A DNA stretch of 64,000 bases from Roseovarius faecimaris. Its GTDB lineage: Bacteria; Pseudomonadota; Alphaproteobacteria; Rhodobacterales; Rhodobacteraceae. The stretch is from NCBI RefSeq assembly GCF_009762325.1, contig NZ_CP034348.1, positions 2,920,501 to 2,984,500 on the forward strand. The letters run 5' to 3'. Below, piece by piece: positions 1 to 64,000 of this stretch; the stretch's first letter is position 1; each line of letters starts with the position of its first letter. The position numbers and the translations under genes were made by a program. The notes under the pieces are model-generated. The model ran no database searches, was not told the origin of the DNA, and saw nothing but the letters and a program-made list of their open reading frames with translations.

Positions 1-16
1 GCGCATCGCTGCAACC

Positions 17-33
17 GGTCATATCGTTTGACC
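17..33. promoter_or_regulatory. Inverted repeat GGTCA-N7-TGACC upstream of the GntR gene
   Basis: Perfect 5+5 bp dyad whose right edge is 20 bp before the ATG at 54. FadR-type GntR proteins usually bind short dyads of this kind and often repress themselves, so this is a candidate autoregulatory operator. The right half also reads TTGACCA, the half-site of the RutR-type operators found at 9250-9298, so control by the pyrimidine repressor is an alternative. Both are inference. Confidence 0.3.
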
Positions 34-53
34 AGTTCATTCCCCGAGGCCCC

Positions 54-821
54 ATGCCCTTTCAAAAAGTCATTCCCGAGAAACTCTCCACCGCCGTCAC
101 CCGCCAGATCGAGCAACTGATCCTGCGCGGCATCCTGCGCCCCGGGGAGCGTCTTCCCTCCGAACGCGATCTGGCCGAACGGCTGGGCGTCTCCCGCCCC
201 TCCCTGCGTGAGGCGGTGGCCGAACTGCAAGAGAAGGGCCTTCTCAGCTCCCGCGCGGGTTCCGGCATTTATGTGGCCGATGTGCTGGGCAACGCCTTCT
301 CGCCCGCCCTCATTCAGCTCTTCGCCGATCATGATGAAGCGGTGTTTGACTACATCTCCTTCCGCCGCGATCTCGAGGCCATGGCCGCCGACCGCGCCGC
401 GCGCCTCGGCTCCGACACCGACCTGCAGGTGATCCAGACCATCTTCGACAAGATGGAAGCCGCACACGGCAAAAAAGACCCCACGGATGAGGCCACACTT
501 GATGCCGAGTTCCACCTCGCCATCCTTGAGGCCAGCCACAATGTGGTGCTCCTGCACATGATGCGCTCGATGTTCGAGATGCTGCGCGAGGGCGTGTTCT
601 ATAACCGTCAGGTCATGTTCGCCCAGCGCACCACCCGCTCGGCCCTGCTCGACCAGCACCGCGCCATCAACGACGCGATCCAGGCCCGCGATCCCGCCGC
701 CGCCCGTGCCGCCATCGAGGCCCATCTCGGCTTCGTCGAGACCGCCCTGCGCGACCAGCAACGCGCCGACGCCCACGAAACCATCGCCCAACAGCGGCTC
801 GATCAGGAACGCAAGCGGTAA
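54..821 (+). CDS. FadR-subfamily GntR transcriptional regulator
   Basis: Cytoplasmic DNA-binding regulator, 255 aa. Residues about 8-75 form the GntR winged helix, with the family hallmark GERLPSERDLAERLGVSRPS. Residues about 90-235 are an all-helical FCD ligand-binding domain, which in this family senses small organic acids through a metal-bound pocket. Length is normal for FadR/LldR/PdhR relatives. The ATG at 54 gives the standard N-terminus, and a dyad at 17-33 lies just upstream. Its target is not shown by the sequence. The nearest downstream operon is preT-preA, but a low-GC stretch lies between, and the genes upstream of the window are unseen, so a role in pyrimidine catabolism is only a possibility. 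Confidence 0.85.
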   Translation: MPFQKVIPEKLSTAVTRQIEQLILRGILRPGERLPSERDLAERLGVSRPSLREAVAELQEKGLLSSRAGSGIYVADVLGNAFSPALIQLFADHDEAVFDYISFRRDLEAMAADRAARLGSDTDLQVIQTIFDKMEAAHGKKDPTDEATLDAEFHLAILEASHNVVLLHMMRSMFEMLREGVFYNRQVMFAQRTTRSALLDQHRAINDAIQARDPAAARAAIEAHLGFVETALRDQQRADAHETIAQQRLDQERKR

Positions 822-1021
822 GGGAGCAGTTGCATTTTTGGATGATGGGGTACGGGCGGCTTTCGAGACGGTGTGCAATTGCCGCGGCAATCAGCCAGAT
901 AGTCGTGTTTCTAATGGCAATTTTGATCAAGACCTAGGAGGCAACATCTGAAAGGTTGAGCGAGATAGGGGAGTGACTAAGGGTTACTGTTCAAAAGTAG
1001 GCTTGGTAATTAGTGATGTCT

Positions 1022-1495
1022 TCACCTAGTGCCCAAACATTTCATTTCTTTGATTGACCTATTCAGAATTTCTTCAAACGCGTAGATTTCAGAGTCAGAG
1101 GCACCAAGTTTTTTAAGTTGGCTGGACGCTTCTTTGAGCCCTCCAACATACTCATGCAAAACCTCTTCCCAGTTTCCATCTTCGAATATTTGGTAGTTGA
1201 GTTGCGGGCAACACTCACAGGTTCTACTGTCTTCCTTTAGTTTTGATCGAGCAGGGTAACTCGCTCGATCCTTTTCGCGCATAATTATCGGCACATATAG
1301 CAGTTCAACATCGCCTCCTTTGAACTTCATAATGCCAAATTCTCTTTCCAAACAAGGCACCACCTCTGCCCAAATCTTATCTAGAACAACATCTATTCCG
1401 CTGCTCGTTTCCGCTGACGCAAGGAATTTCATTTGTGATCCATTTGGTATTTTAAACTCATTCGGGGGGATTTCCGCACCTTGCTTCAAAGTCAT
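1022..1495 (-). CDS. Hypothetical protein in a low-GC segment
   Basis: Unrecognised soluble protein of about 157 aa from the ATG at 1495; a TTG at 1507 in the same frame would add four residues. No signal peptide or membrane segment is visible. Features seen are a cysteine cluster CECC near residue 90, acidic patches, and a helical C-terminal third (LKEASSQLKKLG). Base composition and codon choice (many A/T-ending codons) differ sharply from the neighbours, and the gene sits alone between a GntR gene and preT, which suggests acquisition by transfer. It is open over its full length, so probably a real gene, but no function can be assigned. Confidence 0.55.
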   Translation of the reverse strand: MTLKQGAEIPPNEFKIPNGSQMKFLASAETSSGIDVVLDKIWAEVVPCLEREFGIMKFKGGDVELLYVPIIMREKDRASYPARSKLKEDSRTCECCPQLNYQIFEDGNWEEVLHEYVGGLKEASSQLKKLGASDSEIYAFEEILNRSIKEMKCLGTR

Positions 1496-1680
1496 TGTTT
1501 GCGGCAAGTTTGTGCGCTCTCGCGAAAAACCTACTTCAATAAGTTGCCACTTTCTACTGTCCCACCTTTTTTACTCGCCGGTTCGCTAGCGCGATGTCTA
1601 CCCTTTGCCAAACGGACATTATGCGCCGATCTCAGGTCACCAAGACGTCAAAACATTGCAACACTTCTTAATTTTACCAA

Positions 1681-1708
1681 TTGATAAAAAATTTTTCTGT
1701 GGCATACT
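1681..1708 (+). promoter_or_regulatory. Candidate sigma-70 promoter of the preT-preA operon
   Basis: TTGATA at 1681-1686 and CATACT at 1703-1708 are separated by 16 bp, about 33 bp before the preT ATG, in an A/T-rich stretch. The spacing is right for a housekeeping promoter and the -35 box is a good match; the -10 is weaker. No full RutR-type operator was seen next to it, unlike at 9250-9298. Confidence 0.4.
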
Positions 1709-1741
1709 GGCAGGCAAAACAGATCAAGCCGGGAGCCCCCC

Positions 1742-3067
1742 ATGCCAGACAGCACACTGACCCCAGGCATCACCGCTGGCCGCCTGCCCGCCGAGGCGCT
1801 GGACGAAAACTTCTCCGACCTGCACCCGCCGCTCGACGATCACGAGGCGCTTGTGGCCGCCGACCGCTGCTATTTCTGCCATGATGCCCCCTGCATCACC
1901 GCCTGCCCCACGGATATCGACATCCCGCTGTTCATCCGCCAGATCGCCACCGGCACGCCCGAGGCGGCGGCGAAAACGATCCTGACCCAGAACATCCTGG
2001 GCGGCATGTGTGCCCGCGTCTGCCCGACCGAGACACTGTGCGAGCAGGTCTGCGTGCGCGAGGTGGCCGAGGGCAAGCCGGTACTCATCGGCCAGTTGCA
2101 GCGCTACGCCACCGACACGCTGATGGAGACGGGCGCGCATCCCTTCACCCGCGCTGCTCCGACGGGCAAGAAGATCGCCGTGGTGGGCGCGGGGCCTGCG
2201 GGCCTCTCCTGCGCGCATCGGCTGGCCATGCATGGGCATGATGTGACGCTCTATGATGGCCGCGCCAAACCCGGCGGGCTCAACGAGTTCGGCATCGCCG
2301 CCTACAAATCCGTCGATGGCTTTGCTCAGGCCGAAGTGGACTGGCTGCTGAAGATCGGCGGCATCACTGTCGAGACCGGCCAAAGGCTGGGCGAGACGCT
2401 CTCGCTGGACCAACTCACCTCAGATTTTGACGCCGTGTTCCTCGGGATCGGTCTGGGCGGGGTGAATGCGCTGGGCGTCGATGGCGAAGACAAGGACGGC
2501 GTGCTCGATGCCGTGGATTTCATCGCCGACCTGCGCCAGTCCACCGACCTCTCCAAGCTCCCCATAGGCCGCGATGTGGTGGTGATCGGCGGCGGGATGA
2601 CCGCCGTGGATGCCGCCGTTCAGTCGAAACTGCTGGGCGCGCTCAATGTCTCCCTCGTCTATCGCCGGGGCCGCGACCGGATGAATGCGAGCGTGTTCGA
2701 GCAAGACCTCGCCGCCTCCAAAGGCGTGCGCATCATCACCAACGCCTCCCCCGTCGCCGTGCATGGCAATGGCGCGGTGCGCGAGATCGAGTTCGAATAT
2801 ACCGATAACGATCTTTCCCCCACCGGCCAGACCTTCCGCCTTGCTGCCGATCAGGTGTTCAAGGCCATCGGCCAGACGCTGAAGGGCGACGCCCTGCCCG
2901 CGCTCGACGGCCGCAAGATCGCCGTCACCGGCGCGGGCCGCACCTCGATCGATGGCGTCTGGGCAGGCGGCGATTGCGCCGCGGGCGGCGATGACCTGAC
3001 CGTGACGGCTGTTGCCGAAGGCCGCGACGCCGCCGAAGACATCCACGCTCAGTTGACGGGAGGCTGA
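1742..3067 (+). CDS. preT: NAD(P)-dependent dihydropyrimidine dehydrogenase, PreT subunit
   Basis: Small flavoprotein subunit of dihydropyrimidine dehydrogenase, 441 aa. It takes electrons from NAD(P)H and passes them through FAD and Fe-S clusters to PreA, for reduction of uracil and thymine (step 1 of reductive pyrimidine breakdown). Two N-terminal cysteine sets for 4Fe-4S clusters are visible (C43, C46, C51, C55 and C90, C94, C100, C104). A dinucleotide fold VVGAGPAG lies at about 147-154 and a second, VIGGGMTAVD, near 281-290. It corresponds to the N-terminal half of eukaryotic DPD. The gene leads an operon that ends in preA, with two unrelated genes between them. The cysteine pattern separates it from glutamate synthase small subunits only together with the preA context. 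Confidence 0.93.
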   Translation: MPDSTLTPGITAGRLPAEALDENFSDLHPPLDDHEALVAADRCYFCHDAPCITACPTDIDIPLFIRQIATGTPEAAAKTILTQNILGGMCARVCPTETLCEQVCVREVAEGKPVLIGQLQRYATDTLMETGAHPFTRAAPTGKKIAVVGAGPAGLSCAHRLAMHGHDVTLYDGRAKPGGLNEFGIAAYKSVDGFAQAEVDWLLKIGGITVETGQRLGETLSLDQLTSDFDAVFLGIGLGGVNALGVDGEDKDGVLDAVDFIADLRQSTDLSKLPIGRDVVVIGGGMTAVDAAVQSKLLGALNVSLVYRRGRDRMNASVFEQDLAASKGVRIITNASPVAVHGNGAVREIEFEYTDNDLSPTGQTFRLAADQVFKAIGQTLKGDALPALDGRKIAVTGAGRTSIDGVWAGGDCAAGGDDLTVTAVAEGRDAAEDIHAQLTGG

Positions 3068-3070
3068 GCG

Positions 3071-3451
3071 ATGCAAGCTCTCCCCGGACCCGCATTGGCA
3101 ACGAGCCTCGCCCTGGCCTGGCCCGTCGCCGGTGCGGCGTCTGGAGTGGAGGGCACATGGTGCTCGGGCGGCGAGATGATGCATATCGACGCCTATGGCA
3201 TCGGTTTCAACGACCACACCGTGTGCGAGGTCGAAAACCTGCCCGTCGCGCTGGATGGCACAGGCCGCTGGACCTCTCCGGTTGCCTGCCGCAACATTTA
3301 CGCTACCGGCTATGACGACAGCGGCAATGTTCTCATTCATGAACAACCGATCGACGGGCTGACGCAGATCACCCTGCGCGCCGTCGAAAACACCCTCATT
3401 CTCAGCACCAACGACCGCGAGGATGAACTCTCCTACGAGCTGTGTACCTGA
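3071..3451 (+). CDS. Small secreted hypothetical protein
   Basis: 126-aa protein starting 3 bp after preT and followed closely by a methyltransferase gene, so co-transcribed with preT-preA. Residues 1-23 look like a signal peptide (hydrophobic core, Ala-rich end near GAASG). The mature part carries four cysteines (WCSGG, TVCEV, VACRN and the C-terminal ELCT), compatible with two disulfides in the periplasm. It is Asp/Thr rich with no membrane segment. I do not recognise a family. Its presence inside a pyrimidine reductase operon is odd, because the enzymes around it are cytoplasmic. Confidence 0.6.
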   Translation: MQALPGPALATSLALAWPVAGAASGVEGTWCSGGEMMHIDAYGIGFNDHTVCEVENLPVALDGTGRWTSPVACRNIYATGYDDSGNVLIHEQPIDGLTQITLRAVENTLILSTNDREDELSYELCT

Positions 3452-3461
3452 GGAGGCTGCA

Positions 3462-4295
3462 ATGGTTGACCATTCCGATATCGCCAGCGACATCGCCCGC
3501 CATTACAGCCCGGGCGGGCTTTACGAGCGGATCCTGAACGCCCTGGCAGAGAACGGAATTGCCGAGGCTGAACTGGAACCGGCACATCTGCGCGCCGTGG
3601 AAGAGTTTCATATCGGCGGTGGCCCGGCGACCGAACATCTGCTCGACCCTCTCGGCATCGGTCCAGACACCCGTGTGCTCGACATCGGTTGCGGCATCGG
3701 CGGGGCGGTGCGGCACATGGCGCGGACCTATGGCGCTCAGATCACCGGCATGGACCTGACCCCCGATTACGTGGAAACCGCAGGGCTTATCACGGACCGG
3801 TTTGGCATCGCCGCCCGGTTCACCGTGGGCAGTGCGCTCGATCTGCCCTTCGACGCGGACAGCTTCGATCTGGCGACGCTCCTGCATGTCGGCATGAACA
3901 TTCCCGACAAGCCCCGCCTCTTTGCCGAAACGGCGCGCGTGCTGACGCCCGGGGGCACCTTCGCGGTCTATGACGTCATGCTGACCGGGGCGCATCCCGA
4001 CTTCCCCCTGCCCTGGTCGACCGATCCCGAAACGTCATTTCTGGCCTCGCCCGAGGCCTATCTCGCGGCGGCCGAGGCAAGCGGCTTCACGCTGCAACAC
4101 CGCGAGGAACGCGGCGAGGTGGCCCGGACGTTTTTTCAGCAGATGAAGGCACGCATCGCCGCAGAAGGCCCGCCTATCGTAGGCCCGCCCCTGATGATGG
4201 GCGACACCGCGCCACAGAAAGTAGACAACATGACCCGCGCCGTGATGGCGGGCGATATCACGCCCGTCGAAATGGTGTTCCGCGCGCCGGACTGA
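3462..4295 (+). CDS. Class I SAM-dependent methyltransferase
   Basis: 277-aa cytoplasmic methyltransferase of the UbiE/Methyltransf_11 type. The SAM-binding motif VLDIGCGIGGAVRHMA is at about residues 70-85. Motif II/III surroundings follow (FDLATLLHVGMNIPDK; RVLTPGGTFAVYD). The start is the ATG at 3462, preceded by a strong AGGAGG at 3451-3456; reading further upstream would overlap the previous gene. It lies between preT and preA in the same direction with short gaps. The substrate is unknown: the C-terminal third, which sets specificity in this fold, shows no motif I can name. Relatives act on quinones, sterols and small metabolites. Confidence 0.8.
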   Translation: MVDHSDIASDIARHYSPGGLYERILNALAENGIAEAELEPAHLRAVEEFHIGGGPATEHLLDPLGIGPDTRVLDIGCGIGGAVRHMARTYGAQITGMDLTPDYVETAGLITDRFGIAARFTVGSALDLPFDADSFDLATLLHVGMNIPDKPRLFAETARVLTPGGTFAVYDVMLTGAHPDFPLPWSTDPETSFLASPEAYLAAAEASGFTLQHREERGEVARTFFQQMKARIAAEGPPIVGPPLMMGDTAPQKVDNMTRAVMAGDITPVEMVFRAPD

Positions 4296-4311
4296 CAAAG
4301 GAGACCCCGCA

Positions 4312-5616
4312 ATGGCCGACCTCACATCCGACTTCATCGGGATCAAATCCCCCAACCCGTTCTGGCTGGCCTCAGCGCCGCCCACGGACAAGGAATACAA
4401 CGTCCGCCGCGCCTTCGAGGCCGGCTGGGGTGGTGTCGTCTGGAAGACGCTGGGCGAGGACGGCCCGCCCGTGGTCAACGTCAACGGGCCGCGCTACGGC
4501 GCCATCTGGGGCGCGGACCGCCGCCTTCTGGGTCTGAACAATATCGAGCTGATCACCGACCGGCCCCTGCAGGTGAACCTCGATGAAATGACCCGCGTGA
4601 AAAAGGATTACCCGGACCGCGCGATCATCGCCTCGCTCATGGTCCCGGTGAATGAGGATGCCTGGAAAGCCATCCTTGAACGCGTGGCCGAAACCGGCTG
4701 CGACGGGGTGGAGCTGAATTTCGGCTGCCCGCATGGCATGTCCGAACGCGGCATGGGCTCGGCCGTGGGACAGGTGCCCGAATATGTGGGCCAGGTCGCC
4801 GAATGGTGCAAGAAACACACCGATCTGCCGGTGATCGTGAAGCTGACGCCCAACATCACCGATATCCGCAAACCCGCGCAGGCGGCCAAGGATGGCGGGG
4901 CCGATGCGGTGTCGCTGATCAACACGATCAATTCGATCACCGGTGTGAACCTCGACAATTTCGCGCCCGAACCCACGATTGACGGCAAAGGCGCACATGG
5001 CGGCTATTGCGGCCCGGCGGTCAAGCCGATTGCGCTGAATATGGTGGCCGAAATCGCCCGCACACCGGGGCTGGGCGGCATCCCGATCTCGGGCATTGGC
5101 GGGGTCACGACATGGCGCGACGCGGCTGAATTCATGGCGCTGGGTGCCGGCAATGTGCAGGTCTGCACGGCGGCCATGACCTATGGCTTCAAGATCGTGC
5201 AGGAAATGATCTCGGGCCTCAGCCAGTACATGGACGAAAAAGGCTTCACATCGACCTCCGAGCTTGTTGGCCGCGCGGTGCCGAACCTGTCCGATTGGCA
5301 GCACCTCAACCTCAACTATGTCACCAAGGCGCGGATCGACCAGGACCTCTGCATCAAATGCGGGCGCTGCTATGCGGCCTGCGAGGACACGTCGCACCAG
5401 GCGATCACCATGTCCGAGGACCGTGTCTTTGACGTCGATGACAGCGAATGCGTGGCCTGCAACCTCTGTGTGAATGTCTGCCCGGTCGAGGGTTGCATCA
5501 CCATGGAAGAGCTGGCCCCCGGCACGGTGGATGAACGCACCGGCAAAGTGGTTGAGAAGGAATACGCCAACTGGACCACGCACCCCAACAACCCGGGCAC
5601 CTGCGCCGCCGAGTAG
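4312..5616 (+). CDS. preA: NAD(P)-dependent dihydropyrimidine dehydrogenase, PreA subunit
   Basis: Catalytic subunit, 434 aa. It reduces uracil and thymine to the 5,6-dihydro bases on FMN. Residues 1-320 form a dihydroorotate-dehydrogenase-like TIM barrel; the active-site cysteine is C139 in the conserved GCPHGMSERGMG loop, matching the general acid of mammalian DPD. Two C-terminal 4Fe-4S motifs follow (CIKCGRCYAAC and CVACNLCVNVCPVEGC) and receive electrons from PreT. The barrel plus C-terminal ferredoxin order is that of PreA and of the C-terminal half of DPD. An AAAGGAGA ribosome site precedes the ATG. It is the last gene of its operon and converges on the multiheme cytochrome gene. Confidence 0.94.
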   Translation: MADLTSDFIGIKSPNPFWLASAPPTDKEYNVRRAFEAGWGGVVWKTLGEDGPPVVNVNGPRYGAIWGADRRLLGLNNIELITDRPLQVNLDEMTRVKKDYPDRAIIASLMVPVNEDAWKAILERVAETGCDGVELNFGCPHGMSERGMGSAVGQVPEYVGQVAEWCKKHTDLPVIVKLTPNITDIRKPAQAAKDGGADAVSLINTINSITGVNLDNFAPEPTIDGKGAHGGYCGPAVKPIALNMVAEIARTPGLGGIPISGIGGVTTWRDAAEFMALGAGNVQVCTAAMTYGFKIVQEMISGLSQYMDEKGFTSTSELVGRAVPNLSDWQHLNLNYVTKARIDQDLCIKCGRCYAACEDTSHQAITMSEDRVFDVDDSECVACNLCVNVCPVEGCITMEELAPGTVDERTGKVVEKEYANWTTHPNNPGTCAAE

Positions 5617-5626
5617 GCCGCGGCGT

Positions 5627-7576
5627 TTACGGCTCCAGCATCATGCGGTGCCGCTCTGCCTCGTCAGGGCGGCCCGCCGATGACAAAAGCTCCGCCACGG
5701 CGCCGCGCGATTGCGACTGATCCGGATCGACCGAAAGGGCCTTGAGATAAGCCGATATGGCGCGTTCCGGATCGCCCTCCTTGTCTGCGATCATGGCCAT
5801 CAGCCGCCATGCCTTGGCGTGGGTCGACCGCAGCGCCAGCACCTGCTCCAACTGCTCCCGGGCGGTCTGCAGCTCGCCCTGCTCGACCAGAAGCCGTGCC
5901 AGGTTATACCGCAGATCCACGTGCTCGGGGTACTCGTCCAGCACAGTGCGCAGCATGGCGATGCCGAAACCGGTGTCACCCGCCAGCGCATAACTCAGCG
6001 CCACCACCTCCTTCATCTTCGGATGATCCGGCGCTTTTGCCAGGGCCAGCGGGGCCAGCGCCAGCGCCTCATCGAGCCTTTGCTGCTTCAGGTAACTCTG
6101 CAAAAGGGCAAGGTAAGGCTCAAAATGCGCCGTCGGGGCCGCGTCCAACTCCTGCGCCAGCCGGTCGGTTGCGTATCCCGCCTGCCGTGCCGTGTATTCC
6201 AGAATGGCAATGAGCTGGAGCACCAGCGCCTCCCGCTCTGGCAACGATCCAGGCTCTGTCATGAAAATCTCCTGCACCACGGCAGGCTCCTTCGGGATCG
6301 GATCACGCAATCCAGGGGCCGCGTAACGGGTGATTTTGTGATCGGTCATCCAGACATCGACCACATCCTGTGTGCGCCGCTCCGGCATATGACAGCTTGT
6401 GCAATCGTCCTGCGCGGCGACCTGCGGATGTTCTGCCGTGCCCTGCATCTCCGGCTGCCCGGCGGGATCGAGCGTATGGCAGCTCAGGCAGGCTTGCCGG
6501 TAATGCGCCGCGCGTTCCTCGGGTTTGATCTTCACATGCGGATCATGGCAGGTCAGACAGCCCAGTTGCCCCTGGCTCTGGGTGAAACAGGCTGATTGCT
6601 CCATCCGGTAGGGGTGATGATTGATGTCGAACCGCTCATCCTGCGCGCGGGTCGCGTCCACGATGTCGATCATGGCCAGGAAATCGCGCAGGTCCTCGCC
6701 GGGCCGGAACGAATAATGCCCGCGCCCCAGACGAACCTGAGAGTTGACCGCGACGGTGGGTTGCATGTGGCAGCCGTAGCAGATCGAGTAGAGCCGCTCG
6801 CGCGGCAGCTTGCCCGGATGGACAATGGCCGCGCGCAACGCGTCGATTTCCCCCTCGCCGGACAACGCCCGCGCCACATGCTCGCCCCCCGGCCCGTGGC
6901 ACCTCTGGCACCCGATCCCTTCGGGCATGTCCTTGGGATAGAGGCGGGGCATCTGTGCCCGCCCGCTGCCTTCGGGATAGTCGGCAAAAGCGTTGTGACA
7001 GGCCATGCATCGCTGCGGCACATCCCGCGCCACCCCGAGGTGCCGGTCAAACTCGAAACCCGGCGCCATCGCCCATTTGCCCTCTTGGCTGTACCAGGCC
7101 AGCGGCAACTGGAACAGCGCGCCGTCTTCGGTCTGATACAGATAGACGCGGCTGTGATTGCCCGAGCCCATGATCCAGTCGACCTTGACACTGAACCCAT
7201 CGATCAGACTTCCGTCCGGCGCGCGGGAATGGCGGGTGAAGATATACTCCCCATCGCGATACGCCATCCCGTAAAGCCGGTTCGTGGCCTCGTGGAAAAA
7301 GGCGTCGGGACTGAAATTCTCGATCACCTTGTCCGGATGCGGGCGATAGAACGAACGCGCCATGCCCATTTCGGCAAAACTTTCAGCCTTGTCGGCATGG
7401 CATTCGGCACAAATCGCGTCGGGTACATAACCCGGCACATCGCCCGAGGTGACGGCAATACCCTCATCGGACAGGAAGGTGCGGTAGGACAGGGCCGGGT
7501 CCGCGAAGGAAAGCCCTGAAAGTGCCGACAGGAGAAATAGGGCGATCAGCCCTCGCAGGAGAAAGACCTTGATCAT
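5627..7576 (-). CDS. Seven-heme periplasmic cytochrome c with C-terminal TPR repeats
   Basis: 649-aa exported protein. Residues 1-25 are a signal peptide (LIALFLLSALSGLSFA). Seven CXXCH heme sites can be read in order: CAECH, CMACH, CQRCH, CYGCH, CLTCH, CLSCH and CTSCH, the last ending near residue 400. The final 200 residues are a chain of helical TPR units. The heme part resembles cytochrome c554/NrfB-like multiheme proteins, while the TPRs suggest docking to a partner. No catalytic assignment is possible. No quinol dehydrogenase or reductase gene adjoins it; the neighbours are preA (convergent) and a 76-aa gene upstream. Two tiled palindromes lie in its leader. Confidence 0.85.
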   Translation of the reverse strand: MIKVFLLRGLIALFLLSALSGLSFADPALSYRTFLSDEGIAVTSGDVPGYVPDAICAECHADKAESFAEMGMARSFYRPHPDKVIENFSPDAFFHEATNRLYGMAYRDGEYIFTRHSRAPDGSLIDGFSVKVDWIMGSGNHSRVYLYQTEDGALFQLPLAWYSQEGKWAMAPGFEFDRHLGVARDVPQRCMACHNAFADYPEGSGRAQMPRLYPKDMPEGIGCQRCHGPGGEHVARALSGEGEIDALRAAIVHPGKLPRERLYSICYGCHMQPTVAVNSQVRLGRGHYSFRPGEDLRDFLAMIDIVDATRAQDERFDINHHPYRMEQSACFTQSQGQLGCLTCHDPHVKIKPEERAAHYRQACLSCHTLDPAGQPEMQGTAEHPQVAAQDDCTSCHMPERRTQDVVDVWMTDHKITRYAAPGLRDPIPKEPAVVQEIFMTEPGSLPEREALVLQLIAILEYTARQAGYATDRLAQELDAAPTAHFEPYLALLQSYLKQQRLDEALALAPLALAKAPDHPKMKEVVALSYALAGDTGFGIAMLRTVLDEYPEHVDLRYNLARLLVEQGELQTAREQLEQVLALRSTHAKAWRLMAMIADKEGDPERAISAYLKALSVDPDQSQSRGAVAELLSSAGRPDEAERHRMMLEP

Positions 7577-7613
7577 AATGCTGCAACGCTACGCCAGTCA
7601 TCGGCCCGCACAA

Positions 7614-7663
7614 AGATTTTTCGTACGAAAAATCTCAATTGAGAAAATTCGTACGAATTTTCT
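7614..7663. repeat. Two tiled 22-bp perfect palindromes
   Basis: 7614-7635 is AGATTTTTCGT followed by its exact reverse complement. 7642-7663 is AGAAAATTCGT followed by its exact reverse complement. They share the core TTCGTACGAA and are joined by a third small palindrome, CAATTG, so the whole 50 bp is dyad-symmetric sequence. They lie 4 bp past the stop of the 76-aa gene and 37 bp before the multiheme cytochrome ATG. The second sequence recurs exactly at 38273-38294. They could be transcript hairpins, a protein-binding array, or a genome-wide intergenic repeat. Confidence 0.85.
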
Positions 7664-7667
7664 TGTC

Positions 7668-7898
7668 TCAGAACAGAATACGGATCGGACCGTTATGGCA
7701 CACCACGATGAACTGATCGGCGGTTTCGATCAGGTGGTAGCCCCGGCGCTGGATCTCGCGGACAAACTCCTCACGCCCAACCTCGCGATGCACCCAGGCC
7801 ATGGACCGGCGCACGACGGCCCCCTTTCTGGCTGATTTCGCATTGAAAAGCTGCGCAATCCAGGGGGCGGCGGGCGTGGGACGGGTGATCATCTGCAT
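7668..7898 (-). CDS. Small conserved protein of unknown function
   Basis: 76-aa protein. The ATG at 7898 is chosen because GGGAGG lies 8 bp upstream; a TTG at 7928 would add ten residues without such a site. The sequence has no signal peptide. It is basic in the middle (KSARKGAVVRRS) and ends in a beta-like stretch (QFIVVCHNGPIRILF). Similar short proteins with a TRPTPAAPWI-like start are common in Rhodobacterales and are often given the name phosphoribosylanthranilate isomerase, but it is far too short to be that enzyme. It follows the second TetR gene by 34 bp and is probably transcribed with it. Confidence 0.6.
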   Translation of the reverse strand: MQMITRPTPAAPWIAQLFNAKSARKGAVVRRSMAWVHREVGREEFVREIQRRGYHLIETADQFIVVCHNGPIRILF

Positions 7899-7932
7899 GC
7901 CCCGATCCTCCCGGATCAGGGTAAACAAGCCC

Positions 7933-8547
7933 TTAAGGCTTGAGCATCCGCCGATACATCAGATCCAGAAACGCCACCGCACGCGCCCGCAGGTCGTCCT
8001 CGGCCAGCATCCGCACCTGCACTTCGAAATCCGCATAATGCTGGGTCGTCGCCCAGATCGAGAATATCAGGTGCCGCGCATCCACCGGGGCCAGCCGCCC
8101 TGCCCCCACCCAGCCGTCGATCAAATCCGCCGTCCGGTCCACCAACGGTTTCAGATCTGCCTCCAGATGCGGCGCGATCCGCGGTGCGCCCTGCAAGATC
8201 TCATTGGCGAAAAGCCGACTCTCGCGCGGATATTCAAACGACATCTCCACCTTGCGCCGCACATAGCGCAAAAGCTCCTCCAGCGGCTCGCCTCCGGGGT
8301 CGATCTCGCGCATCGGATCCAGCCAGGTGTCCATCAACTGACCCAGAAGCGTGACGTGGATGTCCTCCTTACCGTCGAAATAATAAAGGATATTGGGCTT
8401 CGACAGCCCCGACGCCTCCGCGATCTGATCCAGCGTCGCGCCGCGATAGCCATGCTGCGCAAACACCTCCAGCGCCGCATCGAGAATCTTCGCGCGGTTG
8501 CGCTGCTGGATGCGGCTCGGCTTTTTCTGCGGGGTCTCCACGTTCAT
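7933..8547 (-). CDS. TetR-family regulator, RutR-like paralogue 2
   Basis: 204-aa regulator. The N-terminal helix-turn-helix spans about residues 15-62 (YRGATLDQIAEASGLSKPNI). The C-terminal domain has the features of RutR, including WATTQHYADF, which occurs almost unchanged in the next gene upstream. The start is the ATG at 8547; longer reading would run back towards the neighbour's stop. It lies 46 bp downstream of a second RutR-like gene on the same strand, so the pair looks like a tandem duplication that has diverged. In E. coli RutR senses uracil and thymine. This copy may sense a different intermediate of the pathway or share operators with its partner. Confidence 0.82.
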   Translation of the reverse strand: MNVETPQKKPSRIQQRNRAKILDAALEVFAQHGYRGATLDQIAEASGLSKPNILYYFDGKEDIHVTLLGQLMDTWLDPMREIDPGGEPLEELLRYVRRKVEMSFEYPRESRLFANEILQGAPRIAPHLEADLKPLVDRTADLIDGWVGAGRLAPVDARHLIFSIWATTQHYADFEVQVRMLAEDDLRARAVAFLDLMYRRMLKP

Positions 8548-8593
8548 GGCCTCAGAATGCGGCAAATCAGACGCCAAGAAAAGCCCCGCGGGC

Positions 8594-9226
8594 TCAGAGC
8601 GCGCCGATCCCCTTGAGGATGATCGTCTTGACCGAGGCCTTGACCTCCTCCCACTGATCCGCCGACAGCGGCGCGCCGCCATTCAGCGTCTCGATCTGGT
8701 GCCCGAAATCCGCGTAATGCTGGGTCGTGGCCCAGAGCATATAAAGCAGATGCCGCGGGTCCACCTCGTCCATCTGCCCCTCGTCGATCCAGCGCCGGAT
8801 CACCGCCATGCGCCCCTCGGTCCATTCGACCAGCGTCGTCTCCAGATAATCCTGAATGACCGGCGCGCGGTGCATCACCTCGCTGGCCCAGACTTTCGAG
8901 CCCGCCGGATGGCGGCGGCTGATCTCCAGCTTGGCGTCGATATAGGCCCCGATTCCCTCTACCGGGCCGGGGGCCGCGTCAAATACATCCGCCGCCTTCA
9001 GCCAGTCCTGAAAGATGTTCTGCACCACCTGACGATAGAGCGCCTCCTTGGTGGGAAAATAGTAATGCAGATTGGCCTTGGGCAGCCCCGCCACATCGGC
9101 AATCAGCTGCATTGTCGCCCCGCCAAACCCCGCCTCCGCAAAGGTTTTTTCCGCCGCCTCCAGGATCAGCCGTTCATTCTCCTGGCGGATTTCTTTCTTG
9201 CTTACAGGTCGGGCAGTTTGCGGCAT
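8594..9226 (-). CDS. rutR: TetR-family pyrimidine-responsive repressor, RutR-like
   Basis: 210-aa dimeric repressor. The helix-turn-helix is at about residues 20-65 (FGGATMQLIADVAGLPKANL) and a RutR-type C-terminal effector domain follows (WATTQHYADFG near residue 165). It is divergent from the N-carbamoyl amidohydrolase gene. The 125 bp between them hold two near-perfect RutR-type operators (9250-9265 and 9283-9298), so it very likely represses the catabolic operon and itself, and is released by uracil or thymine as in E. coli. The assignment over its paralogue at 7933-8547 rests on position: this copy is directly next to the operators. Confidence 0.85.
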   Translation of the reverse strand: MPQTARPVSKKEIRQENERLILEAAEKTFAEAGFGGATMQLIADVAGLPKANLHYYFPTKEALYRQVVQNIFQDWLKAADVFDAAPGPVEGIGAYIDAKLEISRRHPAGSKVWASEVMHRAPVIQDYLETTLVEWTEGRMAVIRRWIDEGQMDEVDPRHLLYMLWATTQHYADFGHQIETLNGGAPLSADQWEEVKASVKTIILKGIGAL

Positions 9227-9249
9227 CTTTCAGCAGGTCCAGAAAAATC

Positions 9250-9265
9250 TTGACCAGATGGTCAG
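9250..9265. promoter_or_regulatory. RutR-type operator 1
   Basis: TTGACCAGATGGTCAG matches the E. coli RutR consensus TTGACCA-NN-TGGTCAA at all but the last base. It lies 23 bp before the rutR-like start codon, on the repressor side of the divergent promoter region. Confidence 0.8.
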
Positions 9266-9282
9266 GGTGTGGTGCTCTCATC

Positions 9283-9298
9283 TTGACCATACGGTCAG
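9283..9298. promoter_or_regulatory. RutR-type operator 2
   Basis: TTGACCATACGGTCAG differs from the RutR consensus at two positions. Its centre is 33 bp from that of operator 1, about three helical turns, so two dimers could bind on the same face of the helix. It is 53 bp before the amidohydrolase start. Confidence 0.75.
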
Positions 9299-9351
9299 GA
9301 TCAGACTGATTGCAAGAGGCCCGTAAGAGGCCGCACCAAGGGAGAGACGAC

Positions 9352-10602
9352 ATGGCAGCCCCAGGGCAAAACCTCAAAATCAATGGCGACCGGCTCTGGG
9401 ACAGCCTGATGGAGATGGCCCAAATCGGCCCCGGCGTGGCGGGCGGCAACAATCGTCAGACCCTGACAGATGAGGACGGCGAAGGGCGCAAACTGTTTCA
9501 GGAGTGGTGCGAGGCGGCGGGCTGCACCATGGGTGTCGATGCCATCGGCAACATGTTCGCCACGCGCCCCGGCACCGACCCCGACGCCTTGCCGGTCTAT
9601 GTCGGCTCCCACCTCGACACACAGCCAACGGGCGGCAAGTATGACGGTGTGCTGGGCGTGCTCGCGGGGCTGGAACTGGTGCGCACCCTGAATGACCTCA
9701 ACATCAAGACACGCCATCCCATCGTTGTCACCAACTGGACAAACGAGGAAGGCACACGCTTTGCCCCTGCCATGCTCGCCTCGGGCGTCTTTGCCGGTGT
9801 GCATGATCAGGCCTGGGCCGAGGACCGCGAGGATGCAGACGGCAAGAAGTTCGGTGACGAGCTGGACCGGATCGGCTGGCGCGGTGAGGAAGAGGTCGGC
9901 GCGCGCAAGATGCATGCCTTCTTCGAGCTGCATATCGAACAGGGGCCCATCCTGGAGGCCGAAGGCAAGGATATCGGCGTGGTCACCCATGGCCAGGGCC
10001 TCAGCTGGACGCAAGTGACCATCACCGGCAAGGATGCCCATACCGGCTCCACCCCGATGCCCATGCGCCGCAACGCAGGCCTCGCCATGGCCCGTGTGCT
10101 GGAAAAGGTCGAAGAGATCGCGCTCAGCCACGCCCCCGATGCTGTGGGGGCTGCCGGCCATATCGACGTCTACCCCAACTCGCGCAACGTGATCCCGGGC
10201 AAGGTGGTCTTCACGATCGATTTCCGCTCGCCGCAGAAACACGTGATCGAGGACATGGTCACCCGCATGAAAGCCGCCGCGAAGGAGATTTGCGCCGATA
10301 TGGGCTGCGAGGTCGAATTCGGAGTCGCGGGCGGCTTTGACCCGGTGGAATTCGACGAGGGCTGCGTCGCCGCCGTGCGCAACGCCGCCGAACGTCTGGG
10401 CTATTCCCACCGCAACCTTGTATCCGGTGCAGGCCACGACGCCTGCTGGATCAACCGCGTCGCCCCCACGGCGATGGTGATGTGCCCTTGCGTCGATGGC
10501 CTGTCGCATAACGAGGCCGAGGAGATTTCAAAGGACTGGGCCACAGCGGGCGCCGATGTGCTGATGCATGCGGTGGTCGAAACGGCGGAGATTGTGGAGT
10601 GA
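9352..10602 (+). CDS. pydC: N-carbamoyl-beta-alanine / beta-ureidopropionate amidohydrolase (M20 family)
   Basis: Zinc-dependent amidohydrolase of 416 aa. It hydrolyses N-carbamoyl-beta-alanine (or the methyl form from thymine) to the beta-amino acid, CO2 and ammonia, the third step of reductive pyrimidine breakdown. Family motifs are visible: VGSHLDTQPTGGKYDGVLG (metal His and Asp), NEEGTRFAPAMLASG (metal and catalytic Glu), and GKDAHTGSTPM in the dimerisation/lid domain. The ATG at 9352 has GGGAGAG upstream. Related proteins include allantoate amidohydrolase and L-carbamoylases; the nearby preTA, hydA and RutR operators favour the pyrimidine role. It is the first gene of an operon running through the ABC transporter. 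Confidence 0.9.
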   Translation: MAAPGQNLKINGDRLWDSLMEMAQIGPGVAGGNNRQTLTDEDGEGRKLFQEWCEAAGCTMGVDAIGNMFATRPGTDPDALPVYVGSHLDTQPTGGKYDGVLGVLAGLELVRTLNDLNIKTRHPIVVTNWTNEEGTRFAPAMLASGVFAGVHDQAWAEDREDADGKKFGDELDRIGWRGEEEVGARKMHAFFELHIEQGPILEAEGKDIGVVTHGQGLSWTQVTITGKDAHTGSTPMPMRRNAGLAMARVLEKVEEIALSHAPDAVGAAGHIDVYPNSRNVIPGKVVFTIDFRSPQKHVIEDMVTRMKAAAKEICADMGCEVEFGVAGGFDPVEFDEGCVAAVRNAAERLGYSHRNLVSGAGHDACWINRVAPTAMVMCPCVDGLSHNEAEEISKDWATAGADVLMHAVVETAEIVE

Positions 10603-10770
10603 TCCTTTTCCGCGCCTCCAGCGTAGCGCGCTCTGACACAGGGGGGCCGGCCTCGGATCCCGCCGGTTTCGGTGCCTGCATCGCATCGCAATCAGGCGCG
10701 CCAAAACCCTCCCTCTCAACGCCCGGATCGCGTCAACTTTCTATTAACCAAGATGCGCCAAGTTTCTCGC

Positions 10771-11061
10771 ATGGCGTTCTACACCTACATACTCACCTGC
10801 CACTCCAACACCGCGACCTTCATCGGCGTTACCGGAGACCTGTCCAAACGCGTCGGAAGGCACAAATCGGGCTGCGGATCGGAATACACTGCCAAGCACA
10901 ACATCAACAAACTGGTCTATTTCGAGGCGCACGACACACTCTCGCAAGCCTTCGCGCGCGAGCGCAAACTGAGACGTTGGAGACACGCACTGAAAGATGT
11001 GCTGATCAACGACACAAATCCAAGCTGGTCCGACCTGAACCCGGAGGCCTCCTACGCGTGA
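10771..11061 (+). CDS. GIY-YIG nuclease-superfamily protein
   Basis: 96-aa protein of the small single-domain GIY-YIG type. The two strands of the motif read YTYIL and FIGVT. The conserved arginine is in KRVGRHKSG and the metal-binding glutamate in ARERKLRRW. The start at 10771 gives the usual MAFYTYIL N-terminus; a longer frame upstream looks non-coding. Free-standing members are widespread and mostly uncharacterised, though some nick DNA. It sits between the amidohydrolase and dihydropyrimidinase genes in the same direction, where a nuclease has no evident job; A/T-ending codons are somewhat more frequent than in its neighbours, so it may be a later insertion. Confidence 0.85.
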   Translation: MAFYTYILTCHSNTATFIGVTGDLSKRVGRHKSGCGSEYTAKHNINKLVYFEAHDTLSQAFARERKLRRWRHALKDVLINDTNPSWSDLNPEASYA

Positions 11062-11107
11062 GGTCCCGGGCTTTGTCCGGGACCGCATTCTTCAAGGGAG
11101 GATCAAA

Positions 11108-12571
11108 ATGACCACCAAAGTCATCAAGGGCGGGCAGGTCTGCACCGCCGACCGTACGTGGAAGGCCGATGTCCTGATCGAGGACGAAAAGATCAAGCAG
11201 ATCGGCGAAGACCTGAAAGGCGACGAATATATCGACGCCGAAGGGGCCTATGTCATCCCCGGCGGGATCGACCCGCATACCCATCTGGAAATGCCCTTCA
11301 TGGGCACCACCGCCGCCGAGACATTCGAGACCGGCACCTGGGCCGCGGCCTGTGGCGGCACCACGATGCTGGTGGATTTCTGTCTGCCGGGCGCTGACGG
11401 CTCCATCAAGAACGCGATCAACGAATGGCACCGCAAATCAGCACCCCAGATCTGCTCGGACATCGGCTATCACATGGCGATCACCGGCTGGGACGAGACG
11501 ATCTTTAACGAGATGAAGGACGCCGTGGATATGGGCGTCAACTCCTTCAAGCATTTCATGGCCTACAAAGGCGCCCTGATGATCGAGGATGACGAAATGT
11601 TCGCCTCCTTCAAGCGCTGCAAGGAGCTGGGCGCTTTGCCCATGGTCCATGCCGAAAACGGCGATCTGGTGGCCGAGCTGCAGGAGAAATATTTCAACGA
11701 GGGCATCACCGGCCCCGAAGGGCACTGCTATTCCCGCCCGCCCGAACTGGAAGGCGAGGCCGCGAACCGCGCCATCACCATCGCCGACACCGCGGGCGTG
11801 CCGCTCTATATCGTGCATGTCAGCTGTGAGCAGGCGCATGAGGCGATCCGCCGCGCGCGCCAGAAAGGCATGCGGGTCTATGGCGAGCCTCTGGCGCAGT
11901 TCCTGATGCTGGACGAGACCGAGTATTTCAACGTCGACTGGGACCACGCCGCGCGCCGGGTCATGTCGCCCCCCTTCCGCTCCAAGGATCATCAGGATTC
12001 GCTCTGGGCCGGTCTGCAAGCGGGCTCGCTGCAAGTCGTCGCCACCGATCACGCCGCCTTCAACACCGAGCAGAAACGCGCCGGCCGCAATGACTTCCGC
12101 ATCATCCCCAACGGCTCCAACGGGCTGGAGGAACGCATGCCGACGCTCTGGACCTATGGGGTTGAGACCGGCCGGCTCACGCCGAACGAGTTTGTCGCCG
12201 TGACCTCCACCAACATCGCCAAGATCCTCAACATCTACCCCAAGAAAGGGGCGATCGTCGAAGGGGCCGATGCCGATATCGTGGTGTGGGACCCGAAGAT
12301 TTCCAAGACCATCTCTGCGGCCAACCACCATTCGATCCTCGACTATAACGTGTTCGAGGGCTTTGAGGTGACCGCCAATGCCCGCCACACGCTCTCGCGC
12401 GGTGAAGTCATCTGGTCCTGGGGACAGAACTCGCAACCGCAGCCCGGCCGTGGCCGCTTCGTCCCGCGCCCGCCTTTCCCCTCGGCGCATGAGGCTTTGT
12501 CGAAGTGGAAGGCGCTGACCGCACCGAAGATGATCGAACGTGATCCTCTGAACATTCCGGCGGGGATTTGA
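11108..12571 (+). CDS. hydA: Dihydropyrimidinase (D-hydantoinase)
   Basis: 487-aa binuclear zinc amidohydrolase. It opens the ring of dihydrouracil and dihydrothymine to give N-carbamoyl-beta-amino acids. Metal ligands H57 and H59 are in DPHTHLEMP. The carboxylated bridging lysine is most likely K154 in SFKHFMAYKG. Later ligands are in PMVHAENGD and IVHVSCEQ, and the catalytic Asp is in VATDHAAF. Length and motif order are typical of dihydropyrimidinases rather than allantoinases. GGGAGG lies 8 bp before the ATG. The stop codon overlaps the TTG start of the ABC ATPase gene, so degradation and transport genes are translationally coupled. Confidence 0.95.
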   Translation: MTTKVIKGGQVCTADRTWKADVLIEDEKIKQIGEDLKGDEYIDAEGAYVIPGGIDPHTHLEMPFMGTTAAETFETGTWAAACGGTTMLVDFCLPGADGSIKNAINEWHRKSAPQICSDIGYHMAITGWDETIFNEMKDAVDMGVNSFKHFMAYKGALMIEDDEMFASFKRCKELGALPMVHAENGDLVAELQEKYFNEGITGPEGHCYSRPPELEGEAANRAITIADTAGVPLYIVHVSCEQAHEAIRRARQKGMRVYGEPLAQFLMLDETEYFNVDWDHAARRVMSPPFRSKDHQDSLWAGLQAGSLQVVATDHAAFNTEQKRAGRNDFRIIPNGSNGLEERMPTLWTYGVETGRLTPNEFVAVTSTNIAKILNIYPKKGAIVEGADADIVVWDPKISKTISAANHHSILDYNVFEGFEVTANARHTLSRGEVIWSWGQNSQPQPGRGRFVPRPPFPSAHEALSKWKALTAPKMIERDPLNIPAGI

Positions 12572-13359
12572 GTTTGGGCACAGACACAATCATCAGTGCG
12601 AATAACCTCTCACTGACCTTCCAGACCAACGATGGCCCGGTGCATGCCCTGAAGGACGTCAATCTTGACGTGCACAAGGGCGATTTCGTGAGTTTCATCG
12701 GCCCCTCGGGCTGTGGCAAGACGACCTTCCTGCGCTGCGTGGCCGATCTGGAGCATCCCACGGCGGGCACGATCACCGTCAACGGCATGTCCGCCGAAGA
12801 GGCCCGCCGCAAGCGCGCCTATGGCTATGTTTTCCAGGCGGCGGGCCTGTATCCGTGGCGCACCATCGGCGGCAATATCCGCCTGCCGCTGGAGATCATG
12901 GGCTATGCCAAATCCGATCAGGATGAGCGTGTCGCCCGGGTGCTGGAACTGGTGGACCTCGCCGGGTTCGAGAAGAAATTCCCCTGGCAGCTGTCAGGAG
13001 GAATGCAGCAACGCGCCTCCATCGCCCGCGCGCTGGCCTTCGATGCCGATATCCTGCTGATGGACGAACCCTTCGGCGCGCTGGACGAGATCGTGCGCGA
13101 CCACCTCAACGAACAGCTTCTGCATCTGTGGGACACCACCCACAAGACCATCGGCTTCGTCACCCATTCGATCCCCGAGGCGGTGTATCTGTCGACCAAG
13201 ATCGTCGTCATGTCGCCGCGCCCGGGCCGCATCACGGACGTGATCGAAAGCCCCCTGCCGCGCGAGCGCCCGCTGGAAATCCGCGACACGCCCGAGTTCA
13301 TCGAAATCGCCCACCGCGTCCGCGATGGCCTGCGCGCGGGGCATGGCGATGACGTCTGA
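12568..13359 (+). CDS. ABC transporter ATPase (nitrate/sulfonate/pyrimidine importer type)
   Basis: 263-aa ATPase with Walker A GPSGCGKTT (about residues 45-53), signature LSGGMQQR, Walker B ILLMDEP and the switch histidine in VTHS. It is the SsuB/TauB/ThiZ type, which energises importers having NMT1-like binding proteins. The start is TTG at 12568, overlapping the hydA stop as TTGA; a second TTG at 12574 is possible. It probably pairs with the two permeases and binding protein downstream. The position directly after hydA points to a pyrimidine or a breakdown intermediate as substrate, which is inference. The next gene is 228 bp away, with an inverted repeat in the gap. Confidence 0.88.
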   Translation: MSLGTDTIISANNLSLTFQTNDGPVHALKDVNLDVHKGDFVSFIGPSGCGKTTFLRCVADLEHPTAGTITVNGMSAEEARRKRAYGYVFQAAGLYPWRTIGGNIRLPLEIMGYAKSDQDERVARVLELVDLAGFEKKFPWQLSGGMQQRASIARALAFDADILLMDEPFGALDEIVRDHLNEQLLHLWDTTHKTIGFVTHSIPEAVYLSTKIVVMSPRPGRITDVIESPLPRERPLEIRDTPEFIEIAHRVRDGLRAGHGDDV

Positions 13360-13493
13360 GCCCGTGGCCTGCTCACCCGCCCTTGCGGCCGGTTTCGCGA
13401 TTGCCTCCACCCCTGTGACGGGGCGGAGGACTTTCATCGTTCACGGTCATCGGCTCTCCAGCCTGTACCGCAGGGATAAAAGAGCAGCCAATC

Positions 13494-13571
13494 CTTTCAT
13501 TGTTCTTAAAATACTCAAAAAACTGCGTTCAAATTTGCACTGTCGATTGAGTATTTGGGGAACAATGAAAG
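13494..13571. repeat. Imperfect 25-bp inverted repeat in the ABC operon
   Basis: The arm at 13494-13518 (CTTTCATTGTTC then TTAAAATACTCAA) pairs with the arm at 13547-13571 (TTGAGTATTTGGGG then AACAATGAAAG) with three mismatches in the middle and a 28-nt A/T-rich loop. The mRNA could fold a 78-nt hairpin ending 16 nt before the permease start. The A/T content differs from the surrounding GC-rich DNA. The rest of the 13360-13587 gap shows nothing I can identify. Confidence 0.8.
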
Positions 13572-13587
13572 CAGGGGGCGGCGCGAG

Positions 13588-14460
13588 ATGAAAAACATCC
13601 TGCCCATTCTCACCGTTGTCGCCGCGATTTTCGTGATCTGGTACGCCGCAGCCGTGGCTCTCAATGCGCCCTGGGCCAAGGACAAGGCCCAGCGGGCGGG
13701 GGTGAGCCTCGGCTTTTCCGAATTGGTGGCCGACACCTGGAGCCAGGACAAGCCCAAGCTGCCCGCGCCGCATCAGGTTGGCGCGGAGATCTGGAAAACC
13801 ACGGGCGGGATGGTGCTGGCAGGCCGCGCCTTTTCCAAGCGGTCGCTGATCTATCACTCCTGGGTCACGTTCAGCTCTACAGCTCTTGGTTTTTTGCTGG
13901 GCACGGCGCTTGGCGTCGCGCTGGCGGTGGGGATTGTCTATAACCGCACGATGGACATGTCCGTCATGCCCTGGGTCATCGCCAGCCAGACGATCCCGAT
14001 CCTGGCCATTGCGCCGATGATCATTGTGGTGCTCAATGCGGTGGGCATTTCGGGGCTGCTGCCCAAGGCGATGATCTCGATGTATCTCAGCTTCTTCCCC
14101 GTGGTCGTCGGCATGGTCAAGGGTCTGCGCAGCCCCGGAGTGATGCAGCTTGACCAGATGCACACCTGGAACGCCTCGCCGTCGCAGATGTTCTGGAAGC
14201 TGCGCCTGCCGTCGTCGATGCCCTATCTCTTTACCTCGCTCAAGATCGCCATGGCGGCGAGCCTGGTGGGCGCCATCGTCGGAGAGCTGCCCACGGGCGC
14301 TGTCGCGGGGCTTGGCGCGCGGCTCTTGGCAGGCAGCTATTATGGCCAGACGATCCAGATCTGGAGCGCGCTCATCATGGCCGCGACGCTGGCCGCCCTG
14401 CTGGTCGGGCTCATCGGCCTCTTGCAGCGGGTCACCCTCAAACGCATGGGGATGGCGTGA
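13588..14460 (+). CDS. ABC transporter permease 1
   Basis: 290-aa inner-membrane permease of the BPD_transp_1 fold. An N-terminal membrane segment (ILPILTVVAAIFVIWYAAAV) is followed by a periplasmic stretch and about five further helices. The EAA loop that contacts the ATPase is around MFWKLRLPSSMPYLF near residue 210. The ATG at 13588 is used because the long frame before it lies in the inverted repeat. The stop codon overlaps the start of permease 2 (TGATG), so the two are probably made together as a heterodimer. The substrate is inferred from the operon only. Confidence 0.87.
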   Translation: MKNILPILTVVAAIFVIWYAAAVALNAPWAKDKAQRAGVSLGFSELVADTWSQDKPKLPAPHQVGAEIWKTTGGMVLAGRAFSKRSLIYHSWVTFSSTALGFLLGTALGVALAVGIVYNRTMDMSVMPWVIASQTIPILAIAPMIIVVLNAVGISGLLPKAMISMYLSFFPVVVGMVKGLRSPGVMQLDQMHTWNASPSQMFWKLRLPSSMPYLFTSLKIAMAASLVGAIVGELPTGAVAGLGARLLAGSYYGQTIQIWSALIMAATLAALLVGLIGLLQRVTLKRMGMA

Positions 14461-15305
14461 TGGGCTGGCTGATCGCAGGGCTCGCCATCTGGGCGCTTGG
14501 ATGGGCACTCAACACCTATCTGGCGGCAGGCCCCAAAACCCGCGTCACGCGGCTGGCCGTGCCTGTCATCTTCGGCGTGACGGTCATCCTCATCTGGGAA
14601 TGCGTCGTGCGGGGGCTTGAGATTGCTCCGGTCCTGCTGCCGCCGCCCAGCATGATCGCCACGCGTTTCGCGGCCTCCACGCATATTCTCTGGCAGGATT
14701 TTGTACAAACCGCCATCAAGGGCGCCTTGACGGGCTATATCCTGGGCTGCGGTGCCGCGTTCCTCACGGCCATCGCCGTGGACCGCTTCCCCTTTCTGCA
14801 GCGCGGGTTGCTGCCGGTGGGCAATTTTGTCGCCGCCCTGCCGATCATCGGCATGGCGCCCATCCTAGTCATGTGGTTCGGCTTCGACTGGCAATCGAAG
14901 GCCGCAGTGGTGGTGGTCATGGTGTTCTTTCCGATGCTGGTGAACACCGTGCAGGGCCTGCAGGACACGGACGCCATGCAGCGCGACCTGATGCGCACCT
15001 ATGCCGCTGGCTATTGGAAGACCCTTCTGAAACTGCGCCTGCCTGCCGCCATGCCCTTCATCTTCAACGGCTTGAAAATCGCCACAACGCTGGCGCTGAT
15101 CGGGGCGATCGTGGCCGAATTCTTCGGCTCGCCCATCCAGGGCATGGGCTTTCGGATTTCCACCTCCGTGGGGCAACTGGCGATGGATCTGGTCTGGGCC
15201 GAGATCGTCGTTGCCGCCCTGGCAGGCTCCGGCTTTTACGGCGCGGTTGCATTGGCCGAGAAAGCCATGACATTCTGGCACCCATCACAACGGGGCCGAA
15301 CCTAA
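14460..15305 (+). CDS. ABC transporter permease 2
   Basis: 281-aa permease with six or more predicted helices (GWLIAGLAIWALGWALNTYL first). The EAA loop reads YWKTLLKLRLPAAMPFIF near residue 190. It is related to permease 1 and to the SsuC/ThiX type. The ATG at 14460 shares one base with the stop of permease 1; a GTG one codon earlier is possible. It is followed after 32 bp by the binding-protein gene. Confidence 0.87.
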   Translation: MGWLIAGLAIWALGWALNTYLAAGPKTRVTRLAVPVIFGVTVILIWECVVRGLEIAPVLLPPPSMIATRFAASTHILWQDFVQTAIKGALTGYILGCGAAFLTAIAVDRFPFLQRGLLPVGNFVAALPIIGMAPILVMWFGFDWQSKAAVVVVMVFFPMLVNTVQGLQDTDAMQRDLMRTYAAGYWKTLLKLRLPAAMPFIFNGLKIATTLALIGAIVAEFFGSPIQGMGFRISTSVGQLAMDLVWAEIVVAALAGSGFYGAVALAEKAMTFWHPSQRGRT

Positions 15306-15337
15306 CCCACAACAAAACCAAACAGGGAGAACGACCA

Positions 15338-16330
15338 ATGAACAAGTTTACAACCACGCTGGGCCTGGCCACAGCCGCGCTCTGGGGCACGGTGGCGCAG
15401 GCCGCTGACGATGTGACGCTGCAACTCAAATGGGTCACGCAGGCGCAATTCGCGGGCTATTACGTGGCGCAGGATCAGGGCTTTTACGAAGAGGAAGGCC
15501 TGAACGTCACCATCAAACCCGGTGGTCCGGATATCGCCCCCGCACAGGTGATTGCCGGTGGCGGCGCCGATGTGGTGCTGGACTGGATGCCCTCAGCACT
15601 GGCCAGCCGCGAGAAGGGCCTGCCTCTGGTGAACATCGCCCAGCCCTTCAAAAGCTCAGGCATGATGCTGACCTGCCGCAAGGATGCCGGGATCGAAAGC
15701 CCCGAGGATTTCCGCGGCAAGACGCTGGGCGTCTGGTTCTTCGGCAATGAATACCCGTTCCTGAGCTGGATGAGCCAGCTTGGCATCCCCACCGAGGGCG
15801 GTGAGGACGGCGTGACCGTGCTCAAGCAAGGCTTCAACGTCGATCCGATCCTGCAAGGTCAGGCGGCCTGTGTGTCGACCATGACCTATAACGAATACTG
15901 GCAGATCATCGACGCAGGCCTGACCCCCGAAGATCTCGTCGTGTTCAAATACGAGGATCAGGGCGTCGCCACGCTTGAGGACGGCATGTATGTGCTTGAG
16001 GACAACCTGAACGACCCGGCCTTCGTCGACAAGATGACCCGCTTCGTGCGTGCCTCGATGAAAGGCTGGAAATGGGCCGAGGAGAACCCGGATGACGCCG
16101 CGATGATCGTGCTCGACAATGACGCGACCGGTGCCCAGACCGAAGAGCATCAGAAGCGGATGATGGGCGAGATCGCCAAGCTCACCGCAGGTTCCAACGG
16201 CGCGCTCGACCCGGCGGATTTCCAGCGCACGGTGGACAGCCTTCTGTCAGGTGGCTCTGACCCGGTGATCACCGCCGATCCGGGCGCAGCCGCCTGGACC
16301 CATGCGATCACGGATGCCGCGCTGAACTGA
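15338..16330 (+). CDS. ABC transporter substrate-binding protein, NMT1/THI5-like
   Basis: 330-aa periplasmic binding protein. The signal peptide ends at about residue 22 (GTVAQA-ADD). The mature start VTLQLKWVTQAQFAGYYVAQ is the hallmark of the NMT1/THI5 family, which binds pyrimidine-like ligands such as hydroxymethylpyrimidine precursors and riboflavin. GGGAGA precedes the ATG at 15338. In this operon the likely ligand is uracil, thymine, a dihydropyrimidine or an N-carbamoyl amino acid. A thiamine-precursor role is less likely because no thiamine genes or TPP riboswitch are visible. A strong terminator follows. Confidence 0.9.
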   Translation: MNKFTTTLGLATAALWGTVAQAADDVTLQLKWVTQAQFAGYYVAQDQGFYEEEGLNVTIKPGGPDIAPAQVIAGGGADVVLDWMPSALASREKGLPLVNIAQPFKSSGMMLTCRKDAGIESPEDFRGKTLGVWFFGNEYPFLSWMSQLGIPTEGGEDGVTVLKQGFNVDPILQGQAACVSTMTYNEYWQIIDAGLTPEDLVVFKYEDQGVATLEDGMYVLEDNLNDPAFVDKMTRFVRASMKGWKWAEENPDDAAMIVLDNDATGAQTEEHQKRMMGEIAKLTAGSNGALDPADFQRTVDSLLSGGSDPVITADPGAAAWTHAITDAALN

Positions 16331-16352
16331 TCTCGGTAGGCAACAACAAGAG

Positions 16353-16379
16353 GGGCGGCCTTTGCGGGCCGCCCTTTTT
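16353..16379 (+). terminator. Rho-independent terminator of the pyrimidine operon
   Basis: GGGCGGCC at 16353-16360 pairs with GGCCGCCC at 16367-16374 around a 6-nt loop and is followed by five T residues. It lies 23 bp after the binding-protein stop and before the convergent TetR gene. Confidence 0.88.
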
Positions 16380-16394
16380 CTGTGTCAGCCCTTC

Positions 16395-17039
16395 TCAGTG
16401 CGTGCCGCGCGGCTGCGGGCTCAGAAAGATCGACTTGATGAACTGCCGGTAAAGCTCGATCTGCCGGGGCAGCACCTCTTTCTCGCGGAAGGTCTTTGAC
16501 AGGATGATCCCGCCATCGGTGAGCACCGTCACCATATCCGCGAGCGCCACCAGATCGACCTCGACCTTTGGCGGATAAATCTCCGCGATCTTTGTCAGAC
16601 GGGTATGAAACTGCTCGCGCCATTTGCGCAGGGCGGCGTCGGCCAGCTCATGCACGTCGCGTTCGAACAGCCTCTCCTGAAAACAGGTGGCCGCGATCAG
16701 GCAGCCGGGATGCACATCGGGAAGGCTCTCCATGCTTTCGCGCAGCAGCCGCAGGAAAATCAGGTATTCCTGCAACGGGTCATCGCTCAACTCTCGCGCA
16801 CGGGAAAACATGCTTTCAAACCACGCATCCTCGGCGATCAGATGACGTTCCAGAATGGCCTTCACCAGTTCGCTCTTGTCCCGGAAATGGTAGAAGAAAC
16901 CGCTCTTGGTGATGCCCACCTCGGCGATCACCTCCTCGATCGAGGTGGCGGCATATCCCTTCTCCAGAATGGCCAGTTCTGCCACGGTCATCAACTTGTC
17001 GCGGTTGGTTTCGGTGCTGCGCGGTTTCAGAAATGTCAT
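16395..17039 (-). CDS. TetR-family transcriptional regulator
   Basis: 214-aa repressor. The N-terminal helix-turn-helix is at about residues 20-62 (YAATSIEEVIAEVGITKSGF, then FYHFRDKSELV). The C-terminal ligand domain has no motif that names the effector and is unlike the two RutR-like proteins in this window. The ATG at 17039 gives the normal N-terminus; the longer frame is not needed. It is divergent from the homocysteine S-methyltransferase-like gene, with a GAAAC-N8-GTTTC dyad between them, so that gene is its likely target. Confidence 0.83.
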   Translation of the reverse strand: MTFLKPRSTETNRDKLMTVAELAILEKGYAATSIEEVIAEVGITKSGFFYHFRDKSELVKAILERHLIAEDAWFESMFSRARELSDDPLQEYLIFLRLLRESMESLPDVHPGCLIAATCFQERLFERDVHELADAALRKWREQFHTRLTKIAEIYPPKVEVDLVALADMVTVLTDGGIILSKTFREKEVLPRQIELYRQFIKSIFLSPQPRGTH

Positions 17040-17139
17040 GTCGCGATCTCCCCGGTCTCGCTTACGCTCACTGTACCAGCGGCAAAGCCCTGCGCATACC
17101 GCGCGCAAACCCTGTGTCGTGCCAGCGTCACAACCCTAT

Positions 17140-17157
17140 GAAACCATACATAGTTTC
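17140..17157. promoter_or_regulatory. Candidate TetR operator GAAAC-N8-GTTTC
   Basis: Perfect 5+5 bp dyad in the 234-bp space between the divergent TetR and homocysteine S-methyltransferase-like genes, 100 bp from the TetR start and 116 bp from the enzyme start. Position and length fit a TetR dimer site. The rest of the interval shows no SAM or SAH riboswitch that I can recognise. Confidence 0.35.
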
Positions 17158-17273
17158 GGGCCACACAGCCAGTGTACCATTGGTTCACTAGCCAGCATAA
17201 CCATGCCCGCCCATCCTCAGAGCAAGCCTTCGAAGCCCAGATTTTCAATGGTTCGGAATGAGGAGATATCCAG

Positions 17274-18215
17274 ATGTCACTTGATTTTACCGATGGCAGC
17301 GGCACGCAACGCTATCTCTGTGAAGGCGGGACCGAGACCGAGATCATGTATCGCCACGGCTTTGAATTCCCGCATTTTGCCGTGTTCGAGCTGCTCAAAG
17401 ACCCAGATGCCACCGCCGCGCTGCAGGCCATGTATGCGCAATATCTCGATGTGGTGGCCGAAAGCGGCCACGCGGCGTTGGTGTGCGGGCTGGACTATCG
17501 CGCCAGCCCCGATTGGGGCAGGCTGCTGGGCTATTCCGATCAGGGGCTGGCCGACATGCAGGCCCGGTGCATCGACTTTCTGAGGGACGTGGCCCGCCCC
17601 TATCAGGACCGGATCGGCGAAATCAGGATCGGCGGCAATGTCGGCCCGCGCGGCGATGCCTACGCCCTGAACAAGACGATCACCGCCGAGGAGGCGGAGG
17701 CGTATCACTCGGTGCAACTGCACACGCTCAAGGCGTTGGAGGTGGACATGGCCTGGGCCGCCACGTTCAACAACGTGCCCGAAGCCGTGGGCGTATGCCG
17801 GGCGGCGGCCCGCATCGGCCTGCCGCTGGTGGTCTCCTTCACACTGACCAGTGACCACCGTCTGCGCTCGGGGCCAAGCCTGCGGGAGGCGATTGAAGCA
17901 ACCGATGCCGAGGCCGGGGCCGCCCGTCCGATGGGCTATGGCATCAACTGCTCTCACCCGCTCGAATTCGACCCCGCGCTCGAGGATGGCGACTGGACCC
18001 GTCGCATCCGAAGCATCCGGCCGAATGCCGCGATGATGGACAAGATCGCGCTGTGCAAGCTCGACCATCTGGAAGAGGGCGATCCGGTGGAACTGGGCCA
18101 GCAACTGGGCGCTCTGGCGCGGCGCTATCCCGATATCGACATCTGGGGCGGGTGCTGCGGGACATGGGACAAGCATCTGGCCGAGATCGGCCGCGCGATA
18201 CGCCCCTCCCGCTGA
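17274..18215 (+). CDS. Homocysteine S-methyltransferase-family protein
   Basis: 313-aa single-domain barrel enzyme. The family transfers a methyl group to homocysteine or related thiols using three cysteines to hold zinc. Here they are in GINCSHP (about residue 223) and the GGCCGTW motif near residue 295, so the site is complete. The N-terminal substrate loop reads LCEGGTETEIMYRHG. The donor is unknown; relatives use S-methylmethionine, betaine or dimethylsulfoniopropionate, and the last is plausible in a marine Rhodobacterales. It stands alone, divergent from a TetR gene. AGGAG lies upstream of the ATG at 17274. Confidence 0.82.
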   Translation: MSLDFTDGSGTQRYLCEGGTETEIMYRHGFEFPHFAVFELLKDPDATAALQAMYAQYLDVVAESGHAALVCGLDYRASPDWGRLLGYSDQGLADMQARCIDFLRDVARPYQDRIGEIRIGGNVGPRGDAYALNKTITAEEAEAYHSVQLHTLKALEVDMAWAATFNNVPEAVGVCRAAARIGLPLVVSFTLTSDHRLRSGPSLREAIEATDAEAGAARPMGYGINCSHPLEFDPALEDGDWTRRIRSIRPNAAMMDKIALCKLDHLEEGDPVELGQQLGALARRYPDIDIWGGCCGTWDKHLAEIGRAIRPSR

Positions 18216-18510
18216 GCGCACGCCGCGCGTCGCACTCCGGCACGGACCAAACGGGCAAATCAGGGGCCCGTGGCCGCAATGTCACGGGCCATTTTGCTGC
18301 CCGATCTTCGCCACATTCTCGCCACATTCGCCTCTCTTGGTGGCCATTCTGCACCACCCACAAGATGTGGGTGCCGCGCCCGCGAAATTTTTGAAAAGCT
18401 TTTCACTATGAACACTTTAAAGAAAATGCCGCCTATGCTAGGCTTTGCGTAATCATAAAACACAAGCCAGCCGGAAAACCGGCGGCACGAGGCAGAAAAA
18501 GAGTGGTTCC

Positions 18511-20016
18511 ATGAGAACGCGGAGCAGGACGCCAATCCGGCTGGGATTGGTCATACTTGCAACGATCTGGATGGTGGTGATCGTCCCGCTGAGCGCGGCG
18601 GCGGCCCCCTATGCGGCGTTGGTGATGGATGCGCGCAGCGGCAAGGTGCTGCACGCGCGTAACGCGGATACCCGGCTTCACCCCGCCTCGCTCACCAAGA
18701 TGATGACGCTCTACGTGGTGTTCGAGGCCATCGAGAACGGCGAGATCTCTCTCGACACGCAGGTGCGCATTTCCAAACATGCCGCGTCCGAGCCGCCCTC
18801 CAAGCTGGGGCTCAAGGCGGGCCAGCAGATCAGGCTGCGCTACCTGATCCGCGGGGCCGCCATCAAATCGGCCAATGACGCCGCGACCGCCATCGCCGAG
18901 GCCGTTGAAGGCTCCGAAGCCAAATTCGCCCGCCGGATGAACCGCACCGCCAAGGCGATGGGCATGACCCGCACCACCTTCAAGAACGCCCATGGCCTGA
19001 CCGAAAGTGGCCACCTCTCGACCGCCCGCGACATGACCGTTCTCGGGCGGCATTTGTTTTATGACTACCCGGAATATTACAACCTCTTCTCGCGGCTGAC
19101 CGCCGATGCGGGCGTGCGCACGGTGTCGCACACCAACGCGCGCCTTCTGAAAAGCTACAAGGGCGCTGATGGCATCAAAACGGGCTATACCCGTGCGGCC
19201 GGCTTCAACCTGACCGCCAGCGCCGAGCGCAATGGCGAGCGTATCATCGCCACCGTCTTCGGGGGCCGCTCCACCGCCTCGCGCAACGCCAAGGTGGCCG
19301 AACTGCTGGACCTGGGCTTCAAACGTGCGCCGCGCCGGGTGGCGCTGCACAAGCCCCAGAAACCGGCCTATATGGGCAAGATCCAGGGCGGCACTACCGC
19401 CATAGCCAGCGCCGCCCCCGCCGAAAAGGCACCTGACGGGCATTACGGCAAAACCGTCCGCCTCGCCTCGGCTGCCGCCGTCAAGACCAGCCTGCGCCCG
19501 CAACTGCGCCCCGGCGCCGAACCCCAGCCCGTGGCGCTTGCCGAGAAAGACGATATCGACAAGGCCGTGCTGGCCGCGCAACAGGTGGCGCTTGCCGCCA
19601 GCCAGCAGGCCCAGCCCACAGCCAAACCCGCAGCCCGCCCGAAAGACCTCGTGCTGGCCTCTGCCTCCCCCGCCGCCTCTGTTGAGAAATCCGCGGTGGA
19701 TGAGGCCGTGCTGGCCGCCGTCAGAGAGCCCGCTCCCGACCCGGTGCAGGAGGTTGTCACCCGCATCTCCACCTCCGGCGGGCGCTATTGGGGCATCAAT
19801 GTGGGCCGCTATCCCTCCGAATACAAAGCCCGCAAGGTGCTGCTGACCGTGGCGCTCAATGAAATGAGCACGCTCGACGGATCCCTGCGCAAAGTGGTCA
19901 AACGCAAGGGCGGGTTTGATGCGAATTTCATGGGCATGACCCAGGAAAGCGCCGATCTCGCCTGCCGCCGCCTTCAGGCCAAGCAGGTCACCTGCTTTAC
20001 CATCGGGCCAGGCTGA
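18511..20016 (+). CDS. D-alanyl-D-alanine carboxypeptidase with SPOR domain
   Basis: 501-aa periplasmic penicillin-binding protein of the DacA/PBP5 class, which trims the terminal D-Ala from peptidoglycan side chains. The signal peptide covers residues 1-32. Active-site motifs are S60-L-T-K63, S120-A-N122 and K223-T-G. A long Ala/Pro/Lys linker (about 290-430) leads to a C-terminal SPOR domain (GGRYWGINVGRYPSEYKARK onward) that binds denuded septal glycan, so the enzyme is probably drawn to the division site. The ATG at 18511 is chosen over a TTG at 18445 because it places the signal peptide at the N-terminus. It converges on ccoS. Confidence 0.92.
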   Translation: MRTRSRTPIRLGLVILATIWMVVIVPLSAAAAPYAALVMDARSGKVLHARNADTRLHPASLTKMMTLYVVFEAIENGEISLDTQVRISKHAASEPPSKLGLKAGQQIRLRYLIRGAAIKSANDAATAIAEAVEGSEAKFARRMNRTAKAMGMTRTTFKNAHGLTESGHLSTARDMTVLGRHLFYDYPEYYNLFSRLTADAGVRTVSHTNARLLKSYKGADGIKTGYTRAAGFNLTASAERNGERIIATVFGGRSTASRNAKVAELLDLGFKRAPRRVALHKPQKPAYMGKIQGGTTAIASAAPAEKAPDGHYGKTVRLASAAAVKTSLRPQLRPGAEPQPVALAEKDDIDKAVLAAQQVALAASQQAQPTAKPAARPKDLVLASASPAASVEKSAVDEAVLAAVREPAPDPVQEVVTRISTSGGRYWGINVGRYPSEYKARKVLLTVALNEMSTLDGSLRKVVKRKGGFDANFMGMTQESADLACRRLQAKQVTCFTIGPG

Positions 20017-20049
20017 TCCCGCCCCCGACCTGATCCGGGGCCATCACCT

Positions 20050-20208
20050 TCAGCGTTTCGGCTTGTCGTCGTAATCGGTGTTGAGAATACGCCGCGCGTC
20101 GCCCTCCGGGTCGTCATACTGGTTCGAGCGCACCGTATAGACAAAGGCAATCAGCCCCACCGTACCCAGAAACAGCGAAATCGGGATCAGATAAGCCAGG
20201 ACGTTCAT
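20050..20208 (-). CDS. ccoS: cbb3 oxidase maturation protein CcoS
   Basis: 52-aa membrane protein, easily missed by size cut-offs. It starts MNVLAYLIPISLFLGTVGLI, one membrane helix, then the conserved juxtamembrane FVYTVRSNQYDDPEGDARRI and a short polar tail. CcoS is required for insertion of heme/copper into the cbb3 oxidase in Rhodobacter. It follows ccoI with only 2 bp between and ends the ccoGHIS operon. Confidence 0.9.
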   Translation of the reverse strand: MNVLAYLIPISLFLGTVGLIAFVYTVRSNQYDDPEGDARRILNTDYDDKPKR

Positions 20209-20210
20209 CT

Positions 20211-22400
20211 CTACCTCAGGCGCAGCGCGTTCAGGGACACGGTAATCGAAGAGGCCGACATCGCCAAGGCCGCGATCAGCGGCGAGCAGAGCCCCGCCAC
20301 CGCCAGCGGCACCGCGATGACGTTATAGACCGTGGCGATCCGGAAATTCTCGCGAATGCGCCGTGTCGCGCTCCGGGCGGTGTCGCAGGCTTCGGAAATC
20401 GGGCTGAGGTCCCCGCCCAGAAGCACGATATCGCTCGCCACCCGCGCCGCATCCAGCGCGCTCGCAGGCGAGATCGACACATGCGCCGCCGCCAGTGCCG
20501 CGGTGTCATTGAGCCCGTCACCCACCATCAGCACCCGCGCGCCCTCTTCGGTCAGCGCCTGAATGCGCGCGGATTTGTCCGCAGGCAGCGCCTCGGCCAT
20601 CCAATGCGTGATCCCCAGCCGCTTGGCCAGCGCCTCCACGGCAGGGGTCGTATCGCCCGACATCAGATAGGTTTTCTTGCCCGCCGCCTGCAACGCGGCC
20701 ACGGCCTCCTCGGCCCCGTCGCGCAGCTGATCCACGAAGGTGAAGCTCACCGGCGCCTGTCCCTCGATGCTCAGATGCGCCGCCGTCTGCGCGCCCGGAG
20801 TGGCCCCGGTCCAGCTTGCCCGGCCCAGCCGCACCTCCTGCCCGTTCCACATGCCCTTGGCGCCATAGCCCGGCACCTCCGTGATCTCGCTCACCCGCGC
20901 GGGGGTCAGCCCCCTCGCCTCTGCCGCCCGCGCCAGGGCCCGCGCCAGCGGATGCGACGACCCTTGCGCCAGCGCATAGGCCACGCGCATCGGCTGTTTG
21001 GGATATGTGCCGGGATGCTCCAGCTCCGGCGCGCCCGAGGTCAGTGTCCCGGTCTTGTCAAACACCACCGCATCGACCTCTGCCAGCCGCTCCAGTGCGG
21101 TTTCGTGCTTGATCAGCATGCCGCGGCGAAAGAGCCGCCCGCTCGCCGCCGTGGTCACCGCCGGCACCGCCAGACCCAGCGCACAGGGGCAGGTGATGAT
21201 CAGCACCGCCGCCGCGATATTCAGCGCCGTGCGAAGGTCGAACGTGTAGAGATACCAGCCCACAAAGGCCAGCGCCGACAGGATATGCACGCCGGGCGCA
21301 TAAAGCTTCGCCGCCTTGTCAGCAAGCGAGGTATAGCGCGAACGGCCGCTTTCCGCGATGGCCACCAGATCCGCCATCTGATGCAGCGAGGTGTCGCGCC
21401 CCACCGCGCGCGCCTGAACCGTCAGCGGCCCGGTCAGGTTCACCTCCCCTGCCGATACCTCCTGCCCCGGCTGCGCCAGCACCGGCAGCGTCTCTCCGGT
21501 CAGCAGCGACCGGTCCAGCTCGGACATGCCCTCGATGATCACACCATCCACTGGCATCCGCCCGCCCGGACGCACCAGCACGCGGTCGCCCACGGCCAGC
21601 TCGGCCACGTTCACCTGTTCTTCGATGCCCCCGTTCACCCGCAGGGCGCGCGGCACTTCCAGCGCCGTCAGCTCTTCCGCGGCTGAACGCGCAATCGCGC
21701 GCGTGCGATGATCCAGGTACCGCCCCGCCAGCAGGAAGAAGGTCAGCGTCAGCGCCGCATCGAAATAGGCATGTTCCCCGCTCAGCGCGGTCTCCCACAG
21801 CGATGTCACCACCGCCAGCAGAATGGCCAGCGTGATCGGCACATCCATGTTCAGCCGCGCCTGCCGCAGCGCCCCCCAGGCATTGCGGAAGAACGGCTGA
21901 CCGGAAAAGGCAATGGTCGGCAGGGCAATCGCCGCGGAAATCCAGTGGAACATGTCGCGCGTCGCCGCCTCCGCCCCGGACCAGACCGAGACCGACAGCA
22001 GCATCACGTTCATGCTGGCAAAGCCCGCCACCGCCAGCCGCATCAGCAAATCGCGCCCGGCCTTGTCGGTGGCCGTCGCGTTCAGAGTCCCCGCGTCCAG
22101 CTCATGCGCCTCATAGCCCAGGCTCTCGACATACTCGGCCATCTCCTGCGCGGTCACGTCCGGTTCGGCCTCGATACTGGCGCGTTTCAGGGTCAGGTTC
22201 ACCCGCGCCGAACGCACGCCGGGATGCGCGGCAAGCCCCTTTTCCACCTTCGAGATACAGGCCGCGCAATGGATCGTCGGCAGCGACAGGGCAATCTGCG
22301 CCTCCGTTGGCGCCGCGCTCTCGGCCAGCGCTTCTGCCGCCGGGGCGGCCACGCAGGCCGGACAGGCCGACGCAGAGGGAGGGCGCATCGTCGCGGTCAT
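20211..22400 (-). CDS. ccoI: Copper-transporting P1B-type ATPase CcoI (FixI)
   Basis: 729-aa inner-membrane ATPase that supplies copper for CcoN assembly. In order: a cysteine pair CPAC near residue 13, a heavy-metal-binding domain with HCAAC (about 44-48), membrane helices, the actuator domain (GEVNLTG), the ion-binding TCPCALG motif in helix 6, the phosphorylation motif DKTGTLTSG, and the hinge GDGLNDTAAL. CPC in the membrane and position within ccoGHIS mark it as CcoI rather than a detoxifying CopA. It begins 5 bp after the ccoH stop. Confidence 0.94.
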   Translation of the reverse strand: MTATMRPPSASACPACVAAPAAEALAESAAPTEAQIALSLPTIHCAACISKVEKGLAAHPGVRSARVNLTLKRASIEAEPDVTAQEMAEYVESLGYEAHELDAGTLNATATDKAGRDLLMRLAVAGFASMNVMLLSVSVWSGAEAATRDMFHWISAAIALPTIAFSGQPFFRNAWGALRQARLNMDVPITLAILLAVVTSLWETALSGEHAYFDAALTLTFFLLAGRYLDHRTRAIARSAAEELTALEVPRALRVNGGIEEQVNVAELAVGDRVLVRPGGRMPVDGVIIEGMSELDRSLLTGETLPVLAQPGQEVSAGEVNLTGPLTVQARAVGRDTSLHQMADLVAIAESGRSRYTSLADKAAKLYAPGVHILSALAFVGWYLYTFDLRTALNIAAAVLIITCPCALGLAVPAVTTAASGRLFRRGMLIKHETALERLAEVDAVVFDKTGTLTSGAPELEHPGTYPKQPMRVAYALAQGSSHPLARALARAAEARGLTPARVSEITEVPGYGAKGMWNGQEVRLGRASWTGATPGAQTAAHLSIEGQAPVSFTFVDQLRDGAEEAVAALQAAGKKTYLMSGDTTPAVEALAKRLGITHWMAEALPADKSARIQALTEEGARVLMVGDGLNDTAALAAAHVSISPASALDAARVASDIVLLGGDLSPISEACDTARSATRRIRENFRIATVYNVIAVPLAVAGLCSPLIAALAMSASSITVSLNALRLR

Positions 22401-22405
22401 ACGCG

Positions 22406-22873
22406 TCAGTCCTTGATCAGCACGACGCGCTGACGAAACTCAGTGCCGTCTTCGGCCAGCGCCACCATGCGGATATTCCAGTTGCCCCCGCCCAGCTCGA
22501 CCGGGGCCGAATAGACCTGCCCATCGAAATAGAACACAGGCTCGCTGTCTTCCTTCACATGGGTCGCACGGCCCAGCACCGCATGCAGTTTCGCCGCTTT
22601 CACCGGCTGACCGCTTGCATCGGTAATGGACAGCGTCAGCAGCCCGTCCTTGTGATGCGCCTCCACCGTCCAGCCCAGGGCAAGCTGCGCATCGCGGCGT
22701 TCGTCAAATTGCTGGCTCGCAACATAAGAGTTCTTCACCTCCAGCCCCGGAAAGGTCTTTACCGCCGAAAAGGCCAGAAGCAGGTTGACCGCGATGATCA
22801 CCGAAAAGGCCGCCGCAAAGCCAATAAAGACATGGCGCCCCGTGATCTGTTTTTCCGTCTTGGTCATCATCAT
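22406..22873 (-). CDS. ccoH: cbb3 oxidase assembly protein CcoH (FixH)
   Basis: 155-aa bitopic membrane protein. A short cytoplasmic start is followed by one helix (VFIGFAAAFSVIIAVNLLLA, residues about 14-34) and a periplasmic domain with FixH features (NSYVASQQFDERRDAQLALG, HVKEDSEPVFYFDGQVY). CcoH stabilises assembly intermediates of the oxidase. The ATG overlaps the ccoG stop (ATGA). It is the second gene of ccoGHIS. Confidence 0.92.
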   Translation of the reverse strand: MMMTKTEKQITGRHVFIGFAAAFSVIIAVNLLLAFSAVKTFPGLEVKNSYVASQQFDERRDAQLALGWTVEAHHKDGLLTLSITDASGQPVKAAKLHAVLGRATHVKEDSEPVFYFDGQVYSAPVELGGGNWNIRMVALAEDGTEFRQRVVLIKD

Positions 22874-24303
22874 TCCACCCCGTTGAAAATGGTGTCCTTA
22901 TAAGCGCGCTCGCCGTTCGAGATATCCTCGACCCAGAGCCGCACATCGGTCCGCTCGACCTGTGCCGCCGCTGCCCCCGGGGCCGCCACCAGGTAAACCC
23001 GTTGCAGCTTCGTGGTGTCGGCAGGCACGTCCACCGTATCATAGGGCGTGCCTTCCAGTTGCAGCCGGATCGCCGGATCGCCCTTGACCGACAGGCGGAA
23101 CGGCCGGTCCTCGCCATGCTTGTTCAGCAGGCGCACCTCATAGGTGTTGCGGATCGACCCGTCGGACAGCACGACATAGGTCGGGTTGCGCACGGGTGCG
23201 ACGGTCATCTCGATATCGGCGCGGATGAACAGCGCAAAGACCAGCAGAACGCCCACCAGCGACCACAGCGATGTATACATGATCGTGCGCGGCCGCAGGA
23301 TATGCTTGATGATCGGCTTGGGCGGCTTGCCCTCCCGCTCCAGCGTCTCATCGGTCAGCGCCATATAGTCGATCAGCCCGCGCGGCTTGCCGATCTTTTC
23401 CATGATGTCGTCACAGGCATCAATACACAGCGCGCAGGTGATACATTCCAGCTGCTGACCGTCGCGGATGTCGATCCCCACCGGGCAGACATTGACGCAG
23501 GCCATGCAGTCGATGCAATCGCCCTGCTCCGCACCCGCCTTCACCTCTTCCGAATGCTTGCGCGGCTCGCCCCGCCATTCGCGGTAGCCGACGATCAGCG
23601 TGTCCTCGTCGATCATTGCCGCCTGAATACGGGGCCAGGGGCAGGCATAGATGCAGACCTGCTCGCGCGCCACACCGCCGAAGAAAAAGGTCGTCGCCGT
23701 CAGAATCCCCACCGTCGTGTAGGCAATCGGATGCGCATTCAGCGTGAACAGATCGACCAGAAGCGTCGGCGCATCTGCGAAATAGAACACCCACGCCCCC
23801 CCGGTGGCCGCCGCGATCAGGATCCACACGATATATTTCGTCAGCCGGATCCGCGCCTTGCGCACATCCCATTTCTTCTGCCGGTGCAGGCGCAGACGCG
23901 CGTTGCGGTCGCCCTCGATCCAGCGTTCCACGAGGATAAAGAGGTCCGTCCACACCGTCTGCGGGCAGGCATATCCACACCACACCCGCCCCAGCGCCGA
24001 GGTAAACAGAAACAGCCCCAGACCCGCCATCACCAGAAGCCCGGCAATGAAATAGAACTCATGCGGCCAGATCTCGATCCAGAAGAAAAAGAACCGCCGG
24101 TTCGCCAGATCCACCAGCACCGCCTGATCCGGCAGGTTGGGCCCCCGGTCCCAGCGAATCCATGGGGTCAGATAGTAAATCCCCAGGGTCACAATCATGA
24201 TGACCCATTTCAGGTTACGGAATTTGCCGCTGACCTTCTTGGGAAAAACGGGTTCACGGGCCGCATAAAGGCTCGGCGGCGACGATGGCTCTGCATTTGC
24301 CAC
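22870..24303 (-). CDS. ccoG: cbb3 oxidase accessory ferredoxin-like protein CcoG (FixG/RdxA)
   Basis: 477-aa polytopic membrane protein with two 4Fe-4S motifs (CIDCMACVNVCPVGIDI and CITCALCIDACDDIM, about residues 265-310), membrane helices on either side (the first near 40), and an Ig-like C-terminal domain. CcoG homologues act as cupric reductases feeding copper to the oxidase. The start is GTG at 24303: the frame stays open to 24384, but that extension would read through the FNR-like box at 24325-24338, which more sensibly belongs to the promoter. A GGAG lies 10 bp before the GTG. Confidence 0.9.
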   Translation of the reverse strand: MANAEPSSPPSLYAAREPVFPKKVSGKFRNLKWVIMIVTLGIYYLTPWIRWDRGPNLPDQAVLVDLANRRFFFFWIEIWPHEFYFIAGLLVMAGLGLFLFTSALGRVWCGYACPQTVWTDLFILVERWIEGDRNARLRLHRQKKWDVRKARIRLTKYIVWILIAAATGGAWVFYFADAPTLLVDLFTLNAHPIAYTTVGILTATTFFFGGVAREQVCIYACPWPRIQAAMIDEDTLIVGYREWRGEPRKHSEEVKAGAEQGDCIDCMACVNVCPVGIDIRDGQQLECITCALCIDACDDIMEKIGKPRGLIDYMALTDETLEREGKPPKPIIKHILRPRTIMYTSLWSLVGVLLVFALFIRADIEMTVAPVRNPTYVVLSDGSIRNTYEVRLLNKHGEDRPFRLSVKGDPAIRLQLEGTPYDTVDVPADTTKLQRVYLVAAPGAAAAQVERTDVRLWVEDISNGERAYKDTIFNGVE

Positions 24304-24324
24304 AGGTAAAAAACTCCGGATAAC

Positions 24325-24338
24325 TTGATCAAGATCAG
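24325..24338. promoter_or_regulatory. FNR/FnrL box upstream of ccoG
   Basis: TTGATCAAGATCAG; on the ccoG strand it reads CTGATCTTGATCAA, one mismatch to TTGAT-N4-ATCAA. It is 21 bp upstream of the ccoG GTG. An FNR site in this position is known for ccoG operons of Rhodobacter relatives. Confidence 0.75.
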
Positions 24339-24405
24339 CGCCCTTTTGGCAGGATTGCCGGGGTGCAGCTTTGATATGAGTCAATTTCTGACTTTTGCAT
24401 TGAGG

Positions 24406-25287
24406 TTATTCGTCGCGTGCCGTCGCGCAGCGGCGCAGCCAGTTCGCAAAGGCCCGGGCCTTGGGCCGCAACGGACCGGGGCGGGTGACGATGAAATAGC
24501 CCGTTTCCTCCGGTTCCTCGAAAAGCAGCCGGAGCCGCCCGGCCCGAATGTCATCCTCCACCCAGTGCAACACCGTCAGCGACACCCCCTGCCCCTGACG
24601 CACCCCTTCAAGAAGCAGATTGCCCGGCACCTGCATCATCGCCCCCGCGCGCACGCCGCTCAACCCGCGCCGCCGCAGCCAGTCGGTTGATTCAGAAGTC
24701 CCGAACTCCTGCACCCAGGGAAGATCCAGCAGGTCCGCAGGCTCTCGGATGTCGCGGCCATCGATCAGCGCCGGGGCCGCCACCACCACCAGCGGCGAAA
24801 TGAAAAGCGGGCTCACATCGACCCCGGACCAGTCGCCCGTGCCATAGCGGATGGCAATGTCGATCCCCCCCGGCTCCAGCGGAACGCGTTCGGGCGTCGG
24901 GTTGATCATGACATCCACATCCGGGTGCCGGTGCCGAAAGTCCAGCATGCGCGGCATCAGCCATTGCGCCGCAAATCCCGGCGTGGTGGTGATCTGCAGC
25001 GGCCGGTCCGCATCGGCCGTGGTCAACTCCTCCACCGCGCGCGCAATCGCCCCGAAGCCAAGCTTCAGCGCCTCGGCCAGATGCGTCCCCTCCGGCGAAA
25101 GCTGCAACTGCCGCCCGGACCGGTCCACGAGCTTCAGCCCCATATGCGCCTCCAGCGCCTTGATCTGCTGGCTGATCGCCGCGTGGCTGACATTCAGCCG
25201 CGCCCCCGCCGCCACGGCAGAGCCCGTCTCGGCCAGCGCCGAAAAGGCGCGCAGCGCGGTCAGCGGGGGCATGGTCAGCCAATCCAT
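24406..25287 (-). CDS. LysR-family transcriptional regulator (GcvA-like)
   Basis: 293-aa regulator. The N-terminal helix-turn-helix reads PLTALRAFSALAETGSAVAA, then LNVSHAAISQQIKALEAHMG (residues about 8-50). The effector domain (90-290) is the GcvA/AmpR kind, with the strand ITTTPGFAAQWLMPRM at its start. A perfect 7-7-7 dyad directly abuts the start codon. It lies between ccoG and a small divergent gene; neither is a typical target, so its regulon is open. The frame, length and start are all normal. Confidence 0.87.
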   Translation of the reverse strand: MDWLTMPPLTALRAFSALAETGSAVAAGARLNVSHAAISQQIKALEAHMGLKLVDRSGRQLQLSPEGTHLAEALKLGFGAIARAVEELTTADADRPLQITTTPGFAAQWLMPRMLDFRHRHPDVDVMINPTPERVPLEPGGIDIAIRYGTGDWSGVDVSPLFISPLVVVAAPALIDGRDIREPADLLDLPWVQEFGTSESTDWLRRRGLSGVRAGAMMQVPGNLLLEGVRQGQGVSLTVLHWVEDDIRAGRLRLLFEEPEETGYFIVTRPGPLRPKARAFANWLRRCATARDE

Positions 25288-25308
25288 TATGTAATTTTTC
25301 CTTACATA
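25288..25308. promoter_or_regulatory. LysR-type dyad TATGTAA-N7-TTACATA
   Basis: Perfect inverted repeat with a 7-bp spacer beginning at the base next to the LysR start codon. It contains a T-N11-A LysR box. Such placement would give strong autorepression and could also control the divergent small gene at 25390. Confidence 0.6.
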
Positions 25309-25389
25309 TTAGAAAACTTCCTGAGTCGCATTATGGCAGGGTTCAATCCATATTCAAATGAGTAAAACGAGATACGGAAAGGACGGACC

Positions 25390-25545
25390 ATGCTGAACAT
25401 CTTCGCAAATTCTTTCATGACTGCGACGCGGAACACACCGTCGGAGCAGCGGGACAATCATTCGCACTGGGCCCCTAGCGAACGGTTCGATAACCGCCGC
25501 AATGCCGAGATGGAGGCGCATCTGACCGCGCGGCGCCGTGATTGA
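25390..25545 (+). CDS. Small hypothetical protein divergent from the LysR gene
   Basis: 51-aa polar protein (MLNIFANSFMTATRNTPSEQ at its start; ends MEAHLTARRRD). GGAAAGGACGG lies just before the ATG. It is rich in Arg, Asn and His with no membrane segment. It faces a LysR gene across about 100 bp containing the LysR dyad, a layout typical of a regulated target. I do not recognise it. Confidence 0.45.
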   Translation: MLNIFANSFMTATRNTPSEQRDNHSHWAPSERFDNRRNAEMEAHLTARRRD

Positions 25546-25663
25546 TCCTGACCTGGTCGATGCCTATCTGGGCCACCCGGCGCGCCGCGCGACGCGCCGC
25601 TGGCCCTGGCGCGGACGCAGATGGGCCGCTCTCCCGCCCGATCCCCTGCCTCCGCGCCGCTGA
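25538..25663 (+). CDS. Possible small ORF overlapping the previous gene
   Basis: 41 codons from GTG (VIDPDLVDAYLGHPARR), overlapping the end of the 51-aa gene by 8 bp and ending 20 bp before the convergent GGDEF stop. It is Arg/Pro/Trp rich. Only the overlap and orientation support it; it may be chance. Confidence 0.2.
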   Translation: MIDPDLVDAYLGHPARRATRRWPWRGRRWAALPPDPLPPRR

Positions 25664-25683
25664 TGCGGCAGGCACGTGCGGCC

Positions 25684-27156
25684 CTAGGCGCCGCGCGTGC
25701 CGACCAGTTTCAGCCGACGGGAGGCCGAGGTCCGGCCCGGCCCGAACATGTCGCGCACCTGGTCCGTTCCGGCACAGGCCACCCGGTTCCTTCCCGCCGT
25801 CTTTGCGGCGTAAAGTGCGGCATCGGCCTCGGACAGCCACGCATCCGGCACCGTCAGCCCCCGGTGCAGCGCGGCGATGCCAAGGCTGACGGTAAACCGC
25901 AGGTCGCCCCCGGGCTGATGCAGCCGCATCCGGGCCACCGCCTCCCGCATCTGCAAAGCCAGCTCTCGCGCCTCGCCAACCGCGTGGTCGGGCAGCAGAC
26001 AGGCAAACTCCTCTCCGCCGATCCGATAGAGCCTGCCCCCGAAGGGCAGCAGCCTGCGCAGACGCTCCGCCAGTTCGCGCAGCGCCATATCTCCGGCAGC
26101 ATGGCCGAACCGGTCATTGATCTGTTTGAAATGATCAATGTCGATCATCAGCAGGCTCGCCTGCCGCCCGCTGGTGCAATATTCCACCAGCGCTGCTTCC
26201 AGATCGGGCTGAAACTGCCGCCGCGAGGCCGCCCTGGTCAGCCAGTCGGTCGAGGCGGCCCGGCTCAGTTCCTCACAGGCCCGGGTGATGGCGATCTCCT
26301 GCGCGACCCAGGCAGCAAAGAGCTTGATCAGGTCCACCTCCTCGGCGCTGAAGGCCGAGCGCGCGATCGGGCTTGAAAAACTCAGCGTCCCGAACCGCTC
26401 TTTGTCCACCGTCAGCGGAATGCCGATATAACACCGCTGGTTCAGCCCCGCGATACAGCCCAATGCCGGAAAACCGCCACGATGCGCGTCGGCAATGGTT
26501 AACGGCCCATCCTCGCTCAGCGCGAGCCCGCAAAACATGTCGGACAGGGCGAACTGCATCCCTGCCGACAGATCCACAATCGTGGATTGAGCATGTAAAA
26601 CAGTGCATTGCCCACCTTGCACCTGCGTGACCATCGCTGTGGGCAGGCGGAAATACTCACAGCCGATCCGCATGATCGCATGGATTTTTTCCTGCCCGCT
26701 CATGTCCTGGCTGGACGACACATCGTAAAGCCGCGACATCACATCATGCAGATCAAGCAGCTCATCCATATCGCGGATCAGCGCGGCAAATCCGATCACC
26801 TCACCGGCCTTGTCCCGCACCGCCCAGCCAATCGTCTCGCTTCGGATCAGGCGGCCCGCCTTGTGGCGGTAATTGACCATGTAATCGGGCTTTACCGGGG
26901 CACGGCTGGTGTAATGGCGGGTGCGGCCAATCTGTGCGTTATCGCGGGTGCGATCATAGAGGATCTCGGTCTTGCGCCCTCGCAGATCATCAAGCGTATA
27001 CCCCATCAACTCGGTAAACGCCTGGTTCACCCAGGTGATACGCCTGTCGGTATCGGCGAGGATCACCGCCTCTTTCAATTCGCCAAATACCTGCGCTGTC
27101 TTGGCAATCGCCTCTGATCGGGCCGGGTCCGGCCGCTCCCTTTCTCCAGAACTCAC
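25684..27156 (-). CDS. Diguanylate cyclase with PAS and GAF domains
   Basis: 490-aa cytoplasmic signalling protein. A PAS domain (about 20-135; ITWVNQAFTELMGYTLDDL) and a GAF domain (about 160-300) precede a GGDEF domain whose active motif is GGEEF in RIGGEEFACLLP; LLMIDIDHFKQINDRFGH is also intact, so it should make cyclic di-GMP. The residues five before GGEEF are R-L-Y-R rather than RxxD, so no product-inhibition site. It lies between the ccoNOQP and ccoGHIS blocks on the same strand, which hints at sensing oxygen or redox state, but no heme ligand can be identified from sequence. Confidence 0.88.
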   Translation of the reverse strand: MSSGERERPDPARSEAIAKTAQVFGELKEAVILADTDRRITWVNQAFTELMGYTLDDLRGRKTEILYDRTRDNAQIGRTRHYTSRAPVKPDYMVNYRHKAGRLIRSETIGWAVRDKAGEVIGFAALIRDMDELLDLHDVMSRLYDVSSSQDMSGQEKIHAIMRIGCEYFRLPTAMVTQVQGGQCTVLHAQSTIVDLSAGMQFALSDMFCGLALSEDGPLTIADAHRGGFPALGCIAGLNQRCYIGIPLTVDKERFGTLSFSSPIARSAFSAEEVDLIKLFAAWVAQEIAITRACEELSRAASTDWLTRAASRRQFQPDLEAALVEYCTSGRQASLLMIDIDHFKQINDRFGHAAGDMALRELAERLRRLLPFGGRLYRIGGEEFACLLPDHAVGEARELALQMREAVARMRLHQPGGDLRFTVSLGIAALHRGLTVPDAWLSEADAALYAAKTAGRNRVACAGTDQVRDMFGPGRTSASRRLKLVGTRGA

Positions 27157-27383
27157 CGCATTGCTCCTTTTAAGAGTTTTGACACGCTGAGTAGAGATGA
27201 ACGACGTTTACTAAAATTAGCTTAAAAAACGATAGCCAAAGGCCGTGACGCAGTCGGAAAGATGCGGTTTTCGGTGCCCGAAAAGGTGCACCGGTCCACC
27301 CTGGAAACGCGCGAACAGATCAGCGGGACCGGTGCTGACCCGCCCGCAAGGGACTGCAGGCGGGTGTCTTTGTCAGGCGGGGC

Positions 27384-28247
27384 TTATTCGCCGCCGCCCA
27401 GTTGGTGGACATAGGCCGCCACAGCGCGCAGCTCGGCCTCCGACAGGCGCTCGGTCCAGGGCGGCATCACCCCGTAGCGGCTGTAGGTCACGGTTTCCAC
27501 GAGCGTGTCGTAATCCCCGCCATAGAGCCAGATCGCATCGGCCAGGTTGGGTGCACCCTGATAGATGTCCCCGGTGCCGTCCTCCATGTGGCAGGCCGCG
27601 CAATTGTCGGCAAAGACGGTCTCGCCCGCCTTGGCTTTCTCGGCATCCACCGGCTCACCCGAGAGCGACATCACGTAGTTGACCACCTGATCGATCTCTT
27701 CCGCCTCCAGGATTTCACCAAAGACCGGCATCTCGGAATAGCGTGCATCGTCATCCTCTTCATTGCGGATGCCGTGGCTGATCGTGGTATGAATATCCTC
27801 GATCGTGCCGCCCCAGAGCCAGTCATTGTCCAGCAGGTTCGGATAGCCCTTGGCGCCGGCAGCGCCCGAGCCGTGGCATTGCGCACACCAGGTGCGGAAC
27901 ACGGCGGCCCCGGCCGAAGAGGCATAGCCCTGCAGCTCCGGGTCTGCGCTGATCTCGGTCAGCTCGGTCGCGGCCAGCTTGGCGTTGATCTCGGCATTGG
28001 CGGCCTCGGCCTCGGCGATCTCGGCGGCCACATTGGCGCGCGTCGACCAGCCCTTGTAGCCTTCGGTCGCCCCGCTCAGCATCGGCCAGGCCGGGTAAGC
28101 GATCACATACCAGATCCCCCAGGCGATACAGGCGTAGAAGATCCACAGCCACCAGCGCGGCAAAGGGTTGTTCCACTCTTCGATACCGTCCCACTCATGC
28201 CCGGTGGTCGAGTACCCGTCCTTGTTTGTCTTCTTTTCGTTTGCCAT
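27384..28247 (-). CDS. ccoP: cbb3 cytochrome c oxidase subunit III, CcoP (FixP)
   Basis: 287-aa membrane-anchored diheme cytochrome. A membrane segment near residues 30-55 ([20 protein letters not shown]) is followed by two cytochrome c domains with CAQCH and CAACH heme sites. It accepts electrons from cytochrome c and passes them to CcoO. The ATG at 28247 gives the family start [20 protein letters not shown]; the longer frame overlaps ccoQ. It is the last gene of ccoNOQP. Confidence 0.95.
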
Positions 28248-28251
28248 CGTC

Positions 28252-28446
28252 TTACGCCTCCTTGGCGTCGGCGCTGCGCACGGGCGCAGGCTTGTCTTCA
28301 TGCCGGAAGGGGATGTTCGCCGGGTTCTCATAGGTCTTGGTGGATCCGGGTCTGAAGACCCAGATCACCATGGCCACGAAGAAGACGAACAGCGCCAGGA
28401 GCATCCAGCTATCTGCGAATTCGCGCAGCAGGGAATAGGTTTCCAT
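28252..28446 (-). CDS. ccoQ: cbb3 oxidase subunit CcoQ (FixQ)
   Basis: 64-aa single-helix subunit: [20 protein letters not shown] then [16 protein letters not shown] and a polar tail. CcoQ stabilises the cbb3 complex and protects it against oxygen. It lies between ccoO and ccoP with gaps of 13 and 4 bp. Confidence 0.92.
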
Positions 28447-28459
28447 CGGTCCTCCTCCC

Positions 28460-29188
28460 TTACCGGCTGGCCACGGGCGTGAAGGTCGAGAAATCGACCA
28501 GCGTGCCCAGCATCTGCAGATAGGCGATCAGCGCATCGGCCTCCGAAATTCCGTCATTGCCGTCGAAATTGCGGATGTTGACCTTCTCGCCATAGCGCTC
28601 CACGAGCCCGTCCGTGTCACCGAAAGGGTCGATCTGCACGGCAAAGTCGGCCTGCGCGTTCTCGATCATCTCTTCGGTATAGGGCACGCCCACAAAGCGA
28701 TGGGTCTTCAGCGAGTCCGCGATGTACTTCCCGTCGATCATCCGGCGTTCGAGATAGCCGTATTTGGGCATCACCGATTCCGGCACCACCGATTGCGGGT
28801 TGCGCAAATGGTCCACATGCCATTCGTCCGAATAGCGCCCACCGACGCGGGCCAGGTCCGGCCCGGTCCGCTTGGAGCCCCACTGGAACGGATGATCATA
28901 CTGGCTTTCAGCGGCAAGGCTGTAGTGGCCATAGCGCTCCACCTCGTCGCGCATCGGGCGGATCATCTGGGAGTGGCAGACATAGCAGCCCTCCCGGATG
29001 TAGATATCGCGCCCGGCAAGCTCCAGCGGGGTGTAGGGGCGCATGCCCTCCACATCCTCGATGGTGTTTTCCAGGTAGAAGAGCGGTGCGATCTGCACGA
29101 TGCCGCCGATGGTCACCACCAGGAAGGCGAAGATTGCCAGCAATGTGACGTTCTTCTCCAGTACTGCGTGTTTGTCTAGGATAGCCAT
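28460..29188 (-). CDS. ccoO: cbb3 cytochrome c oxidase subunit II, CcoO (FixO)
   Basis: 242-aa monoheme cytochrome anchored by one N-terminal helix ([20 protein letters not shown]). The heme site is in [16 protein letters not shown], with downstream Met ligand candidates in [10 protein letters not shown]. It relays electrons from CcoP to the CcoN heme b. The ATG at 29188 ([13 protein letters not shown]) is the conserved start. It follows ccoN by 16 bp. Confidence 0.95.
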
Positions 29189-29204
29189 TCTATTGTCCCT
29201 CCTC

Positions 29205-30809
29205 TTATTCAGCCGGGACAACGGAGTTGTCGGTTTCCACCGCAGGGCTCCGTCTGGCCGTCATGTAAAGGTTGTAGCACATGATGATTGCGCCGGTGAT
29301 GAACAGCACGCCGCCCAGGCCCCGCACGATGTACATCGGCAGCTTGGCACTCACGGTGTCGGCGAAGGAGTTCACGAGGAAGCCATTGGCATCCACTTCA
29401 CGCCACATCAGGCCTTCCATGATCCCCGTCACCCACATCGAGGCGGCGTAGAGCACGATCCCGATCGTGGCGAGCCAGAAGTGCCAGCTCACAAGGCGCA
29501 GGCTATAGAGCCGTTCCTTGTTCCACAGTTTCGGCACCAGGAAGTAGAGGCAGCCAAAGGTGATCATGCCGTTCCAGCCCAGAGCGCCGGAATGCACGTG
29601 GCCAATGGTCCAGTCGGTATAGTGCGACAGGGAGTTGACCGCGCGGATCGACATCATCGGACCCTCGAAGGTGGACATGCCGTAGAACCCGACCGAGATC
29701 ACCATCATCCGGATCACCGGGTCGGTGCGCAGCTTGTCCCAGGCGCCCGAAAGCGTCATCAGACCGTTGATCATGCCACCCCAGGAGGGCATCCACAGGA
29801 TCACCGAGAACACCATGCCCAGCGTCGACGCCCAGTCAGGCAGCGCGGTATAATGCAGGTGGTGCGGACCGGCCCAGATATAAAGGAAGATCAGCGCCCA
29901 GAAGTGAATGATGCTGAGCTTGTAGCTGAAGACCGGCCGCTCGGCCTGCTTCGGCACGAAGTAGTACATCATGCCAAGGAAGCCCGCGGTCAGGAAGAAG
30001 CCCACCGCGTTGTGGCCATACCACCATTGCGTCATCGCATCCTGCACGCCACTGAAGACCTGCACCGATTTGGAGCCCCAGATCGAAACCGGAATGCTCA
30101 GGTTGTTGAAGAGGTGCAGCATCGCCACCGTCAGGATGAAGCTGAGGAAGAACCAGTTGGCCACGTAGATATGCGGCTCCTTGCGCTTCACCAGCGTGCC
30201 GACGAAGACGGCCAGATAGGCCAGCCAGACGATGGTCAGCCAGATATCGACATACCATTCCGGCTCGGCATATTCCTTGCCCTGCGTCGCCCCGAGCAGA
30301 TAGCCCGTCGCCGCCAGGACGATCACCAGCTGATACCCCCAGAAAACGAACCAGGCGAGGTTCCCGCCCCAAAGGCGCGCCGCCGAGGTCCGCTGAACGA
30401 CATAGAACGAGGTACAGAGCAGGGCGTTGCCGCCAAAGGCGAAGATCACCGCCGATGTGTGCAGCGGACGCAGCCGCCCGAAATTCAGATAGCCTTGCGC
30501 CCATTCGAAGTTGAGCACCGGAAAGGCCAGCTGGAAGGCGATGATCGTGCCCACCAGAAAGCCCACGACGCCCCAGAGCGCGGTGGCGATCACCCCATAG
30601 CGGATCACCCCGTCCATATATTCACCGGACAGGTCCACATTGGGTTTCGGTTCATCCGTGTGGCGCAGCGTCCACACGAACAGCACGCCGGCCACCAGAG
30701 CGATGGTCAGCGCATTGACCATATAGGCCAGGTCGCGAGCGTAATTGGCCGCAATCAGCGCAAAAAGCGCGATCACACCCAACACGATCAGCTTTATATA
30801 GTTTGTCAT
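29205..30809 (-). CDS. ccoN: cbb3 cytochrome c oxidase subunit I, CcoN (FixN)
   Basis: 534-aa catalytic subunit of the high-affinity oxygen reductase, with at least twelve membrane helices. Heme and CuB ligands lie in helices that can be read: [15 protein letters not shown] (low-spin heme His), [17 protein letters not shown] (CuB His and the helix-7 Tyr), and a later pair in [13 protein letters not shown]. It pumps protons at low oxygen. The ATG at 30809 gives [11 protein letters not shown]; the upstream extension is not conserved-looking. An exact FNR box lies about 100 bp upstream, consistent with micro-oxic induction by FnrL. Confidence 0.96.
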
Positions 30810-30906
30810 ATCCCGTTCCTTCGTCTCTTTACCTCGCACGACTCACAATTGCCGCGCGCGGGGGTCTGGACTGAGGCTGTATTGATATGTCGCGCGCGGG
30901 GCTGCC

Positions 30907-30920
30907 TTGATCTGAATCAA
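30907..30920. promoter_or_regulatory. FNR/FnrL box upstream of ccoN
   Basis: TTGATCTGAATCAA is an exact match to TTGAT-N4-ATCAA. It lies 97 bp upstream of the ccoN ATG, suitable for activation of ccoNOQP when oxygen is low. Confidence 0.88.
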
Positions 30921-31033
30921 GAATTCCCGGTTTCTGCTGACTGCGCGCCCTTGCCGCAGGCACTGCATAAAACTGCGAAATATCAAGTCATTCGCGGCTT
31001 TTCCTTTTAAAAGAACAGCTTGGCGCTCATCTA

Positions 31034-31047
31034 TTGACAGGGATCAA
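31034..31047. promoter_or_regulatory. FNR-like box upstream of the universal stress gene
   Basis: TTGACAGGGATCAA, one base off TTGAT-N4-ATCAA. It is 59 bp before the uspA ATG and belongs to that promoter rather than to ccoN. Confidence 0.7.
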
Positions 31048-31106
31048 AGTGGGCGGCCCCGCGCGGTGATAAACTATTCAAACCGACTTGGAGAAAGGGA
31101 ACCGCC

Positions 31107-31946
31107 ATGACCTATTCGAGCCTTTATTGTGTATTGACCGACCCCGCCCTGGTGAAGGACACGCTGCGCCACGCCATCGCGGCAGCGCAGACCCATGACG
31201 CGCATCTCGATGTGCTCTGTCTCGGGGTCGATCAGACCCAGACCGGATATTACTACGCCGGGGCCTCTGCCATCGTGCTGCAGGATTCCATCGAACGCGC
31301 GCAGGATCTCTCGGCCGAGATCGACGCCGCCGCCCGCGCCATACTGGACGGAGAGAGCCTGCTCTGGGCGATCGAAACCGGCATGACGCAGCTGATCAGT
31401 CTTAACCGGCTGATCGCCGCCCGGGCGCGATTCTCCGATCTGGTGATTCTGCCCCAGCCCTATGGCGAGGACCGTGGGATCGAACTGGAAACCATCACCG
31501 AAGCCACGCTCTTCGAAGGCAGCACGCCGGCGCTGATCCTGCCCGCCGGTTCCGCCCCCGAGCCGCGCTTCAACAATGTGGTGATCGCCTGGAACGAAAG
31601 CGCCGAGGCGCTCAACGCCACCCGCGCCGCCATGCCGCTTCTGAAAGCGGCCGACAAGGTGCATGTGGTTGTGATCGACCCGCCGACCCACGGGCCCAAC
31701 CGCTCGGATCCGGGCGGGCTTTTATCGCAATATCTGGCCCGTCATGGCGTGACAGTGCAGGTGGAGGTGCTGTCCAAGACATTGCCGCGTATCTCCGACG
31801 TGCTCAGCCGCCACGTGGCCGATATCGGCGCCGATCTCGTCGTGATGGGAGCCTATGGCCACAGCCGGGTGCGCGAGGCCGTATTTGGCGGCGCCACCCG
31901 CGACTTGCTCGAGACGTCGACAGTGCCCGTTCTGATGGCACATTGA
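31107..31946 (+). CDS. Tandem-domain universal stress protein
   Basis: 279-aa cytoplasmic protein of two Usp folds. The second domain ends with the nucleotide-binding signature VVMGAYGHSRVREAVFGGAT and VPVLMAH, so it may bind ATP; the first domain lacks a clear copy of the motif. It is divergent from ccoN and has its own FNR-like box, which fits Usp genes induced under oxygen limitation in this group. GGAGAAAGGG precedes the ATG. Confidence 0.88.
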   Translation: MTYSSLYCVLTDPALVKDTLRHAIAAAQTHDAHLDVLCLGVDQTQTGYYYAGASAIVLQDSIERAQDLSAEIDAAARAILDGESLLWAIETGMTQLISLNRLIAARARFSDLVILPQPYGEDRGIELETITEATLFEGSTPALILPAGSAPEPRFNNVVIAWNESAEALNATRAAMPLLKAADKVHVVVIDPPTHGPNRSDPGGLLSQYLARHGVTVQVEVLSKTLPRISDVLSRHVADIGADLVVMGAYGHSRVREAVFGGATRDLLETSTVPVLMAH

Positions 31947-32420
31947 CAAAGCGCTCCGGGGCAACGGTCCTGGCACGGCGGCCACGCGCGGGGAAAATCT
32001 CGCGTGTGGTTCGCCTCGCTTTCCTTGCAAACGCCCGCAACGGCTGAGCGACGCAGCCCCTTCATTTGCCCTCTTTTGGGCTAAACCAGCGCATGCACGA
32101 CCGTAATCAGCAATCCGGTTTGTGGACGGAGCGGACGTTTGATCTGCGTACCTAGCCGGTTAACAGGCCGAAGGCCCCGGCCATCGTCAGGCCCCCCCTT
32201 GGCCTGGCGATATGGCAGACACAAGCGCGTCGAACAGTCTGTGGAGGTGCTTGGCCAACATAAAGCGCAATCGATCAAAGGTCAGGATCGCCAGTCCGGG
32301 GCCTGACGTTGGCCTCTCATCGTGAAAACTGGCAATGTCCGCCAAGGGCTCAGCGCGGCGATGCCACTCCGTTTGACGCGCCATCGCGTCCCGCTCAAGC
32401 GCCGCGGCGCTCAGAGCGTG
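31947..32420. other. 474-bp interval without a recognisable gene
   Basis: Short open frames exist on the minus strand (for example at 32187-32384), but none has a convincing start, codon pattern or family. GC content is like the surroundings. No terminator, tRNA or FNR box was found. It could hold the 3' ends of both flanking transcripts, a decayed gene or a small RNA. Confidence 0.5.
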
Positions 32421-33167
32421 TCAGGCCAGCATCCCGCCATCGCTGTCGTCGCCCGCCTCATCCAGCAGGCGCTCGAAATCGGGCACGGTGACATGCCGCT
32501 TGCCCTTCAGCTCGATCACCCCGTCGCGCTTCAGCGCCGAGACCTGGCGGCTCACCGTTTCCAGCGTCAGGCCCAGATAATCGGCCATCGCCTCGCGGGT
32601 CAGCGGCAGATCGAACACCATCTGCCCTTTCGGCCCCTGCATGTTCAGCGTGGCATTGCGCCGCGCGATGATCGACAGAAGCGACGCGATCTTCTCGCGC
32701 GCGGTCTTGCGGCCCAGCACCAGCATCCATTCCCGTGCGGCGTCCAGCTCGTCCAGCGTCATCTCCAGCAGACGCTGGGCGATATGCGGCGTGCGCCCCA
32801 TCATCTCTTCGAACGGCGCCTTGCGGAAGCAGCACATCACCAGATCCGAGGTGGCCACCACGTCATAGGCCGCGGCCCCCCGGCCCGGACGGCCAACGAA
32901 ATCGCTCGGCAGCAGCAGGCCCACCATCTGCGTGCGCCCGTCCTCCATCGTCTGGGTCAGCGTCGCGATGCCGGAGACGACCGAGCCCACGAAATCCATC
33001 TGATCTCCGGACCAGATGATCGTCTGACCCGCCTCAAAGCTGCGGTAATACTTGATCATGTCGAGCTCGGCGAGCTCATCAGGCTCGCACCGCGCGCAAA
33101 CCGCACGATGACGGATGGGGCACTCTCCGCAATTGCGAGAGAAGACTTCAGCGTGTTCCTGAGGCAT
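32421..33167 (-). CDS. fnrL: Oxygen-sensing Crp/Fnr regulator FnrL
   Basis: 248-aa regulator. N-terminal cysteines C13, C16, C24 and C27 (NCGECPIRHRAVCARC) and C112/C113 in the cyclic-nucleotide-like domain can hold the oxygen-labile 4Fe-4S cluster. The C-terminal helix-turn-helix reads MADYLGLTLETVSRQVSALK, with the E-SR residues that recognise TTGAT. It should activate ccoNOQP, ccoGHIS, hemN and uspA when oxygen falls. It is divergent from hemN; the single FNR box between them lies 20 bp before its ATG, so autoregulation is likely. Confidence 0.94.
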   Translation of the reverse strand: MPQEHAEVFSRNCGECPIRHRAVCARCEPDELAELDMIKYYRSFEAGQTIIWSGDQMDFVGSVVSGIATLTQTMEDGRTQMVGLLLPSDFVGRPGRGAAAYDVVATSDLVMCCFRKAPFEEMMGRTPHIAQRLLEMTLDELDAAREWMLVLGRKTAREKIASLLSIIARRNATLNMQGPKGQMVFDLPLTREAMADYLGLTLETVSRQVSALKRDGVIELKGKRHVTVPDFERLLDEAGDDSDGGMLA

Positions 33168-33187
33168 CCCCGCCCCCTTTCCGACAC

Positions 33188-33201
33188 TTGATCTGTGTCA
33201 A
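33188..33201. promoter_or_regulatory. FNR/FnrL box shared by fnrL and hemN
   Basis: TTGATCTGTGTCAA, one base off TTGAT-N4-ATCAA. It lies between the divergent fnrL and hemN genes, 20 bp from the fnrL start and 34 bp from the hemN start, so it may activate one and repress the other. Confidence 0.8.
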
Positions 33202-33235
33202 AGTAATTTCCGTCCGCGCCCCTAAAGGTATGCGC

Positions 33236-34591
33236 ATGACAACAAAAGCACAACTGGGCAAACTGGGTCTCTTTGACGCAAAAGTGCCACGCTACACCAG
33301 CTACCCGACCGCCCCGCATTTCAAGCCGGGTGTCGGAGGCGACGTTTTTGCCTCCTGGATCGCAAAGATCCCGGAAGGCGCCCAAATCTCGCTCTACGTG
33401 CATGTGCCGTTTTGCAGGCGTTTATGCTGGTTTTGCGCCTGCCGCACCCAGGGCACACAGACCCTGACGCCGGTTGCCTCCTATGTGGAAACACTTAAAT
33501 CCGAGCTTGCGCTTCTGAAGGCGCATCTGCCCCGGGGCGTCACCTTGTCGCGGCTCCACTGGGGCGGCGGCACACCGACCTTGCTCGATGCCGGGATGAT
33601 CACCGCGCTGGCCGAGGCGGTCAAGGATGTAGCCCCCTTCGCCGATAACACCGAATTTTCGGTCGAGATCGATCCCTGCGAACTTGATTCGGATCGCCTG
33701 CAGGCATTGGCCCGCGCGGGCATGACCCGCGCTTCGATCGGCGTGCAGGATTTCGACCCCGAGATTCAGAACACGATCGGCCGGATTCAGGGCTACGACA
33801 TCACCCGCAAGGTGGCCGAGGACATCCGCGCCGTGGGCGTCGAGAGCCTGAACGCCGATATCCTGTTCGGTCTGCCCGACCAGTCCAAGGCGCGCATCAC
33901 CGAAAGCGTCCAGAAACTTCTGTCGCTCAACCCGGACCGCGTGGCGCTCTATGGCTATGCGCATGTGCCCTGGATGGCCAAGCGCCAGCAGATGATCCCC
34001 TCGGATCGCCTGCCCACCCCCGAGGAACGGCTGGAGCTCTTTGATACCGCCCGCCGCCTGTTCATGTGGGACGGCTATGACGCGATCGGCATCGACCATT
34101 TCGCGCGCCCCGAGGACGGGCTGAGCCGGGCGTTGAAAGCAGGCACGCTGCGGCGGAATTTCCAGGGCTATACCGACGACACCGCCGAGGTTCTGATCGG
34201 CGTCGGCGCCTCGTCCATCTCGCGCTTCCCGCAGGGTTATGCTCAGAACGCACCGGCCACGGGCGCCCATACCGCAGCGATCCGCGACGGGCGCTTTTCC
34301 ACGGCACGGGGCCATGTCTTTGCCGGTGAGGACAAGCTTCGCGCCCGCATGATCGAAGCGCTGATGTGCGATTTCTTCGTATCGGTCGAGGAGCTGCACA
34401 ACACATTCGGCACCCCGGTCGCCAAGCTGCGCAAGATGCTCAAGGACACCTCGGACGCCTTCCCGGGCCTGCTCAACCTCTCCGATGAAGGGCTGCATAT
34501 CCCCCATGCGGCGCAGCCCCTCACCCGGATGATCGCCCGCAGCTTTGACGCCTATGACCTGAGCATGGCGGGCCACAGCTCGGCCATCTGA
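33236..34591 (+). CDS. hemN: Oxygen-independent coproporphyrinogen III oxidase
   Basis: 451-aa radical-SAM enzyme that decarboxylates coproporphyrinogen III to protoporphyrinogen IX without oxygen. The cluster motif is C60-x3-C64-x2-C67 in VPFCRRLCWFCACR, with the extra C69 seen in true HemN. The N-terminal trip-wire PRYTSYPTAPHF is also present, supporting HemN over the HemW chaperone group. The start at 33236 has AAAGG 7 bp upstream; an ATG two codons earlier is too close. Its promoter holds an FNR box, matching a need for heme under low oxygen. Confidence 0.95.
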   Translation: MTTKAQLGKLGLFDAKVPRYTSYPTAPHFKPGVGGDVFASWIAKIPEGAQISLYVHVPFCRRLCWFCACRTQGTQTLTPVASYVETLKSELALLKAHLPRGVTLSRLHWGGGTPTLLDAGMITALAEAVKDVAPFADNTEFSVEIDPCELDSDRLQALARAGMTRASIGVQDFDPEIQNTIGRIQGYDITRKVAEDIRAVGVESLNADILFGLPDQSKARITESVQKLLSLNPDRVALYGYAHVPWMAKRQQMIPSDRLPTPEERLELFDTARRLFMWDGYDAIGIDHFARPEDGLSRALKAGTLRRNFQGYTDDTAEVLIGVGASSISRFPQGYAQNAPATGAHTAAIRDGRFSTARGHVFAGEDKLRARMIEALMCDFFVSVEELHNTFGTPVAKLRKMLKDTSDAFPGLLNLSDEGLHIPHAAQPLTRMIARSFDAYDLSMAGHSSAI

Positions 34592-34666
34592 GCCACTCTT
34601 ACGGCCCCGCCAGCACGCCATTGACCCGCTACCAATCCGGAGCGGGCGTGGCTCTTGCCGGTTGGG

Positions 34667-35547
<881 letters not shown>

Positions 35548-35551
<4 letters not shown>

Positions 35552-37140
35552 CGCCCCGTATCCAGCGCCGCACTCAGCAAGGTCCGCGTATATTCCGTGC
35601 GGGGCCGTTCGAACACATCCTGCGCCGTGCCCGCCTCCACGATATCGCCCTGCTTCATCACGATCATCTTGTGGCTCATCGCCCGTACCACCTTCAGATC
35701 ATGACTGATGAACAGATAGGCCAGCCCGTATTTCTTCTGCAATGCGCGCAACAGGTCCACGATCTGCACCTGCACCGTCATATCCAGCGCGCTTGTCGGC
35801 TCATCCAGCACCACCATCTTGGGCCGCAGGATCATTGCCCTCGCAATCGCGATCCGCTGCCTCTGCCCGCCTGAAAACTCATGCGGATAACGGTGCATCA
35901 TCGCGGGGTCCAGCTCCACCTCGCGCATCACCTCGGCCACCAGATCGCGCCTGGGCCGCCCGTCGCCCCGGTCGCCATGCACGCCGAGCCCCTCTGCAAT
36001 GATCTGCTCGCAGGTCATGCGCGGGGAGAGGCTCCCGAACGGGTCCTGAAACACAATCTGCATATCCGCCCGGCGGCGGCGCAGCGCGCGTGTGGACCAG
36101 CCATGCACATCCTCGCCATCAAATCGCAGACCGCCCTCCGAGCCGATCAGCCGCATGATCGCCAGCGCCAGCGTCGTCTTGCCGGACCCGCTCTCGCCCA
36201 CGATGCCCAGCGTCTCGCCTGCGCGCACGGTGATCGTCGCGTCATTGACGGCCTTCACATGGCCCACCGTCCGCTTGAGGAACCCGCGCTGGATCGGAAA
36301 CCAGACCTTCAGGTTCTGCGTCTCGATCAGCGTTTTCGCCTTCTGCGGCACCGGCTCCGGCGCACCCGACGGTGCTGCGGCCAACAGCTTTTGCGTATAG
36401 GGATGCTGCGGATTGGCAAAGATCTCCTTCGTCGGGCCCGTCTCGACGATCATCCCGTCCTTCATCACACAGACCTTGTCGGCGATCCGTTCCACCACGC
36501 CCAGATCATGGGTGATGAAAAGAAGCCCCATATTCTCGCGGCGCTTCAACTCCGCCAGCAGCTCCAGGATCTGCGCCTCGATCGTCACATCCAGCGCCGT
36601 GGTCGGCTCGTCCGCGATCAGGATGTCGGGCTTGTTGGCCAGCGCCATGGCGATCATCACCCGCTGCCGCTGCCCGCCGCTCAACTGATGCGGCAGCGCA
36701 GTCAGCCGGCTTTCAGGGTCGCGGATGCCCACCTTGGTCAACAATTCGATGATCCGCTCGCGGGCGGCGTCCCCGGTCAGCCCCTGATGCAGCTCCAGGC
36801 TCTCCCTGATCTGCTTTTCCAGCGTGTGCAGCGGGTTGAGCGAGGTCATCGGCTCCTGAAAGATGAAGCTGATATCGTTGCCCCGCACCTTGCGCAGCAG
36901 CCTCTCATCGGCGCCGACCATCTCCTGCCCGTCATATTTGACCGAGCCCTGCACCTCCGCATTCGCCCCAAGCAGGGACACGGTGGAAAGCGCCGTCACC
37001 GACTTGCCCGAGCCGCTTTCACCCACCAGCGCCACCGTCTCGCCCCGGTCCACGGTAAAGCTGATCCCGTGAACGCAGGCCACGGTCTGCCCGTCCTGGC
37101 GGAACGCGATGCCAAGGTTGTTGACCTCCAGCAGGCTCAT
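35548..37140 (-). CDS. yejF: Peptide ABC transporter ATPase YejF (two nucleotide-binding domains)
   Basis: 530-aa fused ATPase. Each half carries Walker A (GESGSGKSV and GESGSGKTT), signature (LSGGQRQRV and FSGGQRQRI) and Walker B ([12 protein letters not shown] and [12 protein letters not shown]). It drives import through YejB/YejE. In E. coli the Yej system takes up peptides including microcin C. The start overlaps the yejE stop and the end overlaps the sulfotransferase start, so three genes are tightly coupled. Confidence 0.92.
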
Positions 37141-38243
37141 GAAAACGTCTTCCTGGGGTCAAACGCATCCCGCACGCCTTCGAAGATGAAGACAAGCAGC
37201 GACAGCATGATGGCAAAGGCGAAAAACGCGGTAAAGGCCAGCCAGGGCGCCTGCAGGTTCTGCTTGGCCTGCAATGTCAGCTCGCCCAGCGACGGCTCTG
37301 TCGAAGGCAGCCCGAAGCCGAGAAAATCCAACCCCGCCAGCAGGCTGATCATCGAGGTGATGACAAAGGGCATCATCGTCAGCGTCGCCACCATCGCATT
37401 GGGCAGCATATGGCGGAACATGATCGTCAGGTTGCTCACCCCCAGCGCCTTCGCGGCGCGCACATATTCCAGGTTCCGCGCCCGCAGGAACTCGGCCCGT
37501 ACAACGCCGACAAAGGAAATCCAGCCAAAGAAAATCACGATCCCCGCCAGAAGCCAGAAACTTCGCGGCAGGATCGCGAAAAGGATGATGATCACATAAA
37601 GCTGCGGCGTCGAGGACCAGATCTCGATGATCCGCTGGAACAGCAGATCCAGCAGCCCGCCGAAATACCCCTGCAGCGCCCCGGCGAAAATCCCGATCAC
37701 CGTGCAGGCCGCCGTCACGATCAGCGTGAACATCACCGACAGCCGGAAGCCATAGATGACCCGCGCCAGCACATCGCGCTTGGTGTCATCCGTGCCCAGC
37801 AGGTTCTGGCCGTCGGGGGGCAGCGGGGCCGCCCCGGGGCGGTCCACAGAGGTGTCATAGCTATAGGGGATGATCGGCCACAGCGCCCAGCCCTTGTTGA
37901 TCGTCTCGCCATTGACCACGCCATCCTCTGCATCTTCCAGAATGCCCTCCGGGTCGTCAAAACAGTCTTCCAGCCCACCCGAGGCAATCAGGCACCGCAC
38001 CTCCGGGTCCCGGTACACGGCCTCGGTCTCGAAATCCCCGCCAAAGGCCGTCTCGGGATAGAATTTCATGATCGGCATGTAAAATTCGCCCTGGTACTTC
38101 ACCAGGATCGGCTTGTCATTGGCCACGAACTCGGCACAAAGTGCGACGCCGAACAGCACCGCGAAGATCCACAAGGACCAATAGGCGCGGCGGTTGCGCT
38201 TGAAATTGCGCCAGCGGCGCTGGTTGAGCGGAGACAGTGCCAT
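37137..38243 (-). CDS. yejE: Peptide ABC transporter permease YejE
   Basis: 368-aa permease. The first helix (YWSLWIFAVLFGVALCAEF) follows a basic N-terminus. A long periplasmic segment (about 40-150) includes the family motif LGTDDTKRDVLARVIYGFRL, followed by five helices with the EAA loop ARAAKALGVSNLTIMFRHML-like region. ATG at 38243 is chosen; the longer frame reads through the palindrome-bearing gap. It ends in an overlap with yejF. Confidence 0.9.
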   Translation of the reverse strand: MALSPLNQRRWRNFKRNRRAYWSLWIFAVLFGVALCAEFVANDKPILVKYQGEFYMPIMKFYPETAFGGDFETEAVYRDPEVRCLIASGGLEDCFDDPEGILEDAEDGVVNGETINKGWALWPIIPYSYDTSVDRPGAAPLPPDGQNLLGTDDTKRDVLARVIYGFRLSVMFTLIVTAACTVIGIFAGALQGYFGGLLDLLFQRIIEIWSSTPQLYVIIILFAILPRSFWLLAGIVIFFGWISFVGVVRAEFLRARNLEYVRAAKALGVSNLTIMFRHMLPNAMVATLTMMPFVITSMISLLAGLDFLGFGLPSTEPSLGELTLQAKQNLQAPWLAFTAFFAFAIMLSLLVFIFEGVRDAFDPRKTFS

Positions 38244-38272
38244 TACCGTGCTCCCCTCCGCCACCAGACCCG

Positions 38273-38294
38273 AGAAAATTCGTACGAATTTTCT
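38273..38294. repeat. 22-bp perfect palindrome, third copy
   Basis: AGAAAATTCGT followed by its exact reverse complement, identical to 7642-7663. It lies in the 103-bp gap between yejB and yejE, 29 bp before the yejE ATG, a similar distance to that of the copies near 7614 from their downstream gene. Confidence 0.85.
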
Positions 38295-38346
38295 AGGCCA
38301 CCGCCCATCCGGAGCCACATCGGGCTGATGTCACGCAACACGGTCA

Positions 38347-39435
38347 TCACCCCTCCCGCCGCTCGAAATCGATGCGCGGATCGACCAGCACATACATCAG
38401 GTCGCTCAGGATATTGACCACAAGGCCGATAAGCCCAAAGAGGAACAGCGTGCCGAACATCACCGGATAATCCCGGCTCAGCGCTGCCTCAAAACCCAGC
38501 CGCCCCAGCCCGTCCAGAGAGAAGATCGTCTCGATCAGAAGCGAGCTGCCAAAAAACACCCCCATGAAGGCCGCCGGAAAGCCCGCGATCACGATCAGCA
38601 TCCCGTTGCGGAAGACATGGCCATAAAGCACCCGCCCTTCACTCAGCCCCTTGGCCCGCGCGGTCATCACATAATGCTTCTTGATCTCGTCGAGGAAACT
38701 GTTCTTCGTGAGCAGCGTCAGAAAGGTGAAGGCCGAAATGCTCGACGCCACCACCGGCAGCGTGATGTGCCACAGATAATCGGTGATCTTGCCAAAGAGC
38801 GTCAATTGCTCCCAATTGTCCGAGGTCAGACCCCTCAGCGGGAAAATCTGCCAATAGCTGCCCCCGGCAAAGAGCACCACCAGAAGGATCGCAAACAGAA
38901 AGGCCGGGATCGCATAGGCCGCGATGATGATACCCGAGGTCCAGCTGTCAAAGGAGGTCCCGTCTTGCACCGCCTTGCGAATGCCCAGCGGGATCGAGAT
39001 GAGATATGCAATCAGCGTCGACCACAGCCCCAGCGAGATACTCACCGGCATCTTCTCCAGCACCAGCTCGGTCACCTCGATCTTGCGGAAATAGCTCTCG
39101 CCAAAGTCGAACCGCGCGTAATTCCACAGCATGTTGAGGAACCGCTCCAGCGGCGGCTTGTCGAGGCCAAACTGCTCTTCCAGCTCCTTGATCAGCTCCG
39201 GTGGCAGGCCCCGCGCGCCCATATAGCGGCTATCGACCTCCGCCGCGAGCTCCTGCCCGCTATCGTTGCCAGACCCCGAGAAGCTTTCGAACACATCGCC
39301 CTGCCCCTGCATATTGGCGATCATCTGCTCCACCGGCCCGCCCGGAAGGAACTGCACCAGGGCAAAATTGATCACCAGAATCCCGAACAGCGTCGGGAGG
39401 ATCAGCATCAGCCGCCGCAGGATATAGGCCCCCAC
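38347..39435 (-). CDS. yejB: Peptide ABC transporter permease YejB
   Basis: 362-aa permease of the DppB/YejB type: first helix [20 protein letters not shown], then the hallmark [10 protein letters not shown] and a periplasmic domain of about 100 residues, followed by five helices. The EAA-like loop is [20 protein letters not shown] near residue 265. It forms the channel with YejE. Confidence 0.91.
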
Positions 39436-39509
39436 TCAGTCAGCCCTCCCCACTGCCGTAGGGTGCGTGATCTCACGCACCTTACCCCGGTCCGCCTGGC
39501 GTGCTCGGC

Positions 39510-41447
39510 TCACCTGAGCGCCCCCGCCTCTTTCAGCTTCGCGGCCTTTTCTTCGTTGTACCACCAGAAATCCAGCACGCCCAATGCGTATCGGGGCAAC
39601 TCTTCGGGATGCTCATACATATCCCAATAGGCCACCCAGTATTCGGGGTTGTACCAGGTCGGGATCATGAACCGCTCATAGCGCAGCGCCCGGTCCAGCG
39701 CCATCAGCGCCGCATCCTGATCCTCCCGCGTGGTGGTTTCCAGCGAGGCGTCGATAATCGCATCGACCATCGGACTGGCCAGCCCCGCCGGGTTGAACAG
39801 GCTGAACGCCGCCTCCTTGGAGCCGTACATCTGGTGCAGCCCCGTGCCCGCCTCCAGGAAGGGGCGGTAATTGTCGAAGACAAGATCGTAATCGCGCTCC
39901 CGGTTGCGCAGCGTGTATTGCGACGGGTCGACCTTCTCATAACTCGCGTCGACCCCCATCTTCTGCAGATTGCCGATATAGCTCTCCACCACCGCGCCCA
40001 GCGTCGCCGCCCCAGAAGAGATGATCGGGAAGTCGATGGTCAGCACCTCCCCCGCCGCATTGCGCCGCAACCCATCATCGCCCACGGTCCAGCCCGCCTC
40101 GTCCAAGAGCTTCATCGCCTTTCGCAGATTGCGCCGGTCGTTCAGCCGCTCGGGCTTGGAGCTGTGCGCCATCACCGCCTCTTCGCTCAGCATCTCCGGC
40201 GGGATCACATCACCGAGGGATTTCAGCAGCTCCAGCTCTGCCCCCTCCGGCACCCCCTTGGCCTCCAACGGGCTGTCCTGCACGAAGGAGTGGCGCTGCT
40301 TGAACAGGCCAAACTGAAGGCTTTCATTGGTCCACTCGAAATTATAGGCGAGCGCCAGCGCCTTGCGCACGCGCACATCCTTCAGCGTCTCCCGCCCGAG
40401 GTTGAAAACGATGCCGGTCGGCGTCGGCGGCGTCCCATCGGGCAGCGCCTTTTTCACGACCCATCCGTCCTTCAGCGCCGGAAAATCATAGCCCGTCGCC
40501 CATTGCTTGGAATTGCTCTCGGCGCGGAACGTGTATTCGCCCGCCTTGAACGCCTCGAACGCCGCGCTGTCATCGGCGAAATACTCGATCCGGATCATAT
40601 CGAAGTTATGCCGACCCTTGTTGATCGGCAGGTGCCAGCCCCAGTAATCGGGATTGCGCTCATAGACGATCCGCCGGTTCACATCGACCGAATAGACCTG
40701 ATAGGGCCCCGAGCCCACCGCCGCATCCAGCCGCGGCTCATCCAGCCGCGCGCCGGTTTCCTCATACCATTTCTTCGGAAACACCGGCGTGCCGCCCACC
40801 TGATCAATCAGCGACCGGCGCGAGATGCCTTCCGCGAAGGTGAACTTGACCCGGTGATCGTCCAGCGCCTCTGCGCTCAACACCCGGCGCTTGACCGCCT
40901 CGGCATAGCTTTTCAGCCCCTGCTCCAAAAACAGGTTATGCGAAAACACCACGTCATGCGCGGTGACCGGCGTGCCATCGGCAAACTTTGCTTCGGGGCG
41001 CATGTTGAAAATGACCCAGGTCTTGCCCTCGTCATATTCCAGGCTTTCGGCCAGAAGCCCATAGCCCTCGCCATAGACATCCGCCGGCACGCCGCCACCG
41101 CTGGCCGGCATCTCGCCCAGAAGGCTTTCATAGACCATCCAGGAATAGCGCCCGGCGCGGCCCTTGCGCGAATAGGGGTTCATCGAATCAAACGTGCCCG
41201 GGGCATAAAGCGCGATCTCGCCCCCCTTGGGGGCGTCGGGGTTCACATAGTCGAAATGCGTGTAATCCGCCGGATAGGTCAGATCACCGAAATAGGAATA
41301 GCCGTGGCTCTTGATGATCTTGTCCTGCGCCAGTGCAAGGCTCGCCCAAAGTGCGGCCAGCGACAGCGTGACAAGGGCGGCAATCCTGGGGATGGGGTTC
41401 GTCTTCGCGTCGGCCCGGCTTTGGGCCCGCCTGCGGGTGTCGATCAT
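39510..41447 (-). CDS. yejA: Peptide ABC transporter substrate-binding protein YejA
   Basis: 645-aa periplasmic binding protein of SBP family 5. The signal peptide ends near residue 40 (LAALWASLALA-QDK). The mature start HGYSYFGDLTYPADYTHFDY is characteristic of YejA-like proteins, and the ligand-cleft segments NMRPEAKFADGTPVTAHDV and GSGPYQVYSVD are intact. ATG at 41447 has a perfect AGGAGGTGAGT leader. It is the first gene of yejABEF-sulfotransferase, behind a bidirectional terminator. Confidence 0.92.
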   Translation of the reverse strand: MIDTRRRAQSRADAKTNPIPRIAALVTLSLAALWASLALAQDKIIKSHGYSYFGDLTYPADYTHFDYVNPDAPKGGEIALYAPGTFDSMNPYSRKGRAGRYSWMVYESLLGEMPASGGGVPADVYGEGYGLLAESLEYDEGKTWVIFNMRPEAKFADGTPVTAHDVVFSHNLFLEQGLKSYAEAVKRRVLSAEALDDHRVKFTFAEGISRRSLIDQVGGTPVFPKKWYEETGARLDEPRLDAAVGSGPYQVYSVDVNRRIVYERNPDYWGWHLPINKGRHNFDMIRIEYFADDSAAFEAFKAGEYTFRAESNSKQWATGYDFPALKDGWVVKKALPDGTPPTPTGIVFNLGRETLKDVRVRKALALAYNFEWTNESLQFGLFKQRHSFVQDSPLEAKGVPEGAELELLKSLGDVIPPEMLSEEAVMAHSSKPERLNDRRNLRKAMKLLDEAGWTVGDDGLRRNAAGEVLTIDFPIISSGAATLGAVVESYIGNLQKMGVDASYEKVDPSQYTLRNRERDYDLVFDNYRPFLEAGTGLHQMYGSKEAAFSLFNPAGLASPMVDAIIDASLETTTREDQDAALMALDRALRYERFMIPTWYNPEYWVAYWDMYEHPEELPRYALGVLDFWWYNEEKAAKLKEAGALR

Positions 41448-41571
41448 ACTCACCTCCTGTTGTCGCCCCTTGATGTGGCGCTTTTTGTCTCGACCGCAAG
41501 GTAGAAAGGGGCGGCGGCACATTCAAGCGCTCATCCGGGGCCATGCCGGGCAAACCGGCCGCCAGACGCAA

Positions 41572-41606
41572 AAAAGCCGCCAACCCGGACCGGATCGGCG
41601 GCTTTT
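41572..41606 (-). terminator. Terminator of the cytochrome c gene
   Basis: AAAAGCCGCC at 41572-41581 pairs with GGCGGCTTTT at 41597-41606 (10 bp, 15-nt loop). On the minus strand the stem is followed by a T run. It sits 21 bp past the cytochrome stop and isolates it from yejA. Confidence 0.85.
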
Positions 41607-41627
41607 GAAGGTGCTTTCAGGCGCGGA

Positions 41628-42611
41628 TCAGTTGGCCACGCTCTCCAGATAGGCAATCACGTTGGCCCGGTCCTCTTCCTTTTTCAGACCGGCAAAGGCC
41701 ATCTTGGTGCCCGGCGCAAAGCCTTTCGGGTTTTCCAGGAAGGCGTTCAGCGTGTCGGCAGTCCAGGTTTCGGCCACGGCCGAGAGGCTGCCCGAATACC
41801 GGAACCCGTCCACCGAGTCGACCGCGCGACCGACCACACCATAAAGGTGCGGGCCGACGCCGTTCTTGCCGTCTTCCAGCTTGTGGCAGGCCTTGCACTT
41901 GTTGAAGACCTTCTTGCCCTTGTCCGCGTCCGCAGCCGCGACCACGGCGGCAAAGCCCGCCGCATCGGCACTGGCCGCTTCCTCTGCCGCAGGCTCCTCA
42001 GCCGCTGCTTCCTCGGTGGCCGCTTCTTCCGCCGCAGGCTCTGCCGCCGCTTCCTCTGCCGGGGCCGAGGCCAGCTCGACCCGGTCGCCGTCCAGCAGAT
42101 CGAGATACAGAATCACATCCGCGCGGTCCTCAGCCTTCTTCAGACCCGAGAAGGCCATCTTGGTGCCCGGCGCAAAGCCTTTGGGGTTTTCCAGGAAGGC
42201 ATTCAGCTCTTCCACACCCCAGACCTGCGCCACCGCCTGCATCGCGCCGGAATAGGCAAAGCCGTCTGCCGTGCCCACGTCACGCCCGACCACACCATAA
42301 AGGTAGGGGCCGGTGGCATTCTCGCCCTTTTCCAGCTTGTGACAGGCCTTGCACTTGCCAAACACCTTGGCGCCCGACGCTTCGTCCGCCGCTGCATAAA
42401 GCGTGGCCAGATCGGGGCCTTCTTCAGCCGCCTCGTCGCCGCCATGATCGTCGCCGGTGTCAATCACATAAGCCTGATGGTGATCATCGCCTTTGCCATG
42501 CCCACCGCCCATCGCATACAACGATTCGGACACCCATTTGCCCACCAGGAAAACCAAGAGTGCACCGCACAGAGCTCCTACGAGCTTTGTCATCGTCATC
42601 GTGTCAAACAT
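41628..42611 (-). CDS. cycY: Membrane-anchored cytochrome c_y with duplicated heme domain
   Basis: 327-aa protein whose start MFDTMTMTKLVGALCGALLV closely resembles cytochrome c_y of Rhodobacter, an uncleaved anchor that lets the cytochrome stay at the membrane and shuttle electrons from bc1 to terminal oxidases. The heme domains are residues about 75-175 (C87, C90, H91; Met152) and 225-327 (C239, C242, H243; Met304), sharing GFAPGTKMAF and LKKxEDRA, so one arose by duplication. An Ala/Glu linker (185-215) joins them. Known c_y has one heme domain. The oxidase partner could be the cbb3 complex encoded here. Confidence 0.88.
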   Translation of the reverse strand: MFDTMTMTKLVGALCGALLVFLVGKWVSESLYAMGGGHGKGDDHHQAYVIDTGDDHGGDEAAEEGPDLATLYAAADEASGAKVFGKCKACHKLEKGENATGPYLYGVVGRDVGTADGFAYSGAMQAVAQVWGVEELNAFLENPKGFAPGTKMAFSGLKKAEDRADVILYLDLLDGDRVELASAPAEEAAAEPAAEEAATEEAAAEEPAAEEAASADAAGFAAVVAAADADKGKKVFNKCKACHKLEDGKNGVGPHLYGVVGRAVDSVDGFRYSGSLSAVAETWTADTLNAFLENPKGFAPGTKMAFAGLKKEEDRANVIAYLESVAN

Positions 42612-42729
42612 AAGACCCGTCCATATCAAGTTTCTGGGGGCGTATGTATCCGCTTCCCCCCCGGGTGCGCAAGGTGTAGTTTCCGCGACCAAACGCCCGA
42701 CCTCGGGCCAGGGAACAGGAACACGTCCG

Positions 42730-43563
42730 ATGACCAAACGCATTGCCTTTCAGGGCGAGCTCGGGGCCTATTCGCACCAGGCCTGCCATGAGACCTATCC
42801 CGAGATGGAGGCCCTGCCCTGCCGCACCTTCGAGGATGCGATGGAAGCGGTCCGCTCGGGCGAGGCGGAACTGGCCATGCTGCCGGTCGAAAACTCCACC
42901 TTCGGACGCGTCGCCGACATTCACCACCTGCTTCCGCAATCGGGGCTGCATATCATCGGCGAGGCTTTCGTGCGCGTGCATATCAACCTGCTGGCCCTGC
43001 CCGGCACCGCGCTGGACACGGTCGAACGCGCCATGAGCCACACCATGCTGCTGGGCCAGTGCCGCGCCTTTCTGGAGGCCAACGGCATCCACCGCGTCAC
43101 CGGCGCCGACACCGCCGGCTCGGCGCGCCATGTCGCCGAACAGGACGACCCGACGCTGGCTGCTCTCGCCTCGGAACTGGCGGGCGAGATTTACGGGCTT
43201 GACGTGCTGGCCCGCCATATCGAGGACGAAGGCAACAACACCACGCGTTTTCTGGTGATGTCGCAAACGCCCGATTACACGCGCCGCGGCGAGGACGGGA
43301 TGATGACCAGCTTTGTCTTCCAGGTCCGCAACATCCCCGCCGCGCTCTACAAGGCGATGGGCGGGTTCGCCACCAACGGCGTGAACATGACCAAGCTGGA
43401 AAGCTACATGGTGGGCGGCTCGTTCAGCGCCACGCAGTTCTATGCCGATATCGAAGGCCACCCCGAGGATCCGGCAGTGAAACGCGCGCTGGACGAACTG
43501 GACTACTTCACCTCCGACATCACCATGCTGGGCGTCTATCCCGCCGATCCGGGGCGGCACTGA
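42730..43563 (+). CDS. pheA: Prephenate dehydratase
   Basis: 277-aa enzyme making phenylpyruvate from prephenate in phenylalanine synthesis. The catalytic domain (1-180) has the start RIAFQGELGAYSHQA, the VENSTFGRV loop and the active-site TRF in NNTTRFLVM. The C-terminal ACT domain (about 195-270) gives feedback control by phenylalanine; its usual ESRP reads ESYM here. No chorismate mutase domain is fused. ATG at 42730 is the start; the open frame before it is the cytochrome promoter region. It is divergent from the cytochrome gene. Confidence 0.93.
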   Translation: MTKRIAFQGELGAYSHQACHETYPEMEALPCRTFEDAMEAVRSGEAELAMLPVENSTFGRVADIHHLLPQSGLHIIGEAFVRVHINLLALPGTALDTVERAMSHTMLLGQCRAFLEANGIHRVTGADTAGSARHVAEQDDPTLAALASELAGEIYGLDVLARHIEDEGNNTTRFLVMSQTPDYTRRGEDGMMTSFVFQVRNIPAALYKAMGGFATNGVNMTKLESYMVGGSFSATQFYADIEGHPEDPAVKRALDELDYFTSDITMLGVYPADPGRH

Positions 43564-43575
43564 TCCGCCGCCTCG

Positions 43576-45216
43576 TCAGGCCGGAACCGGCGTGCTCTTT
43601 GCAAAGGCCACTTTGCCCCGCCGCACCGTCTCGACAACCGTGCAATCGGCCAGGGCCTGCGCATGCATCAGCGGATTGCGGTCCAGAATGGCGAAATCCG
43701 CGATCTTGCCCGGCGTGATCGAGCCTCTCTGATCCTCCTGGAACACCTGCCAGGCGGCGTCGATGGTCTGCGCCTTCAGCGCCGACAGAACCGGGATTCT
43801 CTCCTCCTCGCCCAGCAACCGCCCGCTCGCGGTCCGGCGGTTGACCGCGCAATGCGCCAGGTGCAGCGGCCGCGTCGGCGTCACCGAGGCGTCATTGTGA
43901 AGCGTATAGCGCAGCCCGACCCGCTCGGCCGTGCCCGCGGGCGAAATCCGCTCGGCCCGCTCCGGGCCTAGGAAGGTATCGTAATGCCGGTCGCCCCAGA
44001 AATGGATATGAGCCGAGAAGAAGCTGACCGTCATGCCAAGCTCGACCATGCGGCGCATCTGATCCTCGCGCAGCACCTGCCCGTGAATCACCGTGTGCCG
44101 GTGATCCTGCCGGGGATGCGCCGCCTGCGCGGCCGCGACCGCCTCTATGAAGGCCTCGCTGCCCGCATCGCCATTGCAATGGCAATGGATCTGAAAGCCC
44201 ATCCGGTGCAGCTTGAGCACCTCCGCACACAGCACCTCGCGATCCGTATAGGCCATGCCACAGGGCGCCTCGGGGTTCGACACCTTGTGATAGGGCCTGC
44301 TCAGAAAAGCGGTCTGAAGCTGAAACGCCCCGTCGGTAAACAGCTTGCGCGGACCCAGCGTGACATAGGCGCTCGGCGGCCAGTCAAACGCCTCCGGACC
44401 CTGGCTCAGACCCGGCTCCAGCTCACCAATGGGCAGCAACAGCAGGTCGATCCCCGGATCGCGCCCTTCGGGCAGACTGGCAAAATGCTCCAGCATCTCG
44501 CGCGTGGCCCAGGCGTTCTGCGCATAGGTCACCCCATGCGCGAGATACTCGTCGCGGCAGGCGTCGAACCCTTGCCAGAACCGCGCCCGGTCGATCAGGA
44601 AATCGGTGTCGCCCATCTCGCCCATCGCCGACAGCCCCTCGATGAGGCCGGTCAGCGCGCCGGTTTCCGGGTCTCGCCCATACCGGCCCCCGGCAGGGTC
44701 CGGCGTGTTCCGGCCAAGCCCCTGCCTGCGCAGCGCATGGGAATTGGCCACGCCATTATGGCCCGACGCATGCAGCACCCAGACCGGATGCTCGGTCGAG
44801 ACGGCGTCCAGCTCCGCGCGCGTCGGCATCCGGCCCTCGGCAATCGCGGTATTGTCGAACAGAACGCCCATCACCCACTCGCCGCGCGGCGTCGCGGCCG
44901 CCTTCTGCGCCAGCCGCGCCAGGGCCGTCGCCATATCGGCACAGTCCCCGCGCGGCGGCGCGGCCAGATCGACCCGAAACAGCCGGATGAACCCGGGATC
45001 GGGAAAATGCCCATGCGGGTCGATAAAGGCGGGCATCATCGTGCGCCCGGCCAGATCGACCTCTTCGGCCCCCGGCGACAGCAGCGCGCGCAGCGCCTCC
45101 GCCGGGCCGACCGCCAGGATACGATCCCCCTCGGTCAGCACCGCCTCCACACTCGGCTGTGCGTCATCCATCGTCAGGATCGTGCCGCGACTATAGAGCG
45201 TCTGCCCGTTACCCAT
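43576..45216 (-). CDS. YtcJ-like metal-dependent amidohydrolase
   Basis: 546-aa amidohydrolase of the Amidohydro_3 group. Metal ligands are in PAFIDPHGHFPDP (residues about 62-74), a histidine pair in FQIHCHCNGDAG, VIHGQ further on, and an aspartate in TLHNDASVTP. No signal peptide. The family includes exoenzyme regulatory proteins and N-substituted formamide deformylases, so the substrate cannot be named. It follows, with an 87-bp gap, an orphan Tat-exported peptide-binding protein gene, suggesting that protein's ligand may be this enzyme's substrate. Confidence 0.85.
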   Translation of the reverse strand: MGNGQTLYSRGTILTMDDAQPSVEAVLTEGDRILAVGPAEALRALLSPGAEEVDLAGRTMMPAFIDPHGHFPDPGFIRLFRVDLAAPPRGDCADMATALARLAQKAAATPRGEWVMGVLFDNTAIAEGRMPTRAELDAVSTEHPVWVLHASGHNGVANSHALRRQGLGRNTPDPAGGRYGRDPETGALTGLIEGLSAMGEMGDTDFLIDRARFWQGFDACRDEYLAHGVTYAQNAWATREMLEHFASLPEGRDPGIDLLLLPIGELEPGLSQGPEAFDWPPSAYVTLGPRKLFTDGAFQLQTAFLSRPYHKVSNPEAPCGMAYTDREVLCAEVLKLHRMGFQIHCHCNGDAGSEAFIEAVAAAQAAHPRQDHRHTVIHGQVLREDQMRRMVELGMTVSFFSAHIHFWGDRHYDTFLGPERAERISPAGTAERVGLRYTLHNDASVTPTRPLHLAHCAVNRRTASGRLLGEEERIPVLSALKAQTIDAAWQVFQEDQRGSITPGKIADFAILDRNPLMHAQALADCTVVETVRRGKVAFAKSTPVPA

Positions 45217-45303
45217 CTCTGCCCTCCCCGCCGGGGTCTATCCCAAAGAGACCCTCCGCGCCATCTCGGGCGCGAAGGGCCGGAGCCGTGACCCGGGAGC
45301 CGG

Positions 45304-46896
45304 TCACACCATCCACCAGCGCTCCATGATACGCCGGCCGTCGAACCCACGAACCCAACTCAGGTCGCCGTGGGCGATCTTCTCGTTGCGGGCATGCACC
45401 TCGTTGGCGAACATCGGGACGATATTGCCCCCCTCGTCGCGCAGGATCACCTGCATCTCGCGATACATCTCGGCGCGCAGCCCCTCGTCCAGCTCCGCCC
45501 GGGCCTGCACCAGAAGTTCGTTGAACCGCGGGTGATCCCATTGCGTGTCATTCCACGCCGCCCCGGCGGCAAACCCGGTCGAGAACATCGTGTCCTCGGT
45601 CGAATACCCGCCCCAATAGCTCGCGCTCCACGGCTTTTTCATCCACACATCGGACCAGTAGCCATCGTTCGGCTCGCGCACCACGTTGATGTTGATGCCC
45701 GCCGCCTTGGCCGACGCCTGGAACAGCACCGCCGCATCCAGCGCCCCGCTATAGGCCGCATCCGAGGCGCTCAGGTTGATCTCGATATCGCCCAGCCCCG
45801 ATTTCTCGTAATGATGGCGGGCCTTGTCGGGATCGTACTCAAGCTGCTCGATATCCGCCGCGTGATAGCGATAGGACGGCCCGATCGGATGGTCATTGCC
45901 CACCACCCCGTGGCCGAACAGGATCTTGTCCACGATCTCCTGCCGGTTGATCGCGTATTTGAGCGCCTGGCGCAGATGCAGATTGTCGAACGGCGCCACT
46001 TTCGTGGCCATCGGGAAGGTATAGTGCAGCGGCCCCGCGCCTTCCTCGATCACCACGCCCGGCGTACGCGACATCAGCGCCAGCGTCTTCAGTTCCACCC
46101 GGTCGATGCAATCCACCTCGCCGGTGATCAGCGCGTTCTGGCGCGCGGCCGGATCGGTGATCGAATGCAGCTCGACCGAGTCGGCATGTGCCGCCCCGTC
46201 CTTCCAGTAATTCGGGTTGCGCTCGAACTCATAGCGCTGGCCCGGCTGTTCGGTCTTCAGGATATACCCGCCCGAGCCGCCCGCCTTCCAGTCGATGCCG
46301 CCATCCTTGGCCGGATAGATGCCAAAGGTGGCCTCGTTGAAGTTGAACGGGAAATCCGCATTGCCGTTCTCAAGCGTGAAGACAACCGTATTGCCGTCGG
46401 CGCTGATATCGGTCACCGCCGCCATCACCGGCTTACCAACCGACTTGGAGTCGTCGCCGCGGTGATAGTTGATCGAGGCAATCACATCCTCGGCGGTCAT
46501 CGTCTTGCCATTGTGGAACTCGACCCCGTCGCGCAGCTTGAACGTCCAGACCCGCGCATCGGGCGACGACCCCCACTCGGTGGCAAGCGATCCCACCAGA
46601 TTGCCCTGCGCATCAAGTTCGGTCAGCGTGTTGGCCACGCCATAGGCCACCACCCATTGCAGACCATTGGTCAGCGTCGCCGGGTCCAGCGTGTCGGACG
46701 TGGCGCCATGCCCCATGGCAAGCCGCATATGCCCGCCCTTGACCGGCGTGGCGGCATGGGCCTTGTCAAACAGACCTGCCCCGACACTCAGCGCCATACC
46801 CAGGGCCGTGCTCCGCCCAAGAAACTCGCGTCGAGACATGCGGCCCTTCTGGGCCTCACGGATCAACCATTGTGCATGCTTTTCCTGTGCCGTCAT
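45304..46896 (-). CDS. Orphan Tat-exported extracellular solute-binding protein, family 5
   Basis: 530-aa binding protein of the oligopeptide/dipeptide class. The N-terminus has a twin-arginine signal (MSRREFLGRS at about 20-29, hydrophobic core to AHA near 48). Domain hallmarks are RVWTFKLRDGVEFHNGKTMT and YAINRQEIVDKILFGHG. The ATG at 46896 is used; the frame upstream is short. There are no permease or ATPase genes beside it, so it must use a transporter from elsewhere or act otherwise. It is upstream of the amidohydrolase and divergent from an XRE regulator. Confidence 0.88.
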   Translation of the reverse strand: MTAQEKHAQWLIREAQKGRMSRREFLGRSTALGMALSVGAGLFDKAHAATPVKGGHMRLAMGHGATSDTLDPATLTNGLQWVVAYGVANTLTELDAQGNLVGSLATEWGSSPDARVWTFKLRDGVEFHNGKTMTAEDVIASINYHRGDDSKSVGKPVMAAVTDISADGNTVVFTLENGNADFPFNFNEATFGIYPAKDGGIDWKAGGSGGYILKTEQPGQRYEFERNPNYWKDGAAHADSVELHSITDPAARQNALITGEVDCIDRVELKTLALMSRTPGVVIEEGAGPLHYTFPMATKVAPFDNLHLRQALKYAINRQEIVDKILFGHGVVGNDHPIGPSYRYHAADIEQLEYDPDKARHHYEKSGLGDIEINLSASDAAYSGALDAAVLFQASAKAAGININVVREPNDGYWSDVWMKKPWSASYWGGYSTEDTMFSTGFAAGAAWNDTQWDHPRFNELLVQARAELDEGLRAEMYREMQVILRDEGGNIVPMFANEVHARNEKIAHGDLSWVRGFDGRRIMERWWMV

Positions 46897-46985
46897 TTTC
46901 TTTCTCCCCAAATGTGCCGGCCGCAAGGCCGCGCCATGGCCTGAGATTTGGAAAAAAGCTTGATTCTGAAAACTTCGCGGATGTA

Positions 46986-47010
46986 CGCTATTGTTAGCGA
47001 TCTGACGCTA
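46986..47010. promoter_or_regulatory. CGCTA repeats at the divergent promoter
   Basis: CGCTA-TTGT-TAGCG (46986-46999) is a perfect dyad and a third CGCTA lies at 47006-47010, 20 bp from the first. The array is 31 bp before the XRE regulator start and 89 bp before the binding-protein gene, so it is a candidate operator for that regulator. Confidence 0.5.
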
Positions 47011-47041
47011 TATACCTGCAACCCGCGAACCATATACCATC

Positions 47042-47845
47042 GTGTCCGACACTTTCCCGAAAAACCTGCGCAGCCTCTGCGCCGAGTATGGCTCGATCGC
47101 CGAGGTTTGCCGTGGCGTCGGGATCAACCGGCAGCAATTCAGCCGCTATCTCAGCGGCGCCGGGATGCCCTCCGCCCATAACCTGCGCCGCATCGCCCGT
47201 TACTTCTCGATCAGCGAGGCCGACCTGTTCGCCAACCACCAGGACTTCACCCAGCGGCATATCCTCAACCAGAAGCGGGCGGCGCACGGTCCCGTGGACC
47301 TGATGATCGGGCCGTTCCGCGATCAGGCCAAGCTGCTGCGCCGCTACCTCGGCTTCTATCACGGCCATTTTCAGACCCCTTCCTGGGACAACATGGTGCT
47401 GCGCAGCCTGGTGTGGCTCTATGAAAAGGACGGGTTCGTGATGACCCGCTCTCTGGAACGGGTAACCGCCGCCGATGGCAGCATACGGCAGAAATCCCGT
47501 TACGAAGGCATGGCCATGCAAAGCGGAAACCGGATTTACGTCATCGAGCAGGAGCTTGCCCGCGAAGGCTCGGTCGTGGAAACGATCCTGACCCCCTCGC
47601 ACCGGCAGCAGGTCAAATATCTGCGCGGGCTGACCATGGGCGTGGCCTGGCGCCCGCATGTCATGCCCTACAGCTCCCGCGCCATCTGGAAGCGCATCGA
47701 AGACCGGGTCGCGGCGCGTGACGCCTTGCTGGCCTGCGGCGCCTTCCCTCTCGAAAGCCGCGACATCGATCCGACCATCCGCAGCTTTCTCAGGGACGAT
47801 CCCGCCACCGACAGCCCCGCATCGCCGCGCAACATCTTGGTATAG
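47042..47845 (+). CDS. XRE-type transcriptional regulator
   Basis: 267-aa regulator starting at GTG. The N-terminal helix-turn-helix reads AEVCRGVGINRQQFSRYLSG (about 19-38), then PSAHNLRRIARYF. The remaining 200 residues are an uncharacterised domain with many aromatic and basic residues (RYLGFYHGHFQTPSWDNMVL), presumably for ligand binding. It faces the binding-protein/amidohydrolase operon across an interval with CGCTA repeats, so it probably controls that operon. Confidence 0.8.
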   Translation: MSDTFPKNLRSLCAEYGSIAEVCRGVGINRQQFSRYLSGAGMPSAHNLRRIARYFSISEADLFANHQDFTQRHILNQKRAAHGPVDLMIGPFRDQAKLLRRYLGFYHGHFQTPSWDNMVLRSLVWLYEKDGFVMTRSLERVTAADGSIRQKSRYEGMAMQSGNRIYVIEQELAREGSVVETILTPSHRQQVKYLRGLTMGVAWRPHVMPYSSRAIWKRIEDRVAARDALLACGAFPLESRDIDPTIRSFLRDDPATDSPASPRNILV

Positions 47846-47869
47846 CGCCACACGCGCCCGCTGGCCCCG

Positions 47870-49195
47870 TCACGCCGCCACGATATGGCTGTGACCGAAG
47901 TTGAGCGGATAATGGCACAGCTCGCGATGCAGCCGGTGGGTGCCGCGCTCGAAGACATAAAGATTGCGCATATAGCCTGCGACCACGTAAAACTCCTGCC
48001 CCGGCAGCAACGCGATCCCGCAGGGATATTGCAGGCCGATGGGCTGGCACTCGGTCCGGTGCTTCAACGCGCCGCTGCCCGCGTCGAACACCATCACCGT
48101 ATGGGTCGCCGGATAGCTTGCAATCACCTCCTCATGCGCCTCGTCAAATTCGATGCTCAGACCGTGGCGCATCAGCGTGCGCGCCGCGGCCGTGCCCACC
48201 TCGACCAGACGCCCCGACGCCGTGTTCACCCGCACCGTCGGCGCCACCGCATAGCTGGTGCCCTCCGAATTGGTCGGATCGGCATCATGCGCCGCCGCCT
48301 GCCCCTTGAAAAAATGCCGGTCCTCGCCCTCTCCGATCAGCTCCGCCTGAATCGCGAAGATCGTTTCCCTGTCACGGGCGCACAGGTGGCGCAGTTGCTC
48401 CCGCGCATTGCCAAGATACTTGTCCACCAGCTTGCCGCTCTCCATCTCGACCACCGTGATCGACGGCTCCACGATATGCCGTGGCAGGCCATAATCGGTC
48501 TCCCCCGGCGCGACGGTCGAGCCGTAATTGGCAATCGCGGCATGTGAGCCGTCGCTCAGGATCCTGATCTCATGCGGCGCGATCCCGTGGGTCGAAAAAT
48601 CGCCCACGATCTTCAGGCTGCGCGGGTCGCGCAGGGTCACATGCCCGAAATGATCCTGCGGTTTACCGCTATAGGGCCGTTTCGGCGCGCGCTCGGTCAC
48701 CGCCACCAGATCATTGCCCAGAAACGCGCCATGCCCGCCGCCGATCCAGTATGGCCTTACCGGTTTGCCCAGGGCGATCCGGTCCAGGGTCTTGGGGTCG
48801 AAAGCCACATAGGTGTCACGCTCCATCGACCCGAAAAAGCCCAGCCTCTTGTCCGGGCTGATCGCAATGTCATGGCCGCGCACCGGAAACAGCGCCTGCC
48901 GCACCGACCCGTCAAACCCGAACCGGGTCAGCATTGTGATGTTCTGGTCATAGCCCTTGGGGATGGCCCTGCGCATCCTCGGATGCTCCAGCACCGGCAC
49001 GCCTTGATACTTCGCCAGCCAGGGCGCATAGCCCGGAATATAAAGGTCGATGCCCGAAAGGTCTGGCGGCGCGGCCTGCTGTGTCGCGCCAAACGCCAGG
49101 CGATCCGCGCCGCCCAGGCGGGGCGCATCGCACCCCGCCAGCACCGCTGAAACCCCGCCCGCCAGCACGAACTCACGGCGTTTCATCCTGGTCAT
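47870..49195 (-). CDS. DUF1513-like exported beta-propeller protein
   Basis: 441-aa protein with a combined Tat and lipoprotein signal (MKRREFVLAGGVSAVLAGC), so probably a folded lipoprotein. The body has propeller-like repeats with GHDIAISPDKRLGFFGSMER, IAPHEIRILSDGSHAAIANY and HTVMVFDAGSG, as in DUF1513 proteins. That family is usually coded beside imelysin iron-uptake genes, none of which is here. ATG at 49195 is chosen; it follows the polyglycine lipoprotein gene by 4 bp, so the two form one operon. Confidence 0.75.
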   Translation of the reverse strand: MTRMKRREFVLAGGVSAVLAGCDAPRLGGADRLAFGATQQAAPPDLSGIDLYIPGYAPWLAKYQGVPVLEHPRMRRAIPKGYDQNITMLTRFGFDGSVRQALFPVRGHDIAISPDKRLGFFGSMERDTYVAFDPKTLDRIALGKPVRPYWIGGGHGAFLGNDLVAVTERAPKRPYSGKPQDHFGHVTLRDPRSLKIVGDFSTHGIAPHEIRILSDGSHAAIANYGSTVAPGETDYGLPRHIVEPSITVVEMESGKLVDKYLGNAREQLRHLCARDRETIFAIQAELIGEGEDRHFFKGQAAAHDADPTNSEGTSYAVAPTVRVNTASGRLVEVGTAAARTLMRHGLSIEFDEAHEEVIASYPATHTVMVFDAGSGALKHRTECQPIGLQYPCGIALLPGQEFYVVAGYMRNLYVFERGTHRLHRELCHYPLNFGHSHIVAA

Positions 49196-49199
49196 CGGC

Positions 49200-49619
49200 T
49201 CAGCCCTCGCCGCCGCCGCCTCCACCGCCGCCACCTCCGCCGCCGCCTTCACTCCCCATGGCGGGTGCGGGGATCGGCGGGGCACTGGCAATCGACGCTT
49301 CACCAATGCGGATACACTCGGCGCGCGAGCCGCATTTCTGCCTCTGACCGTCAGGGGTGAGTACCGTCATCGTCGTGATTTCCGGGTTATACCTCATGCC
49401 ATAAGATGTGGTCGCAAATACTGTGTCATCCTCGTAGCTTTCGGTCACAATCTCAAAGCTGTATCCATCGATTGTAATCACTTCAGACTCTGTATTCGGG
49501 TTCACCGAGCTTGTGCCTTTTTCCATCCCCGCACAGCCCGCAAGACCGCCAAAGCACACAGCCGCAATCAGCAAGCACGCTGACTGTCGGCGGGGCCGAA
49601 GAGTGCTGATGAATGTCAT
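49200..49619 (-). CDS. Lipoprotein with polyglycine tail
   Basis: 139-aa predicted lipoprotein. The signal has a lipobox LAGC at about residues 26-29. The mature part is short and mostly beta-like (ITIDGYSFEIVTESYEDDTV) with two cysteines (KCGSRAECIR). It ends SE, 13 consecutive glycines, then EG; the codons mix GGC, GGA and GGT. No family is recognised. It is upstream of, and nearly touches, the DUF1513-like gene, so the pair may work together at the cell envelope. Confidence 0.65.
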   Translation of the reverse strand: MTFISTLRPRRQSACLLIAAVCFGGLAGCAGMEKGTSSVNPNTESEVITIDGYSFEIVTESYEDDTVFATTSYGMRYNPEITTMTVLTPDGQRQKCGSRAECIRIGEASIASAPPIPAPAMGSEGGGGGGGGGGGGGEG

Positions 49620-49740
49620 TTGAATATCCTTTCCATTCCCTCAAATCCGCCCCCGCGCTGGTGTCGGCCGCGTCACGATCGGCCGATGCGGGGGTAGGTA
49701 TGAGTATGCCGGGCAAGGACGGCGCCGAGAATCCGCAGCG

Positions 49741-49761
49741 CTACGTAGAAAGGCTACGTAG
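49741..49761. promoter_or_regulatory. Paired CTACGTAG palindromes upstream of the kinase gene
   Basis: Two exact 8-bp palindromes (49741-49748 and 49754-49761) separated by AAAGG, centres 13 bp apart. They lie 76 bp before the TTG start. NarL/FixJ-type regulators bind short inverted sites, and the response regulator of this operon is of that type, so this may be its own control site. Confidence 0.5.
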
Positions 49762-49836
49762 TGATACGGATCGACAAACCGGGGGGCAGATGCGCTACTC
49801 TGAAAGTGCGACGTCATTCCCAAGCAAGGTGCCCCC

Positions 49837-51732
49837 TTGACCCAAGGCTCCCCTGCAATGACCCCGCCCGCCCCCGTGCGGGCTCCGCGCTGGTTGCCCC
49901 TGCTGGGGCTTGCGGCGGGGCTGGCCTATCTGCTGATCATGCAGTTTGCCGGCGCCCTGCTTGGCGACACATCGCCGGACTACCCCTTTGACATACGCCC
50001 CGTCAGCTATACCGGCCCGGCCGGGGACATGACCTGTGCTCTGGCGGACAGCACGGCGCCTCCGCTCGATCGCACCACCTTTGTCTCCGGCTATGGCATG
50101 ACGCCGGATGTCTTTGCCATCCGCCTCGCCTCCGGGCCCGCGGACCCCGTTCTGGTGCTCCGCGCGGTGCCCGACAGCGCGGCCCTGCTGACCTGCCGCA
50201 ACGGTGTCGCCGCATCGCCACCGGTTGCGCAGGGCGAGGCATTCCCCGCCTCCCGGCGGGTCTTCGCGACCCCCCTGATCGCCTTTCCCCTGGCCGCTCC
50301 GCACGCCGAGACAACCTACCTGCTTCATGTCGTGCAGGGGGCGGCGCTGGCCTTTCCCCTGATCGTGCAGACCCGCGAGGGGTTTCTGTCCGACACCGAC
50401 AAGCGGCTGAAACTGCATATCGCCTTCACCAGCATCATCGCCTTCATGGTGATGTACAACATCATCCTCAGCGCCCTGACCGGCCAGCCCGCCTTTGTCT
50501 TCAATGCGCTCACCATCGCCAGCTTTCTGCTGCTGGGCCTTATCCTCAACGGTCTCGGCGCTCTCTATCTCTGGCCCGAGCGGCCCGCCCTGACCAACCC
50601 TTTGGTGATCGTCGGGCTGTCCGGGGCCACCCTGTTTGCGCCCTTCTATGTCTTCCGCTTCCTCGTCCCCGAGGATCAGCCGCTGCTCGCCAGTGGCCTG
50701 CGCCTGCTGATCTGGCCCGTGGTCTCGGCGGTCCTGGTCCTGCTCGCGCTGGTCACACCTTATTATTATTACGCCCTGCCGATCACGGCCTGGTGGATCC
50801 TCTTCGTCATCGTGGCGTTGATCCGGCTACTGCGCTCCGCCCGCGTCGGCAATCCGCGGGCGGCGGTCCTGCTCGTGGCGGCGCTCGGGGCCATCGTCCC
50901 GGCGATGATCGCGGGCGCCGCCAAGGAATTCTTCGGCCACAGTTTCGGCAGCATGGCCCCGCATCTGAACGAACTGGCCCTGGTCTTCGAGGCAACGCTT
51001 TTCACCCTCGCCCTGGCCTATCAGATCCGCCTGGCGCGCTGGCGCGAAATGGACGCCCTGACCGAGCTGAACCTGCATTCGGAACGCGCCCGGCAACAGC
51101 TGCTCGATACGATCGACACCGAACGCACGCGGCTCGCCAGCGACCTGCACGATTCCGCCGGGCAGATGCTCGGCCTCATCTCGTCGCGGCTGAAAAAGGC
51201 CGCACAGGCTGACGGGCCCGATGCCGGGCACACCGCCGACCTGCTGGAAACCGCCAGTCTGACAAGCGACACCCTCTCGGAAATCCGCCGCATCTCGCAC
51301 GAGCTGCACCCCGCCACGCTGGCCCATCTCGGGCTTGAAAAGGCGCTTGTCGCGCTCTGCGACGCGGCCAGCGAGGCCGGGCCGGTCCGCATCGACCACC
51401 AGCTTTCGTTTGATCCCGAACGGCTCGACGACGGGCAGAACCTGCAAATCTACCGTATCTTCCAGGAACTGATCGCCAACACCATCCGCCATTCAGGGGC
51501 CAGCGACGCCATGCTCTAGCTGCATTCCTCAGGCCCCGAATTTCACCTGCGCTTCAGTGACAATGGCCGGGCCGCCGCGCCATCCGCCACACCCCAGGGC
51601 ATCGGCCGCACCATCCTGAACGAACGCGCGGCGCGGCTCGCGGGCACGCTCACCCTCAAACAGGGCAGGATGGGCATGGTGGCCTCCCTTGTCTTCACCT
51701 CTCACACATCGCCATCCGGGGACATGCCGTGA
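49837..51732 (+). pseudogene. 7TM-type sensor histidine kinase interrupted by an in-frame amber codon
   Basis: The frame encodes a kinase with an N-terminal helix, a periplasmic region, about seven helices (roughly 200-395) and a HisKA_3 domain with the phosphorylated histidine in LASDLHDSAGQ (about residue 438). The ATPase N-box FQELIANTIRHSG is read, then TAG at 51517-51519 stops translation at 560 aa. Past the TAG the same frame continues for 70 codons with the G1 box FSDNG and G2 box GIGRTILNERAARLAG, to TGA at 51730-51732 overlapping the regulator gene. Without the last part no ATP lid can form, so the kinase should be dead unless the amber is read through. Start is TTG 49837 or ATG 49858. 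Confidence 0.85.
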
Positions 51733-52409
51733 CATCCGTGATCATCGCCGACAATCATCCGCTCATCCGCGCCGGCGTGCGCCAGCTGATCGACGCGCAT
51801 CCCGGCTACCGCCTGCTTGACGAGGCCGGCGATTGCGACGCGTGCCTCTTCAAGGTCCGTGAACTGCGCCCCGACATCCTGTTGCTCGACCTCAACATGC
51901 CCGATACCGGCGGCTTCGGCGTGGTGCGGGCGCTCAAGGCGGACAACATCCCCTGCCGGATCGTGATCCTGTCGATGTATTCGACCCGCGAATTCGTTGA
52001 CGCGGCCCGACAGCTCGGATGCGCCGGCTTCGTCGCCAAAGAGGATGCCGGATCGGAACTGATCGAGGCCCTGAACAACCTGTCCCGCGGCTTCCAGATG
52101 AGCAGCTCGGTCGGGCGCGGCGAAAAACCCCTGCACGCGCGCGACCAGACCGACACAGCGCCGATCGCCGGCATGGATCAGCTCACCTGGACGGAATTAC
52201 GGGTGCTGGCCTCTGTGGCCGCCTCCTCCACCACGCAGGAAATCGCGCAGCGCATGGGCATATCGCCCCGAACCGTGGACACCCACCGTCAGAACATCTC
52301 GCGCAAGCTTGACCTCTCGGGGGCCAACAGCCTGGTGCGCTATGCCGCCGAGCACCGCCAACAGATCACCGCCCTGCTGACCGACGCCCGCACCAACCGC
52401 GATCACTGA
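51729..52409 (+). CDS. NarL/FixJ-family response regulator
   Basis: 226-aa regulator. The receiver domain (1-120) has the phosphoacceptor D54 in LLLDLNMPDTGG, plus the acidic pocket and K104-equivalent in GFVAKEDAG. The LuxR-type helix-turn-helix (about 155-215) reads TTQEIAQRMGISPRTVDTHR. It starts at GTG, overlapping the kinase stop by GTGA, so they are translated as a pair. If the kinase is inactive, the regulator is either uncontrolled or phosphorylated by another kinase or acetyl phosphate. Confidence 0.9.
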   Translation: MTSVIIADNHPLIRAGVRQLIDAHPGYRLLDEAGDCDACLFKVRELRPDILLLDLNMPDTGGFGVVRALKADNIPCRIVILSMYSTREFVDAARQLGCAGFVAKEDAGSELIEALNNLSRGFQMSSSVGRGEKPLHARDQTDTAPIAGMDQLTWTELRVLASVAASSTTQEIAQRMGISPRTVDTHRQNISRKLDLSGANSLVRYAAEHRQQITALLTDARTNRDH

Positions 52410-52499
52410 CGCGGCGCAGCTCAGCGGCGTGGCCCCCGGGCCCCGCCGCCCCTGATCTGTCCTCTTGGTCCCGGCCGCGCGGGCAAACGCCCGCGCCGA

Positions 52500-53423
52500 T
52501 CACCCGCGCCAGATCGGGTTCGACCAGGCCCGGCGTCCAAGCCGGTCGATCACCGCCACACGAATATACGGGCTGTCCTCGAACTTGCGCAGATCGACAG
52601 CCGCCCCGCTCAGCGAATGGCCATATTCCACAATCGCCCGGTTGCCCGTGCCCGCCACAACCACCCGCTCAGCGGTCGAACAGCGCACATGCACCGTCTG
52701 CCCGTCCAGCGCGATGTCATGTATCTCCGGCCCCTGACTGGCATAGAACTGTCCCGCCTTCAGCGCCGCCAGCAATGCCTCGGGCGTGTTCTCTTCGGCC
52801 TTGACCATCACCCAGCCGCCAAAGGCGTCGATCCCGGCAAAATGCGCATCATCCGTCGCGATCAGGGTGATCCTCCGCCCCTGCTCCAGCATCAGCTCGG
52901 CCATGTGCATCCCGTCAGGCCGGTCGGCATCGACCGCGCAGGAATGGTTATAGACCTCCACCGCATGCGCCGCCTCGATCTGCATCGCATCGGCCTCGGT
53001 CAGCCCCGACCATTGCGGATGCGCAACCGCCACGAAGGCCCCCGCCGCCCGCGCCCGCGCGGCCAACTCCGCCGCGCTCTCCTGTCCCGGCACCGGGGCG
53101 AAATCCGGGGAGTTGGACGGTGCGAAATCCGGCGGCAGCCCCACCGCCAGAATATGCCAGATCATCCCGTTTTCCTGCGTACCGGAATGCAGCTCGGCCC
53201 CCAGGATCGTGGTAAAGCCGTCCCCACGATATGCCGCCGTGTCGACAATGGGATAGCCGTACAGCCCCACGAAATGATCGGTCAGAGCGATAAAGTCATA
53301 GCCTTCCGCCTTGTAACGGCGACACACCTCTTCGGGGCTCAGCCGCCCGTCCGACCGTGTCGAATGCGTGTGAAGATTGCCGCGAAAGAACCGCCCCGGC
53401 GCGGTGAAAGCGCTCAGCCCCAT
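52500..53423 (-). CDS. PHP-domain metal-dependent phosphoesterase
   Basis: 307-aa protein. PHP metal ligands can be read in order: NLHTHSTRSDG (H17, H19), FIALTDHF, GAELHSG, VAHPQWSG and IATDDAHFAG. The arrangement matches stand-alone PHP phosphoesterases such as YciV/Trpm-like proteins rather than DNA polymerase domains. The C-terminal 70 residues form an extra beta domain. It is a single gene, convergent with the response regulator gene. The substrate is not known; nucleotide 3',5'-bisphosphates and short oligonucleotides are used by relatives. Confidence 0.83.
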   Translation of the reverse strand: MGLSAFTAPGRFFRGNLHTHSTRSDGRLSPEEVCRRYKAEGYDFIALTDHFVGLYGYPIVDTAAYRGDGFTTILGAELHSGTQENGMIWHILAVGLPPDFAPSNSPDFAPVPGQESAAELAARARAAGAFVAVAHPQWSGLTEADAMQIEAAHAVEVYNHSCAVDADRPDGMHMAELMLEQGRRITLIATDDAHFAGIDAFGGWVMVKAEENTPEALLAALKAGQFYASQGPEIHDIALDGQTVHVRCSTAERVVVAGTGNRAIVEYGHSLSGAAVDLRKFEDSPYIRVAVIDRLGRRAWSNPIWRG

Positions 53424-53865
53424 GTTCAGGCCCCTTATAGCTCTGGTCTCGGCGACAGAAGCTTATGTTTTCGCGGCCCCGTCAAGCCCCGCGCATGCCC
53501 GCCCCGTTCCGCCCGGTGCGCAGCGTGTGGAAAAACTGAAACATTTGGCCCCGGCATGCGCGTCTCACGACGTTGAGAGCGGACGTGTGCCCCCGGTCGA
53601 GAAACACCGTTATCGCATTGCTTTCATTGCTTTAATTTTCCTTCAACCCGGATTTTTCCGTGATCGCCTCGCCGCTTCGGCCACGGCGCCGTGATCCGCG
53701 TTCACAGAAATGAAATCGCCCGTGACCGGCTTTTCACGCCGTTGCGACCGGCCATTTTCCAGCCGCCTCAAGGCCCCAGATTGTTTGGCAGAGCCGGGGC
53801 AGAACGCACCGGCACAACAGACACCCACCCAGGCGGAGACGTCTCCGCAAGAAAGGAAAAGACCC
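53424..53865. other. 442-bp interval upstream of the repeat-protein gene
   Basis: No gene was found. An A/T-rich patch near 53620-53665 is the likely promoter zone for the downstream gene, and it contains ATTGCTTTC and ATTGCTTTA side by side. No clear -35/-10 pair, operator or terminator could be fixed. A long leader with AAGAAAGGAAAAG lies before the ATG at 53866. Confidence 0.4.
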
Positions 53866-54348
53866 ATGCGTAACCTGAGTATTCTGGCCCTGATCGCCGC
53901 AACCGCAACCGCCGCCCCCGCCTTGGCCGGCTATGACATCGATGACCGCACCGAGAATGGCGTCTACTCCGCCCTCGACCTCGGTGACCGCGCCGAAGAC
54001 AACACTTTCGCTCAGGTCGACCTTGGTGACCGTGCCGAAGACAACACCTTCGCACAGGTCGACCTCGGTGACCGCGCCGAAGACAACACCTTCGCTCAGG
54101 TCGACCTTGGTGACCGCGCCGAAGACAACACCTTCGCTCAGGTCGACCTCGGTGACCGCGCCGAAGACAACACTTTCGCACAGGTCGACCTTGGTGACCG
54201 CGCCGAAGACAACACTTTCGCTCAGGTCGACCTTGGTGACCGCGCCGAAGACAACACTTTCGCACAGGTCGACCTCGGTGACCGCGCCGAAGACAACACC
54301 TTCGCGCAAGTCGACCTTGGTGACCGCGCCGAGCGTCTGATCGGCTAA
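53866..54348 (+). CDS. Secreted protein of 14-residue tandem repeats
   Basis: 160-aa exported protein. Residues 1-21 are a signal peptide ending ATATAAPALA. Residues 24-37 are a diverged unit (DIDDRTENGVYSAL). Residues 38-149 are eight identical units of DLGDRAEDNTFAQV and 150-160 a partial unit ending ERLIG. The shape D-x-x-D-R-x-E-x-x-x-aromatic-x-x-aliphatic repeats throughout, so a beta-solenoid or stacked hairpins is likely. There are no cysteines and the charge is strongly acidic. Function is unknown: possible roles are a fibre-forming matrix protein, a calcium-binding surface protein or an ice/surface binder. AAGAAAGGAAAAG precedes the ATG. A strong terminator follows. Confidence 0.85.
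   Translation: MRNLSILALIAATATAAPALAGYDIDDRTENGVYSALDLGDRAEDNTFAQVDLGDRAEDNTFAQVDLGDRAEDNTFAQVDLGDRAEDNTFAQVDLGDRAEDNTFAQVDLGDRAEDNTFAQVDLGDRAEDNTFAQVDLGDRAEDNTFAQVDLGDRAERLIG
53977..54345 (+). repeat. 42-bp coding tandem repeat, eight full copies plus a partial
   Basis: Units begin at 53977 and repeat every 42 bp to 54312; 54313-54345 is a partial copy. Copies differ at only a few synonymous positions (CTC/CTT, ACT/ACC, GCT/GCA/GCG), which points to recent expansion. The encoded residues are identical in all eight. Confidence 0.95.
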
Positions 54349-54369
54349 TCTCCACTCACTTTAAAACCG

Positions 54370-54398
54370 AAAAGGGCACCCCACCGGGTGCCCTTTTT
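54370..54398 (+). terminator. Bidirectional terminator after the repeat protein
   Basis: AAAAGGGCACCC at 54370-54381 pairs with GGGTGCCCTTTT at 54386-54397 across a 4-nt loop and ends in T residues. It lies between the repeat gene and the convergent SRPBCC gene and can serve both. Confidence 0.9.
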
Positions 54399-54419
54399 GC
54401 ATGTCTCATTGGTCTGCGG

Positions 54420-54899
54420 TCAGGACAGGCCGGCTTGCTGCTTCTGATAGCGGTCTTCCAGTTCCTCGGCATACCCCGCCACGCGCTCGCGGAACCGTTT
54501 CGACAGCTTGCTGCGCGCCAGCTTCAGGGATTGCACCATCAGCCGCGCCGACAGGGTCTTGGGGCTCAGCTCCACTTCAAGGCTCATCCGCGTGCGCCCG
54601 CGCGACAGCGCCACAAGATCAATCGTCATATGCCCGCCCATATTCGGCGAGCGCGATGAGACCACCATGCCCGTCGGCGGGTCGAACTCCGTCAGCTCCA
54701 CCTGCACCTCGCGCTTGCGTCCACGCAGTTTGAAGGACGCATCCCATTTCATGCCAATCCCGACATCCGCCTTGCTATCGACCCGCTGCACCTCGGCGCC
54801 CCGGCGCAGGGCAGACCGTTCAAAGCTTTGAAAATCAGAGAGTTGCTCGAATACAAACTCGATTGGCGCTGCCACATCTTCCTGTGCGGTAAACTGCAT
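54420..54899 (-). CDS. SRPBCC-fold protein
   Basis: 159-aa soluble protein of the START/Bet v1 helix-grip fold: beginning MQFTAQEDVAAPIEFVFEQL, then alternating strands (EVQVELTEFDPPTGMVVSSR) and a long C-terminal helix (ARSKLSKRFRERVAGYAEEL). These proteins hold lipids or hydrophobic ligands; no catalytic motif is visible. It is transcribed towards the repeat-protein gene, with a shared terminator, and lies downstream of nudC on the same strand after 57 bp. Confidence 0.75.
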   Translation of the reverse strand: MQFTAQEDVAAPIEFVFEQLSDFQSFERSALRRGAEVQRVDSKADVGIGMKWDASFKLRGRKREVQVELTEFDPPTGMVVSSRSPNMGGHMTIDLVALSRGRTRMSLEVELSPKTLSARLMVQSLKLARSKLSKRFRERVAGYAEELEDRYQKQQAGLS

Positions 54900-54956
54900 G
54901 ATCCGGCCTCTTTGCTTTATGGTTCAGGCGCTTTTCTGCTCGCCTGTATTGTCGCG

Positions 54957-55925
54957 TCAATCGACCTTATCCGCAAGCCAGTTGTGCAGCAAAAAATGCG
55001 CAATCGCCCCTTTGCGCGCGGGCAGAAGGCGGGGGTTGTCGCCGGTCCAGGCCTGCAAAAGCTCCTCGCGCGTGACCCAGATCGCCTCTTCGATCTCGCT
55101 CGGATCGATGACGATCTCCGTGTTCAGCGCCTCGCCCTGCGCACCCAGCATGAGCGAGCTTGGAAAGGCCCAGGGCTGGCTCGCCAGATAGCGCACCCGG
55201 CCTACCCGGATGCCCGCCTCCTCCCAGACCTCGCGGCGCACGGCCGCCTCCAGCGTCTCGCCCGGCTCGATGAACCCCGCAAGACAGGAATACATCCCCT
55301 CGGGCCAGCCATGCGACCGGCCCAGCAACGTGCGGTTGCCATGGGTGATCAGCATGATCACCACCGGGTCGGTTCGCGGAAAATGCTGCGCGTTGCAGGC
55401 CGGGCAGGACCGTTGCCAACCCGAAAGGATCATCTCGCTCTCGGCTCCGCATCTGGCGCAGAAACGGTGGCTTTCCTGCCAGCCCGCCAGCGCCTTGGCG
55501 GTGGCTGCCAGCTCCGCGTCACGCGGGGTCAGCCGGGTCATGATCCGGCGCAGCTCGGCAAAAACCGCATCCTCCAGGTCCGGGTGCCGCTGTTCGCTCT
55601 GGTCCACGAAGGCGCCAAGGCTCTCCGCCTCCGGCCCGGCCGGCTCCCAGCCGGATATGTCGGTGGCAAAGACCAGGATCCCGCTCTCCTCGCGTCCCAG
55701 CAGGATCGGCGGCAGGGTGGCATCGGCCAAAGCCGGATGCTCCAGCGGCAGCCGCACCAGCCTGTCCAGCTCCCCGGCACGGACCAGCGGCTTGCCGCGC
55801 CACAGCACGATCGTCCGGGTCAGCCCCTGACTGCGGGCATAGTCAATCGCCTGCGCATCGCCACGCAACTCCGCCACCCGGTCCAGCCCCGAGCCGCCAA
55901 AGGTCACCGTTTCCGCATGATCCAT
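54957..55925 (-). CDS. nudC: NADH pyrophosphatase / RNA decapping hydrolase NudC
   Basis: 322-aa Nudix enzyme that cleaves NAD(H) and removes NAD caps from RNA. A four-cysteine zinc site (CARCGAESE and CPACN, about residues 172-190) precedes the Nudix box GFIEPGETLEAAVRREVWEE, and the NudC-specific SQPWAFPSSLM follows. ATG at 55925 is chosen; the longer frame has no support. Length is larger than E. coli NudC because of a full N-terminal domain, as in other alphaproteobacteria. Confidence 0.93.
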   Translation of the reverse strand: MDHAETVTFGGSGLDRVAELRGDAQAIDYARSQGLTRTIVLWRGKPLVRAGELDRLVRLPLEHPALADATLPPILLGREESGILVFATDISGWEPAGPEAESLGAFVDQSEQRHPDLEDAVFAELRRIMTRLTPRDAELAATAKALAGWQESHRFCARCGAESEMILSGWQRSCPACNAQHFPRTDPVVIMLITHGNRTLLGRSHGWPEGMYSCLAGFIEPGETLEAAVRREVWEEAGIRVGRVRYLASQPWAFPSSLMLGAQGEALNTEIVIDPSEIEEAIWVTREELLQAWTGDNPRLLPARKGAIAHFLLHNWLADKVD

Positions 55926-56208
55926 CTCTGCCCCTCCCTCAGCTCCATCAGGTGACATGAACCCCGGCAGGACACAAGCGCCCAAAGATGGTTGTAAAAC
56001 TAACAATATACTCTACCATAAGGAGTGTTCCCCCGGATTTGCATGAGTGATGGGTGCAGGGATGGGCTGCCCTGCCGCGTCCAGACCCCTGCTCCGCCAA
56101 TGACCGGCAAATCCCAACCGGCCGCGTTTACGAAAGGAAAACCGACAACTGTCAAACCCCCACATTCTCTCCCAAGCCAGGCCATCTCCGCCACAGGAGG
56201 GGGCGCGG

Positions 56209-58026
56209 ATTGACCTGCGCCTGCTGCAAACGACAGATGTCCACGCCAATCTTCTCGATTACGACTATCACAGCGACCGCCCGGTGGAGCATTACGGGCT
56301 TGTGCGCACCGCCACGCTGATCCGGCGCGCGCGCGCAGAGGCCGCCAATTCTCTGCTCTTCGACAATGGCGACTTCCTGCAGGGCACGCCGCTGAGCGAT
56401 ATCGTGACACGGCGCTGCCGGGACTGGCAGAGTGCGCATCCGGTGATCGCCGCGATGAACGCGCTCGGCTATGACGCCGCCGGGCTCGGCAACCACGAAT
56501 TCAACTTCGGGCTGGACGCTCTGCGCGCGTTTCTGGCACAGACCGCCTTTCCCCTGACCTGCGGCAATGCCCTGACCCATCTCGGCGACGATCCCGCCCA
56601 GGATCAGCACCTCCTGCCGCCCTACCTCCTGTTGCGCCGCAAGCTCTCCGACCGGACGGGCATCGCCCGGGATCTGACCATCGGCGTGCTTGGCCTCATT
56701 CCGCCGCAGGTGGCCGCCTGGGATCACTATCACCTTGCCGGGCGGCTCTGGCTGCGCGACATCCTTCAGACCGCGCGCCACATGGTGCCCCGGATGCGCG
56801 CCGCCGGTGCCGATCTGGTGATCGTTCTGGCCCATAGCGGGATCGAGCAGGGGCCGGACCGGCCAGGCATGGAAAACGCCGCCCTGCCGCTGTCGCGCCT
56901 GCCCGGTGTCGATGCGGTGCTCGCCGGGCACACCCATCAGGTCTATCCCCCCCGGCCCGCGCATGGCCCCACCGACGGCGCGGCACCCATCGTCATGGCC
57001 GGGTTCCGGGGCTCGCATCTGGGCGTGCTGGATCTCGCCCTTACCGCGCGCGACGGGCGCTGGCAGGTCACCGGCACCTCAAGCGAGGCGCGCCCGGTCG
57101 CCGCCCCCGACCCGGCCCCGCCCGATCCGGCGCTGTCAGAGCTGCTGCGCCCGGCGCATGGGGCCACGCTTCGGCTGATCCGGCATGAGCTTGGACAGAC
57201 ACGCCGCGCGCTGCACAGCTATTTCGCGCTCGTCGGCCAGTCGCGGGCCCTGCACCTGGTGAGCGAAGCCAAACGCGCCGCCGCGCTGGAGGTGCTGAAG
57301 GGGCAAACGGACCCGGCCCTGCCGATCCTGTCGGTCTCGACCAGTTACAAGACCGGCGGGCGCGGCGGGCCGCAATATTACTCGGACGTCGCCCCCGGTG
57401 CGCTGTTTCTGCGCCATGCGGCCGATCTTTATCCCTTTCCCAATGTGCTTTGTATCGCGCGCATCACGGGCGCCGAGCTGCGCGACTGGCTGGAACGGTC
57501 CGCATCGGTCTTTCAACAGATCACACCCGGCCCCATGCCACAGCCCCTGCATACCGGCGAGATGCCCGGCCATGCCTTCGACGTGATCACCGGGGTCACG
57601 TATGAGATCGACCTCTCTCGCCCGGCGCTCTATGACGCGCAGGGCAACCGCCGCGCGACCGGGCCGGGGCGGATCCGTCGGCTGACCCATGACGGCGCGC
57701 CGGTGACGGACGCCCAGCCCTTCCTGATCGTCACCAACAATTACCGCGCCAATGGCGGCGGCCCGTTCCGCCCTCTCGGCAAAGAGCAGATCCTCCACAC
57801 GGGCGAGGTGCAGGTGGTCGACCTCCTGATCAGACATCTCAAGGCCGCCTCCCCGCTCGATCCGGTCGATGCCCCGAACTGGCGCTTTGCCCCGCTGCCC
57901 GGCGCCGAGGTGATCTTTGACACCGGCCCCGGCGTGCGCGCCTACCCCGAGGATATCGCCGCCCTGGGCGCGACCGACCTGGGCGATACCGACGCGGGCT
58001 TTGCCCGGTTCTCCCTGCGGCTCTGA
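56209..58026 (+). CDS. 2',3'-cyclic-nucleotide phosphodiesterase / 3'-nucleotidase, probable ATT start
   Basis: 605-aa metallophosphatase plus 5'-nucleotidase C-terminal domain. Metal ligands are in LLQTTDVHAN (residues about 5-14), NGDFLQG, GLGNHEFNFG, VLAHSGIEQ and AGHTHQVYPP. The C-terminal domain includes YYSDVAPGALFLRHAADLYP. The first canonical start in frame is GTG at 56284, but it would remove the essential Asp-x-His. AGGAGG at 56195-56200 lies 8 nt before ATT at 56209, and no ATG, GTG or TTG occurs in frame between the stop at 56101 and 56284, so ATT is the likely initiator. There is no signal peptide, unlike periplasmic relatives such as CpdB. Confidence 0.85.
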   Translation: MDLRLLQTTDVHANLLDYDYHSDRPVEHYGLVRTATLIRRARAEAANSLLFDNGDFLQGTPLSDIVTRRCRDWQSAHPVIAAMNALGYDAAGLGNHEFNFGLDALRAFLAQTAFPLTCGNALTHLGDDPAQDQHLLPPYLLLRRKLSDRTGIARDLTIGVLGLIPPQVAAWDHYHLAGRLWLRDILQTARHMVPRMRAAGADLVIVLAHSGIEQGPDRPGMENAALPLSRLPGVDAVLAGHTHQVYPPRPAHGPTDGAAPIVMAGFRGSHLGVLDLALTARDGRWQVTGTSSEARPVAAPDPAPPDPALSELLRPAHGATLRLIRHELGQTRRALHSYFALVGQSRALHLVSEAKRAAALEVLKGQTDPALPILSVSTSYKTGGRGGPQYYSDVAPGALFLRHAADLYPFPNVLCIARITGAELRDWLERSASVFQQITPGPMPQPLHTGEMPGHAFDVITGVTYEIDLSRPALYDAQGNRRATGPGRIRRLTHDGAPVTDAQPFLIVTNNYRANGGGPFRPLGKEQILHTGEVQVVDLLIRHLKAASPLDPVDAPNWRFAPLPGAEVIFDTGPGVRAYPEDIAALGATDLGDTDAGFARFSLRL

Positions 58027-58040
58027 ACATGGCGGGGTGC

Positions 58041-58069
58041 TTGCGAATCCGCGCCCGCTCGCCTATATC
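58041..58069 (+). promoter_or_regulatory. Promoter of the SRP RNA gene
   Basis: TTGCGA (58041-58046) and TATATC (58064-58069) with a 17-bp spacer, 7 bp before the predicted RNA 5' end. Spacing and position fit a housekeeping promoter, although it lies just past the phosphodiesterase stop. Confidence 0.65.
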
Positions 58070-58076
58070 GGCATTC

Positions 58077-58170
58077 GAGAGGTTGGCGCGGGCAGGCGCC
58101 TCGCCAACCCGGTCAGGTCCGGAAGGAAGCAGCCGTAACGAGCCCCGCTTGGGTCGTTGTCCAGCCTCTC
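58077..58170 (+). ncRNA. ffs: Signal recognition particle RNA (small bacterial type)
   Basis: RNA scaffold that joins Ffh for co-translational membrane targeting. The conserved core GGTCAGGTCCGGAAGGAAGC then AGCCGTAACGAG (SRP helix 8 with its GGAA tetraloop) is exact. The ends GAGAGG (58077-58082) and CCTCTC (58165-58170) pair, giving a 94-nt molecule of the usual alphaproteobacterial size. It lies between the phosphodiesterase gene and a convergent phosphatase gene; dnaX is about 1.7 kb further on. Confidence 0.95.
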
Positions 58171-58235
58171 ACCTTTTCCCCTCCCGCCGATGATTCGCCT
58201 GTGCAAAGGTTTCGCGTTCGTTAACGGCTGACCGA

Positions 58236-58276
58236 TTGTACAAAACAGGGGGTGATTTTGTACAAAACGTACAAAA
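58236..58276. repeat. Three GTACAAAA motifs in an intergenic gap
   Basis: TTGTACAAAAC at 58236-58246, the perfect palindrome TTTTGTACAAAA at 58256-58267 and GTACAAAA at 58269-58276, between the SRP RNA and the stop of the dual-specificity phosphatase gene. They may be operators or hairpin ends of the convergent transcripts. Confidence 0.55.
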
Positions 58277-58277
58277 T

Positions 58278-58760
58278 TCAGCCCCGCAACGCCCAGGCCA
58301 TCTGGCCCTCGGTTTCCACCGCGCAGGGCCGCACGGACCTGAGCCGCCGAAGCGCCTCTTTGGGGTCTTCGCCTGCCTCGATCATCATCCGCAAGGCGGC
58401 CATCCCCGAGCGCCCGCACCCGCCCTTGCAATGGATCAGCACCCGCCCCCCGCCCTGCAACGCGGCCAGCGCGCTGCGCGAGGTTTCATGCCACAGCTCT
58501 TCCTGCTCGGCCTCCGGTGTGCCGTAATCCGGCACCGGCAAATGCGCCCAGCGGGTGCCCGCATCCTGCAGATGCGGTCCGAGATTGGCCGCCTCATGCG
58601 CCGCCATCTCGGCTTCTGTCGTCAGGGACAGAACCAGCGCGGGCTTCCAGTCCTTGAGATGCGCCAGATCCTCCGCATACGCCCCGCCCCGCCCCGGCAG
58701 CGGCGCCAGAGCGAGGATCCCGCCTGCCACGGGAAGCGCATGGATCACAAACTCGCTCAT
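58278..58760 (-). CDS. Dual-specificity / tyrosine protein phosphatase
   Basis: 160-aa cysteine phosphatase. The P-loop HCKGGCGRSG (HCxxGxxRS; about residues 110-119) is complete, and the general acid aspartate is in LPVPDYGTPE. No signal peptide. Short single-domain phosphatases like this occur across Rhodobacterales; the substrate is not known. It is downstream of the metallopeptidase gene on the same strand after 9 bp, so the two form an operon. Confidence 0.87.
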   Translation of the reverse strand: MSEFVIHALPVAGGILALAPLPGRGGAYAEDLAHLKDWKPALVLSLTTEAEMAAHEAANLGPHLQDAGTRWAHLPVPDYGTPEAEQEELWHETSRSALAALQGGGRVLIHCKGGCGRSGMAALRMMIEAGEDPKEALRRLRSVRPCAVETEGQMAWALRG

Positions 58761-58769
58761 CTCCCGGGT

Positions 58770-59603
58770 TCACAGTCTCTGTGCGCCGAACGTATCGCAG
58801 CTATTGGGATCGCCGGTCTCGAAACCGCGGGCAAACCAACGCTGGCGCTGCTCTGATGTTCCATGCGTAAATGTATGAGGTTGCGGCACTTTTCCGGCAT
58901 TCCGCTGCAAGGTGTCATCGCCGATCTGACGTGCGGCATTCAGCGCCTCCTCCAGATCGCCCGGCTCCAGAAGATTGCCCACCTCCCGCGCCCAGACCCC
59001 GCTCAGGCAATCCGCCTGAAGCTCCAGCCGCACGGTGAGGGCATTGGCCTCCACCTGCCCAACGGCCTGACGGCGCTGGTTGACCTGGGGCAGGATGCCC
59101 AGCTCGTTCTGTACATGATGCGCGACCTCATGGGCGATCACATAGGCCGCGGCAAAATCCCCGCCCGCGCCAAGCTGCCGCTGCATCGTGGCAAAGAACG
59201 CGGTGTCGAGATAGGCCTTGCGGTCCGCCGGGCAGTAAAACGGCCCCGTCGCGCCCGAGGCCCCGCCACAGGGGCTTTGCGTGACGCCGGAATAGAGCAC
59301 CAGAACGGGCGGGGCATAATTCTGGCCCAGCCGCTCGCGAAAGACGCCGGACCACACATCCTCCGTCGTGGCCAGCACCTTGCGCGTGAAGTCCGCCGCG
59401 CGTTCCTCCTCGGCGCTGATCTGGCGCGGGGCCCCGCCTTGCCCGCCCTGCCCCTGCAACAGCGGCGTCACATCGACCCCCGCGAAATACCCAAGCGCCA
59501 GAATGACCAGCAGACCGACGCCGCCAATTCCACCTGCCCTGCCGCCGCTCATCCGCCGCCTGTCTTCGACATTCCGACTGGAGCGTATACCTTTCAAGCG
59601 CAT
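58770..59603 (-). CDS. Neutral zinc metallopeptidase, YpfJ/KPN_02809 family
   Basis: 277-aa membrane-anchored peptidase. A basic cytoplasmic start (MRLKGIRSSRNVEDRRR) precedes one helix (GGVGLLVILALGYFAGV) and an outward catalytic domain with HEVAH in YVIAHEVAHHVQNELG and a conserved EANALTVRLELQADCLSGVW containing the third metal ligand. ATG at 59603 is chosen because it gives the family start MRLKGIR; the longer frame is promoter sequence. The physiological substrate of this family is unknown. Confidence 0.9.
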   Translation of the reverse strand: MRLKGIRSSRNVEDRRRMSGGRAGGIGGVGLLVILALGYFAGVDVTPLLQGQGGQGGAPRQISAEEERAADFTRKVLATTEDVWSGVFRERLGQNYAPPVLVLYSGVTQSPCGGASGATGPFYCPADRKAYLDTAFFATMQRQLGAGGDFAAAYVIAHEVAHHVQNELGILPQVNQRRQAVGQVEANALTVRLELQADCLSGVWAREVGNLLEPGDLEEALNAARQIGDDTLQRNAGKVPQPHTFTHGTSEQRQRWFARGFETGDPNSCDTFGAQRL

Positions 59604-59883
59604 GTCATCCCCCGAGGTCTGATGCGTTACATGATAACAGCTTAGGCACAAAACCCTCGATTTTCCTAGAAATAAGGGGCTTGCCGCATGCTGCCCTTGC
59701 GTCACCCGCCACGGGGTCGCCGCCGGGCGGATGAGAAAGATGCGCGTTTGCCTGGCCGTTTCCGATGCAGGATGCGCGCGCGTTGCGGCGCCCGCGCTGT
59801 GCGATAGTGGCCCGCAGGTCATGGACCTTGCTCCGCCTGCGCTCTAACCTGATGCGCGTATGGCGAATCCGAAGGCTTCCGAC

Positions 59884-61644
59884 ATGAGTGACCCCCAAGA
59901 CACCGGCTATCAGGTTCTGGCGCGCAAGTACCGGCCCGAGACCTTTGCCGATCTGGTCGGTCAGGAGGCCATGGTGCGCACGCTGAAAAACGCGTTTCAG
60001 GCGGACCGGATCGCGCAGGCCTTCATCATGACCGGCATTCGCGGCACCGGCAAAACCACCACCGCGCGCATCATCGCCAAGGGGATGAACTGCATCGGGC
60101 CGGATGGTCAGGGCGGCCCCACCACCGAGCCTTGTGGTCAGTGTGAGCATTGCACGGCCATCATGGAGGGCCGCCATGTCGACGTGATGGAGATGGACGC
60201 GGCCTCGCGTACCGGGGTCGGCGATATCCGAGAAATCATTGACTCCGTTCAATATCGCGCGGCCTCGGCGCGCTACAAGATCTACATTATCGACGAGGTG
60301 CATATGCTCAGCACCTCGGCGTTCAATGCTTTGCTGAAAACGCTCGAAGAGCCGCCCGCGCATGTGAAATTCATCTTCGCCACCACCGAAATCCGCAAGG
60401 TGCCGGTGACGGTGCTCTCGCGTTGTCAGCGCTTCGATCTGCGCCGGATCGAGCCGGAAGATCAAATCGCGCTCTTGCGCCGGATCGCCGATGCCGAAGG
60501 CGCGGAGATTTCCGAGGACGCTCTGGCGCTGATCACCCGCGCTGCCGAAGGCTCGGCCCGCGATGCCACCTCGCTTCTGGATCAGGCGATCAGCCACGGC
60601 GCGGGCGAAACCACGGCCGACCAGGTGCGCGCCATGCTGGGGCTGGCGGATCGCGGCCGGGTGATGGACCTCTTTGACCTGATCATGAAGGGCGAGGCCG
60701 CGGCGGCCCTGACCGAGCTCAGCACGCAATATGCCGATGGGGCGGACCCTCTGGCGGTGCTGCGCGATCTGGCGGAGATCACCCACTGGATTTCCGTGGT
60801 CAAGATCACCCCGGACGCCGCCGAAGACCCCACGATCAGCCCCGATGAGCGCGCACGCGGGCAACAGATGGCCGAGGCGCTGCCGATGCGGGCGCTGACG
60901 CGGATGTGGCAGATGCTGCTGACCTCGCTGGAAGAGGTGTCCTCAGCCCCCAATGCGATGATGGCCGCCGAAATGGCGGTGATCCGGCTGACCCATGTGG
61001 CCGATCTGCCCTCTCCGGAAGAGCTGGTGCGCAAACTGGGCGACATGCCTCCTGCGCCGATGCCGGGCGGAGGGGGCGGTTCTGGTCACGCAGCAGCCCC
61101 GCAAGGTGGGATGACCCGAGCGCAAGCCACGCACAGCACCCATTCCGGCCCTGGCCCCGACGGTCCCCGGATGAGTGCCGTACCTGCCGCCGAGCTGGAA
61201 CAGGCGCTGGCGCGCTATCCGACATTCGACCATGTGATCGAGCTGATCCGCGCCAATCGCGATGTGAAGCTGCTGGTGGAGGTGGAAGGCTGCGTGCGGC
61301 TTGCGGCCTACAGGCCCGGACGGATCGAGTTTGTCCCCACCCCGGACGCGCCGCAAGACCTGGCGCAGCGGCTGGGCGGGGCCTTGCAGCGCTGGACCGG
61401 AAACCGCTGGGCGGTCAGCATCGTCAATGAAGGCGGGGGAGAGACCATCGCCGAAAAGCGCGATGCGGCGGAAAACGACCTGAAGGCACAGGCGGCGGCG
61501 CATCCTCTGGTGCAGGCGGTGCTGGCGCAGTTCCCGAAGGCGAGGATCACCCAGATCACCACCCCCGAAGAGCAGGCGGCCGAGGCCGAGGCCCAGGCGC
61601 TGCCGGAGGTGGACGAGGAATGGGATCCGTTCGAGGAAGATTGA
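59884..61644 (+). CDS. dnaX: DNA polymerase III subunit gamma/tau
   Basis: 586-aa clamp-loader ATPase. Walker A GIRGTGKTTTAR (about 52-63), the zinc-binding cysteines CIGPDGQGG, CGQCEHC, Walker B YIIDEVHML and the sensor-1 region TTEIRKVPVTVLSRCQRF are intact. A tau-like C-terminal extension contacts polymerase and helicase. ATG at 59884 has GAAGG 10 bp upstream; an ATG at 59860 lacks one. I saw no A-AAA-AAG slippery site for making gamma. It heads the dnaX-ybaB-recR cluster. Confidence 0.94.
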   Translation: MSDPQDTGYQVLARKYRPETFADLVGQEAMVRTLKNAFQADRIAQAFIMTGIRGTGKTTTARIIAKGMNCIGPDGQGGPTTEPCGQCEHCTAIMEGRHVDVMEMDAASRTGVGDIREIIDSVQYRAASARYKIYIIDEVHMLSTSAFNALLKTLEEPPAHVKFIFATTEIRKVPVTVLSRCQRFDLRRIEPEDQIALLRRIADAEGAEISEDALALITRAAEGSARDATSLLDQAISHGAGETTADQVRAMLGLADRGRVMDLFDLIMKGEAAAALTELSTQYADGADPLAVLRDLAEITHWISVVKITPDAAEDPTISPDERARGQQMAEALPMRALTRMWQMLLTSLEEVSSAPNAMMAAEMAVIRLTHVADLPSPEELVRKLGDMPPAPMPGGGGGSGHAAAPQGGMTRAQATHSTHSGPGPDGPRMSAVPAAELEQALARYPTFDHVIELIRANRDVKLLVEVEGCVRLAAYRPGRIEFVPTPDAPQDLAQRLGGALQRWTGNRWAVSIVNEGGGETIAEKRDAAENDLKAQAAAHPLVQAVLAQFPKARITQITTPEEQAAEAEAQALPEVDEEWDPFEED

Positions 61645-61774
61645 GCAGGCGGGCCGGATGGCGGCGGGATGACCCCTGACCCAGCACAGGAATGTGCGGT
61701 ACGCCGCCTTGTCCCTGACGCCAAGCCCCCGTATCTAGAGCTGAAGCAACGCGACAACCCCGGAGAGACACGAC

Positions 61775-62119
61775 ATGTTCAAAGGATTGGGCCAGATGGG
61801 CGATATGGCCAAGATGATGAAGGCCGCCCAGGAAATGCAGCAGAAGATGGCCGCCCTGCAGGAAGAGATGCGCACCCTGACCGTCGAGGGCCAATCGGGC
61901 GCGGGGCTGGTCAAGGCGACCTGCACCTGCAAGGGCGAGCTCAAGGGGCTGGACATCGACCCGTCGATCTTCAACGCCGATGACAAGGAAGTGGTGGAGG
62001 ATCTGATCCTGGCCGCGATCAAGGACGCCCAGACCAAGGCGGACGCGCGCGCCAAGGAAGAAATGGGCAAGATCACCGAGGGCATGGGCCTGCCCAAGGA
62101 CATGGACCTGCCGTTCTGA
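61775..62119 (+). CDS. YbaB/EbfC nucleoid-associated protein
   Basis: 114-aa DNA-binding protein. The start [20 protein letters not shown] is followed by a helix-strand body with [20 protein letters not shown] and [16 protein letters not shown]. It binds DNA as a dimer and is coded between dnaX and recR in most bacteria, as here. GGAGAG precedes the ATG. Confidence 0.93.
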
Positions 62120-62243
62120 GCGTGATGCGTCTGGTCGCCTTTCTCGGTACTTTTTGTCCGCCCGGCGAGACGGGCATGGCACCCATGCTGCGCCGGGCGG
62201 GATATACCGTCGAGCGTATCCCCTTACCCGGAGACGCACCCGG

Positions 62244-62837
62244 ATGAGCTCCACCCGCGAGATCGACGCCCTGATCGAGATGATGGCCAAGCTGCCGGGG
62301 CTTGGCCCGCGTTCGGCGCGGCGGGCGGTGCTGCACATGATCCGCAAGCGCGAGCTGTTGCTGACCCCACTGGCCGATCTCATTGAAAAGGTGGCCGTTT
62401 CGGCCCGCGAATGCCTCAATTGCGGCAATGTGGGTACGACGGATATTTGCGATATCTGCGCCTCGGAAAAGCGCGGCAATGGGCAGCTTTGCGTGGTCGA
62501 GGATGTGGCGGATCTTTGGGCGATGGAGCGCTCCGGGGCCTTCAAGGGACGCTATCATGTCCTCGGCGGCACGCTTTCGGCGCTGGATCAGATCGGGCCG
62601 GAGCAGCTGCGCATTCCCAAGTTGATCGACCGGGTCACGTCGGAGGACATCACGGAAGTGATCCTTGCGCTCAATGCCACGGTCGATGGTCAGACCACGG
62701 CGCATTACATCGCCGATCAGCTTGACGACACGGTGACGCTGACCTCGCTCGCGCAGGGCGTACCGATCGGTGGCGAGCTCGATTACCTCGACGATGGCAC
62801 GATCAGCGCCGCCCTGAACGCCCGCAAGAACATCTGA
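62244..62837 (+). CDS. recR: Recombination mediator RecR
   Basis: 197-aa protein that with RecO loads RecA on gapped DNA. The helix-hairpin-helix ([20 protein letters not shown]), the C4 zinc finger ([16 protein letters not shown]) and the TOPRIM domain ([19 protein letters not shown], then [16 protein letters not shown]) are all present. ATG at 62244 is used; upstream reading has no support. It is third in the dnaX-ybaB-recR series. Confidence 0.95.
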
Positions 62838-62972
62838 CAGGCCGGTACAACCGGCCAATTGCGGCGAAATCTTCGAAATTTTGCCACAAATTGTCAGTTT
62901 TCCGGCACGGTCTTGCCGGTTTACGCCTCTAGGGGTGCAGTGTCGTGACCAAGTGATGAAAGGAAACGCGCC

Positions 62973-63110
62973 ATGAATACCTCTATCATTGTCGTGCTGA
63001 TTGTGATCTTTGGGGCTGCCCTTGTGGGCAAGATGCTCAAGGATATTTATCCCGGGTCGATGTCCAACCTGTTCCGCAAGGAGACGGATAAGACACCCAC
63101 CGCCGAGTGA
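62973..63110 (+). CDS. 45-aa single-helix membrane protein
   Basis: MNTSIIVVLIVIFGAALVGK forms one membrane helix, then a short charged tail (SNLFRKETDKTPTAE). GAAAGGAAAC lies 9 bp upstream of the ATG, and a strong terminator follows, so it is probably expressed from its own promoter. Function is unknown. It is too short for most gene-finding cut-offs. Confidence 0.6.
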   Translation: MNTSIIVVLIVIFGAALVGKMLKDIYPGSMSNLFRKETDKTPTAE

Positions 63111-63180
63111 GTTTGCAGCCGGAGTCGGCCGCCTCAACCGGGCGGTCGGCTTCGGATTGCGCCCTGACAGCAGCCCAGCA

Positions 63181-63210
63181 AAAAGCCCGGCACATTCGGA
63201 CCGGGCTTTT
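63181..63210 (+). terminator. Bidirectional terminator after the 45-aa gene
   Basis: AAAAGCCCGG at 63181-63190 pairs with CCGGGCTTTT at 63201-63210 with a 10-nt loop, T-rich on both strands. It separates the 45-aa gene from convergent trcR. Confidence 0.88.
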
Positions 63211-63243
63211 CTGTGTTAGCGGATATGCGGTAATCCAAGCGGC

Positions 63244-63999
63244 TCAGGGCTGCTCGTCATCATCGTCATCGCTATCGCCGGGCAGGTTGAAGAAGCTGTC
63301 GGCGTCGATCTTGTCGTCCGAGCGGTCATCCTCGTCATCATCGTCCCCGCCCAGGCTGAACGTCTCCAGACCTTCGATCGCGGTCGGAATTTTCGGCTCT
63401 GTCTCCATGCCAAGGCTCTGCTCGGTGCTCAGCAGTTTGCGGCGCTCGTCATCATCCATCGGCACCCCTTCCTTGGCGCGTTTGGCGGCGGCCTTTTGCA
63501 CGGCGGCATCAAGCTCGGTCTGCTTGCACAGTCCCAGCGCCACCGGGTCGATGGGCTGCATGTTGGAGATGTTCCAATGCGTGCGCTCGCGGATCGACTG
63601 GATGGTCGGTTTGGTGGTGCCGACCAGCTTGGCAATCTGGCTGTCGGCCAGTTCCGGGTGAAACTTCACCAGCCACAGGATCGCGTTGGGCCGGTCCTGA
63701 CGCTTGGACAGCGGCGTGTAACGCGGGCCGCGGCGCTTTTCCTCGCCCACGGCAGCGGCGTTGAACTTCAGCTTGAGCTTGTGCAGCGGATCGCTCTCGG
63801 CGGCGTCGATTTCATCCTGGGTAAGCTGGTTGTTGGCAATCGGATCAAACCCTTTCACCCCGGCGGCCACATCGCCATCGGCAATGCCCTGGATCTCCAG
63901 CTCGTGCATGCCAACGAAATCGGCGATCTGCTTGAAGCTGATCGTGGTGTTGTCCACCAGCCAGACGGCTGTGGCCTTGGCCATGAGCGGTTTTGCCAT
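63244..63999 (-). CDS. trcR: Cell-cycle transcriptional regulator TrcR (DUF1013)
   Basis: 251-aa alphaproteobacterial regulator. The N-terminus MAKPLMAKATAVWLVDNTTI and then FKQIADFVGMHELEIQGIAD hold a helix-turn-helix. A second one is in ADSQIAKLVGTTKPTIQSIR. The C-terminal 50 residues are an acidic tail (runs of Asp) likely to be unstructured. It is known to associate with RNA polymerase at cell-cycle genes. The ATG at 63999 is one base from the window edge, so a longer start cannot be excluded, but the N-terminus looks complete. Confidence 0.9.
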   Translation of the reverse strand: MAKPLMAKATAVWLVDNTTISFKQIADFVGMHELEIQGIADGDVAAGVKGFDPIANNQLTQDEIDAAESDPLHKLKLKFNAAAVGEEKRRGPRYTPLSKRQDRPNAILWLVKFHPELADSQIAKLVGTTKPTIQSIRERTHWNISNMQPIDPVALGLCKQTELDAAVQKAAAKRAKEGVPMDDDERRKLLSTEQSLGMETEPKIPTAIEGLETFSLGGDDDDEDDRSDDKIDADSFFNLPGDSDDDDDEQP

Positions 64000-64000
64000 G

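Follow-up and report, generated by a model that had tools for sequence, protein, structure and literature searches.

A tandem-repeat protein family under selection, with a putative export signal and a conserved upstream element, at one main locus in Roseovarius

The tandem repeat proteins of Ehrlichia are secreted, acidic antigens of intracellular bacteria whose orthologs carry different repeats, the variable surface lipoproteins of Mycoplasma have a conserved promoter and signal region before exchangeable tandem repeats, and the hydrophilins and LEA proteins are charged, cysteine-free, repetitive and disorder-like. According to the excerpts of the source used here, the tandem-repeat proteins of Borgs consist of perfect amino-acid repeats that are under strong selection and evolve fast, and they are often extracellular or membrane proteins and commonly disordered (PMC9879509). 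Thus, on the same excerpts, fast-evolving extracellular proteins with perfect repeats are already known. New in the Roseovarius family described here are its shared locus, its shared upstream element and a retained pentad of residues. The family is apparently undescribed so far; it was absent from the open-access literature searched (subscription papers lay mostly outside the search).

The Borg repeats, in those excerpts, are spread over an archaeal extrachromosomal element, whereas the Roseovarius proteins form one bacterial family with mostly one locus and, unlike the Borg proteins, share a signal peptide and a conserved element upstream that belong to the family itself. The likeness to the Ehrlichia proteins, which are also secreted repeat proteins, is one of description. 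The family differs from the Mycoplasma lipoproteins in that it has no lipobox cysteine and only one copy in the genome of the window (the whole stretch of 64,000 nucleotides from Roseovarius faecimaris that was analysed), and from hydrophilins and LEA proteins in its export signal and in the sequence constraint on unit and pentad. CsgA and the beta-solenoid amyloids likewise place short repeats behind a Sec signal, but the curlin motif S-x5-QxGxxNxA is absent here, as a sequence-only reading of the window had noted: its spacing is missing by eye from DLGDRAEDNTFAQV, and a Pfam scan of nine proteins gave no match to a curlin family.

The gene under study (Table 1) has the composition that the sequence-only reading had given it, with coordinates and frame exact: a signal peptide, one diverged unit, eight exact 14-residue copies and a partial copy. 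Tandem Repeats Finder reports a period of 42, 8.5 copies, 93% matches and a score of 618, the second-best array within the window scoring 122. The eight DNA copies of DLGDRAEDNTFAQV have a mean identity of 94%, and all five of their variable sites are synonymous, as had been stated; the chance of this is 5e-4 if sites are independent (9.3 of 42 sites being synonymous). Between neighbouring copies, 28% of the synonymous sites are different; the array therefore has some age, and of the earlier proposal of a recent expansion with the protein held, the second half stands while a very recent origin does not. In the source genome (3.93 Mb, two contigs), three matches to the repeat protein were found, all within this gene. 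The protein contains no cysteine, hence none for a lipobox, and ten pentads of the pattern [DSN]xx[DE]R, here in the form DLGDR.

Table 1. Features of the repeat gene and its surroundings in the window
Feature	Position	Strand	Basis
pheA (prephenate dehydratase), usual upstream neighbour, about 10 kb off in the window	42730..43563	+	sequence search
Conserved upstream element: TCAC box, GTGA-N7-TTCAC dyad, GCGAC	53702..53757	+	sequence model
Ribosome-binding site AAAGGAAA	53852..53859	+	by eye
Gene, 160-residue putatively exported repeat protein	53866..54348	+	sequence, frame, translation; relatives
Putative Sec signal peptide MRNLSILALIAATATAAPALA	53866..53928	+	by eye; cleavage expected after APALA; conserved in alignments
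Start of the mature protein, including one diverged unit, GYDIDDRTENGVYSAL	53929..53976	+	translation
DLGDRAEDNTFAQV, eight times without residue change; 42 bp per copy, no two alike in DNA	53977..54312	+	
Partial diverged last unit DLGDRAERLIG, then stop	54313..54348	+	
Hairpin then T run, terminator-like, between convergent genes	54370..54398	.	by eye
SRPBCC/Polyketide_cyc2 protein, convergent neighbour, locus marker	54420..54899	-	Pfam

The antisense and other frames across the array are also open, because the 42-base unit permits them, and such frames would be expected if the array were no gene at all but a DNA minisatellite whose frame is open by accident. This explanation is hardly credible in view of the synonymous-only variation, the relatives at one locus, the signal peptide, the ribosome-binding site and the upstream element; the plus frame is favoured by the synonymous pattern, the signal peptide, the ribosome-binding site and the orthologs. 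The export signal, assigned by eye, is of the family type MRxLSxIALIAATATPALA, and GAAAGGA was present in all five aligned upstream regions. The hairpin behind the gene was missed by a consensus terminator scan, and Rfam matches there were sub-threshold only. The repeat gene looks real and under selection.

With the window protein as query, 36 of 84 genomes of the genus matched at E<=1, many of these matches being noise. A profile of 19 diverse members found 34 of the 84 genomes at E<=2.8e-8, many of which had supplied sequences to that profile; relatives in the same genus do exist, which supports the sequence-only reading. Not counted among the 34 were G022, G023 and G058 (8e-6 to 1.3e-4), which seem to encode another, non-repeat exported protein, PRC-barrel-like by eye, and G076 (7.5e-4) was left out of the count. 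Good relatives have a similar protein with other units, e.g. DLGDRAEQDIAAV, ARDLNDRKDGFEIA, ELSERERQTDIA, GELNPGDRKGVIYN and LDPNDRDTMNMIAR. Signal peptide, pentad and upstream element recur across the family, while the sequence of the unit changes and its length ranges from 12 to 41 residues, the upper value being reached by compound units. Additional copies away from the main locus were found in G050, G024 and G031. Outside the genus, the protein profile matched none of 393 genomes at E<=1e-6, and a broader profile matched four (1.3e-4 to 9e-4), all unlike the family on inspection; in both cases, part of the first-look candidates was scored. A Croceicoccus plasmid matched the family at 27% identity.

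Among the matches listed for Pfam, NCBIfam and PHROGs, no family aligned to the window protein over a stretch that passed by itself. Two families passed in sum only, SVS_QK with 26.2 bits against a cut-off of 25 and NF049926 with 30.8 against 27, and the matches to SVS_QK, IS4_FS_Nterm and PHROGs were taken as repeat-driven noise, as was WHIM1 in L058 in spite of an E value of 4.3e-16, again with no passing stretch. Eight members were rescanned singly for Pfam, and the library scans list further families for single members.

The genomic position is largely constant. In 16 of 20 fetched loci the family gene is flanked on one side by pheA and on the other by nudC and the SRPBCC gene, which is convergent with it (the pheA query was the L091 protein, a PDT). 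Among 80 named SRPBCC loci, 68 have pheA, and a family member was recognised in 12 (ten by profile, L076 and L094 by position), where pheA and the SRPBCC gene are 552-2113 bp apart; in 39 of the remaining 56 pheA loci, including those of Sulfitobacter and Tateyamaria, less than 150 bp separates the two. Judged from these distances, the family gene occupies the gap between pheA and the SRPBCC gene in part of the genus, and most other loci leave no room for it. The SRPBCC neighbour is probably outside the repeat-protein system.

In the window, about 9 kb (43576-52409) separates pheA from a PHP gene that is adjacent to it in G069. This segment contains by eye an amidohydrolase-like protein, an ABC substrate-binding-like protein and a regulator, the Pfam assignments being a DUF1513 protein, a histidine kinase of the 7TMR-DISM type and a response regulator of the LuxR type. 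Further observations in the window concern a frame with two CKACH segments (haem-binding-like) joined by an Ala/Glu-rich repetitive linker (41628-42743; tandem repeat 41972-42056), a probable small lipoprotein (49200-49619; LAGC, by eye) with a long C-terminal glycine run, and an HEVAHH frame (58770-59822), zinc metallopeptidase-like by eye, 4.4 kb downstream of the repeat gene.

The upstream element was captured in a 62-base model built from 22 upstream regions. The window element scores 35.8 bits (E 4.9e-9), its sequence being one of the 22, and in its own genome only this gene has a significant match (E 2.6e-8; next 0.18; 150 of 2207 candidates scored). The exact dyad GTGA-N7-TTCAC occurs in 17 of 36 upstream regions, in all but one of these at -116 to -144, and 13 of the 36 retain at most seven of the nine dyad letters. 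The looser form TGA-N8-TCA is present in 24 of 36 regions versus 2.2 in shuffles, and none of 300 shuffles reaches 24; the shuffles overstate this significance, because the 36 sequences share ancestry and some of them are nearly identical.

A scan of the genus with the element model, in which 64 candidates were scored for each genome, had matches at E<=1e-3 in 26 genomes, the majority of them contributors to the model. Six element sites had no protein-profile match. Two of these led, by the element alone and with frames chosen by eye, to new repeat proteins, with AEGRDPGEVPGVDNVQPWLT in G051 and AERDPGQVPGVDNQQPWLT in G003 (L223, L225). Their units of 19-20 residues have P-G-x-D-N-x-x-P-W in common with the G005 protein (L161) and show the pentad in its loose form at best. 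The element also led to two related, exported-looking 114-residue proteins without repeats (G016:C6:611839, L222; G032:C2:12762, L220), which carry [ND]PSDR close to where the mature part begins and end with LGSHGR, and in G073 to a short exported-looking protein in which the pentad is absent by eye; an additional element in G031:C59 adjoins an assembly gap. Matches in G064 and G056 (E 0.004-0.007) are ascribed to chance, with no exported protein behind them by eye.

Outside the genus, two of 393 genomes had an element match at E<=1e-3 among the matches listed; at most 13 candidates per genome were scored among these, so the scan is a weak negative for the other genomes. In G318 (E 3.5e-5) the element precedes MRILSALAIVAATAGTAFA and a pair of DAPHIDPW[ST]SEYR units, with the pentad absent by eye. 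This genome of another genus contains two element copies 755 bp apart (G318:C56:95612-96500; L231, L228, L230), one ahead of an exported-looking protein of 76 residues that contains these 14-residue units, the second ahead of short reading frames, some of them exported-looking; the pair is possibly a small cluster. The match in G363 (4.8e-4) was taken as chance, nothing similar lying downstream by eye.

The element may be the site for a regulator. The CRP site is TGTGA-N6-TCACA, a spacing that differs from that of the upstream dyad. The direct repeat TGA-N8-TGA, the CenR motif of R. sphaeroides in the part of PMC9275681 consulted, occurs in six of 36 upstream regions versus 2.6 in shuffles (9 of 300 shuffles reach six), which is weak, the dominant signal being the inverted TGA-N8-TCA. 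Neither the ChvI motif of Caulobacter, given as TTGC-N3-GCAA in the available section of PMC9731502, nor the BvrR boxes as they appear in an extract of PMC10538546 agree with the element by eye.

The arrays themselves are strongly constrained. Over 25 arrays, pS was 0.30, pN 0.024 and pN/pS 0.078 (25 of 36 genes; the other 11 have no ungapped array under the rule used), and therefore selection acts on the protein. It is the protein itself that is constrained, because gene conversion would remove synonymous differences as well. In 35 of the 36 members the pentad occurs once or more, under a loose pattern that also allows T and x1-3, and the number of pentads ranges from 1 to 17; the exception is L076 of R. 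atlanticus. At the same locus in that species (about 4542-5477, minus strand) the gene product is an exported-looking protein of 291 residues whose repeats are of the GAPFMNDEKDNQLGFGF type and lack the pentad, and the upstream element there is only partial.

In eight 12-residue arrays, core positions were alike at 0.99 within and 1.00 between arrays and non-core positions at 0.78 within and 0.21 between; as the units were picked by the core pattern, core conservation is partly built in, and some arrays are from sister species. One third of same-residue codons differ in these arrays. Non-core likeness within an array drops to 0.56 in G050b and G075 and to 0.28 in G029, so that homotypic stacking, by which units must match each other and which the likeness within and unlikeness between arrays had suggested, was rejected as a general rule: these three keep little beyond the core.

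Copy number varies between species (17 units in G062 and 12 in G017; eight pentads in G006 and two in G055), in line with the sequence-only reading. G069 alternates DLGDRADQDVAAV-like and DLGDRTDNTFAQY-like units, G061 has the DLGDRADQDVAAV-like kind only, and the species of the window has only the DLGDRTDNTFAQY-like unit, one residue longer. The simplest story would be an ancestor with both units and subsequent amplification of one or the other. In G011, units of 12 and 13 residues alternate in one protein with a period of 25.

A variable shield or surface decoy against phages or grazers, with a sequence that turns over under outside pressure, would also have different arrays from species to species at one locus behind a similar signal peptide and control element. 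The strong constraint inside arrays speaks against it, however, and we consider it quite improbable. Differences in unit between arrays would equally suit a peptide precursor, cut into identical, species-specific peptides of 12-14 residues that act outside the cell, as would the C-terminal [IVLF][GAS], which is found in 27 of 36 members (dipeptide frequency in mature parts 0.098) and by eye frequently coincides in phase with the end of a unit. Yet no constant cleavage site between units was seen, single-pentad members exist, and Pfam found no protease or transporter among eight neighbours (the metallopeptidase-like frame is 4.4 kb off), all of which makes a precursor very unlikely.

The composition points to disorder. 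By charge and hydropathy, 33 of 36 mature parts, with starts set by a simple A-x-A rule, fall on the unfolded side; none of the 36 contains cysteine, and most are acidic, the exceptions being G030 and L094 with a net positive charge and the neutral G052. The window protein has a net charge of -28 and a charge fraction of 0.35, which rises to 0.49 in relatives. This charged, cysteine-free, disorder-like composition would also fit a hydrophilin- or LEA-like envelope protectant, a disordered filler that binds with little sequence specificity and gives protection from salt, drying or osmotic stress, and so would a marine genus with halotolerant species names. But purifying selection on exact residues exceeds the needs of a filler and certain members have only one or two pentads, so that a protectant is improbable.

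The sequence-only reading had likened the repeats to those of amyloid or beta-solenoid surface proteins; in a fibre subunit of this kind the units would stack as coils and the protein assemble at the surface. The identity of units within the protein would suit stacking, and the best AlphaFold2 (AF2) model of the window protein, made from three sequences, has regular strands (mean pLDDT 66.9, pTM 0.68), with one or two per 14-residue unit and block pLDDT values of 59-79 over the array, which may be read as a beta-solenoid. However, the four other models had mean pLDDT values from 49.6 down to 29.9 (50, 47, 31, 30), and with the same three sequences the diverged ortholog L102 gave some helix and no strand (pLDDT 47.2, pTM 0.12). 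A search of PDB structures with the window model had no match at E<=0.001, the CsgA fibril 8enq being at E 2.8, and a sequence search of PDB chains gave weak matches only (best E 0.055). Units that keep the core and otherwise differ between copies (G029) and the alternating units of G011 also argue against regular coils. In the portion of PMC11795689 available, AF2 gives beta-solenoids for 32 of 78 random perfect repeats, and strands in the perfect repeat without strands in L102 are as expected from this artefact. The proposal of a regular beta-solenoid or amyloid is not supported, and such a fibre is unlikely. Full disorder, which the sequence-only reading had set against a fibre, is nearer to the results than the fibre is (33 of 36 on the unfolded side), although it is unproved. 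The window protein is a natural warning case for the use of AF2 on perfect repeats.

One match complicates the assignment of disorder. L060 (G050, 8719-9330, minus strand), with a ELSEQEREDLFA-type 12-residue array, matches Pfam MgtE_N at 42.8 bits (cut-off 25.9; E 8.4e-11) with one passing stretch, and was kept as a helix hint; a library scan found MgtE_N in two of 18 members. The MgtE_N domain is a superhelix of short helices, the cytosolic part of a magnesium channel. Its short units resemble the 12-residue arrays, whereas the Roseovarius proteins have a signal peptide and, by eye, no membrane part. The 12-residue arrays may be helical because of this match, which lowers confidence in a disordered chain. 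An array folded like an alpha-solenoid, with one short capped helix per unit, would agree with L060, with the pentad [DSN]-x-x-[DE]-R, which we take to be a helix N-cap box followed by Arg, and with the helix in the L102 model. Nevertheless, MgtE_N (PF03448) was not matched by the window protein or by seven other members scanned, the L102 model is of low confidence (pLDDT 47) and the charge-hydropathy values are those of unfolded chains, so a superhelix has little probability.

The best explanation, to which we assign a probability of roughly 0.45, is that of an exported, probably disordered acidic chain that displays many copies of a short motif to a partner. The product would be small, Sec-exported, cysteine-free, acidic, mostly disordered and multivalent, and the array would multiply the motif, whether within the envelope or beyond the cell. 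Arrays would turn over by tandem duplication of one unit or another, with selection then holding the unit, and the dedicated upstream element would control the gene, having reached other loci in company with a signal peptide of similar type. The open frame, the array and its selection pattern, the locus, the shared element and the pentad are observed; we infer disorder in the cell, multivalent binding, the final location and the partner. The selection pattern indicates that the residues matter, and array turnover that it is mainly the pentad, the export signal and the control parts that stay. Counted in favour of the displayed chain were the signal peptide and locus of the relatives, pN/pS, the constancy of the core, the pentad, the composition, the dyad, and that the element as bait led to exported-looking proteins absent from the protein profiles. 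Against it count the basis of disorder in composition and one ortholog's failed fold next to a stranded model of moderate confidence, the lack of the pentad in L076, G073 and G318 and its loose form at best in G051 and G003, and the restriction of the exact dyad to 17 of 36 regions.

A wider and more doubtful proposal is a cassette in which a conserved control element and export signal accept exchangeable repeat arrays, so that lineages would build one envelope protein anew out of different units, the pentad being mostly kept. If true, these disordered, multivalent proteins of the envelope would constitute a new class with its own regulator, found by a DNA element rather than by protein similarity, and G318 would be a candidate member beyond the genus.

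Protein similarity fades between genes at the same locus, and control DNA still links many of them. Searching with the element is thus a way to fast-evolving exported repeat proteins that are invisible to homology searches. In addition, the family offers a natural series of arrays, with 1 to 17 pentads and different units at one main locus, which would allow the effects of copy number, core and flanks to be told apart.
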